64,000 bases of DNA from Cliona cf. orientalis (lineage: Eukaryota; Porifera; Demospongiae; Clionaida; Clionaidae): contig OZ005693.1 of the NCBI GenBank assembly GCA_963930775.1, positions 1,054,001-1,118,000 on the forward strand, written 5' to 3'. The translations under genes were made by a program, and so were the position numbers. Below, piece after piece: positions 1-64,000 of this stretch; position 1 is the first letter of the stretch, and each line of letters begins with the position of its first letter. Below the pieces are notes generated by a model that searched no databases, had not been told where the DNA came from, and saw only the letters and a list, made by a program, of their open reading frames with translations.

Positions 1-290
1 ATCTCAGCAGCAAACTGTACCAAAAACTACGCACAAATGTAACACACACACACACAAGGTCATGCACTTTACATAGGTACAGCCTATAAGATGTGTCATC
101 TCGATAGAAGCTGCCAGGAGATGAGACATCTCAGCAGCGAACTGTACCAAAAAGTACACACACACACACACAGAGCATATAAATGGACAGTATGAATACA
201 AGGAGTGAGACTATCAGCAACCATATGGCCATAGCAGCAACTAACAATCAACTCTTTCAGGGGTCTATATGCCCTTGACACGCACATATT
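1..290. repeat. Imperfect tandem repeat with CA-microsatellites
   Basis: Two partial copies of a segment holding 'ctcagcagc', 'aactgtaccaaaaa' and a short (CA)n run lie at about 1-55 and 128-175, with related sequence (gatgtgtcatctcgatag / gatgagacatctcagcag) between them. No gene is seen. The open frames here are short and low-complexity. Confidence 0.6.
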
Positions 291-299
291 TAAATATTA

Positions 300-556
300 T
301 GCACCTATCAATGTATTGCCCCACCTACCACCCCACTGGCAAAAGGTGGGGATTTGATCGTATTTGACCAATATACATGCCCCGGATCAGGGGGATTTGA
401 TCAATATTTATGGATAGCAGGGGGAAATATACAGTCCGAATGGGGGGGATTTGATCCAAGCATTCGCTCCAGGGGAGAGGCAATTGATTTCACATAGGTC
501 AAATCCCCCACCCTTGCCCGTGGGGTGGTACCTGGGGCAATACATTGATAGGTGCA
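300..556. mobile_element. MITE, TGCACCTATC family, TTA target duplication
   Basis: The ends are inverted repeats: 'tgcacctatcaatgta' on the left and its complement 'tacattgataggtgca' on the right. They are flanked by TTA at 297-299 and 557-559. The interior is rich in 'ggggatttgat' and has no coding frame. A second copy with the same ends and a TAA duplication sits at 49174-49463. A 3-bp TWA duplication is typical of PIF/Harbinger elements; the superfamily assignment is inference. Confidence 0.8.
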
Positions 557-559
557 TTA

Positions 560-889
560 AACCTAGCTTACCCAGGCTTGATGTTTCCTCACTCCTTTTG
601 CTTCTTTTACGTTCTCGATCTCCCGATTTGCTGAGACATCGCTCGAATTCACTATGGTCAAAGTTTTCAACTTTTGAAATGTTCGGTCACGTGCAAGTCA
701 TGTGATCGTGATCGCATGGCGCTGCGTATCGCGTACGCGCGCGCGTACCGCGTATGCATGCAGACTCCACCCCCATAATGTGAACAGCACAGTGAAATGC
801 ATGCTAGTGATGTAGAGCTAGACGCGGCTGGTCTAGACAGTGTATCTATTCAATAATATTTGTCAGAAATTAATATCATACAGTGAGAA
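560..889. other. Intergenic, no gene seen
   Basis: There is no supported gene. The stretch includes an alternating CG/TA-rich run near 718-755 (cgcgcgcg). Confidence 0.5.
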
Positions 890-1310
890 GCACAAAGACT
901 GACAGAAGTGGCGGAAATGTCAGTTTCAAGTAGTGGAAATATAGGGGGACACATGATGCAGTCTGCCAAAGTAATGATTTGCAGAAACATCAGTTCTCAA
1001 GTAGTGGAAATGTGGTAGGACATGTGATGCAGTCAGCGAAATAGGAAAAGTGAAAGAAATCTCAGTTTTCTAGTAGTAGAAATATGGTAGGACATATGAT
1101 GCAGTCAGCCAAATAGGAAAACTGGCAGAAATGTCAGTTTTCTAGTAGTAGAAATTGGTAGGACATGTGATGCAGACAGCCAAATAGGAAAAGTAGCTGA
1201 AATGCCGCCTGTCTTATACTAGAAAAACTGTAGGACATGTGATACAGCCAGCCTTAGCGGGAAATGTGGTTGAAATACCACTTGTACTGGACAGGAAAAT
1301 GACAGGAAAC
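890..1310. repeat. Minisatellite, about 60-70 bp unit, about 6 copies
   Basis: A unit holding 'ggacatgtgatgcagtcagc', 'aataggaaa' and 'gaaatgtcagttttctagta' recurs with diverging copies across this stretch. No reading frame persists through it. It lies just outside the left edge of duplicated block A. Confidence 0.75.
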
Positions 1311-1577
1311 GGCATCTTGACTCCCATGCACCAATCCTGTAGTTACTGAAGTACAGGAAATGTCACTTTTGGTCCAGTGATTATTATTGTAGCCTAATTG
1401 GCTGTGTACTGAGTATTATCACTGCATGTACATGTACGTGCTTGCTTTCATATTATAGTAACTGTTATAAAAATTTAATTGTACGTTTTATCATTACAAT
1501 AGTATTGTTCTATTATAATTATGCTAGCCAAAAAAACTACACCCTTTGAGATATTCAGTCCCATCAAGGATGCAATG

Positions 1578-2891
1578 TCAAACTGACGTAAATGTTCCTG
1601 TGATCTGCCACTGGTCTGAATCATTGACCTTAGAAAGCACCACCTCAGACTCAAACATGAAGTTATGGTCCCCTCTCTCGAGAAGTGTACGTGTCAGAGT
1701 AGCCAGTGATGGCCTCAGCTTCACTGTGAACCTGCTCCCTCCAATTTCAATCACGACTGCACGCTTCATGTCCACCAATCCATCGCAGAGAAGCAGCCTT
1801 AGCCAGGATCCACACTTGGGCTGGTTCTTGATGTAGACTGTATTCAACTCGTAGCTAATTGCAGCTTCGATTCGTTTTGCTTTAGTCACGCTCTTGTCGC
1901 CACTTACGTCGAGCCAGTAGAATAGGTCAGATGGTGCTGTCACTTCTTTAAAGGCATGCAGTGGTCTTCTTCTCACTCGTGTACTGGTATCCCAAATGAG
2001 GTGGAATGGAATGGGATTCCGTTTATGCTGACTCAGCCAGGCAATGGCATTCGTGTTGCGTTTCGTACAACTGGGATTTTCACCACCTTTCAGCCAAGTT
2101 CTGAGATCAGAAATGACCAAATTCTCTCTCTGTCGGCTATCATTGTCAGAAACATTGTGCGGTCTTCCCTTGTGCAGCCAGCATTCGTTCACATATCCAA
2201 GTGGAGTCACATTTGCCAACTTGAATCACAAATGGTACGTGGTAGAGGTTCACTAGACTAACACCATTGGGATGTCCTGCCGACATATTCGCCCCGCCCA
2301 CCTGTCGGCCATTTTTGGAGCAATGTGGTAGACGCCGTCTCCACCAGCCGAATATCCAAGGAGATAGACATGATTTGGATCAACATCCCAGCAAAGGATC
2401 ATGTACGCAATCAGTTTATCGTAGAGTTTGTACGACCTGTCGACAAAGTGTAGATTCCAGGTATCTGTGATTCCCCTAGCAGCGACGTAGACACCAACCG
2501 ACACGCTGTCCCTGTAGTATTCCTGCATGTGTTTCCACTGTCCGTCGTTCACTGAGGGGTGAGTGCCACCGCCGCCATGGAGGCAGATGTACAGAGGGTA
2601 GCCTTTGTCAACTGGTTTCTCTCCAATCACGAAGTAGCTGATTTTCATCTCTTCAATGCTGCCCTGAAAAGCTGAGAGACTCTGGGGGCCAGCACCAGAT
2701 AAAGTAGCCTGGCCACTCTGTTTAATAGCATGTAGAGCTTCTTTTGCTACTGGTTTGAAGGAGTGTAGGTATTTCTCCCATAGTTTCTGCTTCACCAAGG
2801 TGACTTGTGAGTGTTCCAGCTGCTTGCTGGCGGAGTCTGAAGTTAGGAGCTGCTCCCAGGAGACAGCAAAATCAGGTAAGGTGACATCCAT
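1578..2891 (-). pseudogene. Esterase-like alpha/beta hydrolase, copy A (broken)
   Basis: On the minus strand a plausible ATG (2889-2891) opens a frame starting MDVTLPDF. It carries the oxyanion-type HGGGG motif and a nucleophile elbow GYSAGGD, and ends at a stop at 1578-1580. This is a feruloyl-esterase/PHB-depolymerase-like hydrolase; its substrate cannot be read from sequence. Compared with copy B it has lost one C in a C-run near 2290 (frameshift). It also has a net 68-bp deletion near 2205 that removes the segment after 'QVG.CD', where the catalytic acid is expected. The C-terminal part is intact and runs to a stop that copy B misses through its own frameshift. An intron cannot explain the loss because no splice consensus brackets it. 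It is probably a pseudogene. Confidence 0.75.
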
Positions 2892-2959
2892 GTCAATGGT
2901 TTATGAAGCCGGGCGCCGACAAGTGCACGCGCACTGCATGCGATATGCGATTGTTATGT

Positions 2960-3735
2960 GACGACCTTTACCTTCTTTGCGTGGCAAACCATTAATGATG
3001 AGAATGCACAAATTGAATATTAGTTTCTCATCCCCGCCCGCCTCTAGTTTTTCCTCTGCCTGACCACATTTTAATTCATGAATATCATTAAAACTATCAT
3101 TAAAAAATGCACACAAGGCATTACGTCATAGACTCGCCCATTTTTAATGAAATTCATGATGACATTTAATGATATTCATGACAAAAAATAAAAAGCCACC
3201 CTCCCGCCTGGGGAAATTCCTGAACATAGGATGAGAAACTAATAATCAATTTTGCTTGGCCTAAAGAACTATTAGTAGCAGCTGTACTTAAACTCTTATT
3301 GTTTGAGTCAGTGTATTAAAAACATGCAGTCTATTTTTGCGGCTGTCACTGTCCATATTCCAGGCATGGCACTGGATGGATATGGCGGTACTACGTCACA
3401 AGAGCTCCACGCCCCCATTGGGCGCGGCACGATACCGGATCCTGCATTGCTGAAACTTTGTGCTCGAGTGATAGTGAAGAGACGAATCATTGTTTCTCGA
3501 TCATATATAGCCATAGAGAGTTGCACTGAACGGGGTATTAAACTTAAAGTCGAACCAAGTTCTCCGGCGATATAAATCAATCGGTAAGAATCCCGGGCTG
3601 GGTAAACTTAATTTTGTGTTGCGCGAGGGTTGAAACTCTTTCTGTGAAGAAGATTAGGGCGGATACCCCCCACCCACGGTATCATACATTTCGTGAAAGC
3701 ATTGAAGTATATTACAGCAAGTTACTGGTCGTACA
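2960..3735. other. Upstream flank of esterase copy A with MITE remnants
   Basis: Two segments with 'tagtttctcatcc' and its complement 'gatgagaaactaata' (about 3022 and 3231) bracket GC-rich 'cccgcccgcc' sequence. They look like the ends of a decayed member of the GGCC/TWA MITE family. 3300-3720 is shared with copy B (44770-45380). No coding region is supported. Confidence 0.5.
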
Positions 3736-4339
3736 TACATTGGCGTATTTTAAGAAATATTGCCCTTAGGCCTAAAGGGAAGATTTTACGCCAGTGTTCC
3801 CTTTAGACCTAAAGGGGAGATTTTACGCCACGCTCGCCGTTTTGTACATAACGGGGACATTTTACGCAAGGTATTTTGGCGCATATCTGCCCTTGTGTTT
3901 GAACATTATTATAACATTATAAAGGGAAGATTTTACGCCAACCATTTGAGTGGCGTAAAAGCTTCTCTTTATGATACTGAACAAATACAAGGGCGAGTTT
4001 ATGCGCCGCGATCTCGCCCGTTCTTAGCGGGGCTGAGCATGCGCGAAGTATCTTACCGAATGGCGTAAAAGCTTCTCTTTATGATACTGAACAAACACAA
4101 GGGCGAGTTTATGCGCCGCGATCTCGGCCGTTCTTAGCGGGGCTGAGCATGCGCGAAGGATCCTACTTTTGTGTTAAGCATTATTGTGGGTGGAGCTGAG
4201 CATGCGCAGACGTTCAATTTTTGGCGCATTAAAGCTATGAAGCTGCTGAAGATCTTGTGTCTGTTCTTCCTCCTCGGGAGCGATTTCCAGCTAAAACCTG
4301 CTTTTTTAAGAATAAAAGGCAAATAAGGCGTCACTGACA

Positions 4340-4606
4340 ATGAGTGCTAAATTTGGGCCCCCAGACAAGAATGAGTTCTTTACAACTTCTTCGCTGGACA
4401 GTGACGATGATTTTGAATTCCTCCTCCTTCCAAAAAAGTGAGAGAGGATGATGGAAAAAAAAGGAAAGTAGTTGAAGTATTGTATTCCGATGGAATCTGG
4501 TATAAAGGGTGGCTATCATCATTTCAAGTTGGTTGTCCAGTTCTATGACGATGATGAAACTACCGAGGTATCCTTTCCAGACAAGGAAGTGAGACTATGC
4601 AAATAG
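4340..4606 (+). pseudogene. Tudor/Agenet-like domain fragment, frameshifted
   Basis: An ATG at 4340 opens an acidic peptide (MSAKFGPPDKNEFF...) that ends at an early TGA. In another frame the sequence continues with VEVLYSDGIWYKGWLSSF. After a second shift it ends FYDDDETTEVSFPDKEVRLC plus TAG at 4604-4606. The pattern of aromatic residues and 'W-x-G/K-W ... FYDD-E-T-EV-F' resembles a Tudor/Agenet chromatin-reader fold. It lies wholly inside the foldback element at 3741-6351, so it is either captured host sequence or a decayed transposon protein. The domain call is by eye. Confidence 0.5.
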
Positions 4607-5298
4607 CTAGCTAATTCATTTTTGAACGTAAAATCACTTAGTACACGTCCTCATAATTATTGCACCCATTACTATGTTGATTCTACATGCAATTTCTGAG
4701 CTAAATCAATCTGATTAATAATACTTCTATTTTTTATCTTCCATAATAGATAAATATTATTAAAGTACATACAGAATAATAATTGGTCCTATAAAATTTA
4801 TATTATAATAAGGCCACTTCAACAGCTATTGTTGTTTCACGGGCCCGACCGACCCTCTAATTTGCAGATTTGAAAAGAAAATAAAAATGACGTAAATGCA
4901 TAAGTGCGCATGCGCAATGGCGTCGATGAATGCTTCGCTCAGTGTATCTACTAAATGAGGTGGATCGCCAGTCGTTTCTCATAAGATTGTTAAGTACGAG
5001 TGGACAGATACACTTGGGGCGATCGTAGAAAGGGTGGAGCCGAGTTTGAGCCACAAGAAATCAGCAACTCTAATTGCTTTCTTTTTTTTTTCAAACCGAC
5101 CTACCGACCCTGAACTTTTGTCTGGCATGCCCGTGAAACAACTATTGCAGTTGAAGTGGCCTAATATTACTATTAGCAGCACTATGTGCGATTCATCGAT
5201 AGCCTACCAGCAATAATGATTATTAAAGAGACTGGAGACTGGATCAGAAACTCCCTGCTCAGCCCTACTGGTATAAATAGTTAATTATTATAATACCG

Positions 5299-5738
5299 TA
5301 TGGCGGGTAATTTTCGTGGGGTGCTAATTTTCGTTATTTTCGTGGTTGACTTGGCAGTCACGAAATTTTCCCACCCGCGAAAATTAATGCCTACGGTGAT
5401 ATGGTACCATGATGATGGGCGTGGCCACAGACATCGTGGCAGCGCGGCCAACACTTTCCAGTGTTAGCAAGCAACAGACTGTCAATAGCCACCGTCATCC
5501 AGCTGGTAGCGTCTTCGACACTAATATTCTATCTCATGCCTTTTGTCCAAGTATCTGTAGGTATGGCTTAGTAACAAAGAAGATCGCGAGCGCGTGTATC
5601 GATTACATCATCGCTTATGAAGCAGTGCCACGCCCCTAGACTGGTTGCTGTCACGAAATTTAAAACCACGAAAATTAATTTTGAGGGCCTTTTTGGACTT
5701 TCCACGAAAATTAGACCCCACGAAAATTACCCGCCATA
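5299..5738. mobile_element. MITE with 'tatggcgggtaattttcgtg' ends
   Basis: Inverted termini of about 23 bp ('tatggcgggtaattttcgtg' and complement) enclose about 440 bp. Inner repeats of 'cacgaaaatt' lie near both ends. TA is probably duplicated at the borders. It is nested in the large foldback element. No protein is encoded. Confidence 0.75.
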
Positions 5739-6351
5739 CTTTTATATAATATTATATCACAAGATTCACCAGTAATTACAGACGCGGGTTCACGGCACAT
5801 AAACTCCTTGTGTTCGTTAACATAAGGATACGCTACTCAATCGGATCCATTGCGCATGCTCAGTCCCGCCCACCGCATTAAGAGCCGCTAGTTCACGGCA
5901 CATAAACTCGCCCTTGTGTTTGTTCAGTATCATAAAGAGAAGCTTTTACGCCACTCAGTAGGATAATTTGCGCATGCTCAGCCCCGCGGCGCATAAACTC
6001 GCCCTTGCGTTTGTTCAGTATCAAAAAGAGAAGCTTTTACGCCACTCAGTAGGATTTTGCGCATGCTCAGCCCCGCTAAGAACGGCCGAGATCGCAGCGC
6101 ATAAACTCGCCCTTGTGTTTGTTTATTATCATAAAGAGAAGCTTTTACGCCACTCATATGGTTGGCGTATAATCTTCCCTTTATAATGTTCAAACACAAG
6201 GGCAGATATGCGCCAAAATACCTTGCGTAAAACGTCCCCGTTATGTACAAAACGGCGACCGTGGCGTAAAATCTCCCCTTTAGGTCTAAAGGAAACACTG
6301 GCGTAAAATCTTCCCTTTAGGCCTAAGGGCAATATTTCCCAAAATACGCCA

Positions 6352-6538
6352 TTGTCTACATAACCCTATTAAATACTGAGCGCTAGACGGCTAGTGAGGC
6401 TAGTAGCGCGTGGTTGGGTTTCGGTAATCGGTAGGAGACGAGGGGGGGTTGGTTTTAGGATATGGTTGTTGACCAAGGGTTAGTATTATAGTGACAAGGT
6501 GTATAAAGGTGGCAAAAAACGGCATCCAGCAGCGGCGA
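6352..6538. other. Intergenic within the copy A insertion
   Basis: A short stretch between two repeat structures. No coding or structural signal was recognised. Confidence 0.4.
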
Positions 6539-7600
6539 GCCGGTGTCACAGGCTAAAATGACTCCCAGGCTAGAGTGACTCCCCAGTCATTCTAACCTAA
6601 GGATGAAATGACTCCCTCCAGGAGGAAATGACTCCCCCAGATAATTGGTATTTTACAATTTTCTTCGCATCCCTGCAGCTGAGCAGCTGAGCAGCTTCTC
6701 TGGAGATGATACAAAAGGAAGCCTCAGACTCCCCTAAATAAGTGAGCCCCTCACTTTCGCTGAGCATCCCTCCCTGGAATTTTTTTAAGCTTGATGTGCA
6801 AAGGTCAAGGATCTCTTGAACCTTGATTGTCAAGACCTGTCAAACAGCACCTAGCCAGGGTTTCATCCAGAAAAAAATTTTGGGGGAGAAGTGGGCGTGG
6901 CAGTTTCACGCATTGTGTCCCCCCTCGGCCTCCTCCCCCATGATGTGCTTTTGGATAATATCACTATTACATGATTTCACCTAGTGCTCTTAAATAATGA
7001 ATTAATATTACTGATCACTTGCACCGCAGTGCAAAAAAAACATACTTCCCTCCCCCACTAGCTACTAGCTATGAATAAACACACTACAGTAAATTTTACT
7101 ATCAAAATTTTAATAATAATATTATGACAGCTAACTATGGAAGAAGTAAAAAAAAATCATCGCAGTCAAGAATGCAAGATACCCAGAGAACCTTTATATC
7201 GGAGAGAAAGCAAACTTTCGACGTAAAGTGTGTATTTGTGAGTGCCCGAACACTCTGAAACACATGGTGGCCTGTGATGGCTGTGATCACTGCATGGTTC
7301 CATGGCCACCTTGCATGTGTCAACGTGCACCACAGAGTAAATTTGGTGTAATATTGTTCAAACTGTGAAGAACATGAATAGCTACAATGTCATGATATTA
7401 GTCAAGTGACAGACAATAATAATAGTTACATCAACTTTGTAGGGGAGTCATTTTATCCTGGAGGGAGTCATTTATTCCTTATAGGTAGAAATGACTGGGG
7501 ATTCATTTCTACCTAGGTTAAAATGAAGGGGGGTCATTTGAGCCTAGGCTAGAATGACTGGGGAGTCATTTTGAGGGGGAGTCATTTCCACCTCTGACAC
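6539..7600. mobile_element. Inverted clusters of GAGTCATTT/AAATGACTC around a PHD remnant
   Basis: About 6550-6640 holds repeated 'aaatgactccc' and about 7441-7590 holds repeated 'ggggagtcatttt'. The two clusters are in opposite orientation and would fold on each other. They bracket 0.8 kb that includes a damaged PHD-finger-like coding segment. I read this as a decayed foldback transposon. The exact borders are uncertain. Confidence 0.5.
7160..7390 (+). pseudogene. PHD-finger-like fragment, frameshifted
   Basis: One frame reads VCICECPNTLKHMVACDGCD, the first half of a PHD zinc finger (C-x-C ... MV-x-C-D-x-C-D). After a one-base shift, the next frame reads WFHGHLACVNVH, the W-F-H-x-x-C core. 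After an in-frame stop comes YCSNCEEHE and a stop, the final C-x-x-C pair. Together these give an ordered PHD finger broken by at least one frameshift and one stop. PHD fingers read histone tails, but no intact product is expected here. Confidence 0.55.
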
Positions 7601-7800
7601 CGGGTTGGCACAGTGGGCTAGGGCTGGGGCTGGTGGAGCGGTGGTCGTGGCCCCAGCAGGATACTGGTGTGGTAATAACACTTATGGTGGTGGAGCATTT
7701 ACATACAAAGTTCCATCTGGAATGATTGCTGATCAGAAAATTCTACCAAATTCTCCATATAAGAATGCAAAAGGAGCGGGTTCGAATCCCGCTTGGATCT
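7601..7800 (+). other. tRNA-like (SINE-type) promoter sequence, possibly split
   Basis: 'ttggcacagtgggctagg' resembles a Pol III A box, and 'gagcgggttcgaatcccgc' at about 7774-7792 is a canonical B box/T-arm. They are about 150 bp apart, too far for a tRNA. This suggests a tRNA-derived SINE with inserted sequence, or two unrelated matches. It is not a functional tRNA gene. Confidence 0.35.
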
Positions 7801-8984
7801 TTGCAGTCACTACGCACGCGTGAAATTTTAATTTTTGAATGACGTCATTGAGCGCGAGCGGGAGGTCAAGCAGGTGCAGATATTGCGGTGTCTTTGTCTC
7901 GTTCCTCGCCTTACTGTTCTACTTCTGGTGATTGCCACAGCCGTTTTGTCTTCAGGAAAGGTGAATAATAATTATTATGAACGAAAAATAATAAACTGGT
8001 TTCACTGACTAGGTGCTTCAAGGTCATGAAGTAGCCTTACTTTTCATGTCTGAAAATGGCGGCCACTTTGGCGTCCCATGGTTGATCTACCTCTCAGAAC
8101 AAGTCAAAAACGCCTAGATAGACTTATTTTACTACAAGGCAAATGATGAACGTGAGTTTTAAGTGAATTAGGTGTCTGAAAATGTTTTATATCAAGGTTT
8201 GTATGGGCATCTGGGTGGTATGCTGTGAGTTTGGGGTGCTTTTTAATATGCTCTCTTTGTAGTCTCAGCAGCCATTATAGTGAATGTGGTCATCACCAGC
8301 TAATTATTTGTGATGTTTGCTGACATTCATTTACAGATTTTCTTCATTCGTTAGGGAATTATGGGCTAAAAATCACTTTCTGGGACATGCGTCTGAATTG
8401 AGGACGATCTGCAGGCAGATCTCTTCATCAAACCAAGACTATTTGTGTCAGACGAACTGGAGTAGTATTTAACATGGGAGTTTGATGGTAAGTGCTGTAA
8501 TGATCACATTTTCTCAAATATGCAGTGAGAAACTACTCTCCTTGCATTGTTGCCTTTAAAATTCTAGAGATTCACTCCTGCACACATTAAATACGTACCT
8601 CTCAGCCTGTGAATCAAACATGGTCATTCTTTTACGGGACTGCAAGGTGTATGACATTGTAGATCTGTTTATATATTTACCTAGCATGCATAGTGCATGT
8701 ACACTGTACATGTGTATGTACACATGTAATTTCATGTGCACACACATGCATTGTGCATCTTTATTGTGATATTGTGGTGTGCATGTGTACTGTAGGTGTA
8801 TGTGCTTGTGTTCTTGTAGCTGTACAGTACTAGTATGCCTGATTGTTGGAAGTTACTAAGCAACCAAGTACATTAGAGTAGTGTTCAAGAGCTTTGTAAA
8901 ACTGGTTGTTGAGAGCACATGTCATGCAGTCTACCCACTATCCAATTAGGAGTGTAGGGTTGCATAGACTTTGGGTTAACTTCC
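7801..8984. other. Non-coding stretch inside the copy A insertion
   Basis: No gene is supported. 8640-8830 is rich in 'tgtgcatgtac'-type alternating purine-pyrimidine sequence. 'gtgtctgaaaatgttttata' at about 8170 recurs near 9688, so part of this stretch is repeated. Confidence 0.4.
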
Positions 8985-9108
8985 AACAAAATAGTTATCT
9001 GTCAGTGAGTGAGCAATATGAGCCCTTGCAGGGCTCATATTGCAGGGCTCATATTGCTCACTCACTGACAGGGCTCATATTGCTCACTCACTGACAGATA
9101 ACTATTAT
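8985..9108. repeat. Hairpin cluster of 'cagtgagtgagcaatatgag' palindromes
   Basis: 'agttatctgtcagtgagtga' and its complement alternate here, giving nested stem-loops built on 'gggctcatattg' and 'caatatgagccc'. A related hairpin with the same outer 'ttatctg.cag ... ctg.cagataact' edges lies at about 48198-48272 in copy B. It is probably a very small foldback element that has locally duplicated. Confidence 0.65.
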
Positions 9109-9960
9109 TTGTGTGTGGTGCACTGTTGGGAAAGGAGGTAGTTGCCCTGTATTATAATATTGAAGGCTGTTGGTCCTGTTTTGAATTCACTCTTTCCATG
9201 TGGAAGGTTGTCTGGTGTGGCCGACCCTTGCGCGAGTGAGGGTCAGTAATGTCAGACTATTGTAGCGTATGTTTTGATGAATGTAATATATAACACAGTA
9301 CTTTATTCTAATTACCTAGAGTTGCAGAAGTTGAGAAATTATCTGTCAAGTCGAACATTAGCAGTGAAGAAACCCAAGCTGATCAGAGTATACACCTCAC
9401 TCATTGTTTGTGCATGTCACCTTGTTTTTGTGTGCACAGTGTTATCATGCTTATATTATTTGATCTGAAATCATTATTGTGTTATACTTGAACAATACTG
9501 CAACGATTCTGAACCTTAAGAATCATTTTGAGCTAGTCACGAGCTGGGCAAACCATGTTCACACCTCGATGCTTTTGGAGGGTTGCAGCTTCATGCTTAT
9601 TTCTGGCTGGAACAACGGGAAATAAAAATATGTGAAGGATATCAACAGTATAATGTTATTTGGATCCAAAACTCGGGAACGCAGGTGTCTGAAAATGTTT
9701 TATATCGGCTTTTAGACAAAATTTTGAGCAGCAAATATCTCCTCACTGGCTCCATACTGTTGGATCTAAATCCATGATATCCACGTCCTACTCAGCTTTC
9801 TAAGACCAAACGGCCAATAGACAGGCGTGATAAACTGCTACAGCGCCCAGTAGTTGACCTACTCTCCTCGATTGCCGATTTTTGCTGATGTCAGCAGAAA
9901 AATAACTTGTACGTAATTTATATGGACTTCCGGTACGCGTGCGTGCGCGTATTGACTGTT
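9109..9960. other. Non-coding stretch, no gene seen
   Basis: Only short frames occur, without family likeness or splice-compatible context. It lies within the 7.4-kb insertion that distinguishes copy A from copy B. Confidence 0.4.
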
Positions 9961-9967
9961 TGGATTT

Positions 9968-11080
9968 TTTTTGGGCAAGTGGATTTAGCGGAAACGGACG
10001 AAAGCGAAAACGAAAACGGAAACGAAAACGAACAAGGAAAGGGTCGTCAAGAAGGTTCACATTGTGGTATAGGTCGACGATCTTGTAAGCTGCTTTATCG
10101 TGCAAAGTAGTGTGGTGCATCCAGAGACATGTCACAGGCAGGCCTCTCATGCCAGCTATATATTATGTAGTGCACTGGGCCAACATACACTGAAAGTTAG
10201 CCAGTCTGGAGTCCAGCAGGACCTTCCTGGTCTTTGCAATTAGCCGCAGGTAGCTAGCTAGCTAGCTACCTGCCTTCAGGGTTCAACATGAGCTGAAAAA
10301 TGACTTAGCTATGCAGCCATACTGATACTGAGCTGATCTGGAGCACTTAGAGTCACCCCTATTCATGGCTAAACAGTACTATGTACAGTACTGTCATCAT
10401 TCATGATTACTTCAATACTAGTATTACAGAACCATGACCAGATACTCAACAATATTTGACCTCATCTGGTAGTCCTCTACTGACCTATGATAAAGCTAGC
10501 TACAGGTATTTAGTTGAAGGTATTCTACTAACTCTGGGCGATTGTAGAATCCCATGACAGGGCGTCAGTGATGCATCTAGTCCAGCCTCATCCCCAGGCC
10601 CGGGGTCCCCTCCCAGTCCCAGATTCACTCAGCTTATGTGGGCCATGACTCTCATGGCGTGCGTGCTACCAGCGTGTTACTAGCTACCCACCCCTGGCTT
10701 ATCAATAATAATTATAAAGTTAAAAAGTTAACATCTGACATAACATAATAACTGCATCTGACAGTGCAAATTATCATAGACGAATAGACATTCAATCCCC
10801 TGTCAGATAGCTATAGCCACCTGGAAAAATAGCTACAAAGATCAGGAAGGTCCTGCCGGACTCCAGACAGGCAAACTTTCAGTGTATATTGGCCCAGGAT
10901 ATGAGCAGCCTGCCTTGACAAGTCTCTGGATGCACCACACTATCTTGTAGACTTATAAGTTCGTCGACCTATACCAAAATTGTAACCTTCTTGACGACCA
11001 TTTCCCTTTTCGTTTTCGTTTTCGCGTTCGTTTTCGTTTCCGTTTTCGTCCGTTTCCGCTAAATCCACTTGCCCATTTTT
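9968..11080. mobile_element. Foldback element with CGAAAACG-repeat ends
   Basis: The left arm (from about 9972) reads 'gcaagtggatttagcggaaa' then 'cgaaaacgaaaacg'. The right arm ends with the complement ('cgttttcgttttcg', then 'tccgctaaatccacttgc') at about 11070. The inner parts of the arms also match ('gtggtgcatccagagac', 'ggtataggtcgacga', 'tggagtc.agcaggaccttc'), so the arms are about 300 bp long. No transposase frame is seen. Confidence 0.75.
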
Positions 11081-11189
11081 TTTTTCTTCCACTTTCGAAA
11101 ATTTTTTAAGTTTTTTGGCGGGCTATTATGCCGGTACTCGAAGCGCTAAATTATCAGTACCGGTGCCGGTACGGTATATAGACACGGCC

Positions 11190-13136
11190 AAATTTTTAAC
11201 TATATTTTGTTATTGAACTGATTCATGATATTAAACTTGTTTGATATAAAATAGAGTATACAGGGCTGCAAAGGGCCCAAGTGTGCCATGGCCCCGCCCC
11301 GGCAGTGGCATGGTCGACTGGGTATTATTAATTTTATAAATCAGAGACTGTCTATTGCTGTGATGACAGAAGTTATCAGATCAGAAATAAAACTTATGTA
11401 CCTAAACCACCACGGTTTTTCTGTGCATTTTATAATGAAATTTGTGTTGGAATGTCAATGTTGGGCTAATAATTATATTATTATTGTTTTATATGGGTAG
11501 GTGCACAGACAGATGTTCACATTTGTATAGGGGTACACTACCCCGTGGTCTTGCCATCTCATCCACAATGGTTTGGTTTCCCATGACGGGCTGACCAATA
11601 GCCTGTAACCACTGTAGCTATGTTCTGATCAGTGTCGGCGGAAATTACATAGCTACCATTGTTTTCCTCCTTCTCGGCTATCCCTATCCTTGTTATCTCA
11701 GTGTGACCTTATTAGGCGTATATGGGGTGTGTGTTTTGATAACCATCACGCATGATTATGTAAACTACATTCATGCATGCATGAATAAAAAAATATGTAT
11801 CTATAGCTACATATGCATGACCTGTGTAGAATAATATCTAACCATGCATATTAAATTTTTATAAAATTAATGACTGTGCATATTATTGTTGTTGTCTGTG
11901 TGCATGTACATGCGCAAGCCAGCGGCATCTCTAGCTAATTGTTTAACAGGGTGCAGGTTATCGAAAGTTGTAGCGTGCCACAATGGCTCCGTGCGACGTG
12001 CTGGAATGGCCATAGGGAGGCGCGCGCAACATCGGCGCAAAACGTGCGCAATAATGGTTCATTCATGTATATCAATAATTAATTATACGTATACGCGGTA
12101 TGGATGGGAGGGGCTGGGGGTTTGGGAATGGATTGCCAATGGTTAGCAGGGTTAGTCTCTAGGGTTTGTCTATGATAGGGGGGAAATAACGAATGGCAGC
12201 AGTGACAACAGCGGTGGTGTAGTAGTTGGGGCTCTTGTGTGTGGAATAGAATGTAGCGGGTTCAAATCTTGCTTTATACTTTGATTTTTTTTCTTTTTCA
12301 CTTGTCGAAATTTTTCTAAGTTCTTGCGAGCCATTCAGCACGGAGCCAGTATAGCATGCTGCAAAAGTAACTGCACAGGTGGATACATAAAGCTGGCCCG
12401 GAAATGTAGTACTATTAATAGTTGTGTATAATATACTAACCTAACTATAGGTACTACATAATATATGTAGTGATATATACATGACATACTACATTACTGG
12501 CTGTGACAGTGTAGTGTACTGTGACAGGCTATATAATAGGCAAAACTACACAATGTCATGCATAGGATGGGTGCACAGGTGCATGGATTGGGTGCAAATG
12601 AACCCACATGCACCCCCCTGGTGACACCACTGGCGCAAGCGGTATAGTAATCGAATGATCCTGTCATCGCCATGCATTGTTATCGTGGATAAAAATTGTC
12701 AGATCTTGACATAATATGGCATAATATGGCGGCCCAGCCTGAGATTGAAATAGAGGTGAGTTGTACAGATCCAATGGTCCGAGACTAACAGTGAAAGGAC
12801 CCTACCATGACGGACAAATTTGTTTTTCAGTATTGTCATACAGAGAACTGACTCAGAGCTTTGAGGGTGGACGGGAAGGGTATGGCATTGGATCTTCTTT
12901 CTCGTATATTTCAATATTATTATAGCATGCTCATAGAGTTTCCCAGAATAAGGTTGTGCCAATGCAGTGGATCAAGATTGATCAGTATAATTGGGACGGG
13001 GGTGGTTATAGTATAACTGTTCAGTCCCCTTAGCCTAGTCTAGATCCGATAGTACCATCAGGTTGGATACACAATGCATGCAGAATCAATTTTATCATCA
13101 TGACTGGTGACTAATTCTAGGTTTGCTGTGACAGAA
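11190..13136. other. Upstream flank of NLR copy A (shared with copy B)
   Basis: From 'gactgattcatgatattaaa' (about 11219) this matches copy B (about 45455 onward), apart from indels and the B-specific MITE at 45567-45923. No coding gene is supported. 12690-13100 is the conserved region immediately upstream of NLR exon 1 and probably holds its promoter and any 5' untranslated exon. No TATA or initiator could be assigned. Confidence 0.45.
12208..12290 (+). other. tRNA-like SINE head
   Basis: 'ggtggtgtagtagttggggc' resembles an A box. About 30 bp later 'gcgggttcaaatc' matches a B box, followed by a T-run. The spacing is close to tRNA-like, but no acceptor stem pairs. The T-rich tail followed by 'gaaattttt' resembles sequence after 11075, suggesting a dispersed SINE family. 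Confidence 0.4.
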
Positions 13137-16100
13137 ATGCCATATTGGAGCATTGGAGAGTGGAGAGCCCGCATTGGGTCTTCTTGGTGTGCCCTGGGCC
13201 GCCCATTCAAGACGAGGTCACCATTTAGAGGAAAGACTCGCAGAGGTTTGACGCTGAATCAAGGAGTAGCAACACTCTTTCTGTTGATAATATCAATTGG
13301 AGTCAATCTTGGGCTACGTACTTTAGTAGCAAGGGGACATCACCTTCCACTATTGAGTGAGTGGTATACATGGTCAACATAATTTTTAGCTTGCCATAAT
13401 ATCTGCCTTACAGTCAGTTCAGTGCATGGCTCATGCATTTCTTGCAGATTTTGCCAAAGGTGGTACCGTCCCTGAAAGAATGAATCTTGGCTTGGTTCTC
13501 ACCCTGATCCTTCTGATTACCTCTGCTCTAGTCTACCAATTATTTTCCATGGCCATCAAGCGATCAAAATCTGGTGTTGGTGGTGATTTATTGGAGAGCC
13601 TCTCCTTCAGAACTTATTTTGTTTATTACTCGATTTTCCTGATTTTGAAAGTGATCAATCCGTCAATGCATCCAGTCCACTGGCTGATCATCTCAGGTAG
13701 CTATAGGGAGTGCTCTGTATAGTATTATTTGAGTGACTGTGTGCAACATACATACATAATATTATGTGCATAATATAATACATATTAATAATTTTGTGCA
13801 TGTATTATAAATCTTTATGTGCATTATTCTGATTATGCATTCAGTCATACAGACAGTGGACTGTCTGATATCCTTGAGTGTTCTGTGGAAAGCCCTGGCC
13901 AATAAGCAGGATCTGGTGGAGAAGCTGCATTATATTGATACTAAAGTAGAAGTTGTGATGATGACCAAGCTCCAGGGGACTTGGGTGTTAGTCGTAGCAA
14001 AAGCGGTGCTGGATGTTGCATTATCGGTAGCTGCTTCTGTCATCTTATCTCTATTGCTGTTAGCTGGAGATGTTGAGGAGAACCCTGGACCTATTGGAGG
14101 TATAATTACAACAATTTTATACATTACATTGCTTGATGATATGATAATTATTAGTATACAAAAATTGCCAGATATCATGCATAATGTTAAATTAATGTCT
14201 GTTCACATAGATATTGATTTCGATTCCATTGATACAACGGAATTGAGTAAGTTATTTTATGCCTATGCATCAACTGCATGATCTTGAGGAATTAATTTGC
14301 TCATCCTAGACGAAGGTGATCTATCCACAATCATTGAGGAGATACTGCCCTTAGAATCAAGGTACTACAATCTTGGTCGATCACTGAATTTGAAAATAAT
14401 GGACTTGCGAAAGATTCGTGATGAACATCCCAGTGATTCAGATGGTCTCGAAGATGTATTGCTCCTGTGGCTTAATCAAAAGTATGATGAGAAGAAACAT
14501 GGCCCACCCACATGGCGGATGCTGGTGGAAGCTGTCAGCAAAAAGAGTGGTGGAGATAATCATGAGCTGGCCAAACAAATTACTTTAAATCACCCAGCAG
14601 GTAGTAGCTAATTATTAATTTTGGATTGTATCAAGTGTCCAGGCATTGTGGAAATGTGGCTAATTATATAATATGGTAGCCTATAACAAAGAATAATTTC
14701 TACTTCTATAAAAATGTGTCACTCATGACTTAGAATTTTTTTGATTAAACAGCCTGTATACACACCCGAAGTAACCAGTCTATTTGATCCTTGCATTCCA
14801 GCTTCAAAAAAATAGTAGTTGTAGATCTGAAATGTATAATAATATTATTAACTGACCAACTGCATCCCGTATACAGTTTTTAACCTGCTATAGTACTTGG
14901 AATGTATACAGTGGTTAATATTAAATTGCTGTTCTATGCATACTAACCTAACATTTTTAGCAAGAAAATTGACTGCATCCCTGCAGAAGGAAACGAAGCC
15001 AAATGCATGTGACACTGAAGGTAAGCATCTTGAAGCAGCATACTTAGAGTGGCATTGTAATGCCTAGTTTGAACAGTAGAATCGGATGCAGATGTCCTCA
15101 ATATTAACAACATAAAAGAAGTGCTTGATGAGATGTGGGACTATCGTGCCAGATGGAAATCAATAGGTATTGAGCTGCGTGTGAACACTGGTACACTTGA
15201 TGCAATCGAGAAAGACCGCAGAATGGTTAATGATTGCCTTCAAGAAATGATTAAGCACTGGCTCAGAAACAGTCCAAGACCAACTAAAGAAATTATCAGA
15301 GTAGCTCTTCAATCTAAGCTTGTCTCAAATGCGGAAGGTATATTAATTACATATAGTATGCAAGCAAGCTTAATAATTATAATTGTAACAATATTATTAT
15401 GGTTCTGTAATATTATTATTATGAGCTACTATAATGAGTGCACGATGATGCTAAGCTCATTGCATGGCCGAGTCATGAAATTTATTAACCCTCTATGCTC
15501 TTATAACTGTAGCTGATGATAGAAAGTCTGAAGTCACAGAATCTGATGACAAGTTAGAAGAGTTTACTGCATACTTGAAATCACTCTACAAAGCCAAGAC
15601 TCAAGCTAGCTTCAGTGGTGATGACCACTGGCCTCCTCCTGTAACTGATAAAGTGTTTAGTTTGGCAATGATCATGCCGGAACAAGTGCAGCGAAGAAAT
15701 ATTGACGATCATTTCATACGTGAGACTATTACAGGCAAGATAGATGATATTCTACAAAGGAAGGTTCCCATCACACTTGAACAAATCTTTGAAAAAACTA
15801 AACAAAAGAAAATATTGATCGAAGGAGCCCCAGGATGTGGGAAAAGTACCCTCTCTCTGCACATTTGCCATAAGTGGGTAGCTGATCGATTATTGAAAGA
15901 ATACAGTCAAGTCATACTGGTGAAATTGCGTGAAGAAGTAGTTCAAAATGCCAAGAGCATAGCTGATTTGTTACCAAAACGAGACGGCACAATGGGACAA
16001 AATGCAGAGAAGGAGATAACTGCTTGTGATGGAGAAGGTGTTCTCTTCATTTTTGATGGCTGGGACGAGCTACCAGAGAAAGCACCGGGCCATTCCATCA

Positions 16101-19100
16101 TCAGAGACATACTAGAACGCAAACAGCTACACAAAAGCTCTGTAGTTATCACATCTCGCCCCATCTCGTCAATGAATCTTCACAAGCTTGTTAACACTCG
16201 AATTGAAATCTTGGGATTCACAAAAGCTGAACTGCATAATTACTTTACTGGATGCCTGGGAGATGATCATGGCAAGGTCAAGCAACTGCAAGAAAGAATC
16301 AAAGAAAACCCAGTTGTAGAAGGCAGCTGCTACTTGCCTTTGAATGCCAGCATCCTGGTCCACCTTTTCAAGTGCGATGGTGTACTTCCACATACTCAAT
16401 TTGGCATTTTCTCTGCACTTACCTGTAACTGCATATTTCGGCATCTGAAAAAGAAGGAGCAACGTGAAATACCTGGAATAAAATCACTGGATAAGCTTCC
16501 AACTGCTATTCACAGTCAGTTTGGACATATTTGTGAGATAGCATACAAGGGAGTGATAGAAGATCATATAACCTTTGACCTTGAACGCAGTTTCAACACT
16601 CTTGGTTTACTTCAAGGAGTAGAAAGCTTTGCTAGTGGAATGCCATCACACTCCTACAACTTCCTCCATCTCTCGATACAGGAACTGTTGGCGGCCATTC
16701 ATATGGCTACCAAGATGGATCCGAGTGAGCAGGTGGCACAATTCAAGGAACTCTTTGGTCGGGCTCGCTTTAGTGCTGTGTTCCAGTTTTATGCTGCCAA
16801 AACTAAACTTAAAACACAAGGAATGGATGAAATCGTTATCTTAGTTGTACGGAAGTGCATGGAAGAAAAGAGAGCAACAGTATTAACACTTCATTCTGGT
16901 ACCAACTCTGATTTCGATTCAGGTGGCTCCAGCTTGGGCCACAAATCTCAACCACTTCTTCTCTCATTGCTACACTGTCTCTTTGAAGCTCAAGATGAGA
17001 CTCTGTATCACTGTAAGCTCGTAGCCAAGGAACTCAAAGGGGAGCTAAGAGGTCTAGAGGGGATCAGCCTCAGTCCAGCAGATTGTCTGTCCGTGGGCTA
17101 CTTTCTCACCCATTGTAGACAATTCAAAGTGTACCTAAGAAGCTGTTCCATGGGTGCTGATGGGTGCAAGGCTTTATTCAGGAAGGATGAAAAATATGAC
17201 CTTGAATATCTTGAGTACGTGAATTTGGTGCTAGTCTGGCCATAGGTTACTTATTTGGTATGCTAGATTCTCCTCTATTTGCGCACACGCAGAGGGTGTA
17301 GCTCGCGCTTGCCAGCCATTGCTCATGCATATTCATAGTTGGGTGGGGCTAGCTGGTGTTGGCCAATCAAATTTGATGTTACGTACACGGTGGGAAGTTT
17401 AATTTCTGGCAGCTGCACGTTTACTGGCACTGTTTTTAATATTTTGCAAGTAAAAAGTGAAAGTAGTTGGTGCAGCTAAAGTTTTGTGTCATGATAGACG
17501 TGACACTGTACTGAGAGGCTTGACTATATCGTACTATTCGTGGACACATTTATTAAAGGAAAATGGTACGTATAAGCTTAGTTATTTTGAGCATGGATCC
17601 CCCATTCTTTTAGCTGCGCATGCATTATCCAATAGCCACGAATGTAACAAATGTATGGAGTGTACTCTTACTTGGGTAAATTCAGTTCACAGGCTGGTGC
17701 AATTCACCACTCACAGTTTTATAAAAAGCCTCAGGCCAGAGTCTATCGCTACCTTCGTGGGAAGGGCGTCGTTAACAGCAAGAATGGTAGCCTGCTCTCC
17801 AAAACAAGCAGACAAACAAGCGTTTTTGAATATAAAACAGCCTACGAACCAGCTCTGCCTTAAACCAATAGCTTTGGGCTTCTTTTGTTTCAAGTGCCCA
17901 TAGGCAACAGCTATGCCCTTGGCGAATACGGCTGTTACCTAGCGGCGTTAATTAACTTTAATAACATCCAGTAATTTATGTGGTTGCCATGACAACATTG
18001 AATTTTACCACAACTTGTGCCTTGCCCTGTACAATAAATCAATCACTATTACTCACTATTGTTGCCATGGTGATAAGATTAAAATTCCTTTAAACTTTAA
18101 ATTGCCTATCATTAAAAAATAATAACATTAGTGAACACCTAGACTTAATTAATTATTAACAGCAAGAGAGTAGCTACAATAATGTTGTCTACTTACTAGA
18201 CTAGCTAGGTGAGTTAGTGTGTCATGGCGGTCGGTGTCTTCCTCTCTCCTCCACTCACAGCCTCTACAGCAACTCCATCGGCGATGAAGGAGCCAAAGCC
18301 CTGTCCGACGCCATCAAGACAATGGCTAATCTTAAGGAGTTGAGGTAAGTTGACCTAGCTACAATAATTTTGTCTACTTACTAGACTAGCTAGGTGACTT
18401 AGTGTGTCATGGCGGACGGTGTCTTCCTCTCTCCTTCCACTCACAGCCTCAGCCACAACTCCTTTGGTGATGAAGGAGCCAAGGTCCTGTCCAACGCCAT
18501 CAATACAATGGCTACTCTTCATGTGTTGAAGTAAGTCGACCTAGCTACAATAATGTTGTCTACTTACTAGACTAGCTAGGTGACTTAGTGTGTCATGGCG
18601 GACGGTGTCTTCCTCTCTCCTTCCACTCACAGCCTCAGCCACAACTCCTTTGGTGATGAAGGAGCCAAGGTCCTGTCCAACGCCATCAATACAATGGCTA
18701 CTCTTCATGTGTTGAAGTAAGTCGACCTAGCTACAATAATGTTGTCTACTTACTAGACTAGCTAGGTGAGTTAGTGTGTCATGGCGGTCGGTGTCTTCCT
18801 CTCTCCTTCCACTCATAGCCTCAGTCGGAACTCCATCGGCGATGAAGGAGCCAAGGCCCTGTCCGACGCCATCAAGACAATGGCTAATCTTAAGGAGTTG
18901 AAGTAAGTTGACCTAGCTACAATAATGTTGTCTACTTACTAGACTAGTTAGGTGAGTTAGTGTGTCATGGCGGTCGGTGTCTTCCTCTCTCCTTCCACTC
19001 ACAGCCTCCAGAGCAACTCCATCGGCGATGAAGGAGCCAAGGCCCTGTCCGACGCCATCAAGACAATGGCTAATCTTAAGGAGTTGAGGTAAGTTGACCT

Positions 19101-20198
19101 ATAGCTACAATAATGTTGTCTACTTACTAGACTAGCTAGGTGAGTTAGTGTGTCATGGCGGTCGGTGTCTTCCTCTCTCCTTCCACTCACAGCCTCAACT
19201 TCAACTCCATCGGCGATGAAGGAGCCAAGGCCCTGTCCGACGCCATCAAGACAATGGCTAATCTTGAGACGTTGGTGTAAGTTGACCTAGCTACAATAAA
19301 TAATGTTGTCTACTTATTAGACTAGCTAGGTGTGTTAGTGTGTCATGGCCGTCGGTGTCTTCCTCTCTCCTTCCACTCACAGCCTCGGCCACAACTCCAT
19401 TGGCGATGAAGGAGCCAAGGCCCTATCTGACGCCATCAAGACAATGGCTAATCTTAAGACATTAGAGTAAGTTGACCTAGCTACAATAATATTGTCTACT
19501 TACTAGACTAGCTACTAGCTAGATGAGTTAGTGTGTCATGGCGGTCGGTGTCTTCCTCTCTCCTTCCACTCACAGCCTCGGCTACAACTCCATCGGCGAT
19601 GAAGGAGCCAAGGCCCTGTCCGACGCCATCAAGACAATGGCTAATCTTAAGACGTTAGGGTAAGTTGACCTAGCTACAATAATATTGTCTACTTACTGGA
19701 CTAGCTAGGTGAGTTAGTGTGTCATGGCGGTCGGTGTCTTCCTCTCTCCTTCCGCTCACAGCCTCAGCTACAACTCCATTGGCAATGAAGGAGCCAAAGC
19801 ACTGTCCGACGCCATCAAGACAATGGCTAATCTTAAGACGTTAGAGTAAGTTGACCTAGCTACAATAATGTTGTCTTCCTACTAGACTAGCTAGGTGAGT
19901 TAGTGTGTCATGGCAGTCGGTGTCTTTCTCTCTCCTTCCACTTGCAGGCTCAGTGAGAACTCCATCGGCACTGAAGGAGCCAAGGCCCTGTCTGACGCCA
20001 TCAAGACAATGGTTAATCTTAAGGAGTTGCAGTAAGTTGACCTAGCTACAATAATGTTGTCTACTTACTAGGTGAGTTAGTGTGTCATGGCGGTCGGCCT
20101 CTCCTTCCACCCACAGCCTCCTCTACAACAATAACATTCACTACAGAGTAAGAGAAGCTCTTAAAGGAGCTGCTCAAGAGAAAGGCATAACGTTATAG
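13137..20198 (+). CDS. NLR immune sensor, copy A: membrane module-2A-DEATH-DEATH-NACHT-LRR
   Basis: The predicted exons are 13137-13356, 13448-13696, 13845-14099, 14211-14246, 14310-14600, 14961-15020, 15080-15337, 15513-17214, ten 84-bp LRR exons and a terminal exon 20117-20198 (stop TAG 20196-20198). All phases match and the total is 1330 codons. Residues 1-238 are hydrophobic, with likely membrane segments near 43-62, 87-110, 129-143, 152-171 and 203-230. GDVEENPGP (231-239) is a 2A-like motif predicted to release the rest at G238/P239. DEATH folds lie at about 254-350 and 371-456. The NACHT domain has Walker A GAPGCGKST (561-569) and Walker B LFIFDGWDEL (D638). RI-type LRRs follow from 1024. 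The NACHT exon donor (GTACGT at 17215) was chosen because it gives the LRR phase. Family role: cytosolic ligand sensing and DEATH-mediated signalling. The start ATG is the first in frame; an upstream exon is possible because 'ttctag' precedes it. Confidence 0.85.
13845..14099 (+). other. 2A-like ribosome-skipping exon (copy A)
   Basis: This exon ends with SLLLLAGDVEENPGPIG. The [G]D[V]E-x-NPG/P core is identical to the consensus of viral and cellular 2A peptides, and the leucine-rich lead-in is typical. In known 2As the ribosome skips the last Gly-Pro bond, giving two proteins from one frame. Here these would be a 238-residue membrane polypeptide and a 1092-residue NLR starting with Pro. The following intron splits the codon after PIG. 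Copy B retains the motif with a changed neighbour (ISGDVEENPGPVG). Confidence 0.8.
17215..18260 (+). other. Intron between NACHT and LRR exons, copy A
   Basis: This 1046-bp interval lies between the GTACGT donor and the first LRR acceptor. About 17270-17640 is absent from copy B, so it is an insertion. An open frame at about 17457-17903 spans the insertion junction and has no family likeness. I regard it as chance. Confidence 0.6.
18261..20116 (+). repeat. Array of ten near-identical LRR exon-plus-intron units
   Basis: Ten 84-bp exons start at 18261, 18447, 18633, 18819, 19005, 19193, 19383, 19576, 19762 and 19948. Each encodes one 28-residue RI-type LRR (core NSIGDEGAKALSDAIKTMAN). The spacing is about 186-193 bp, because the introns (about 100 bp) are also nearly identical. 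Units at 18447 and 18633 look identical over exon and intron. Every exon has the same phase, so units can be gained or lost without shifting the frame. Confidence 0.9.
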
Positions 20199-22335
20199 TA
20201 AGTCCACAACTGTTGTTTTCATGTACAGTAGAACATTTCCTGACCTAGCCACGCACAAGTACACTACGCTGTCTCTCTCAGCTACTCACTGACATCAGTC
20301 GGTGACGCGCTACAAGCGTAGAGCTCTGCGAGTGGCCTGCATCTTCCCAAGAGCCGCCATAGCTTCTTTTATCCTCCCGCTCGTACGGCCGCCATTTTGT
20401 AGCGGCTATGTCAAATTTTGAACATCGACCTAGCCGTGCACAAGTAGTGTACACTGTCTCATTTAGTTTCTCACTAGTCTCTGGTGTAGTAGCACATTCC
20501 AAATAGCCGACTGCGAGGGAGAGAGCACTTCTTTTCGAGCGCTGGCAGCCATCTTTGTCCGCGGCACCTGCTTCTTTGCCTCTGGCAGTGTACGGCTAGT
20601 TCATGTACCTTATATAAATTTTTCTGTGTTTCCTAGTTTCTTCTTAACGATGTCAACGACGTAGAACCTTGACCGCTAGCTTTCCTCAATTCAGTAGCTA
20701 CTACCTCACTGACCGTAGCTATAGCTAGCTACGTAGCTGTACTTCTCTGTCTACAGCTGCTTGTTGACAATTATCGTTAATTAGGATAACTTTCGCATTT
20801 TTGTGGGTACTTCTAGACCGGATGTGCTGCAGTACTTTTCTGTACTAAGTTTATGGTACCTGCTTCTAAAGGGACTACCCCTATACTACCATTAATTCAT
20901 GTGTAGTAAACCAATCCCAACTATTTGTATTCTTACTGACAATTTTGGTCGCATGCGGATGTTTTTTTTGGGGGGGGGGGGGGGGGGGGCGGTGATGGGG
21001 TGATGGAGGGAGCATGGGAGTGTATTGATTGTTTCTTATACATAATGTGGTCTACCATTGCTAGCCAGCCACCCTTCAAGCACCAGCATAGTTATGTAAT
21101 GAACTTAGAGTAGGTGTTGATCTTGGTACAGTCATGTGTTGATATTTGTGTCCAGTACCCTGTAAATGTGCTGTTGCTAGGTTGTACTATCACTTGTGTG
21201 TGTGTTAATGTGCTAACTATATTTCTGGATTTTCTGACATTTAGTACGTTCGCTAGCCGTACATGACAATCAATGTTTTAATATGAATCCGACGTTTCGA
21301 CGTCTATGCAGACGCCATCATCGTCATCATCGTCGAAACGTCAGATTCATATTAAAACATTGATTGTCACGGCTAGCGAACGTACTAAATGTCAGAAAAT
21401 CAGTCTTCACCTAGCCACACAGGCCTATACAGAATTATATTTCTGGATGTGCCGTTGCTATGCTTGTTGTGTTAATGTGTTACTATGTGTGGTTTTCTAT
21501 ATAAGCAGAGCATTTGTGTATTGGATTCAGTTAGTCATCTATCGTGCTATCATCCTATAATCTATCAACCTTTTCTACAAGTTACCTTACTGCTATTCAG
21601 CGAGCGGCTCGGCGAAAGTCCGGCGACTAGTAATATCATTACAGTTAAATACACAAATAGGAAAGATTCATGTCTATGTACGATTAATTTTGTTTCAGCA
21701 CATAATTATGGCAATATTTATGGGAATGTGATGTATGCATTTAATTTGCAGTGTTTAAAGTCTGAGAAATCTGAAAGTAGAAAACCACAGTACTGTTCAC
21801 TGACAATTACAGTAGAGACTAATAGAGACACTAAAAAATAATATTATTGTTTGTTATAGTATTGATCATGATTGGTTTATTGATGTACTTTTGTATTATT
21901 TTTGTCATGAGAAGAGTTCAAAGCACTGATATTACATTTCCAGAACCTGTTTTGTTGATATGTGAATAATATTACAATGTATGCACTTGCAATAACTGTC
22001 AATAACAAGTTTTTCCTTCAACTGGCATATTAAATTTCCTGCAGATAGCGTGGGTTCAAAGCATGACAGACGAGTGATGAATTCGAAGTGGATCAGTGTC
22101 ATGATCACCTAGGATAGGATGTGAATTTAGCATGATCATACTATTATAAATGTTTGGGGCACCAATAAAGGAGGCATCAAAATAAAATCTGGACCAGGTG
22201 CAAGTCATAATAATTATTAATGTAATTATTATCCATTCTTTGTGCTGATGATTTCTTCCATGCAGTTTAATTATAATTTTAATAAGAGGTGAACGATGGC
22301 TAATAATAATATTAATAATTATTTTAGTGAGCTAT
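20199..22335. other. 3' flank of NLR copy A (shared with copy B)
   Basis: This matches 56729-60090 of copy B, apart from insertions. It includes a long G-run at about 20968-20988. No protein-coding gene is supported. Homology to copy B ends at about 22335, where 'cagtggactctccgaataac' (a mariner-like terminus) begins. Confidence 0.6.
21230..21401. mobile_element. Long perfect-type hairpin (foldback MITE)
   Basis: Arms of about 75 bp ('gattttctgacatttagtac', 'gttcgctagccgt', 'gacaatcaatgttttaatat', 'cgacgtttcgacg') are followed by their complements, around a loop with 'catcatcgtcatcatcg'. It is present only in copy A. Confidence 0.75.
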
Positions 22336-22445
22336 ATACAGTGGACTCTCCGAATAACGGACACCTTGGTACATAGGCTTCTGTCCTTTATTTGGGGTAT
22401 GTCCTTATTGGGGTGTTTTACTTTAGTCACCCCCACTTCATCTAA
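22336..22445. mobile_element. Mariner/Tigger-like terminal sequence fragment
   Basis: 'cagtggactctccgaataac' with an adjacent TA and internal 'ggacacct', 'gtcctta' resembles the terminus of a pogo/Tigger-type element. Related 'gtccgttat' repeats occur at about 25525-25665, possibly the other part of the same or another copy. No matching right terminus was found. Confidence 0.4.
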
Positions 22446-22648
22446 GGCCCCTCCAAATCAATTAGTAGTTTCTCATCCCCCCTTAATTTCCGCCCGCATG
22501 CATTTGGTGATTAGGAGCACAATGCAAAAGTATACCGGACGACCATTTCCATCAAAAATTACACATATTGACGACCATTACCACCGCCCGCCCGCATCAA
22601 TTTTGAGCTCAGAGGGGATGAGAAACTACTAATTGATTTGGAGGGGCC
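22446..22648. mobile_element. MITE, GGCC/TWA family
   Basis: The ends are 'ggcccctccaaatcaatta' and its complement, with TAA duplicated at 22443-22445 and 22649-22651. Next to the ends are 'gtttctcatcccc' and 'gatgagaaac', with 'ccgcccgc' inside. The same design recurs at 45567-45923 and 47639-48075. The 3-bp TWA duplication suggests PIF/Harbinger. Confidence 0.8.
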
Positions 22649-23300
22649 TAATATTAATTTTATAGCCTATAATTCATTGTTATCTCCCCAGTAGCAATTT
22701 ACTTTTCTGTGGTTATGAGGTAATTGTAGTGTAATGTATGATGAAACCTATGGTGTAATCTATGAGGTAATTGCCAGAAAACTCAGGGCCTCGCTGGAGC
22801 CTTTCTGGGACTTGAAAATCAGTAAATATGTAGAGTATCTTACGCGTGTATCCAGCGAATAGATTATAAGCTGAGCGCTACTTTCTCTGAGAAGTACTGT
22901 TGGTTGAACTTCACGTGTTATCGTGGTTTACGTAATGCCATGGATAAATAAAGCTAGCCTTGCGCTATATATAGCACGCATCACTGTCACAAGGGGCTGG
23001 CCCGAGCGCGCGCCATACGCGCGACCAACCTGAAAGTTCGGAAGGAATACTGTGCTGTCGAGTTCGTCTCTGTGATTGAAGCATCGAAACTTGTCGCTCT
23101 CAAGGTTGAGAGTCGATCTTAGACGCCATCTCCACGATTTCTGGGGCCAGCATCGATCGATGTGTACGCATTCTATTGACGACCTTTTACCACATGCACA
23201 ATTACACTGTGCAGCTACTGGGGAGATGGTCAGGGTTCATTATAAAGAAATTCATGACGTATTCACTGAGTGTTTTCATGACATTGTATGGCTAGATATA
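22649..23300. promoter_or_regulatory. Upstream region of the recombinase gene
   Basis: No gene is supported. It contains 'gctatatatag' at about 22965, a possible TATA-like element, and a CG-rich stretch at about 23000-23025. Any assignment as promoter is inference. Confidence 0.3.
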
Positions 23301-23440
23301 GGTTAGACGCTGAAGCCAAGGGATCTACGGGGTTTAGAATTCTGAGTACGTATATAAATCCCGAGGGCGGTAGCCCGAGGGATTTATGACGTACGAAGAA
23401 TTCTAAAAACCGTAGATCCCATTGGCTGAAGCGTCTAACC
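23301..23440. mobile_element. 140-bp foldback MITE upstream of recombinase
   Basis: 'ggttagacgctgaagccaag' begins the left arm and its complement ends the right arm ('ggctgaagcgtctaacc'). The arms pair over about 65 bp, around 'cccgagggcggtagcccgag'. It is flanked by TA on both sides and ends 70 bp before the recombinase ATG. Confidence 0.8.
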
Positions 23441-23509
23441 TATTTAGACTATAGCTTAGCAACCGTTTCCGTAGCGCTATTCAGTTTTTGTGTGACTACC
23501 TGGTGCAAA

Positions 23510-25021
23510 ATGGCCGGCGCCTCTACTTCTGGAGTCCCCAGCTCTCCCAACAATTGTAGCCTTGTCCAATTACTCGGCCAAGAGCTCTTCCAGGACTACT
23601 TCGGCACTGGAGAAGACGGGAGCGTTTTACCTGATTCAGCAGTGGGCGGAGCTGACGAAAACCAAGCATGCGCACTAGAATCGTTGGTCGACACCCTTCT
23701 ACTTCAAGCCAGCAACGCCTTCGAAACTTCAGAAATTCCAAGCAACTCTATAACTGCAGAAACAAAGTCGCGTTTCGCTGACCCAATGTCAGAGGAAGCT
23801 GTGGCAAGAGCTAGAAGAGCGAGTGTACCAAAGAAAACCCAAGCAGATACGAAATATTGTATGCGTCTATGGAATGATTGGAGTGCCCATCGCAGCTCCA
23901 GAGCCAGCTCTGATCTAGAAATCGTTCCAGACATCACTCAAATGGATTGTGAAGCAATGCAATACTGGTTGAGTCGCTATGTACATGTGCTAGAAGTACG
24001 AAAGAAGGATGGAAGCATTTATCCTGCAAATACTTTGCACCATCTTTGCTGTGGAGTTATGCGGTATCTAAGGGAATGTGGACGGCATGATTTAGACTTC
24101 TTTAAGGATCCAGCTTTCGCTGAATTTCGGGGCACTCTGGATGCCGAAATGAAGAGAATCCAATCACTTGGGATAGGAACGAAACGGAGGCAAGCAGAGC
24201 CCCTTACTTGTGAAGAAGAGGAGATGTTATGGCAAACCGGGCAACTTGGTGACCATTCTCCACAAACACTGGTGGACACGATGGTTTTCATGAATGGGAT
24301 GTATTTTGCATTGAGAAGTGGAGGTGAACATCGCAATTTGAGGCATGATCCCGCTCAAATTGAACTGATTGAAAAGCCAGGTGAGAGAGCCTACCTCAAG
24401 TACATGGAGGATATCTCAAAAAATCATCCAGGGGGACTAAAAGGGCGGAAACACAATCCCAAAGTTGTTCTTCATCATGAAACCCCCAATATCCCTTCTC
24501 GATGTTTCGTTCGCTTGTTCAAATTGTATCAGAGCAAATGTCCACCAGATCGTCCGCCAGGTGCATTCTATCTCAAGCCACTGAAGAACCCCAGAGGAAC
24601 ATACTGGTATGCTGCACAACCTATAGGGCATGACAAGTTGAATGGCACAGTTGCAAGGATTTGCAAAGCTGCAGGGATTGAAGGTTTCAAAACAAACCAT
24701 TCATTGCGTGCCACAGCTGCGACTCGACTTTACCATGCTGGTGTTGATGAACAAATAATCATGGAAACAACTGGCCACAGAAGCTTAGACGGAGTTCGTA
24801 GCTACAAACGTACAAGCGCTCAGCAAAAGGAATCGATTTCAGATATCCTTTCCTCAACAAAGCGATTGAAACCTGTGGATCATTGCCATGAGCCAGACAC
24901 CTCTCCTGCTCTAACCCAAAACAAGGCAGCAATTCATCAAGATAGCTTCAAGGATATGTTTACCTTCAGCCACTGCTCTAACGTCAACATCAACGTTCAG
25001 TTTATTAATAATAAGAATTAA
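23510..25021 (+). CDS. Crypton-type tyrosine recombinase (DUF3504-like)
   Basis: A single uninterrupted exon of 503 codons starts at ATG 23510 (context aaaaATGg). An earlier in-frame GTG at 23492 is less likely. The C-terminal half carries the full tyrosine-recombinase catalytic set: R269 (LRSGGEHRNL), H397-x-x-R400 (NHSLRATAATRLY), H423 (TGHRS) and Y432 (SYKR). The N-terminal part has a helical, core-DNA-binding-like region. Related DUF3504 domains in vertebrate ZMYM and QRICH1 proteins derive from Crypton transposons but have lost catalytic residues; that comparison is from general knowledge. Here the residues are kept, so this is either a live or recent Crypton, or a domesticated yet catalytically competent gene. 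No terminal repeats were identified. Confidence 0.85.
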   Translation: MAGASTSGVPSSPNNCSLVQLLGQELFQDYFGTGEDGSVLPDSAVGGADENQACALESLVDTLLLQASNAFETSEIPSNSITAETKSRFADPMSEEAVARARRASVPKKTQADTKYCMRLWNDWSAHRSSRASSDLEIVPDITQMDCEAMQYWLSRYVHVLEVRKKDGSIYPANTLHHLCCGVMRYLRECGRHDLDFFKDPAFAEFRGTLDAEMKRIQSLGIGTKRRQAEPLTCEEEEMLWQTGQLGDHSPQTLVDTMVFMNGMYFALRSGGEHRNLRHDPAQIELIEKPGERAYLKYMEDISKNHPGGLKGRKHNPKVVLHHETPNIPSRCFVRLFKLYQSKCPPDRPPGAFYLKPLKNPRGTYWYAAQPIGHDKLNGTVARICKAAGIEGFKTNHSLRATAATRLYHAGVDEQIIMETTGHRSLDGVRSYKRTSAQQKESISDILSSTKRLKPVDHCHEPDTSPALTQNKAAIHQDSFKDMFTFSHCSNVNINVQFINNKN

Positions 25022-27229
25022 CAATAATAATAATATATTGATATGAACTCTTCATATTATGATCAGAATCAGGACTACCTCACTCATTATAGCTCTCATG
25101 CATATTTAATGTCATAGTAGTATTATTTATCTGTATACTGAGCCAACAGTATAATAATTGCCTGAGGACTCAAAAACAAGGATTCTAAGTTGTAAGGTTT
25201 CTAAGTTGTAAGTATTCTAAGAGGGTTAGATCCTTCCCTAGAGCACATAATATTGCAACAACTATAGTCTAACTATAGCTAGCTACTTGCCATTAATTTT
25301 GAGCATGCATGTAACTAAAGCAGTGGCTGCTGTCATTACTATAGCTAGACAAAGTACTACCGTTTTTTAGAGTATCTAGATGTATTGCTATCTTATTATT
25401 TTTGTACAGATTGTTAATAATGCCATGGACTGCATGCAAGAAGGTCGTGGGCGGGGTTAGCCACACCCACCGCCGTCCGTTAGTCAGAACGTTTTTTGTA
25501 TAGTACTGTATTACTTCGTGCAAGCTGCTGTGTCCGTTATCCGGAATTCGGAGGTTGTCCGCTATTCAGGTGCTGCTACTGTATTAAACATATGGAGATA
25601 TCGATTGGTACACATAGCAGTGTCCGTTATTTGGTAGAGGTCCGTTATTGGGAGTGTCCGTTAAGGTACCATTTAATTGCGTGGGCGTGAGCGTCAGGAA
25701 TGGCTAATTCAATTAGCGAATCGTGAAGGGGCGGGGCCGAAGAGGCCATACGAGTGCTTTTGGTCGAACGTGGGCGTGCCTAGAATCGGCCAGGGATGAT
25801 TATGCGCGTGTAATTAGCGACTGGAAGTGGCCCCTGAAGAAAACACCGGTAATTGCCCACTTCAAAGCAAGATCAAAGCATTCTTTCTTAACTATTAACC
25901 GCAACGACTTATTAAACACTAAGTAGTTACATCCAAAGTAGAAAAATACTACCATGAATGTAATATAATGTAATTCACACAAAATTCCAAAAATCTAATG
26001 TTTGCTTAGTTACCAGCACCACTGAATAGCAACCATTCTTTCATTTAGTAACTATCCACATTGGCTATAAATTAATCATACAGAAACTTTCACTTTCACC
26101 TCAAGGTCGAGATATTCCACGTTTTGACGCTGTCTCCCATAAGAGGTACATTAATTCGTGTATATTTTGAGGAGCTCATATTTAAAGACAGAATCAGCCC
26201 GCAACGATCAAAGCATACACAGATGTTGGGAGACTCAGACTGTATCTAGTACTTGGATTTCACTTTCAATATATAACTCAGCTAGCTTTTATAGCTATTT
26301 ATATGCTGATGATGTCACAAAGCCATTCAAGAACGCCCTGTGACATCACTGCAATACTATACTCACCACATACATACACATAACATGATGTGATTGTTCA
26401 TGCATGTACTGCTGCACACTATAGCTACATGTACCAGTATGTGAGCATACATGTACAATAATTTAATATATTATGTATGAACTGCCATGTCATGGCAAGG
26501 CGCGTGCATGCATACATGTACATGCATGCATGCATAGCCTATGATTGCAACCACTATTATGGGCTGCCGCCTAGTAGCTGTATTAAAAACCAGAGTTAAA
26601 ACTCGGGCTCTCTGGAGCCTGGACTCAAGGCTAGCTAGTATTCGCTTGCTGTAGGTAGTGTGGCTGTAGCTAGCTCAACCGTCATGGCAGAGTTGCGCTG
26701 TGAGAAGCCCGATCGCTCCAGCTGTAGCGTTGGTAGTATCGGCCGACAATAATCATACCAGCATAACTGTTACCACCCTGAAACTCTCATTAATTTTGTA
26801 GAGTGTGGACCAATCGCTATATACTCCAACGCCACCAGCTACAATCGGCTGGCTAGAAATTAATTTTTACTAACCTTGTGAAAAACTGCTGACTCAGAAG
26901 CATGTGGTACACGGACACGGAAATGGTCGTCAGTAGTAGAAGCGCGTATTAAAGTGCGTGTAGTGAATTTATGCGTTTTTACTGCTGACGACCATAATTA
27001 TGTATGTGCCGGCGTTTTTACTACTGACGACCACTTCCGAATAGCTATGCACTATTAAAACATAATAATTACCACAATGCAAATTACTGTGGCATTGCTG
27101 ATATTTTTCTAGCCTCGTCCCCAGGCTCCCCAATCTTTTTCAACGCGTGCGTTGAAAAAGTTCGGGGAGCCTGGGGACAAGGCCAATATTTTTCTACTTT
27201 GGATGCAGGTGTTCTTGAAAAAAAAAGCA
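25022..27229. other. Gene-free stretch with small repeat remnants
   Basis: No supported gene. 25525-25665 has several 'gtccgttat' copies (mariner-like remnant). 26380-26540 is 'catgcatgtac'-rich. 26922-27045 has inverted 'ggtcgtcagtagta / tactactgacgacc' segments. Confidence 0.45.
27114..27184. repeat. Hairpin 'cccaggctccccaa'
   Basis: 'gtccccaggctcccc' plus 'ctttttcaacgc' pairs with 'gcgttgaaaaag' plus 'ggggagcctggggac', giving a nearly perfect stem of about 33 bp. It is probably a tiny foldback element. Confidence 0.7.
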
Positions 27230-27639
27230 AATTTAAATAAATAATCTAATTCATGGAGGATTTGGGAGCACTTGGGAGGACAATTTTTACATGGGCACGC
27301 AGAATGGGTTGAAACTAGAGATTTGATCCCGGGGAATTTTGATTCACACCTTAGAATTAAAGTTACAGCCCTTTGAAGTTACCCCCATATGCTTGTATAG
27401 GAAGCCATGCATTTGCAATGTTTTCCGCCCACGCGCTACGTGAGGGGCGGGGCCACGCGCGCACATCAACGTGACGACCATTACCCATTTTGGTCAAAAT
27501 TGATGTATAGGCTGCCTGCTTGCATTGCATGGCTCTACTATGCATCCAGCTCGACTATGTGGTGGTTTTCGGACAATTTTTTTTCTGCTTAGTGTTCTGG
27601 TTTCCTTGAAAAAAAAAAAAAAAAAAGCTAATTAGGCCT

Positions 27640-28265
27640 AATTAAGCATATGGGCGTGTTCCTGGCACTGTGTGGAGTGTGTGCGTGTGCGTTAATGCAG
27701 ATTTTATTGCTTCGGATTGGGCGTGGCTTCACGGGCCAGTGGTTGGATATCGGGGCCTGGGACTTGGCCGCGGCGATAGGTGGGTGTGTCCCGGATGCGG
27801 TGGTGACCTTTGCACCCGGCCAGGAGGCTTCGGGGGCGTGGCAGGAGGTCAAAGGTGAGGCCATGTCAGTTAATGAGGCACTGTACGCCAGTGCGATCGA
27901 GGGGACTGTACGGCTGGACGGAGGCTGACGATGGTTTGAAGCGGATGTGGTTGCGATGACGTGTTGTTACCCCGCCCACAAAGGAAATGAGGTGAGCTCT
28001 TGTGTGGGCGGTGTGGCAGAACGGCCTCCTAGTGTTTGTGTGTGTTTTGGCCTTGCGGAAGCTGTGTGTTTTAATTGGGATTGATTGTGGGCTTCCGGTG
28101 GACATCCGGTGGCCAGTCGGCACTTGATTGAGAATGATGGTCCTTGAGGCGCAGGATGGTGCTGTTTTGGGCGTGGCTTGGCCCCTCCCTTCCGGCCCGG
28201 CTTCCGGTCCATGGAGGATATTAAATGAACACTTCCGGCTCTAGCAGCCACACCCCTGAGACCTG
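27640..28265. other. GC-rich, G-skewed insert between array units 1 and 2
   Basis: This 0.6-kb stretch is visibly richer in G and CG than its surroundings. It holds open frames of about 90 codons on both strands, but none resembles a known protein. It may be a separate element or a decayed CpG-rich gene fragment. Confidence 0.35.
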
Positions 28266-30754
28266 TGCAATTAAAAGGGCGTGGTTACACAACATGCACC
28301 TCACTAATGACTTTGATGTGGTTTAGGTGTCATATCCCCCACCTCACGCCCACGCAATTAAATGGTACCTTAAATAATTAAATAATCTAATTCATGGGGG
28401 GTTTGGGAGCACTTGGGGACATAATTTTTGCACCGGCACGCAGAATGGGTCGAAACTAGAGATTTGACCTGAAAGAATTTTGATTCACGCCTTAGAATTA
28501 AAGTTACGGTCCTTGAAAGTTTTCCCATAAGGAAGCAATGTTTGCCCATAAAAAAAATTATGGGCGCGCGGGGTACGTTGACGACCCTTTACCGAATATT
28601 GTGTATATGGCTATTAGGATGCTTGCTTGCATTGTATGGCTCTACTATGCATCCAGCTCGACTATGTGGTGGTTTTTGGACCATTTTTTTCTGCTTAGTG
28701 TGTGGTCCCCTTGTTACACACTAAGTAGTTACACACTAAGTAGAAAAAAAAAGACTAAATTAATTCGTGGAGGAATTGGGAGCACTTGGGAACATAATTT
28801 TTACATGGGCACGCAGAATGGGACAAAAAATGAGATTTGACATGAGAAAATTTTGATTCACGCCTTATAATTAAAGTTACGGCCCTTTAAAGTTCACCCA
28901 TATGTTTGTATAGGGAAGCCATGTCTTTGCAATGTTTTGAGTCCCGGTGTGCGTTATTTAGAAAATTGCTAGGCCAGTATATGCATAGGCTACCATGCAG
29001 CTGGTATTGTATCCAGAGACTTGCTGAATGGATGAAGAATCAGCCACAACAGTAGCTCTCCCGTTTTTGCTGAGAGGTAGGTGGCATTATACAGCTATAG
29101 TTTTACATTATACATGCATGGATGTGTGGGAAAGTACATTGAGTTGAGAAACAACTAAAACTTGATTGTTTTGCTGTGCTTTTCCCCTAGCCTTGTGTGT
29201 GAGCTGTGGTGATCTTGATTATTAGTAGGAAGTAACGTGTTTCAGGGGCCACAGGCACTCAACCTCTTCCCCTAGCTGTGCTGTGGTGATCTTGAGTACT
29301 AGTAGGAAGTAACGTATTGCAGCGGCCACTGGTACTGAACCTCAATACTGATCATATACTCTGATTTTCTAGGCTCTATTAGGAGCATAGACGGCCTTGT
29401 TTCCGATTGTATGGGCAACCAGCTCAACTATGTGGTGGTTTCTGGACAATTTTTTTACAGTGATACTCAGGATAATATTATACTGTAGCGTGTGAATATT
29501 ATATACATGTATGTTTCTAATTATGTGGCACTTTTATCTGCTTAGTGTGCATGGTAGCTCCTTAGATCATTTTCAACAAGCCTTGACTGCGCCTGTGGCG
29601 CAGTTAGAGTGGGTGGAAATCATCTAAGGTACTTGGTATTGTTACTATGGTATACCAATGCTAAATCGTACAGGTACTGTACACTGAACAAATTATTGTG
29701 GGCTAGGGTAGCTGTTTTGAACATTATTTGACTATGGATGCTCTACTGAAGAATGGTTTTAGTGATATTGGATGTTATTACCATAGTAATATACTACCAA
29801 AATTAATGTACATAAAGTATTGCAGCGTATGTATCTACATGATAAACGATCAATATGAAGTACGCCTAAGTGCATATTAATTTGTGCGAACCTATACAAT
29901 GCAGGTACGTATACTTATGTGCCGCAGTTTTTTTTTCTGCTTAGTGTGCATGGTAGCTTGAAAAAAAAAAGAAAGAAAGAAAGAAAGAAAAAAGATAGAA
30001 AAAAAGATACAAACTTAATTCATGGAGGGATTGGGAGCACTTGGGAACGTAATTTTTACATGGGCACGCAGAATGGGTCGAAAAACGAGATTTGACATGA
30101 GAAAATTTTGATTCACGCCTTAGAATTAAAGTTACGGCCCTTTAAAGTTCACCCATATATTTGTATAGGGAAGCCATGTCTTTGCAATGTTTTGAGTCCC
30201 GGTGTGCGTTATTTAGAAAATCGCTAGGCCAGTACATACATAGGCTACCATGCAGCTGGTATTGTATCCAGAGGCTTGCTGAATGGATGAAGAATCAGCC
30301 ACAACAGTAGCTCTCCCGTTTTTGCTGAGAGGTAGGTGGCATAATACAGCTACAGTTTTACATTGTACATGCATGGATGTGTGGGAAAGTACATCGAGTT
30401 GAGAAACATAACTAAAATTGTTTTGTTGTGCTTTTCCCCTAGCCTTGTGTGTGAGCTGTGGTGATCTTGAGTATTAGTAGGAAGTAACGTGTTTCATGGG
30501 CCACAGGTACTCAACCTCTTCCCCTAGCCTTGTGTGTGTGCTGTGGTGATCTTGAGTACTAGTAGGAAGTAACATATTGCACCGGCCACTGGTACTGAAC
30601 CTCAACACTGATCATAGTATTATACTCTGAGTTTCTAGGCTCTATTAGGAGCATAGACGGCCTTATTTCCGATTGTATGGGCATCCAGCTTAACTATGTG
30701 GTGGTTTCTGGATAATTTTTTACAATAATACTCGGGATAACTATAGTATTATTA

Positions 30755-31243
30755 CAGTGGAACCCCTCTTAACGGCCACCCCTGATGGGCGGCCGCCCTG
30801 TCTATAACGGCCACTCACCTTGGTCCCGATTGCATCTCCATATAAGATAGTACTTAAGAAACCCCTGGTTGGCGGCCACCCCTCTACTCCGTACAACGGC
30901 CACGTATTGTGGCCCCAAATGATGCTCACCAATACGTATTGACCTCGCACTACGGCCAGCTCCACCCACTTTAGCCAAGGTAAAGGTCGTCACCGGCCAG
31001 CTCCACCCACTTTAACGATCATTAGTGCGCATGATCTCATACTACGGCCAGCTCCACCTACTTTTTTTATTAATATATAATCATCAGTCACAATAGGCCA
31101 TCTGAGATTAATATTTTATTGCATAATTCAAGTTGTGTTGTTGTTTTATCAATTTATGGAAAAAACCCCTGAGTTAAGGCCACCCCTCTATAAAGGCCAC
31201 TACCTCATTCCCCAATGGTGGCCGTTATAGAGGGGTTCCACTG
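30755..31243. mobile_element. Tigger/pogo-like MITE with TA duplication
   Basis: The ends are 'cagtggaacccctct' and 'agaggggttccactg', with TA on both sides. The interior repeats 'aacggccac' and 'ggccgtt' blocks many times. Array unit 3 lacks it at the corresponding place (about 29475), which confirms the insertion. Confidence 0.85.
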
Positions 31244-31439
31244 TATACTGTAGCGTGTGGATATTATATACATGCATATTTCTAATTATGTGGCACTTTT
31301 ATCTGCATGGTAGCTCCTTAGATGATTTCTAACAAGCTCTAACTGCGCCTGCGGCGCAGTTGGAGTGGGTGGAAATCATCTAAGATACTTGGTATTGTTA
31401 CTATGGTATACCAATGCTAAATCGTACAGGCACTATACA

Positions 31440-32401
31440 TAGTCTGGCGGGCCAGCCCCTTCGCAAGAGGGAGGAAGGGTCTGGTGTCATGCCTATACGC
31501 GATTTGTACCACTGCAGCCAGGAGTGCAGCCCAATCGGATCGCGCCACATCACCAATATTGTGGAGCTATCTAAATACTCGGGCTGACCAATCAGATGCC
31601 TGCTCTTCGTTTTTAATATAATTGTTATTATCGTATATTGAACTTTGACCCGTAATACAAACATAATATGGGAAACGCGTGGGTGGAAACACGTATGATA
31701 ATTTCCCATATCAGTCGTGTTCGTCACATGCAAAATCCATATCAGTCGTGTTCGTCACATGATCGCCATATATACAGTGTTGAAACGTTGAACAATGGCT
31801 GAACGTTGAGGGCCAGAGAAGAAAGTGAGTTGCTGCTATCAGTCATTTTTGTTGCCCGAGTTAGATAAATGAGCCACGGTGCCACTGCCCTTACCATACT
31901 TAGCTATACGCCTTAGTCTTCGGTGCCTGAAATGACGGCGGCCATCGCCAAAACTTAAAGCTGTCCCTTCTTAGCTTTGCCGCTCGAGCTACTAAAGCTC
32001 CAGTACAGAATAGGCTTCTTAAATATACGATAAATACCTTATTACCATAGTAGAACGACGATACCTCGGAAATACCACTCGTTCATTGTCTTTTGCATTG
32101 CTACTCGTGCTTCGCACTCGTAGCAATACGCGGCAATGAACTCGTGATATTTCCCGGTATCGTCGTTCTACTATGGCAATAATTATTATTATCACCAGCC
32201 TCATGAAGATCTAGCACCTGGTTGGTCAGAACGCGTGGTAGGGACAACCCCAACCGTTTATTGAACAAGAAGAGCGGGCCTCTGATTGGTCGGCCTGCAT
32301 ACCAGTAGCCACGCAATACTAGTGATGACGTGTACAAATCGCTAATAGGCATGATACCAGACCCTTCCTCCCTCTTGCGAAGGGGTTGGCCCGCCAGACT
32401 A
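31440..32401. mobile_element. TAGTCT-family MITE, 962 bp
   Basis: The ends are 'tagtctggcgggcca' and its complement, with arms matching for about 65 bp ('cgcaagagggaggaagggtc'). The flanking GCACT(A/G)TACA at 31430-31439 and 32402-32411 is a 10-bp duplication with one mismatch. Array unit 3 has the empty site near 29668. It carries a nested hairpin at 32041-32185. TAGTCT ends with 9-10 bp duplications recur at three other sites in this window. Confidence 0.8.
32041..32185. mobile_element. Nested hairpin MITE
   Basis: 'ttaccatagtagaacgacga' and its complement 'tcgtcgttctactatggcaa' enclose 'gctactcgtgcttcgcactc'. The arms are about 60 bp. It sits inside the TAGTCT element at 31440-32401. Confidence 0.75.
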
Positions 32402-32982
32402 GCACTGTACACTGAACAAATTATTGTGGGCTAGCTAGGGTAGCTGTTTTGAACATGACTTGACTATGGATGCTCTACTGAAGAATGGATAATATTATTA
32501 GATATTATTACCATAGTAATATATACCAAATGTACATGAAGTATTGCAGTGTATGTATCTACATGTACATGGTAAACGATCAATATAAAGTATATAAGCC
32601 TAAGTGCATATTAATTTGTGCGAACCTATACAATGCAGGTACATGTATGTATACTTATGTGCCGCAATTTTTTTCTGCTTAGTGTGCACGGTAGCTTGAA
32701 AAAAAAAAAGATTTAATGTAAATAATGTTTGAGACTCTGGGAAGCTATTCACAACAAACTATTTATATGAGCACGCAGAATGGATCGTACCTGGAAATTT
32801 CTTGGAAGCGGAATTTTGATTCACACCTTAGAATTAAAGATAACACACTAAGTGTTTCCCCATATCTTTGTATAGGGAAGCCATGCGATTGCAATGTTTT
32901 CCGCCCACGCGCTACGTGATGGGCGGGGCTTCGCGCGTATAATATTATACGTACATGCATGGGCTATGGCTACCATGGTACC

Positions 32983-33237
32983 AAGCGTCAGTCCCCTGAC
33001 TTTCCCTCTCTCTGTAGTCAGCGGACTGACGCTTGGTAGCCATGGCCTGAGCTTCCCTCTCTCTGTAGTCAGCGGACTGACGCTTGGTAGCCATGGCCTG
33101 ACTTTCCCTCTCTCTGTAGTCAGCGGACTGACGCTTGGTAGCCATGGCCTGACTTTCCCTCTCTCTGTAGTCAGCGGACTGACGCTTGGTAGCCATAGCC
33201 TGAGCTTCCCTCTCTCTGTATTCAGCACTGAGATTGA
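32983..33237. repeat. 51-bp minisatellite, about 4.5 copies
   Basis: The unit contains 'ctgacgcttggtagccatgg' and 'tccctctctctgtagtcagc'. Its length is a multiple of three, so frames stay open on both strands (17-residue repeats such as TERGKVRPWLPSVSPLT). No promoter or splice context suggests these are expressed. Confidence 0.85.
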
Positions 33238-34869
33238 CGCTTAGTAGCCTAATGTAGCCAGCGATGAAGGCATGCGCATAATAGTAATTATTATGATAAT
33301 TATTATGTATCTGGTTAACTGGTTCGTTCGTCCATAATTCAACCTTTCACCTTGTCTGGAGGTCATGCCGAGTCAGTTGCTAGGGTAACTGCCTTGGGGC
33401 ATTCGTATTGCATGCACATGTACTTTATGCTGTTGACGCTGTGCATGCCCACGGCAAATACATGCCACTGACTCCAGCAGCAGCCAAGCTAGGGCCACTG
33501 CAGCCGCCACGCCCCTTTTACATCCTTATCTTGCTTGGAGGGACCCAAATTGGGGGGATTCATCACCCCAATCCATCCAATCTGACTCGACAATGGTCAC
33601 ACTGAGAATCTCCTAACCAATATCACTGGTACTTAACATTCTCAGTGGACAAGTAGGGAGGGAGGGTGGGAGATGCTCCTTTTCTCGTACACAGCAAAAT
33701 ATCCACATGTCCGTACACGGCCGTATAATTATACGGCCGTGTACGGATCCGTATACGGAAGTGTAACGGCCCGTGGACGACTACGGCCAAGAACGTGGAC
33801 GTAGCTTACGGCTTGCCTACAGGCTGTGGACCTCTACGGGCGCAGTACAGGCCGTACATTCACGTTGTATCTGACATGGAATATACGTATACGTACGTGA
33901 GCGTATTTTGGAGCGATGTAACAGCCCGTGGTACCTACGTCCATGCTACGGACTGTATCTTCAGCGCTGGAAAAGACCGTGGGATGGTCAAGTGGGCGGA
34001 GCAACCGTTGCCAGGCCAACTATCTATGGGCGAATGAAGACAGAATGGGACAAAATCTTTTGACTCGGGGTGCATTCGGAGGTGAGGCTTCCATGCATGA
34101 TATTTGCACGCTAGGACAGAGTGGCTGAGTGTATATGCATTCTTTCCTCACACTCAGCTAGCTGCAAACTGCATCTTTGAAGCTGAAGCACAAAAATTAA
34201 TGGAGGTGAGTAGTGAGTCTCTAAATAATGCACGCCATAATGGTTGAATGAACTTGCAGGTTTCCCATGGTGTGATTCTAGATGAACAATACTTTAATAT
34301 GGTAAAAAAAAGGGATAAGTAATAGTAAATTTTATATAATATAGACCTATTATAAATATTTGTAGTGATGCTGGAGTACCAGACGTGTCACTTGGGATTT
34401 CTGGGATCATAAACTGTACGTTTTTGTTGCTACAATAGTTTATAAAGCATGGCTGTACTCAAGCCTGTATGTATTTGTGCTCTAGACCCATTGAACATAC
34501 ATGTGAAACTGTAACAGTAGCCATGGGTGGAGGACAAGCGTCTATGTAACTTGTACTAGTGTGTGTGCTAAATGGTGCTATTGCTCAATCATTGTGTATG
34601 GGCGCCAGCCAACGAAGTGATACGTTGAAGCACACTGGGGTTAGTCTAACATACATGTATGAAACCTTGAGAAAACGGATGCTTGCCTTCTTAGCAAACG
34701 AGCAACAAAGGCAACCTCTGTCCATTTTCACCCATAGAGTCTTTTATCCAAAGGAATGTTAATTTATTTGCATTTTTTATTCACGGACACCATAAATACG
34801 TGATGTCATACAGTCCTCGGTGACACAGGCCCTATACACATTTGGCCAAACCCCTTCTCCGCGTGTGTT

Positions 34870-35392
34870 AAAGGGGGCTGGGCACGAGACTAGATGGGAC
34901 TATATCGAGTGCCTTAGATATAGAATGATGTAGTTTTCATTAGCGTTGTCCACTGGGATGGTCTAATTCCTAATCTTTCTGTGCGTTAGCTGATCATTTT
35001 TGCGATGTTTGGTGATCCCTACATAACCCTATCATTTTTACTGTGTTGGCGAAAACTATAATGTATTATACTCTTGGCGAAAATTAAATTGATATTCATG
35101 CAAAGGTAGCGGGGCTTGGCGAAGTTTTATCCAGCGAAATTTCTTATCCACACAAAAGAAGTACGAAGATATCACATGACATTAGTGGAATGTAATTATG
35201 CGTGGTCCGTAAGCACGCGCGTGCGATCGGTCTATACGGTACGGTATGGATCGTGGAAGTGGCGGTTAGTTTCTATTTTACGCATACCAGAATTGCCAAT
35301 TATTGCATTCCAGCCAGACGCATTAGTGCAACCCTTTTGACCAGACTCTTTCTCGCGCGTGCATAAAGGGGCTGGGCACGAGACTAGATCCT
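34870..35392. repeat. Solo ends of the TAGTCT element family
   Basis: 'ggctgggcacgagactaga' occurs at about 34877 and again at about 35370, both in the orientation of the right end of the 37959-38282 element. The second copy has about 250 bp of similar sequence before it. Neither has a matching left terminus nearby. Confidence 0.6.
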
Positions 35393-36239
35393 TACATGTA
35401 CATGGGGGGAGAGGGTAGTTTGATGACTTCAGTTTTTCTGCATTACATATCTGCAATGATCATGCGTTATCATCGCACACCCATTAAAAAAATTACAGGC
35501 AAGCATGTGCCATACATTGCATTTCAGCAGCAAAACTCTGTAGCGATTATATTATTATGATTTTCACGTGATTTGTGTCTTTGTTGTGCAATACCCTATC
35601 TACCTTGTGTGTGTTAATGAATTCTGATCTTGCCAAGAACTGATTGTATCCTCGGTCAATAATGTTACAAACTCTGAGTATAGCAAGTTACCAGACCCTC
35701 TCCCCCTGCATAAGGGTCTGGCTCCGCAAGATTACCCCTCCCCCCAACCACCACACACACAAATGCAGCCCAGTATGGTATTGACTTACAACGCTTTATG
35801 TCATAATGTTAAGGCCATGCAAAGTAAATCTTCTGTTTCTCGTCCCCACCCGCACGTACATTAAACCCTCCATGTGTACTTTTGATATTCAGATTTCAAC
35901 TGGATGACATCATCAAGCCATGTCTAATAACTTAGATTAATTTTTCTCTAGTTTAGCAATTATTAATAAGATCACTTTCACCATTACTTTCTCTTTTCTA
36001 TATTGCTTATACTGTTCCGACTATTGGGCCTCCTGGGACATCTACAGTAACTGAATGGGTGGGGTGTTGACACCATGATTATTATTGACAGTAGAGGCCC
36101 TTCAATAGGCAGTAATATTTACAGGTGATTTTTGCTTTTTTTCTCTGTAGGTGACAGTCCATCGGATCCACAATCACTTGTACGGTCATTCAAGTTACCA
36201 ACATGAAGGCTTGAACCAACTGGACAGATTGAAGTATAG

Positions 36240-36615
36240 CAGTGGCGTAGGCAGAGGGGGGGCTTTGGGGGCTCGAGCCCCCCCTTTGTCATCAGCCATA
36301 GTGGGCGTGGCAACAGTTAACATTAGCTTCTTTGCAGTAAGTACTCTACGAATACTGCATTGTACGGCTCTAACTTACATCTTAACAATCCATTTCAGCT
36401 GTAGAAATCCATACCTTTCAGCGCTTAAAGCACGGCGGTGTATAAGAACTCGCGCAAGCTTAGTACACTATACTTTAGCATAGAGGTCGAAGTTCAATAG
36501 TCAATAGTGTGATCACGTGATCCTAATTAATGGGCGTGGTCAAAGCAAAAATTTTTCGCGCGCTTCGCGCGCATTGTCAAGCCCCCCCATACTCAGAATC
36601 CTGGCTACGCCCCTG
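36240..36615. mobile_element. MITE with CAGTGGCGTAG...CTACGCCCCTG ends
   Basis: Its termini are of the widespread hAT-like type 'cagtggcgtag' / 'ctacgcccctg'. TATAG is duplicated at the borders (36235-36239 and 36616-36620). The interior starts with G-runs and C-runs. It shares this design with 44246-44618. Confidence 0.7.
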
Positions 36616-37008
36616 TATAGTGTATGTACAGGTCATTTTTATTGCTGCTAGCGCTAGCTGTTATTGATGTTTCTTGTCTTGTATTCAGTTTAGACTTTAT
36701 AGAGTCACTGTATCAATATATACCTTGTAGTTTTGTGTTGCACTCTATACACATCTTCACAACTGATTCAATATTGCTGTACAGTATTGCTATGTAGAGT
36801 GCGAAGATTACGAGCAATGAATAGCGCAATTATAGCGAATATGTGCATACGGACATGTATATACGGGTGCACACAGATATGTTTGCCCACGGGTGCATAC
36901 ATAGCAACTAAACGAGACTTTGCATACGTGTCCGTACCTTACCATGCTGTAACGTCCTGTAAGTTTTCTTACGGGTCCGTAACAGTGTGTGGATATTTTG
37001 CTGTGTAC

Positions 37009-37503
37009 ACCATCCGTTGCTAAGTAGACTGTTCAGACTGCCGTTTGTATTTACCAACACTCCTTTTATACCCCTAAATACCATAGCAACCACCAATCAC
37101 GTCAACCGATTACCATCACACCTACCTTTGCTGGCGGCGCTGCGCTAGGCTAGCACGCCCCACCCCCTTCACAACTAGCTCGGCCTGCCTCCCAGTTAAC
37201 TTGGTTTAACTGCGTTAAACCTCATCTATAATAACTAATAACTGAGTGTAGTGCATGCGCCAAATCTAGACCGCGTGGTGTGAACTAGCGAGCGTTCGAG
37301 CCGTGTGGCGTGGACGATTGATCTGGTTGGATCCGTTGAAAGTCGTGAGTGTACTGTTCTGTTCTGTTACACAAATTGTTTATCACCTTGTCTATTTTGA
37401 ATTACATCGTTGCATTTCGTATGCTTTGAATAATATACTCTTGTTGGTAGTATACATAGGTCACTATCTCTAGTTGTTTTACTGCGTTTAAAATAAAGCA
37501 GTA
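37009..37503. promoter_or_regulatory. Upstream of zinc-finger gene; no promoter assigned
   Basis: No gene is seen. The stretch runs from the foldback element to the ATG at 37504. No TATA-like element in convincing position. Confidence 0.3.
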
Positions 37504-38517
37504 ATGCCTATTCTTGTTGAGACATGTCAAAGTTGCTTCTATGAGAATCATAATAGGAGTAAAGTGTGTTGTGCATGTGGTAACAGATTGACTCAAGGTA
37601 GACCTTCTGGTACTACCCAAGAGTCTGGCTATAGTGTTAGTAGCGGTCGGCCACATGGTACTACACAAGATTCCGGGTATCAAGTCGGCAAAAGTGGTGG
37701 CCGACCTTGTGGTAGGAGGAGAGGGATTGATTTTGATGCTTGCATTGAACTTCCAACCGATTGGGATCATTCAGAAGAAGTGTTGAATATTAGTAATGAA
37801 CTTCTAGATGCCTGTGGCCGCAGAATTTCACAGCAGCGTACCTTTGATAGGAAGCCACTGGGTTTAGCTGTATGTTATGGGTGTGGGCATCTGTTGTGGA
37901 GTTGTGTTGATGGTGCTCACACCTTCCTTGTAGACAAACCCAGTGGCATGAGTGAAGATAGTCTCGTGCCCAGCCCCCTTCATGCACCCGCGAGAAAGGG
38001 TCTGGTCAAAAGGGTCGCACTTACGCGTCTGGTTGGAATGCAATAATTGGCAATTCAGGTGTGCGTACAATAGAAACTAACCGCCACTTCCGTACCGTGT
38101 GCATAGACTGAGCGCACGCGCGTACGTACAGATCACGCATAATTACATTCCACTAATGTCATGTGACCATGGTTCTGCAACCTGATTGGGCCGCAATATA
38201 CGTACCTCGAGGACAAGGAAGTGCGACCCTTTTGACCAGACCCTTTCTCGCGCGTGCATGAAGGGGGCTGGGCACGAGACTAGAGTGAAGATGATGCGCC
38301 TGCAAGTGCTTATTTACGAGCTGTACCTACCTGTACAGCGGGGTTTGTGTATACTGAGAGGGGTACATCAACTAAAGAGCGATGGTACTCCTGTGCCTAT
38401 TGTAGATCCAATACTATTCCATCTAGCCAGCATGTTGGATGTGTTTTGGATCCTAGTGCTCGACGCACTATATGCACACAGTATGCAATGATCACACTTT
38501 ATGTACTACAAGTATAA
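37504..38517 (+). pseudogene. RanBP2-type zinc finger and GRP-repeat protein, split by a MITE
   Basis: An ATG at 37504 opens a frame with CQSCFYENHNRSKVCCACG, which fits C-x2-C-x3-N-x6-C-x2-C (RanBP2-type zinc finger). Next come two copies of GRPxGTTQ.SGY, AT-hook-like, and then GRPCGRRRG. Further on is a C-x2-C motif (CYGCGHLLW). At 37959 a 324-bp MITE interrupts the frame, which stops inside it at 38044-38046. Beyond the MITE the original frame resumes from 38283, with another C-x2-C pair (WYSCAYC), to TAA at 38515-38517. I recall sponge transposon-linked genes with this N-terminal layout, but the family is not certain. Confidence 0.6.
37959..38282. mobile_element. TAGTCT-family MITE, 324 bp, perfect 9-bp duplication
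   Basis: The ends are 'tagtctcgtgcc' and 'ggcacgagacta', with arms of about 70 bp including 'gggtctggtcaaaagggtcg'. The target GAGTGAAGA is duplicated exactly at 37950-37958 and 38283-38291. It lies inside the zinc-finger coding frame. The 9-bp duplication is consistent with a Mutator/MULE-type mechanism (inference). Confidence 0.9.
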
Positions 38518-38660
38518 AAACATTGAAGGATGAAGCAGGGATGGCAGGGCCAAAAATATATGCTTGTGGAGTCTATACCAACCCTATGATAAAATTATGG
38601 TACATGTATGTGTACAGCGTATTTAATTTCAATGAGTATCTTTTTCTTCTTTTCTTGCAG

Positions 38661-41600
38661 TTCTCCTAACCTTTGTCAGCTGTCAGTCGGGGAGCCTAAC
38701 GCCCATCAATGATGGATGCGTTTGCCCGGGGGGCGTGCTGCGGTTAAACTGCACAACGGTGGGCGATGGCATTACCATATGGAAGGGAACGGCCTTTCCC
38801 CAAGTCGGCTGTAACAGAGACATTTCACTGATCCATTCTGAACTCATGGGTCTCATTACCAGAAATGAGTCTAGATTTTGCCCTGACTTGGTGCCAGCGA
38901 TTAACGCCATGCCCCTTTCTATTGTTAGCAACAGCTACACATCGCAGCTGACTATCCTAAAAGACCGTGGGGACTTGAATGGGCGCACCATTGTCTGCCA
39001 GCACGAGTTAACTACGACGACTAACATTGGGACGTATACCATCATGTACACTACAGGTGAGAAAGAGGGAGAGAAGGAGAGAGAGAGAGAGAGACAGGAA
39101 GAGAAGGAGAGAGAGACGAGGAGAGAGAGAGAGAGAGAGGGTGAGAAGGAGAGAGAGAGACAGGGAGAGAAGGAGAGAGAGACGAGGAGAGAGAGAGAGA
39201 GAAGGAGGGAGAGAGAGACCTATCTCTGCTTATGTTTCATTGCTCTTCAAACTAGAGCCCTTTTCTCCGCCGAGCAACGTTTCTTTCACAGCTATCGCCG
39301 CCAATGAGCTCACCTTTTCGTGGGAAAATGTTCGCCCAAACTGTCTCTCGCTTTCTTACGAAATTGACTCCTCCTCCGTTTGTGGCAACTGCCCAACAAC
39401 CACTAATTCTACATCGGTTACATGCTCCGGGGTGCAGCTGAGTGGTGGTGTGGAAATGTGCAGCATCAGCGTTCGAGCCATCACTTGTGGAAACATTACT
39501 GGAGATTACAGCCAACCTCTCGTTACAATGCTCCAAGGTTTGCAAAACACACTGACTTCAGTTTCTCACAACAACCCGGGCCAGAAAAATACAACACAAC
39601 ATTCAACTCGTGAAACCATGTGGCTCAGTAAAGTATAGCTTGTCCGGGCCTCCATTACTCTAAGCTTCTATGTCCATTTCTGATGAGCCATGATGGTTTA
39701 GTTGGGGGGGGGGGGGGGGGGTGAGGGGGGGGGGAGCCGCAGATAGCCCCTTAGTAATTATTATTTTTCCCACCCAATCGAATGGAATTAATTATCGCTT
39801 TTTCTATGCTTAACAGCCGCGAATGCTCCGAGTGTGAGGGTGGTTCCGAGGTATCGTCTAAACTCAGGTCTGATCTCGTTTATGGCAGTTATTGAGGAAC
39901 TGGTAAGTTTGGCAACATTTATGATAATTGAGCCCGAGCATATCAAGTGACCAGAACCACCCTTTTGTATCTATCTATATTTAGGTACCTGTTTCTATTT
40001 CTGGCAATGATGTCATAGTGCAGTCCATCCACGTGAACTACACAACTAGTGATTCGTGTAGTTCCAGTTTTACTCAGTCATGTGACCAGGGGGTGTGTAG
40101 CAGAGAAATCAACATCATGACATCATCGTGTTCGATCAGTGCCGATTCAGCAGTCACCGTGTCAGTGGCAGCTACCAGTGATCTGGGAATGGGACCGACA
40201 ACGACATTGAGTATCGGTATGTGACACGAAAGCTTTATGCCCATTGTAATGATATCGCTAATAATACAATACATGTAATTGCTGACTTAGCATTATAGAC
40301 ACCTGGTATTGTATAATGTATATCATAGAATTGATAGTAGAAGCTTTTGGACATATTATTGTTTACGTAAACATTGGTGTTTTAATCTGATCAGTGGAAT
40401 AGTTTTGGGGGGGGGGGAAGTTGCTTTGTTTTGAGCCGGTCAACATGTAACCAGCTGTCATCATCAGTGTGCAGCATGAAGTATTTTGTTATTATGGTAT
40501 ACACTGACTATCTGTCCCCAACATCTCTGTGTGTTTGTTCTGTAGTCCTCATCAAAACAGGTATAAGGATGTATGGCATGGCTTTTTGGGTTTGTATTGT
40601 ATGACTACTCATGGTCCTTTGAAAGGTAGAGCTTATAGACACAAGTGCAAGAGCATACACTCTTCTCTCTCTCCTCTTCTTTCTCTCTCTTCTCTCTCTC
40701 TCCCTCCTTCCTCCCCCCTCAGATGGCAGTAGCAGAAATTTTGTACAAGTGAGCTCCAACATTGAAAACTCGACTAGGCTGACTGTCACCTGTGAATTTA
40801 CTGACCCTCTCGATAATAGCACCAAATTCTGCAATGTCACGTACCGTCTCTGTGGACAGCAGTTGAGCACAACAGCAGAAGGTGTGTTCAGCCCTGACGA
40901 ACCGAATATAGCCAGAGTTGTGGTGAATTTCTCTGGCCCAGCTGATATGTACTGTTTCAACGTGACGGCCAGTAACGAGACTTTCACGGTGACTTTCGAT
41001 GGCAGTATGCCACCGCCTGCTACTACTGGTATAACTACTGGTGTAACTACTGGTGTAACTACAGGTGTAACTACTGGTGTAACTACTGGTGTAACTACTG
41101 GTGTAACTACTGGGGTAACTACTGGTGTAACTACTGGTGTAACTACTGGTGTAACTACTGGTGTAACTACAGCAGTGGAAGGTGAGTGAAATCATTGTCA
41201 AGATGTAATTAAATATATAATAATAATTATTTTGTTTATAATAGTAGTAACTCCATCAAGGAGTGGATTGAGTTCTGGAGCTGTTGCTGCCATTGTGATT
41301 GTCATCATTCTTGTTGCTGCTGCACTTGCTATTGCTGCAATCATCACAGTGATAGTCGTACTGAAATTTAAAGGTTGTGATATACCTACATAATGATTAT
41401 ACAAATGCAGGATCAATTTTATGGGAGTGTTGAAATTTTCAATGATACAGATTGTGAGCCAGGCAAGAAGAGTCCCCGACATGTGCATTTCACGGGCGAT
41501 CCCGATGAAAGTGTACGAGTGGAGATTATTGGGGAATCAAAAGATGTGGAAGCTGGACAAAGTAAGTAGCTACTGTATAGCCGGAAATATTGGTGGGAAT

Positions 41601-42606
41601 TAAATTTGGCGGTTGAGCCCAAAATTGTAATATTAGCGGATTTAAATTTGGCGGTTCAGGTACGGGATCGCCATACGTTATAATATATGCGAGTAGGGAA
41701 TTTTGATGGATTTTAATTTGGTGGTTGTGATATAGACTGCCAAACCCCCAAATTTAATTCCCGCCAAATTTTCCGGCTATACGGTATACTGTTCCCTAAG
41801 TAGCTATATACTCTTAATAACCGTTTAATGACAGGGGGTGGGGGAGCCCCCAGGAGGGGGAGGGAGGGGCAAGGCTACTATTTATATTACAAAATTATGA
41901 ATTAACTCGTTTATTTTCTTTGCATTGAACAGCTCCAACTAGGGAGAGGAAACAGATGGAGGAGGACAGTTTACCGCCCACGCCAGTTGTTTCTGCAACG
42001 AGCCCTCTTGGTGGCGTCCTTGAAAAGCATGCAGGTCAAGTCCCTGTAAGTCACACTTTTGTGTATTATTATTTTTGTTAAAAACTTTGCTGACTATGCA
42101 TCCCGATTGCATCAGATCCTCCATCTTACTTATCTTAGTTTCTGTATGAAACACTATAATATAATATTATAATTATTGACTGATTCACCACACTATAATT
42201 TTGCTAGTGAGTTTAATATTATTTGACTAATGTTGCAGGTGGCCATATCGAGGTATCCAGGTGAAGAGACATTGGAGGCACTGGATAAGCAGTACTGGAT
42301 ACCGGAAGCGTGGACAATGAGAAAGCTGGAGAAAAGAATAAGGTACGGCACGCAATGTGTATCTATCACATGTCATACACTCAGTGACAGTCCCTCTCAT
42401 GTACACACACATTAATTTTGTATTCTAGGAAGAAAGATCTTCGTCTGGAAAGCGAGCAGCCATTATATCTCACCGTTGACAATAAGACTGTGGTTGAAGG
42501 CGGCCTAACTTTGAAGGAGGTATACAACACCAGTCATCACAAGGGAGACAAGCACCTTCACGTCGCATACTCATCTAAGGATATAGCAGACCCCGATACT
42601 TCATGA
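38661..42606 (+). CDS. Type I receptor: Ig/FN3 ectodomain, TTGV stalk, membrane span, LC3/ATG8-like tail
   Basis: The predicted exons are 38661-39056, 39256-39537, 39817-39902, 39985-40216, 40723-41181, 41245-41373, 41451-41561, 41933-42045, 42239-42342 and 42429-42606. All have AG/GT borders and matching phases, giving 695 residues plus TGA. The first exon, with the ATG and most of the signal peptide, was not found; LLTFVSC looks like a signal-peptide end. Order: cysteine-containing Ig-like domain, FN3-like domains with many N-glycosylation sequons, about 12 TTGV repeats, the span AAIVIVIILVAAALAIAAII, then a tail. Tail residues from about 595 (HAGQVPVAISRYPGEETLEA, LDKQYWIP, QPLYLTVDN, KEVYN, HVAYSS) follow LC3/ATG8 order almost end to end. 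The lipidation glycine is missing. Known ATG8 proteins bind LIR motifs in autophagy. A receptor fused to this fold is, to my knowledge, undescribed. Confidence 0.8.
39057..39225. repeat. Polypurine GA tract in receptor intron
   Basis: About 170 bp of almost pure 'gagagagaagg' on the plus strand lies directly after the GTGAGA donor. It can form triplex (H-DNA) and may vary in length. Frames run through it only because it lacks stops. Confidence 0.85.
39706..39735. repeat. Poly-G tract
   Basis: This is an interrupted run of more than 25 G residues in the intron between 39537 and 39817. It is G-quadruplex prone and a likely site of assembly error. Confidence 0.8.
41023..41172 (+). repeat. Coding 12-bp minisatellite (TTGV stalk)
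   Basis: The unit 'actactggtgta', with few variants, encodes Thr-Thr-Gly-Val about 12 times just outside the membrane. It is a probable O-glycosylated, length-variable stalk. The near-identity of units at the DNA level suggests recent expansion. Confidence 0.9.
41576..41781. mobile_element. MITE 'tatagccggaaa' in receptor intron
   Basis: 'tatagccggaaa', '.attggtgggaattaaattt' and their complement form the ends. Internal 'aaatttggcggtt' repeats are present. It lies between the exons ending at 41561 and starting at 41933, only 14 bp from the donor. No coding content. Confidence 0.75.
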
Positions 42607-42873
42607 CCAGTCACATACAGACTGATACTTAGACTGGTACTTGTGTCTTATTAATTTCTGCTTATAGAAGCCATGTCGTGTATAATGTGCCGTAGCCTAA
42701 TTGGCTGTATACTGAGTATTATCACTGCATGCACGTACATTGTACGTGCTTGCTTTCATATATAGTAACTGTTATAAAAATTTAATTGTATGTTTTATCA
42801 TTACAATAGCATTGTTCTATATAATATGCTAGCCAAAAAAATTACACCCTTTAGTCCCATCAAGGATGCAGTG

Positions 42874-44630
42874 TCAAACCAACGTCAATGTTCCTGTGAT
42901 CTGCCACTGGTCTGAATCATAGACCTTAGAAAGCACCACCTCCGACTCAAACACGAAATTATGGTCCCCTCTCTCGAGAAGCGTACGTGTCAGGGTAGCC
43001 AGTGATGGCCTCAGCCTCACTGTGAACCTGCTCCCTCCAATTTCAATCACAACTGCACGCTTCATGTCCACCAGTCCATCGCAGAGAAGCAGCCTTATCC
43101 AGGATCCACACTCGGGCTCATTCTTGTATTCAACTCGTAGCTAATGGCAGCTTCGATGCGTCTTGCTTTAGTCGCGCTCTTGTCGCCACTTATGTCGAGC
43201 CAGTAGAATAGATCAGAGGGTGCTGTCACTTCTTTAAAGGCATGCAGTGGTCTTCTTTTCGCTCGTGTACTGGTGTCCCAAATGAGGTGGAATGGAGTGG
43301 GGTTTCGTTCATGCTGACTCAACCAGGCAATGGCATTCGTGTTGCGCTTCGTGCAACTGGGATTTTCACCACCTTTCAGCCAAGTTTCGAGATCAGAGAT
43401 GACCAAATTCTCTCTCTGTCGGCTGTCATTGTCGGAAACATTGTGTGATCTTCCCTTGTGCAGCCAGCATTCGTTCACATATCCGTCAGGGTGTGCACTC
43501 TTCAACTCCTTTAATTTAAGTCCATATTCTGCCCCAACCTTGTTTCGATTGTAAGCGAAGTCACATTCGCCAACTTGAATCACAAATGGTACGTGGTAGA
43601 GATTCACTACACTAACACTGTTGGGATGTCCTGCCGACATGTTCGCCCCCGCCCACCTATCGGCCATTTTTGGAGCAATGTGGTAGACGCCGTCTCCACC
43701 AGCCGAATACCCCAGGAGGTAGACATGATTTGGATCAATGTCCCAGCAAAGGATCATGTATGCAATCAGTTTATCGTAGAGTTCGTACGACCTGTCGACA
43801 AAGTGTAGATTCCAGGTATCTGTGATTCCCCTAGCAGCGACGTAGATACCAACCGACACGCTGTCCCTGTAGTATTCCTGCATGTGTTTCCACTGTCCGT
43901 CGTTCACTGAGGGGTGAGTGCCACCGCCGCCATGGAGACAGATGTACAGAGGGTAGCCTTTGTCAACAGGTTTCTCTCCAATCACGAAGTAGCTGATTTT
44001 CATCTCTTCAATACTGCCCTGAAAAGCTGAGAGACTCTGGGGACCAGCACCAGATGAAGCAGCCTGGCCACTCTCACTCTCAATGTTAGCATGTAGAGCT
44101 TCTTTTGCCACTGTTTTGAAGGAGTGAAGGTATTTCTCCCATAGTTTCTGCTTCACCAAGGTGACTTGTGAGTGCTCCAGCTGCCTGCTGGCGGAGTCTG
44201 AAGTTAGGAGTTGCTCCCAGGAGGCAGCAAAATCAGGTAAGGAAGCAGGCCCGTACACAGGGGGGGTTCGAGGGGGTTCGGACGAACCCCCCTTTTTGGC
44301 CACCTAGCTTAGCACCAGGTGTAACTTACATGCTTCTTTACAAAACGATGTGTTGTTTTCCAAATAACGCACACCGGATGTGCAATAGATTGCATAGCCA
44401 GTGTACAATACGTAGTGCTAGTCTAGTAGCTAGCAGCATCAGCCCATCATTGTAAATATGCCTCAGAATTACCCTCAAAGAGTCTAAATTTCAAAAATTT
44501 TCTGGGGGAGCATGCCCCCAGACCCCCCTAGGTGGGCTGTGGGTTAATGCCCACAGCATACCTGTCTGAGCCACACCCCCATGTAACCCCCCTTTGAGAA
44601 AGGCTGCGTACGGGCCTGGGAAGCATCCAT
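42874..44630 (-). pseudogene. Esterase-like alpha/beta hydrolase, copy B (start and C-terminus broken)
   Basis: The minus-strand frame keeps the whole catalytic core lost in copy A. It has HGGGGTHPS (oxyanion), GYSAGGDG (nucleophile Ser), VGECDFAYNR (probable Asp) and HKGRSHN (probable His). Two lesions exist. A 373-bp MITE (44246-44618) follows the fourth codon of the original start (ATG at 44628-44630), so translation from that ATG stops inside the MITE. A 10-bp deletion relative to copy A near 43124 shifts the last about 70 codons; the shifted frame stops at 43095 and the original one would end at 42874-42876. A product using a non-AUG or spliced-in start cannot be excluded. Enzyme class is feruloyl-esterase/PHB-depolymerase-like; the substrate is unknown. 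Confidence 0.75.
44246..44618. mobile_element. MITE disrupting the esterase start, GGAAG duplication
   Basis: The ends are 'caggcccgtac' and 'gtacgggcctg', with GGAAG duplicated at 44241-44245 and 44619-44623. The interior begins with G-rich 'gggttcgagggggttcggac' and ends with C-rich sequence. Copy A has the empty site at about 2877-2891. A 5-bp duplication is seen in hAT5-type elements (inference). Confidence 0.85.
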
Positions 44631-44639
44631 GTACTGTAC

Positions 44640-45566
44640 TGCGCCGGATCTGCCGTGCACGCGCAGGTACTTTGTGACGACCTTTACCTTTTTGCGTGGC
44701 AAACCAAGAAAATTCAATAATGAGAAATACACAATCATAAAAAAATATGAACTATTAGTAGAGCAGCTGTACTTAAATTCTTATTGCTTGAGTCAATATA
44801 AAACATGCAGTCGATTTTGCGGCTGTCAGTGTCATTCTTGGGACGCGTCTACGTAATACAGTAGCTAGTACTGTACTATATTATTATTCCAGGCACGAGA
44901 ATCGAGCTCCACGTGCGCGTGCACGCCCGGCGCCGCGCCCCGGCCCCATGCCCATGGATATCCGTATATCCGCAGATCCGGATATGATATGGCCGGCCCA
45001 TTTGGGCGCGGCATGGCACGAGACTAAATTTAATACGCTAGCCTAGCCGAACCTTGAGCCGCGTCCTGCTACGTCCTGAATAAGCTTCATTGCCAGCTTA
45101 GCTACTGAAACTTTGTGCTCGAGTGATAGTGAAGAGACGGATCATTGTTTGCACTGAACGGTATAAGTTAAAGTCGAACTTCTCCGGCGATATAAATCAA
45201 TCGGTAAGAATCCCGGGCTGGGCACGGTAAAAATACTAAATTTGTGTCGCGCGAGGGTTGAACCTCTTTCCGTGAAGAAGATTATGGCGGCATACCCCTA
45301 CCTCACCCCACCCACGATATTAAATTTTTACATTACGTGATAAGCTATGATAATCATTGAAGTATATTACAGCAAGTTACTGACTGCCAGCATAGACAGC
45401 AATGCTGCCAGAGGCAGTGAAAATGCTCTGATATTATTTTGTTGTTTAACTTGTGACTGATTCATGATATTAAACTTATTTGGTATATTGAAAGTAGAGT
45501 ATACAGGGCTGCAAAGGGTATATTTAATAAGTGTGTCATGACCCAGCATGGTCTGGTTATCATTTA
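44640..45566. other. Upstream flank of esterase copy B
   Basis: This is shared in part with 2960-3735 and 11200-11300 of copy A. It contains a G/C-rich block at about 44915-45000 with 'ggatat' repeats. No gene is supported. Confidence 0.4.
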
Positions 45567-45923
45567 GGCCACTCCAATGAGATTCATTGTTTCTCATCAC
45601 CCGCCCGCCTGCTTTTTTTGAGCCGCACTTCTAAACTCATTATTCATTATTTTGGTGCCAGTTCGTTCTACTATTGATTTCGAGCACTATCACCCACAGT
45701 TACTAGACGACCATTAGTATTACCTACAATGTTATTCTCGAGCATGCGCAGTAGCAACTTTCCATACTTGGGTTCTTAATGCGCATGCTCGAGAATAAAA
45801 TTGTAGGTAGTGGTCGTCAGATTACTGTCCAAATCTGATAATGAATAATGATAATGACCGCCCGCCCGCATCCTCCAGGAGATACTAAAGTGATGAGAAA
45901 CAAGGAATTTCATTGGAGTGGCC
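45567..45923. mobile_element. MITE, GGCC/TWA family
   Basis: The ends are 'ggccactccaatgagattc' and a close complement, with TTA at 45564-45566 and 45924-45926. It carries the family's 'tttctcatcacccgcccgcc' motif and an internal hairpin on 'attctcgagcatgcgca'. It is absent from copy A. Confidence 0.8.
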
Positions 45924-47002
45924 TTATAAATTGGCTGTCTATTGCTGAAATGACACAAGTTATCAGATCCAGAAAGAAAACTTATGACATTGTGCCTAAA
46001 CCACCGTTTTCTGTGCAATTTATAATCAAATTTGTGTTGGAATGCCGATGTTGGGCTAATATTATTATTGTTTTGTGTGGGTAGGTGCACTGGTAGATGT
46101 TCATGTTTGTAGGGCCGTGGTCATGCCATCCCATCCACAATGGCTTGGTTTCCCATGATGGCCTGACCAATAGCCTGTGATCACTGTAGCAGCAATCTGG
46201 TCAGTGTCGGCGGAAAATCACACACCATTGTTTTCCTCCTTCTCGGCTATCATATCCTCGTTATCAGTTGTTTTAGTGTGACCTTATTAGGCGTATATGG
46301 GGTGTGTGTTATGATAACCGTCACGCAATGCCATGATTAGGTAAACTACATTCATGTATGCATAAATAAAAAAAATAATATGTATAGCTACGTATGCATG
46401 ACCTGTGTAGTATAATATCTAACCATGCATATTTTATAATGTGCATGTTGTTGTTGTCCTGTGATCGTGCACATGCGCAAGTGGTACAGTAACCAAATCG
46501 ACGATGATCCGGTCATTGCCATGCATTGTTATCGTGGACAAAAAATGTCAGATCTTGAGATCTAAGCATAATATGGCCAGCCTGAGGTTGAAATAGAGGT
46601 GAGTCATATAGATCCAATGGTCCGAGGCTAACAGTGAAAGGAACCTACAATAATGGACAAATGCATTTTTCCGTGTTCTCATACAGAGAACTGACTCAGA
46701 GCTTTCTTGATTTGCAAGAAGTTTGACAAGTGGACATGACTTTGGATCTTCTTTCTCGTGTATTTTAATAATGATTTTAGCAGTAGCATGCTCATAGAGT
46801 TTCCCAGAATAAGGTTGTGCCAAAAGGTTCTGATAAAATTAATGCGGTGGATCAAGATTAATCAGTACAATGGGGGGGGGGGGGGGGGGTTATAGTATAA
46901 CTGTTCAGTCCCCAAGTCTAGATCTGATAGTGCCATCAGGTTAGATACACAATGCATGCAGAATCATGATTGGTGACTAATTCTAGGTTTGCTGTGACAG
47001 AA
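45924..47002. other. Upstream flank of NLR copy B
   Basis: This matches about 11320-13136 of copy A with deletions, so the likely promoter region is conserved between copies. A G-run lies at about 46872-46889. No gene is supported. Confidence 0.45.
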
Positions 47003-50000
47003 ATGCCATATTGGAGCATTGGAGAGTGGAGAGCCCGCATTGGGTCTTCATGGTGTGCCCTGGGCCGCCCATTCAAGATGAGGTCACCATTTAGAGGAAA
47101 GACTCACAGAGGTTTGACGCTGAGTCAAGGAGCAGCAACACTCTTTCTGTTGATGATGTCAATTGGAGTCAATCTTGGGCTACACACTTTAGTAGCAAGG
47201 GGATATCATCTCCCACTATTGAGTGAGTGGTATGCATGGTCAACATGATTTTTAGTTTGCCACAATATCTGCCTTACAGTCAGTTAAGTGCATGGCTCAT
47301 GCTCTTCTTGCAGATGTTTCCAAAGGTGACAGAATGTATTTGATCAATCTTGGCTTGGTTCTCACCCTGATCCTTCAGATTACCTCTGCTCTAATCTACC
47401 AATTATTATCCATGGCCATCAAACGATCAAAATCTGGTGTTGGTGGTGATTTATCAGAGAGCCTTTCCTTCAGAACTTGCTTTGTTTACTACTCAATCTT
47501 CCTGATGCTGAAAATGATTAATCCATCAATGCATCCAGTCCACTGGCTAATCATCTCAGGTAGCTATAGGGAGTTCTCTGTATAGTATTATTAATTTTGA
47601 GTGTGTGCAACATTCATACATAATATTAATTTATATAAGGCCCCAATTCCTTGATTATTAGTTTCTCATCAGGTAGTTTCCCAACATACCATGCGGGCGG
47701 GCGGGTATTACCATTATTTAATTAATGTTGACCACAACTTATGCAACACTTGAAAGGCACATAAACGCATGGTGCTGCCTGGGCAAACATTGCTATTGGC
47801 ACACACAAACAGTATACTAGTCATAAAAGTGGCATCAAGAGTGTCAGTCATGAAAGTAGCATGGTTAGGCAGTACACAGATGCTTACCAGAGCCATAGCA
47901 CCCCCTAGCTCTTCAACAACATTGTAGCTAACTGCTGCACATGGTCGGTCACGTGATTGTCCACGCCTTTTATTAACGTCATTGGAATGCACTAATGAAA
48001 TAATGGTGATAAATTCTAACTTGAAAGATTGATGCGGGCGGTTGATGAGAAACTAATAATCAACGAATTGGGGCCTAATGTTATTTGTTGGTAGTTGCCT
48101 AGCAACCAAAGTTTTTATAGGCAATTTGCCGGCTATGGGAAGGGGTTGGGTCATCATAAAGTAGGCCAATGATGAACAGAGGTCAACTACCAACAAAATA
48201 ATTATCTGCCAGTAATTGGGGTGCATTCGACCATGCATCTCATGCACCCCAATTACTGGCAGATAACTATTATATGCATAATATAATTTTGTGTATGTAT
48301 TATGTATATTATTCTGATTATGCATTCAGTCATACAGACAGTGGATTGTCTGATATCTTTGAGTGTTCTATGCAAAGCCCTGGCCAATAAGCAGGACCTG
48401 GTGGAGAAGCTGCATTATGTCGATACTAAAGTAGATGTTGTGATGATGACCAAGCTCCAGGGTACATGGGTGTTGGCAGTGGCAAAAGCGGTGCTGGATG
48501 TTGCGTTATCAGTAGTTGCTTCTGTCATCTTATCTCTACTACTGATATCTGGAGATGTCGAGGAGAACCCTGGACCTGTTGGAGGTATGTATATAATTAT
48601 AACAACACGTTACATTGCTTGACGATATAATAATATACAAAATTTATATCATGCATAATATTAATGTCTGTTCATATAGATATTGATTTTGATTCCATTG
48701 ATACAACGGAATTGAGTAAGTTATTAATAATTTATGCACCAACTGCATGATCTTGAGGAATTAATTTGCTCATCTTAGACGAAGATGATCTGTCCACAAT
48801 CATTGAGGAGATACTGCCCTTAGAATCAAGATACTACAATCTTGGTCGATCACTGAATTTGAAAATCACGGACTTGCGAAAGATTCGTGATGAACATCCT
48901 AGTGATTCAGATGGTCTCGAAGATGTATTGCTCCTGTGGCTTAATCAAAAGTATGATAAGAAGAAACATGGTCCACCCACATGGCGGATGCTGGTGGAAG
49001 CTGTCGACAGAAAGAGCGGTGGAGACAATCACGAGCTGGCCAAACAAATTGCAGTGAATCATTCAGCAGGTAGTATATTATAACTAATCATATAGTTATT
49101 TTGTCTCTATACAAAAGTCCCATAGACTAAGTGTGCAATTATTTTCTTAATTGCACACTTATTTGCTTAGTAATGCACCTATCAATGTAATGCCCCACTA
49201 CCCCCCTCCCGGGCACCATAGGGGCTAGGTGGGGATTTGACTAATAAACTCGTCAACTTCCCGTAAGGTGGGGCCAGCCTCGTCTGTCAAATCCCCACTC
49301 TATCCCCCTTCTAGGGTGGGGAAATGATAGGGGATTTGACAAATACCGAATATATGCATGTCAAATGCCCCTGTCTGGGGCTTGGTTTTCTATGTGAATC
49401 CCCCTGTGTTGCCCCCTATAGCGCCCGGGAGGGGGGTAGTGGGGCATTATATTGATAGGTGCATAATTGCACACTTACTGACCGACAGCGGCGCGCGCTG
49501 GACCAATCAGATCGCCCGTACGATCATAGCAACAAGCATCAGCCCAGCAACGGCGCGGTCGGAACGAGTCCTTGAATGGCGGATAGCTGAGCTGGCCACC
49601 ATGGCGTTGTGGAGATCGACAGAGAAGGCTTTGTAGAAGTCATCGAGCTAGACCCTTTCTCTTCGCTTGTATCTATGCGTCTGCTCTGCTGTCAGAATAC
49701 TGAGCTCTAGAACAAGCGAGCGAAACGGTGCCCTCGGACCGTATTCCTCGTGGATGCATAATAATTATGACAGTGAGGCGTGGTCAAGACTTCAGTTAGC
49801 ATAATAGCTTCTTGTGATTGTTGAACTCGTCGACCACTTACCAACACTGACCTTACAGCAACATTCTTGTGGTTGGCCTTGTGCCTCAGCTACAACAGTG
49901 GCTGCCCCACAGCTCCTTTGCTAACTGCTAACTGTACTATATGATTAATATGCAATCACATGAATTCTCGTGCAATTGTGGGAAATAATTGCACTCGTTA

Positions 50001-53000
50001 TGTATTAGAAGGATAAATTGCACTCGGCTTCGCCTCGTGCAATTACTTTCCTTCTAATACATAACTCATGCAATTATTTCCCAAATTGCACTCGAATTCA
50101 TGTGATTACCTATACTAATTATTTGGATCATATCTGCCTGTATGCAAATTGAATACAATAATTGGTAATGCATCAGGTGGAAATGCTGTGGCTAAATTAA
50201 TGTGACAGTCTAATAAAGTGTAATTTTTACCCCTATAAAAACTCGTGACTCATGACTTAGAATTTGCGTTTTTTTATCATACACTGCATGGCCAAGGAAG
50301 TGATCAGTGTATTATTTGATCCTTGCATTCCAGCTTCAAATAATTAGTTGTAGAAATATTAAATAATATTTTTTATAAATTGACCAGTCGCATCCCTACA
50401 GTTTTTTAAAACCTGTAGTACTTGGAATGTACAGTATAGTACAGTTTTTTTAAAACCAGTAGTACTTGGAATGTATAGGATAGTCTGTTTTGGTATAGCT
50501 ACTGCCGTTCAATGCATATTAACATTTTTAGCAGGAAGTTTGACTGCATCCCTTCAGGAGGAAACTAAGCCAAAAGCATGTGACACTGAAGGTGAGCATC
50601 TTGAAGCAGTATACTTAGAGATATTATCATGAGTACTAGTTTGCACTGTAGAATTCGATGCAGATGTCCTCAGTATTAACAATATAAAAGAAGTGCTTGA
50701 TGAGATGTGGGACTATCGTGCCAGATGGAAGTTCATTGGAATCCAGTTACACATTGATACCGGTACACTTGATGCAATTGAGAAAGACTGCAAAACGGTT
50801 GATGACTGCCTTTTAAGGATGATTAAGGGCTGGCTCAGAAACAGTCCAAGACCAACATTGACTCAAGAAAGTATCAGAGTAGCTCTTCGATCTAAGCATG
50901 TCTCAAATGCAGCAGGTACTATTATGCAAGCAAGCTTGATTTATAATAATAATATTATGGTTCTATAATGATATTATTATGAGGTAGCTACTATAATGAA
51001 TGCATGATAATGCTTAGCTCACTGCATGAATGGTGGCTATAGCATAGCAAGACGATAGTAATCTTATGCCTGTTTACTACCCTGTATGCTCTTATAACTG
51101 TAGCTGATGATAGAAAGTCTGAAGTCACAGCATCTAATGACAAATTAGAAGAATTTACTGCATACTTGAAATCACTCTATAAAGCCAAGACTCAAGCTAG
51201 CTTCAGTGGTGATGACCACTGGCCTCCTCCGGTAACTGACAAAGTGTTTAGTTTGGCAATGATCATGCCAGAACAAGTGCAGCGAAGAAATATTGACGAT
51301 CATTTCATACGTGAGACTATTACAGGCAAAATAGATGATATTTTACGAAGAAAGGTTCCCATTACACTTGAACAAATCTTTGAAAAAACTGAACAAAAGA
51401 AAATATTGATTGAAGGAGCCCCAGGATGTGGGAAGAGTACCCTCTCTCTGCACATTTGCCATGAGTGGGTAGCTGATCGATTATTGAAAGAATACAGTCA
51501 AGTCATATTGGTGAAATTGCGTGAAGAAGTAGTTCAAAATGCCAAGAGCATAGCTGATTTGTTACCAAAACGAGACGGCACAATGGGACAAAATGCAGAG
51601 AAGGAGATAACTGCTCATGATGGAGAAGGTGTTCTCTTCATTTTTGATGGCTGGGACGAGCTACCAGAGAAAGCACCAGGCCGTTCCATCATCAGAGACA
51701 TACTAGACTGCAAACAGCTACACAAAAGCTCTGTAGTCATCACATCTCGCCCCATCTCATCAATGAATCTTCATAAGCTTGTTAACACTCGAATTGAAAT
51801 CTTGGGATTCACAAAACCTGAACTGCAGAAGTACTTTACTGGATGTCTGGTAGATGATCATGATAAGGTCAAGGAACTGCAGCAAAGAATCAAAGAAAAC
51901 CCAGTTGTAGAAGGCAGCTGCTACTTACCTTTGAATGCCAGCATCCTGGTCCACCTTTTCAAGTGTGATGGTGTACTTCCACATACTCAATTTGGCATTT
52001 TCTCTGCACTTACCTGTAACTGCATATTTCGGAATCTGAAAAAGAAGAAGGAGCAACTTGATATACCTGGAATAAAGTCACTGGATAAGCTCCCAACTGC
52101 TATTCAAAGTCACTTTGAATGTATTTGTGAGATGGCATACAAGGGAGTGATAGAAGACAACATAACCTTTGACCTTGAACGCAGTTTCAACACTCTTGGT
52201 TTACTTCAGGGAGTAGAAAGCTTTGCTAGTGGAATGCCATCACACTCCTACAACTTCCTCCATCTCTCCATACAGGAACTGTTGGCGGCCATTCACATGG
52301 CTACCAAGATGGATCCGAGTGAGCAGGTGGCACAATTCAAGGAACTCTTTGGTCGGGCTCGCTTTAGCGCTGTGTTCCAGTTTTATGCTGCCAAAACTAA
52401 ACTTAAAACACAAGGAATGGATGAAATCGTTACCTTAGTTGTACAGACGTGTATGCAAGACAGTGAATTAACAGAATTAACACCTCATTCTGGTACCAAC
52501 TCTGATCTGGATTCAGGTGGCTCCAGCTTGGGCCACAAATCCCAACCGCTTCTTCTCTCATTGCTACACTGTCTCTTTGAAGCTCAAGATGAGACTCTGT
52601 GTCAGCTGGTAGCCAAGGAACTCAAAGGGGAGCTGCGAGGTCTAGAGTGGATCAGCCTCAGTCCAGCAGATTGTCTGTCTGTGGGCTACTTTCTCACCCA
52701 TTGTAGACAATTCAAAGTGTACCTAGGAAACTGTTCCATGGATGCTGATGGGTGCAAGGCTTTATTCAGGAAGGATAAACAATATGACCTTGAATATCTT
52801 GAGTACGTGAATTTGGCGCTAGTCTGGCCATAGGTTACTTGGTCTAAGGTCTGGTGTACTTTTAGGTTCTTGAATAGCCACAAATGTCCACTTGGGCACT
52901 TTTAGTTCACAGGCTGGTGCAATTCACCACTTGTAGTTTTACTGAAGCAGCTTTAGGCTTGTCACCCTCAGAGCCTACTGTAAAACTGCCTATTGCCACC

Positions 53001-56000
53001 GTATATACATATCCTTTGTGGCAGAGAAGGGCGTCATACTAATAACATGTTGACAGCAAGTAGCCTGCCCTCCAAAGCAAGCTAGTCTCGCAAGCCAGAC
53101 TGCTCCCACCACAGCGTTTAGTTCAATTTTTGCGTTCATCCTGAAAGAACTGAGAGCGGTCCGGTATCGAGACTATTAAAAAGCAAGCATATGACAAGCG
53201 TTTTTAAATTTAAAGTATCCTACAAACCAGCTCCATCAAATTGAATAGCTTCGGGCTTCTTTTTGAAACCGCCATAGCCAAAGGTAACAGCTAGCCTTTG
53301 GCCAAATGCAGCTGCTGCCTAGCGGCGTTAATTAACTTTAATAACATCCGGTAATTAATGTGGTTGCCATGACAGCATCGAACTTTACCACAACTTGTAC
53401 CTTGCGTAATTATTGCCCCAGTATCATACTACTCACTATTACTTACTATACTGTTGCCATGGTGATAAGATTAAAATTCCTCTAAATTGTTTCTTATTAA
53501 CAATTACTAAACACCTAGACTTAATGCTAGTTACCTACTTATTATAATTAACAGCTAGAGAGTAGCTACAATAATGATGTCTACTTACTAGACTAGCTAG
53601 GTGAGTTAGTGTGTCATGGCAGTCGGTGTCTTCCTCTCTCCTTCCACTCACAGCCTCGAGGCCAACTCCATCGGCGATGGAGGAGCCAAGGCCCTGTCCG
53701 ACGCCATCAAGACAATGGCTAATCTTAAGACGTTGAGGTAAGTTGACCTAGCTACAGTAATGTTGTCTACTTACTAGACTAGCTAGGTGAGTTAGTGTGT
53801 CACGGCAGTCGGCGTCTTCCTCTCTCCTTCCACTCACAGCCTCACCTACAACTCCATTGGCGCTGAAGGAGCCAAGGCCCTGTCCGACGCCATCAAGACA
53901 ATGGCTAATCTTAAGGTGTTGAGGTAAGTTGACCTAGCTACAATAATGTTGTCTACTTACTAGACTAGCTAGGTGAGTTAGTGTGTCATGGCGGTCGGTG
54001 TCTTCCTCTCTCCTTCCACTCACAGCCTCAGGGACAACTCCATCAGCGATGAAGGAGCCAAGGCCCTGTCCAACGCCATCAAGACAATGGCTAATCTTAA
54101 GACGTTGGAGTAAGTTGACCTAGCTACAATAATGTTGTCTACTTACTAGACTAGCTAGGTGAGTTAGTGTGTCATGGCGGTCGGTGTCTTCCTCTCTCCT
54201 TCCGAGGAAGGTGCAATATTGGCTATTTAGACATATTATACTTTATACCTATTATATATAAGTGTATAGTATGGTATTATTTAGTATTAAGTGTAGACTA
54301 TAAAGTGTAATAGTCTAAAGTGTAAAGTATCAAAAGTACCACTACATTTTATCAAGCAATACACAATATTATTATGGACTTAACTACCAGAGAATGTCTA
54401 AAGTGTCTAATGTGTCAATATTGCATTGATTAGACTCACTATATACACACATTAGACTGCAGTTCACAATAGACTGTATAAAATTGGTGTGTATAAACTA
54501 GATCTACGGTAACTTTAATTAATAGATCTATAATGCGAGGCCATGTCTAAAGTGTCTAAAATGTCAATATTGCATTGATTAGACTCACTATATACACACA
54601 TTAGACTGCAGTTAACAATAGACTGTATAAAGTTGGTATGTATAAACCAGATCTACGGTATAACTTTAATTAATAGATCTATAATGCGAGGCCATGTCTA
54701 AAGTGTCTAAAATGTCAATATTGCATTGATTAGACTCACTATATACACACATTAGACTGCAGTTAACAATAGACTGTATAAAGTTGGTATGTATAAACCA
54801 GATCTACGGTAACTTTAATTAATAGATCTATAATGCGAGGCCATGTCTAAAGTGTCTAAAATGTCAATATTGCATTGATTAGACTCACTATATACACACA
54901 TTAGACTGCAGTTAACAATAGACTGTATAAAATTGGTGTGTATAAACTAGATCTACGGTATTAATAGATCTATAATGCGAGGCCATGTCTAAAGTGTCTA
55001 AAATGTCAATATTGCATTGATTAGACTCACTATATACACACATTAGACTGCAGTTAACAATAGACTGTATAAAGTTGGTATGTATAAACTAGATCTACGG
55101 TAACTTTAATTAATAGATCTATAATGCGAGGCCATGTCTAAAGTGTCTAAAGTGTCAATATTGCATTGATTAGACTCACTATATACACACATTAGACTGC
55201 AGTTCACAATAGACTATATAGAGTTGGTGTGTATAGACTACGTACAATTACTTTATAATAGAAAAGAATGCCAAAAGTGTCAATGGTCGAGTGCTTTCGT
55301 TTTAATGACATATAAAATTATTTGAGGGGAAATGACTGGTCTCATTATCATTAATGTTTGGCAGAGTCGTCGAGTGCTTAAACAGTAAAAATAATATATT
55401 ATTTGGCAGGGCATTTAAACATTACGTTTGGCAGAGGGTCGAGGTATTCAAACATTACATTTAATACACTCGGCGGGGGTCGTGGCATTTAAACATTGAA
55501 ATACGTTTGGCAGGGGGGTCGTGGCGTTTAAACATTAAATAGTATGCCAGGGGGTTGTGGCATTTAAACATTAAAATATGTTTGGCAGGGGTATCGTGGC
55601 GTTTAAACATTAAATAGTTTGGCAGGGGGGTCATGGCGTTAAATATGTTTGGCAGGGGGGTTGTGGCGTTTAAACATTAAATGGTTTGGCAGGGGGGTTG
55701 TGGTATTTAAACATTAAATAGTTTGGCAAGGGGGTTGAGGCACTTTATATACATTATACACATACAGTATAATGTTGCACATAATATATTATCTGTATAG
55801 AGTGTGCATGTATATAGCGCATATAATGTGACAACTGTAGACACTTTAGACACTGTAGACACTTCAGACAAGATTAAGTTTAAAGGCATTGTGTCCATAC
55901 ATAAGGCCTAATTGCTTCTTAACGAGCTCATTAGTTCAAAAATTCAATTAAAGTGGGCACAGGAAGTACGGGCGCGCCCAATATCACGGTATAGTCCACG

Positions 56001-56728
56001 GAAGTACGCGGAGATCGAACACGTGCAGCGCAGAAGACATTCGCGACGGTTGAGTTGAGAAGCCTGCAATCTTCGGTTATGGACAGCTAAAGAGTAAGAA
56101 AACTGATAAGTAAAGGATCGAGAGCCTACACGATGCCTAGAAAGTCGAACGCCCAGCAGAGCGAGCCTCAGCGGGCAGATTTGAATGTACACGCGAACTT
56201 ATCAGCCATCCGCCACGCCCAGTGTTCATTTACCGCGTGGGCGAGTGCGGCTTCAATTAGCAGGCAATCAGCGCTTATAGCATGACACAATGCCTTTAAA
56301 GACTGAATTTATACAATATTATGTGACATCATCTAATGTATGTATACAAGGTATCTAATATTGGAGAACCATCTACAATTCACTTTAGACAGTCTACAGT
56401 CTATACTTATCGTATAATGTGTCTAATCTGCCAATATTGCACCTTTATGCTCCTTCCACTCACAGCCTCTATGGCAACTCCATCGGCACTGAAGGAGCCA
56501 AGGCCCTGTCCAATGCCATCAAGACAATGGCTATAAATCTTCAGGTGTTGAAGTAAGTTGACCTAGCTACAGTAATGTTGTCTACTTACTAGACTAGCTA
56601 GGTGAGTTAGTGTGTCATGGCGGTCGGCCTCTCCTTCCACCCACAGCCTCCAGAGGAACTACGCCATTGCCGACTATAGAATAAGAGCTCTTAGAGAAGC
56701 TGCTAAAGAGAAAGGCATAAAATTATAG
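47003..56728 (+). CDS. NLR immune sensor, copy B: membrane module-2A-DEATH-DEATH-NACHT-LRR
   Basis: The predicted exons are 47003-47222, 47314-47559, 48330-48584, 48680-48715, 48779-49069, 50532-50591, 50652-50915, 51104-52802, LRR exons 53654-53737, 53840-53923, 54026-54109, 56466-56552 and a terminal exon 56647-56728 (TAG). The total is 1163 codons, fully in phase. The domain order equals copy A: a 237-residue hydrophobic module, 2A motif GDVEENPGP, DEATH folds, and NACHT with Walker A GAPGCGKST and Walker B FIFDGWDEL. Only five LRR exons follow, against eleven. The fourth is 87 bp (one extra codon). Several introns hold elements absent from copy A: MITEs at 47639-48075 and 49174-49463, and a hAT-like element at 54204-56449. 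Open frame and intact motifs argue that both copies are functional genes. Confidence 0.85.
47639..48075. mobile_element. MITE, GGCC/TWA family, in NLR copy B intron 2
   Basis: The ends are 'ggccccaattccttgattatt' shortened to its 19-bp core and complement, with TAA at 47636-47638 and 48076-48078. 'gtttctcatc' and 'gatgagaaac' lie inside, next to 'cgggcgggcggg'. It is absent from copy A. Confidence 0.8.
48198..48272. repeat. Small hairpin 'taattggggtgca'
   Basis: 'ttatctgccagtaattgggg' pairs with 'ccccaattactggcagataa' around a loop with 'ttcgaccatgcatctcat'. It shares its outer edge with the hairpin cluster at 8985-9108. Confidence 0.7.
48330..48584 (+). other. 2A-like ribosome-skipping exon (copy B)
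   Basis: It encodes a hydrophobic helix ending SLLLISGDVEENPGPVG. All 2A core residues are unchanged from copy A, though neighbouring residues differ (LLA to ISG context, I to V after the Pro). This suggests that the motif is under constraint. Confidence 0.8.
49174..49463. mobile_element. MITE, TGCACCTATC family, TAA duplication
   Basis: The ends are 'tgcacctatcaatgtaatg' and complement, with arms of about 42 bp including 'ccccctcccgggc'. TAA occurs at 49171-49173 and 49464-49466. It sits in the intron between DEATH-1 and the next exon of NLR copy B. It is the second copy of the family at 300-556. Confidence 0.85.
49952..50108. mobile_element. Foldback element on 'attgcactcg'
   Basis: 'aatcacatgaattc' opens and 'gaattcatgtgatta' closes a long stem. 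Inside are 'gggaaataattgcactcg', 'ttatgtattagaagga' and complements, around 'ctcggcttcgcctcg'. It lies in NLR copy B intron sequence. Confidence 0.75.
52803..53653 (+). other. Intron between NACHT and LRR exons, copy B
   Basis: This 851-bp interval starts with the same GTACGT donor as copy A. It contains the small TAGTCT element at 53083-53179. No coding content. Confidence 0.6.
53083..53179. mobile_element. TAGTCT-family MITE, 97 bp, 9-bp duplication
   Basis: It begins 'tagtctcgcaagcc' and ends 'tatcgagactattaa'. AAAGCAAGC is duplicated at 53074-53082 and 53180-53188. Copy A (about 17800-17820) shows a similar empty site. It is the smallest member of the family here. Confidence 0.7.
54394..55265. 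repeat. Tandem array, about 149-bp unit, six copies
   Basis: Units begin 'atgtctaaagtgtctaa' at about 54394, 54543, 54694, 54843, 54985 and 55134. They contain 'attgcattgattagactcac' and 'agatctacggtaactt'. Their AT-rich sequence echoes the element termini (caatattg), as subterminal repeats of hAT elements often do. Confidence 0.9.
55340..55745. repeat. Minisatellite 'gtttggcaggggggt'
   Basis: About ten variable 35-45 bp units each carry 'tttggcaggggg', 'gtggc' and 'tttaaacattaaat'. It lies in the same hAT-like element. Confidence 0.8.
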
Positions 56729-57303
56729 TAAGTCCACAACTGTTGTTTTCATGTACAGTAGAACATTTCCTGACCTAGCCACGCACAAGTACACTACGCT
56801 GTCTCTCTCAGCTACTCACTGACATCAGTCGGTGACGCGCTACAAGCGTAGAGCTCAGCAAGTGGCCTGCATCTTCCCGAGAGCCGCCATAGCTTCTTTT
56901 ATCCTCCCGCTCGCACGGCCGCCATTTTGTAGCGGCTATGTCGAATTTTGAACATCGACCTAGCCGCGCACAAGTAGTGTACACTGTCTCATTTAGTTTC
57001 TCACTAGTCTCTGGTGTAGTAGCACATTCCAAATAGCCGACTGCGAGGGAGAGAGCGCTCCTTTTCGAGCGCTGGTAGCCATCTTTGTCCGCGGCACCTG
57101 CTTCTTTGCCTCTGGCAGTGTATGGCTAGTTTATTGTCAAGTACCTTGTATTTTTTTCCTGCGTTTCGTAGTCTCTTCTTAAAATTATAACAATGTCAAC
57201 GACGTAGAACCTTCACCGCTGGCTCTCAATTAATTTTAATTTTTAGTAGCTACTACCTCACTGACCGTAGCTATAATTATAATAGCTATAGCAGCTCTCT
57301 CTA

Positions 57304-57707
57304 TAGTCTATCAAGCTAGACCCTTTTTCGCCCGACGACCTTTACCTACTCCCTCCACACGCGAAAAAGGGTCTAGCAAAGGTCAGTGTTGGAATGCAAT
57401 TCATTTGGTGAAGCCATACGAGTGCGCGCTTGGCTCAAAAGCAAGAGAACAGCAGCAGATGGCCCAATCCGATGTTATCATGTTTGAAAGTAAGCTCTAA
57501 AAACACTAAAAGCATAGTAGGCCTGGTCTAGTGCCCGTTTTTGCCGATTGCTACTGTACACCCACGCATAAATTGCTTGCATGAATTTCATGAATCTGAT
57601 TGGCCAGACAAAATTTGATTAAACCTGACCTTTGCTAGACCCTTTTTCGCGTGTGGAGGGAGTAGGTAAAGGTCGTCGGGCGAAAAAGGGTCTAGCTTGA
57701 TAGACTA
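57304..57707. mobile_element. TAGTCT-family MITE, 404 bp, perfect 9-bp duplication
   Basis: The ends are 'tagtctatcaagctagaccc' and complement, with arms of about 80 bp containing 'gtcgtcgggcgaaaaagg'-type sequence. CTCTCTCTA is duplicated at 57295-57303 and 57708-57716. Copy A (about 20740) has the empty site. Confidence 0.9.
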
Positions 57708-59047
57708 CTCTCTCTACAGCTGCACGCTCAGCTTGTTCACAATTATCATTAATTAGAATAACTTCCGCATTTTTGTGGCTAATTCTAGACCGGATGTGCT
57801 GCAGTACTAAGTTTATGGTACCAAGTACCAGGGACCTTCTAAAGGGACTACCCCCAGACTACATGGGTAGTAAACCAATCCCAACTGTTTGTATTCTTAC
57901 TGACAATTTTGGTCGCATGCAGAATGATGTTTTGGGGGGGGGGGGGGGTGATGGGGTGATGGAGGGAGCATGGGAGTATTGATTGTTCCTTATACATAAT
58001 GTGGTCTACCATTGCTAGCCAGCCATCCTTCAAGCACCAGCACCAGCATAGTCCCAATTAGAAAAAAAGAATTCGGCTCTTGCTATGATGAAATTATGAT
58101 GAAATCTATGATGAAACCTATGATGTAATTGCTGTGAAATTGTTTCAAAATGTTTAGCGCTCATGAAAGGTTGTTGGGACCCAGAATTCGAACCTAGCGT
58201 AGAAGAGATTATGGACTATCCGATGATATCATTATGGCGTTTCTCTCAGTTCGCTTTCTCTAGCGAGCTCGCTTTTAGGGCAGGGGGATTTCCCTATTCA
58301 GTCGAGCACATGGCAGGTGAAGGTCAACCGGCTCAAGCCACGCACCCCAATACTGTACGCGTATACGGAGCATGCGCAGTTTGTTAATGTGTCCTAGTTC
58401 GAATTTATGGCGGCGTATTCATGAGGGACTCTGGACGTAGTCTCTAAGTTTTTCATTAAGTACACAAATAGGAAAGGTCTGGTCATGTCTATGTACGATT
58501 AATTTTGTTTCGGCACATAATTATGGCAACATTTACGGGTATGTGATGTATGTATTTAATTTGCAGTGTTGACTGAGATATCAGTAATCTGAAAGTAGCA
58601 AAGGACATTACTGTTCACTGATATTACAGTAGAAAAAATTAATGTTATCTTATTTGTATTGATTTATTAATGTACTTTTTGTGTTATTAATTTTTTGTCA
58701 TGAGAAGAGTTCAAAGCACTGATATTACACACATTTCCGGAACCTGTTTTGTTGTTATGTGAATAATAATTACAATGTATGCACTTGCAATAATTGTCAA
58801 TAATAAGTTTTACCCCCAATTGTGCAAGTCACAGCATATTATTTCCTGCAGATAGTGTGGGTTCAAAGCATGATGGACGAGTGGTGATCGAAGTGGGCCA
58901 GGTGTCAATCATGCATGATCACCTATAGCTAGGATAGGATGTGAATTTACCATGATCATACTATTATAAATGTTTGGGGCACCAATAAAGGAGGCATCAA
59001 AATAAAATCTGGACCAGATCTGGATGCAAGTCATAATAATTATAAAT

Positions 59048-59979
59048 GTGAACGCCTGAAGTAAAAATGGTGTTTTAGGCACGTTTGGTGAAATTGAGAA
59101 AAATGAGTTCAAAGTTCAGGAAGTGTAGCTTCCAAACTGTTCATTGCAGCAAGCTGCTATTGCGCATGCACATTGTAGCTGAGTGTAGAATTTTGTTTCC
59201 ATGGTAACCGTGGCGATGACGTCATCGGTGTGCGCTATATAGAATCGATTGTGCCATGATCAGGGAGAGGTGGACAGTTTCATTATTGATAACGATGCCA
59301 AAGGAACCCCCAATGAAGAGGAAAGCGAGGAGAGAGGTTGTGAGGCAGGGATATTCAGCTGGTAAGGCTAGAAGACCTTACTTATACATCTGTACTGGAT
59401 TCTTACCTTGAAGAAGAAGATATTGCCGCAGCGGCTAGCGTTTCAAGTATACTAGTGCTGAAACTGTTTTCCAGGTGTCTGCCCGTTATCAGTAGGCACT
59501 AGGATACATTTTAGGAACTACCTCAGCATGGATTAAAGCTGAAAAGGTGTAAAACTTGACAATTTTCATTCCAGTGACCAGTGACGAGCCTACTCTCACA
59601 GTGGAAGCCGACGCCCACTTTTGTCTACCTAGATTAGTCCTTTGAAATAGGTGATGGACAGTTTGTGAGTTTCCATGACACTTTAATAGGCATTTCTTCA
59701 TTGAATTTTAATGATTGCACCCATATACACATGTTTCATGCAGTTAATTCAATGATATTATTGTTATATTTCATGATAGCCGTGAACACTGTTTATATTG
59801 GTAATAAAGGAACGTTTGTGTACTTGGGTACCTTCAATCAGTTATGACTCCCTATTGGTTCAAGATATGATCATAATTTTTTGCAAGGAAAGTTTTGAGA
59901 TGTTGTATGATAGATTCAAACAAAAAAATCACAAAATGTGGGGTGTGCCTAAAACTCCATTTTTACTTCAGGCGTTCAC
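59048..59979. mobile_element. 932-bp element with GTGAACGCCTGAAG ends
   Basis: 'gtgaacgcctgaagtaaaaa' and its complement form about 38-bp inverted ends, flanked by AAAT on both sides. Copy A has the empty site at about 22210. A short basic frame starting MPKEPPMKRKARREV at 59297 looks like a transposase remnant at best. Confidence 0.75.
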
Positions 59980-60222
59980 AAATGTAATTATTATCCATTC
60001 TTTGTGCTGACGATTTCTTTCATACAGTTTAATTTTAATAAGAGGTGAACGATGACTAATAATATTAATAATTATTTTAGTGAGCTATATATTATAATTA
60101 TATTATAATAGTACCAAGACTTATGCAGTTATTAATTATTATTAAATTTTTGCATTGATAATTATAGCATCGTATGATAGTCAGAAGATTAATAATAAGA
60201 ACTACCAAGACGATTAAGATAA

Positions 60223-63200
60223 TCACATTTCAGCAATATTTTCACTGTTATACTGCAATTTATCTCTAGATGACCCAGCTTTCAACAAGTTTGAGAACCC
60301 AAGACTTGCACTAAACAACAAATTAGTAGCGTCTGATGACTTTCTCGGCCTCACGGCTACGATCTTTGACCCCATGGGTGAGGAGGAGGAGGAAGGAGTC
60401 CCACTAGCAGCACTGCCCACTGAACTGTTGCTCTTGTTGCGATAGTAGCCACGATCGCTAGCCGTAACTGAATGCCTTCTTGGTGAAATATCGGACAAAT
60501 CATCATGGCGATTTCTCTTCGATTGAAGATCATACGGTGCACCACCAGTGGTATCTGACCTTCTCCTAGGTGTGTATTGCTGGTCACTGCTGTCTCTGTC
60601 GTAGCTAGCTACAGCAGGATCTGTGGTTGATGACACACTCCTGCCTTGGGTGGGGGAAAGTGGTGACTGATCCTGACCAGCTGCAGTGGTGCCCTCCTCC
60701 TCTGGATAGATGCTGTGGTAGTTACAGTGCATCATTGTGATACTTGTCACCCTCTTATTCGTTGTATTATTAACACTACTCAGCATGCTGCTAGCGCCGC
60801 TCTGGACGGACTGAATGGAATTAGCACTCTTCTCTTCAGGGTAGATGCTGTGGTAGTCACAGTGCATCATAGTAATACTGGTCCCTCCTCGACGGCTGCT
60901 CTCACTCCTTGCGCCATTGCTCACTGGAGGTGGTGGCAGCTGCTTTGTCTCTTCATGTGGGTGTGATGTTGAAGGTGCTTGCTGTTGAGTAGTTTGCTTG
61001 AATTGAAAGTAGTTCTCTTCCTTCTGGTAACGAGGAGAGGGGGATGAAGATTGATTAATCTCTCCGTCTGATGCAGCTCGGAACAGGTCAAAAGCGCCAA
61101 GATCGTCATCATTTTCTTTCAAATTCTCCACACTTCTGGCTTGTCGTTTCTTCTTAGCAGGCACACTAGATGGTGCTGATGGTGGTGCCATATCTAGAGG
61201 CATAGTGGCAGAGGTTATACCTTGGCTGAAACCCTCAGGATAGCCGGAAGTGCCATGATGAAAATTCTCCCGACTTTGACCGTTGTGTTGAAAAAGTAGT
61301 GAACTATCCGCCACCACATCAGCAGTGTGTGTTGTGCTATCACTCTGCGTGTGTTGGTGGGAGATGTACGGGCTACCGTTGAGCTCTTGATAGCTGGCCG
61401 TATTCATTGTGTTACTGCTGCAGCTACTCTGCGTGTGCTGATGGGAGGAGGTATAAGGGCTAGCCTCGCTCTCAGTGTAGAAGTTGTCTTGGTAGCTACT
61501 ACTATACGCCGTTGTGGCTAGGGGACTGGTAGGGGTGGCAGTGTGGTTCACACTCGGCACTGAAATCGCCAAGGGAGAGGGTATGGACTGTTCGTACGAT
61601 CGACCGTGGCCTAGCAGTCTTCGTGCAATGGGGTCTGTAGCATACGATGCTGTGCTACTAGCTATAGAGTCATGGTGATGATATGGTAGTGTTCGGCTGT
61701 TATTGGGTGTCTGTATGAAGTGGCTTGCTAGGGCTGATGGTGAATACCCCCCTACTCCGCTGCTCACCGTGTGGCGGGATTCTGAAGACAGAGAGTTGCT
61801 TCTCATTCGACGAGTTCCTTCGCTGGCTGACTGAGTGAGCGGCTGATGATGGTGATGATGATGAATTTCGTGATGATGGGGGTCGGGATAGTGATGGTAG
61901 CCATGCCCCCTAGGGTGGCTATAGCGACCGTGTGTGTACACTTCTGATGAAATTCTTGCTCTGATGCGATTCGGCGTGGTGGAAGTCGAGTGAGAGCCAA
62001 AGTAGCCACTACCACCACCACCTCTGGATACAGCACTGGGTGTACCTGGAGATCCAACGCTACCTACAGTTAAATCGGGCATGGAAAAATTCGTGGGGCT
62101 AGCACAAGATGCTGCGCGATTCTTGTTAGTACGGTCTTTTCTCTGTGAAAACGGAGAACCGGTAGGTAGGAAATATTTGGCCACTTTTCTCTTCTTTTTC
62201 GATTTTTCGGGAGAGCTGGAGCTGCTTGCACCATTTTGTTTAATTGGAGAAGGGCCTGCACTTCTTTGTCCTTCGATGCGGTCAGAGTTCATATTGGTTG
62301 CAAGGTCAAAGATATCGTCGAGGTCATCCCCGCCATCCGTGGCCTCGCCCCCTGGCCTCGCCCCCTCTCCTACCAGATCCTCCGGGGGAGGAGAGGAAGG
62401 AGGGGGGCTGCGCTGCTCTTCGTATCGATCCGAACTGGCTGATGATAGCATGTCAAAAAACTCATTAAGTTGTTGTGATTCGGATTTCGGTCGTTTGCGA
62501 TGCGACTCTTTAGCGTCGTATGGTTTCTTGGAGTCTTCTTCACTGAGGCTCGCTAGTGAAGCGCGTGATCCTTTGCGAAACAATCTAGAGAGAAAATAAA
62601 ACGTATTAATTTTTAATCTTCTCTACAGACTGCTAGAAAGGCTTACTTTGGTAGAGTAGAGTATCCACCATCTTTTGAAAATAGAGCAATTGTCTTTGAT
62701 CTCAGTTTGTGCAGTGTCTTGCTTCGACTAGGATCTGACTCTGAAGTAAAGGAAAGTGACATTAAATTTTAATATTAAGTCAGCAAAAATCAACACGGAA
62801 GTTGGAAGGGAGGGTATCAGATTGATGTCCTAAAAGATAATTTTCTCACTTGCTTTCTGATACTAGGGTGATGTGTACTAAGCTTGACTACTAAAGTAAT
62901 ACCGTACATTTTCGCATTCATTTCCCAGCTCTGACTGTACTAGACAAAATCCACTTCTTACTTTCTCTCAGTTTGACTCCCTCCATGATCCTAGGACTTC
63001 TCTCCCCCGTCGATAAAGACCGAGGTGCTCTCTTCTTCTTTGCACTCAGCGCGGCTGTGTGAGTTGGAGTCGGTGGCTTTCTACCACTCACCACCACACT
63101 AGAAGTAGCAGTGGCAGCTGCAGGCGTGACGGGCGAGGAGTTAGGAGAAGGAGCAGTCAGTGCCTGTAGCTTCTTGACTACTTCAATGGCGTCGGCCGAT

Positions 63201-64000
63201 TGTGTCTTTTGCGGTAGAGGTGGGGGTCTGTTTCGAGGCATTTTTGGCGTGTTTCGAGGAGAGTTGCGTATCATGTCCTCGTAGGAGACCATGTTGTCAG
63301 CTTTGGTAGCGGAGGAGGATGGAGGGTGTGGCTTTGTCGATGGGAGGGAGCCGGATCCTCGACGGTCTTGGGATGACTTGCCAGAAGTAGGAGGGGTGAC
63401 CCTGTTCGTTACGTGTGGAGGAAGGGGAGGAGTCCCAGAACCAGCTGCTGGAGAGAGAGAGAAAGTGGGGGAAAGTATAACTTAGAAACACTACTTCTCT
63501 AAAATAATTCATGTAGCTGACACTTACCATTGCTCAGTAGATCTACTTTCTCGCTGCTTTCACCTCCTCCATTTGTGCTCAACAGCCCTTCCAGCCTCGA
63601 AGACAGCTGCTCCATCACCTTCACTCTCATTTCCAGCTGGAGCGGACAGGTTGGCAAGAACACCAGTCTAGTGCATGCCAAAAACAGCTGCATCAGCGCT
63701 TTGTAGCGGTGCTGCTCCGCCTTCTGCTGATTCGACTTAACAGTCCCGTTAAACTGCGGGCTCACAATATCGATCGACAACCGAGGGTCGGACTGAAGCA
63801 TTGTTTCGACCGAGGGAGCAAGATGAAAGTTCCACAGAGAACAGATCCAGTCCACTATAACTCCAGGGTCTTTCGATTCGAGCGGACACTGTAAGAAATT
63901 TTTGATTCCACATGTCAGCTCCGGGAGGTCTAGGCTAAGCAGGAGGTGATTGTAGAGTAGCCAGACGTCGACGGACCAGAGAAGAAGTCGAGGGAGGAAG
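60223..64000 (-). CDS. GoLoco-motif protein (partial, 5' end beyond window)
   Basis: Minus-strand exons: window edge to 63528, about 63447 (or 63444) to 62962, 62740-62647, and the large last exon 62584-60223 (TGA). Phases match at each junction. The first visible part is a leucine-rich helical region (FLPRLLLWSVDVWLLYN ... VDWICSLWNFHL), whose family I do not recognise. A Pro/Ser-rich linker follows. The last exon has two GoLoco motifs, FFDMLSSASSDRYEEQRS and IFDLATNMNSDRIEGQRS. GoLoco motifs bind GDP-loaded G-alpha-i/o and block nucleotide release. The rest is low-complexity: a His-rich run, two SHQHTQS segments and two copies of SITMMHC[DN]YHSIYPEE. Confidence 0.75.

Follow-up and report, generated by a model that had tools for sequence, protein, structure and literature searches.

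Gene structure of the locus

Does a locus of the sponge Cliona cf. orientalis encode a membrane receptor whose cytoplasmic tail is an ATG8-like domain? Proteins of the ATG8/LC3 group are soluble and are joined to membranes by reversible lipidation via the autophagy machinery. The locus lies on contig OZ005693.1 (GCA_963930775.1), and all coordinates refer to the window, the whole 64,000-nt stretch of DNA that was analysed. Ten exons (E2 to T3, Table 1) join in one open frame of 682 residues that runs to a stop codon, with AG/GT at every internal exon border. The consistent exon phases given in the preliminary description of this DNA stand with small corrections. We favor, at a probability of about 0.7, the explanation that the locus encodes a single-pass receptor with a pre-anchored, LC3-derived ATG8 cytoplasmic tail.

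Position 38661 is the start of internal exon E2. Candidates for a start-codon exon were listed, none of them conserved in the tandem copy described below. E2 opens with LLTFVSC-QSG, which resembles the end of a signal peptide, and probably comprises that end together with the Cys-rich domain of a large receptor family. Exons E4 and E5 together make one symmetric 1-1 unit.

A tandem copy lies 43.6 kb upstream. It contains these ten exons with every splice dinucleotide intact and encodes 687 residues without interruption; both copies are open from E2 to the stop. The two constitute one recent duplicated block with about 88-91% DNA identity, and their common exon order is therefore no test of whether these exons form one gene.

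Table 1. Exons and other features of the receptor gene in window coordinates.
Feature	Position	Strand	Description
Exon E2	38661..39056	+	N-terminal ectodomain module; open frame; 95% identical in tandem copy
Exon E3	39292..39537	+	Fibronectin-III-like module; 94% identical in tandem copy
Exon E4	39817..39902	+	Ectodomain module, part 1; phase-compatible, conserved in tandem copy
Exon E5	39985..40216	+	Ectodomain module, part 2; 99% identical in tandem copy
Exon E6	40723..41181	+	Membrane-proximal ectodomain module and TTGV stalk
Stalk within E6	about 41022-41171	+	11 TTGV units and 1 TTGI
Exon TM	41248..41373	+	Single membrane span, basic end (LKFK)
Exon JX	41451..41561	+	Juxtamembrane linker, phase 1-1
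Miniature inverted-repeat-like element	41571..41786	+	Inside JX-T1 intron; inverted arms
Exon T1	41933..42045	+	Corresponds to LC3 exon 2, enlarged; preceding intron phase 1, following intron phase 0
Exon T2	42239..42342	+	First half of the ATG8 core (VAISRYPGEETLEALDKQYWIPEAWTMRKLEKRI-R); corresponds to LC3 exon 3; Pfam ATG8
Exon T3	42429..42606	+	C-terminal half of ATG8 with the stop codon; corresponds to LC3 exon 4; Pfam ATG8

Ectodomain and receptor family

By hydropathy and sequons, the predicted protein has the layout of a single-pass receptor, with extracellular modules followed by one span. The best 21-residue Kyte-Doolittle mean (3.36) falls in the TM exon, in agreement with the one strong membrane span described earlier, and the TTGV stalk is likewise present. 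Eleven N-glycosylation sequons in the first 500 residues are consistent with the proposed glycosylated ectodomain. Its assignment to the Ig/FN3 type is weakly backed on the FN3 side and lacks backing from Pfam on the Ig side: E3 scores 21.8 bits against Pfam fn3 (E = 2.2e-4), below the cut-off of 25, and scans of the full protein and of eight family modules matched no Pfam Ig domain. A 20-member family profile compared with the PDB matched antibody chains only at E ≥ 0.063.

The receptor belongs to a large Ig-like/FN3-like family of receptors encoded in this genome. E2 matches at least 150 places in the genome, the window copy and the tandem copy counted in, and the N-terminal Cys-rich module has ten invariant columns in 20 aligned family members, both copies among them. 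Other members have this module in common and, in those read (five, L052-L056), FN3-like modules and a span, although L056 has no clear span. In contrast to the ATG8-like tail, the tails of L054 and L055 are short and carry Tyr motifs (YDEINL..NVAYRQ and YDDI..NVAYGQ, respectively); L052 and L053 have a span but no such Tyr motif in the frame seen. Searches of L052-L056 by tblastn with the tail and with the genome's own LC3 returned nothing convincing (best E = 0.95), and no clear receptor span was evident in the family gene that neighbors the locus on L015.

Homology of the tail to ATG8 proteins

The preliminary description's LC3/ATG8-like tail was confirmed far above chance. The tail exons (41933-42606) score 50.1 bits against the Pfam ATG8 family, PF02991 (E = 3.5e-13, profile positions 10-101 of 104, cut-off 27 bits), the whole protein scores 45.7 bits (E = 8.2e-12), and LC3B was the best of 97 PDB sequences for the tail. 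On these comparisons, homology of the tail to ATG8 appears virtually certain. With the LC3 subfamily (MAP1LC3; PF02991) it shares a homologous ubiquitin-like core and the RYxxE..L..LDK signature. Unlike that subfamily, it is joined to a membrane span, has a Pro-rich stretch where the N-terminal helices would be, ends without the C-terminal Phe-Gly and has lost the HP1 pocket.

The tail intron phases (1, 0, 2) are those of the genome's own LC3 gene (C16). The first intron of that gene is in phase 1, as is JX/T1, and its introns at KVP|V (phase 0) and II(R) (phase 2) coincide exactly with T1/T2 and T2/T3. T1, with 113 nt versus 56 nt in exon 2 of the own LC3, ends (...EKHAGQVP) at the boundary that LC3 has at ..SKFPQKVP. 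A GABARAP gene (L019) also has the phase 1 intron and a KVP|V-type phase 0 intron, with its third intron elsewhere, and the third intron alone is therefore LC3-specific. A FastTree phylogeny of 11 sequences places the tail on a long branch (1.5 substitutions per site) beside the GABARAPs and not LC3 (support 0.61). A GABARAP origin is disfavored by the third intron of L019 and by the LC3-type RY/LDK pattern of the tail, despite this weak placement on the GABARAP side. The possibility of a pseudogene or a chance match is rejected on the Pfam score, the intron match and the open frames in two copies.

Docking sites and lipidation

Thirteen further database proteins are related, and may be alleles or near kin of the same animal. 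T3 is present in 11 of the 13 and is strongly conserved there, and the adjoining intron-derived residues differ. The tail ends in KDIADPDTS, and a C-terminal Phe-Gly is absent from both copies and from all 11 T3 relatives; an extension in one relative, P0009, includes a Gly beyond this point. Lacking a C-terminal glycine, the tail could not undergo the usual lipidation.

In PMC7615515, the HP1 (W-site) residues of LC3B are given as D19, I23, P32, I34, K51, L53 and F108, the substitution K51A is reported to decrease or abolish LIR binding, and the consensus of the UIM-docking site (UDS) is psi-F-psi-theta/T. In the alignment, the HP1 positions of the tail read P V P A Q W H (1/7 residues kept); the residues there are E I P I K L F in LC3 and in two GABARAPs of this genome. 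The changes A34, Q51 and W53 also occur in all three relatives that include T2, and in relative P0012 the F108 position is occupied by Tyr. Most of HP2 is retained (F52Y, V54I, P55, L63 and I67, with I66 replaced by Arg). The UDS of the tail is L-Y-L-T, with three of four positions fitting and Tyr in place of Phe, a change also present in the own LC3. LYLT is invariant in the 11 relatives, which is weak by itself because 32 T3 columns are invariant anyway.

Direct recruitment of LIR-motif proteins, as originally suggested, is not supported by an HP1 in which K51 has become Gln and a single residue is kept. The proposal that the tail works as a canonical LC3 and brings autophagy proteins with LIR motifs to a membrane, at the surface or on phagosomes, appears unlikely. 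It would fit the mostly kept HP2 and the LDK motif, which retains K49 in the window copy, and non-canonical LIRs, half LIRs among them, are known from the literature. However, Gln takes the place of K51 or the residue is missing, Trp replaces L53, His replaces F108 and Arg replaces I66 of HP2, at positions where hydrophobic or basic residues persist in the genome's LC3 and two GABARAPs, and the N-terminal helices that complete HP1 have given way to a Pro-rich stretch in T1. With the LIR W-site lost and the UDS (LYLT) kept, UDS-type docking becomes the most likely action, and we tentatively propose that the tail may dock partners by its UDS face and not by canonical LIR docking.

One gene or two

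The preliminary description placed receptor, span and ATG8 tail in a single gene model, with which the phases and open frames agree. From the sequence, we consider it likely that a single predicted protein joins the receptor ectodomain and span to the ATG8 tail. The junction in question is the JX-T1 intron of 371 nt, 216 of which belong to the repeat element. This element has 44-nt arms that are 89% complementary; a first look gave 2498 candidates, and all 40 that were scored (window included) match at 87-100%.

If the receptor instead ended after TM or JX, T1-T3 would form the 3' portion of another gene, for a soluble ATG8-like protein, whose start would be a Met within T1 (MEEDSLPP...) or would lie in an exon not seen here. 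In both copies, the unspliced TM exon meets a stop after 6 more residues and the unspliced JX exon after 2. One ATTAAA occurs in the JX-T1 intron, and the 300 nt past the T3 stop contain no AATAAA or ATTAAA; early-ending receptor forms are therefore possible. The in-frame Met in T1 is retained in the tandem copy, P0011 and P0013, and a duplication moves both parts as one block. Against two genes, three-frame translation and tblastn of the JX-T1 introns of both copies revealed no exon 1 of LC3 type, and much of the 371-nt intron is taken up by the repeat element. Two genes would also leave JX, whose phase matches T1, as a conserved but partnerless exon with a GTAAGT donor. JX has no gap columns between copies and few amino-acid changes (3 nonsynonymous and 4 synonymous of 7 changes, dN/dS 0.19). 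We regard separate genes as improbable.

Between the two copies, gap columns are absent from 8 of 10 exons and come in multiples of 3 in the other two (E6 differs by 12 nt, one repeat unit), with 40-171 gap columns in 5 of 9 introns. The TM donor, GTTGTG, is conserved in both copies. Nonsynonymous changes number 11 of 24 in JX, T2 and T3 (P = 5e-4 versus neutral) and 8 of 17 in T2 and T3 alone (P = 0.005), and tail dN/dS is 0.23; these changes, few as they are, would fit purifying selection on the tail. In substitutions between copies, exons are not clearly slower than introns (T3 6.2% and its preceding intron 6.0%; E2 2.3% and its following intron 2.6%). No further genomic copy of the tail was found beyond the window copy and tandem copy, and JX gave only three weak span-like matches (E 0.06-0.54) beyond these two. 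A decaying fusion, with an ATG8 fragment caught at the receptor end and devoid of a function of its own, would suit the long branch, the loss of HP1 and of the terminal glycine, and the exon and intron rates that are alike in places, but is very improbable in view of the intact frame in both copies, the low tail dN/dS and the 32 invariant columns in 11 relatives.

Origin and proposed action

Because the tail phases match those of the own LC3 and the preceding receptor units are symmetric 1-1, LC3 exons 2-4 appear to have entered the gene at a phase-1 intron. Capture behind the symmetric 1-1 exons of the receptor would have replaced LC3 exon 1 and its start codon. The receptor's own span would then anchor the tail permanently, so that lipidation would not be needed. 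In lipidated ATG8 the UIM-docking face points to the membrane; a tail tethered from the N-terminus, not the C-terminus, would present this face to the cytosol. A ligand that gathers receptors would create a multivalent UDS-type (perhaps HP2-only) docking surface, and the docked partners would be trafficking or phagosome-maturation proteins. That this receptor represents a class with a self-anchored LC3-derived module, which would bypass lipidation through its N-terminal tether and use the UDS face for signaling after ligand clustering, is offered as a conjecture.

A receptor with an ATG8-derived tail would tie membrane recognition directly to ATG8-type docking, without the conjugation machinery. 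It would provide a natural test of how the UDS face acts without the LIR pocket and with the anchor at the opposite end, and it is a clean candidate for intron-phase-guided exon capture giving a signaling receptor.

Comparison with other ATG8-like proteins

Within the scope of our protein and literature searches, the earlier statement that no animal receptor of such design is known to be described holds. A relative with a receptor attached was found neither among 2262 candidates at E ≤ 0.01 in the full-length search nor in viral_contigs (14 pattern matches) or genome_contigs (153); these searches depend on short words or patterns in common and can overlook distant relatives. The listed titles and abstract starts of literature on ATG8 fusions, ATG8-receptor links and divergent ATG8 mention no membrane receptor with an ATG8 tail, and the words LC3 and autophagy are absent from the available passages of PMC8242945.

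Among 54 candidates for long proteins with an LC3 domain, nine matched, and Ig or fn3 was listed for none of the nine. In these annotated PF02991 proteins (P0014 and P0015, both bird PLD5 models, plus seven more) the ATG8 domain also lies within one predicted protein, and P0014 has an N-terminal hydrophobic stretch as well. Of the six of nine that were read, P0014, P0016, P0018 and P0020 keep the Phe-Gly end, unlike the receptor tail, and P0019 and P0021 have the first part of the ATG8 domain only. They look like gene-model fusions of adjacent genes; PLD5 and MAP1LC3C are presumably adjacent. Divergent apicomplexan Atg8 is a stand-alone protein, whereas the ATG8-like domain here forms a receptor tail. 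A non-autophagic function is described for a divergent apicomplexan Atg8 in PMC9973341.

Gene structure and the tandem copy

In the 216.8-Mb assembly (149 contigs), where the window spans C5:1054001-1118000, the borders of ten plus-strand exons were re-derived with splice sites and a tandem copy of the gene (L016) as guides, the start of the TM (membrane span) exon being guided by the acceptor of that copy. The joined exons form a single 682-residue open frame with AG/GT at all internal borders, and the junctions 41373/41451, 42045/42239 and 42342/42429 of the preliminary description proved correct. All receptor units start and end in phase 1, with lengths of 396 nt for E2, followed by E3 (246 nt), E4+E5 (318 nt), E6 (459 nt), TM (126 nt) and JX (111 nt). 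On this gene model, receptor and ATG8-like tail are probably fused in one predicted protein, with a likelihood of roughly 0.8.

Coordinates of receptor exons, ATG8-related loci and neighbouring sequences
Feature	Location	Strand	Description
E2	window 38661-39056	+	ectodomain
E3	window 39292-39537	+	ectodomain
E4	window 39817-39902	+	ectodomain
E5	window 39985-40216	+	ectodomain
E6	window 40723-41181	+	ectodomain, TTGV stalk
TM	window 41248-41373	+	membrane span
JX	window 41451-41561	+	juxtamembrane linker
Repeat	window 41571-41786		inverted-repeat element, ~216 bases
T1	window 41933-42045	+	tail
T2	window 42239-42342	+	tail
T3	window 42429-42606	+	tail
Open frame	window 43095-44303	-	402 aa, downstream
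L016	C5:1049105-1053170		tandem copy
L018	C3:2175510-2175968		partial GABARAP duplicate
L019	C3:2836676-2838778		GABARAP
L021	C8:7526217-7526920		divergent ATG8-like (GABARAP-like)
L022	C8:7675258-7675497		divergent ATG8-like (GABARAP-like)

The main alternative is a separate ATG8-like gene starting within T1. Unspliced TM or JX runs into early stops, and one ATTAAA lies in the JX-T1 intron with no such signal within 300 nt past the T3 stop, both of which favor a separate gene; however, an LC3-like first exon was sought between JX and T1 in both copies and not found, the repeat element takes up 216 of the 371 nt of the JX-T1 intron, and the JX exon would otherwise be orphaned.

The tandem copy lies 43.6 kb upstream of the window copy, just outside the window, and is open from E2 through to the stop (687 residues). 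When the copies are aligned, gap columns occur in two of the ten exons, E6 (12) and TM (3); five of the nine introns show 40-171 and the other four 0-7. The exon substitution rate is not below the intron rate everywhere: T3 differs at 6.2% of sites vs 6.0% in the preceding intron, and E2 at 2.3% vs 2.6% in the following intron. Codon-level changes do show constraint, on small counts. The dN/dS is 0.23 for T2+T3, 0.19 for JX, 0.61 for T1 and 0.35 for E2-E5; nonsynonymous changes make up 11 of 24 in JX+T2+T3 (expected fraction 0.782; P = 5e-4, small counts) and 8 of 17 in T2+T3 alone (P = 0.005, small counts).

Identity and origin of the tail

The LC3/ATG8-like character proposed earlier for the tail was confirmed by Pfam, with PF02991 scoring 50.1 bits on the tail (cut-off 27) and 45.7 bits on the whole protein. 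Solved structures matching the tail at E <= 0.01 comprise 97 distinct sequences, the best being LC3B (E = 2.6e-10). FastTree placed the tail beside the GABARAPs (11 sequences; support 0.61; branch of 1.5 substitutions per site), which did not add to the case for LC3 descent.

Gene structure provides a line of evidence for ATG8 identity independent of the Pfam and structure matches. With introns marked by slashes, the sponge's own LC3 gene on contig C16 reads ...FKQRRSF/A SRKDEVASIRSKFPQKVP/VIVERY...TII(R)/NRMGL...HEFFG and the tail ...GQ/T PTRERK...EKHAGQVP/VAISRY...KRI(R)/KKDLRL..., both with intron phases 1, 0 and 2 and with the second and third introns at the same residue. GABARAP L019 has the phase 1 and VP/V introns in common with the tail, and its third intron follows ADLSG. 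Because intron phases and positions agree, there is good support for the tail having descended from the genomic exons of an ATG8 gene rather than from a processed copy. LC3 in particular as the ancestor would rest on one intron and the RY/LDK pattern. LC3 exon 2 starts in phase 1, like the receptor units, and LC3 exons 2-4 joined to the receptor in a phase-1 intron would have kept the frame and lost the LC3 start codon. T1 has 113 nt vs 56 nt in LC3 exon 2, and the surplus is Pro-rich.

The partial GABARAP duplicate L018 consists of the last two exons of L019, ~660 kb away; a 10-kb stretch was examined there, and none of the preceding exons was found in it. L021 and L022 have a near-identical last exon, end in ...TKPTTSPTTK and also lack the C-terminal glycine; of the two, only L021 showed the exons preceding it.

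A tail search of 5.8 billion predicted proteins returned 26 candidates, 13 at E <= 0.001 (source labels ena, jgi and lgn), some of which may come from other alleles or close relatives of Cliona cf. orientalis. These 13 run into introns and are therefore no proof of splicing. Eleven contain T3 and two (P0011 and P0013) T1 only; across the 11, conservation of T3 is strong, with 32 invariant columns, and the intron-derived parts diverge. For P0002 and P0009 the longest contig listed is the same one, of 376,207 bases, a hint of two copies there also.

Predicted docking surfaces

Residue sets were compared by alignment, with pocket residues from PMC7615515 and PMC7297954. On these residues, HP1 (the W-site of the LIR pocket) is P V P A Q W H in the tail (first residue R in the tandem copy), whereas the sponge's own LC3 and two GABARAPs all have E I P I K L F; a divergent ATG8-like protein on C8 has E V P V K L F. 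The second pocket site, HP2, is Y I P L R I in the tail. A34, Q51 and W53 are common to all three database relatives containing T2, and P0012, a T3 relative, has Tyr at F108. The tail has no C-terminal Phe-Gly.

The UIM-docking site (UDS) is L Y L T in the tail and in 11 of 11 relatives, an invariance that alone is weak because so many T3 columns are invariant. According to PMC7615515, the UIM-docking face of lipidated Atg8 is turned towards the membrane, and no structure so far has a UIM-like motif bound at this face. In the receptor the anchor is at the domain's opposite end, an arrangement in which this face could be turned to the cytosol. Canonical LIR recruitment is on this picture less likely than originally thought, and UDS-type docking may be a testable alternative.

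Receptor family and neighboring sequences

The E2 module matches at least 150 places in the genome, both C5 copies included (150 of 350 candidates scored); the alignment used the best 20 of these. A genome search with the TM/JX region gave no close relative beyond the two copies, with three other matches at E = 0.06-0.54. Five other family members were examined. L054 and L055 have a span and then a short tail with paired tyrosine motifs (YDEINL...NVAYRQ and YDDI...NVAYGQ), which we take to be reminiscent of immunoreceptor motifs; L052 and L053 have a span with no such motif in the frame examined, and L056 has no clear span. ATG8-like sequence was not found by tblastn in these five (best E = 0.95). 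The tail with the ATG8 domain thus appears to be the product of a tail swap.

Each half of the protein is from a known family. No receptor with an ATG8 tail was found among the protein matches or in the literature searched; the nearest single polypeptides are, instead, gene models fusing LC3 to neighboring genes.

The inverted-repeat element is abundant in the genome (of 2498 candidates 40 were scored, and 40 of 40, the window itself included, match at 87-100%). The 402 aa frame resembles an alpha/beta-hydrolase or esterase, and its 3' end recurs downstream of the tandem copy.
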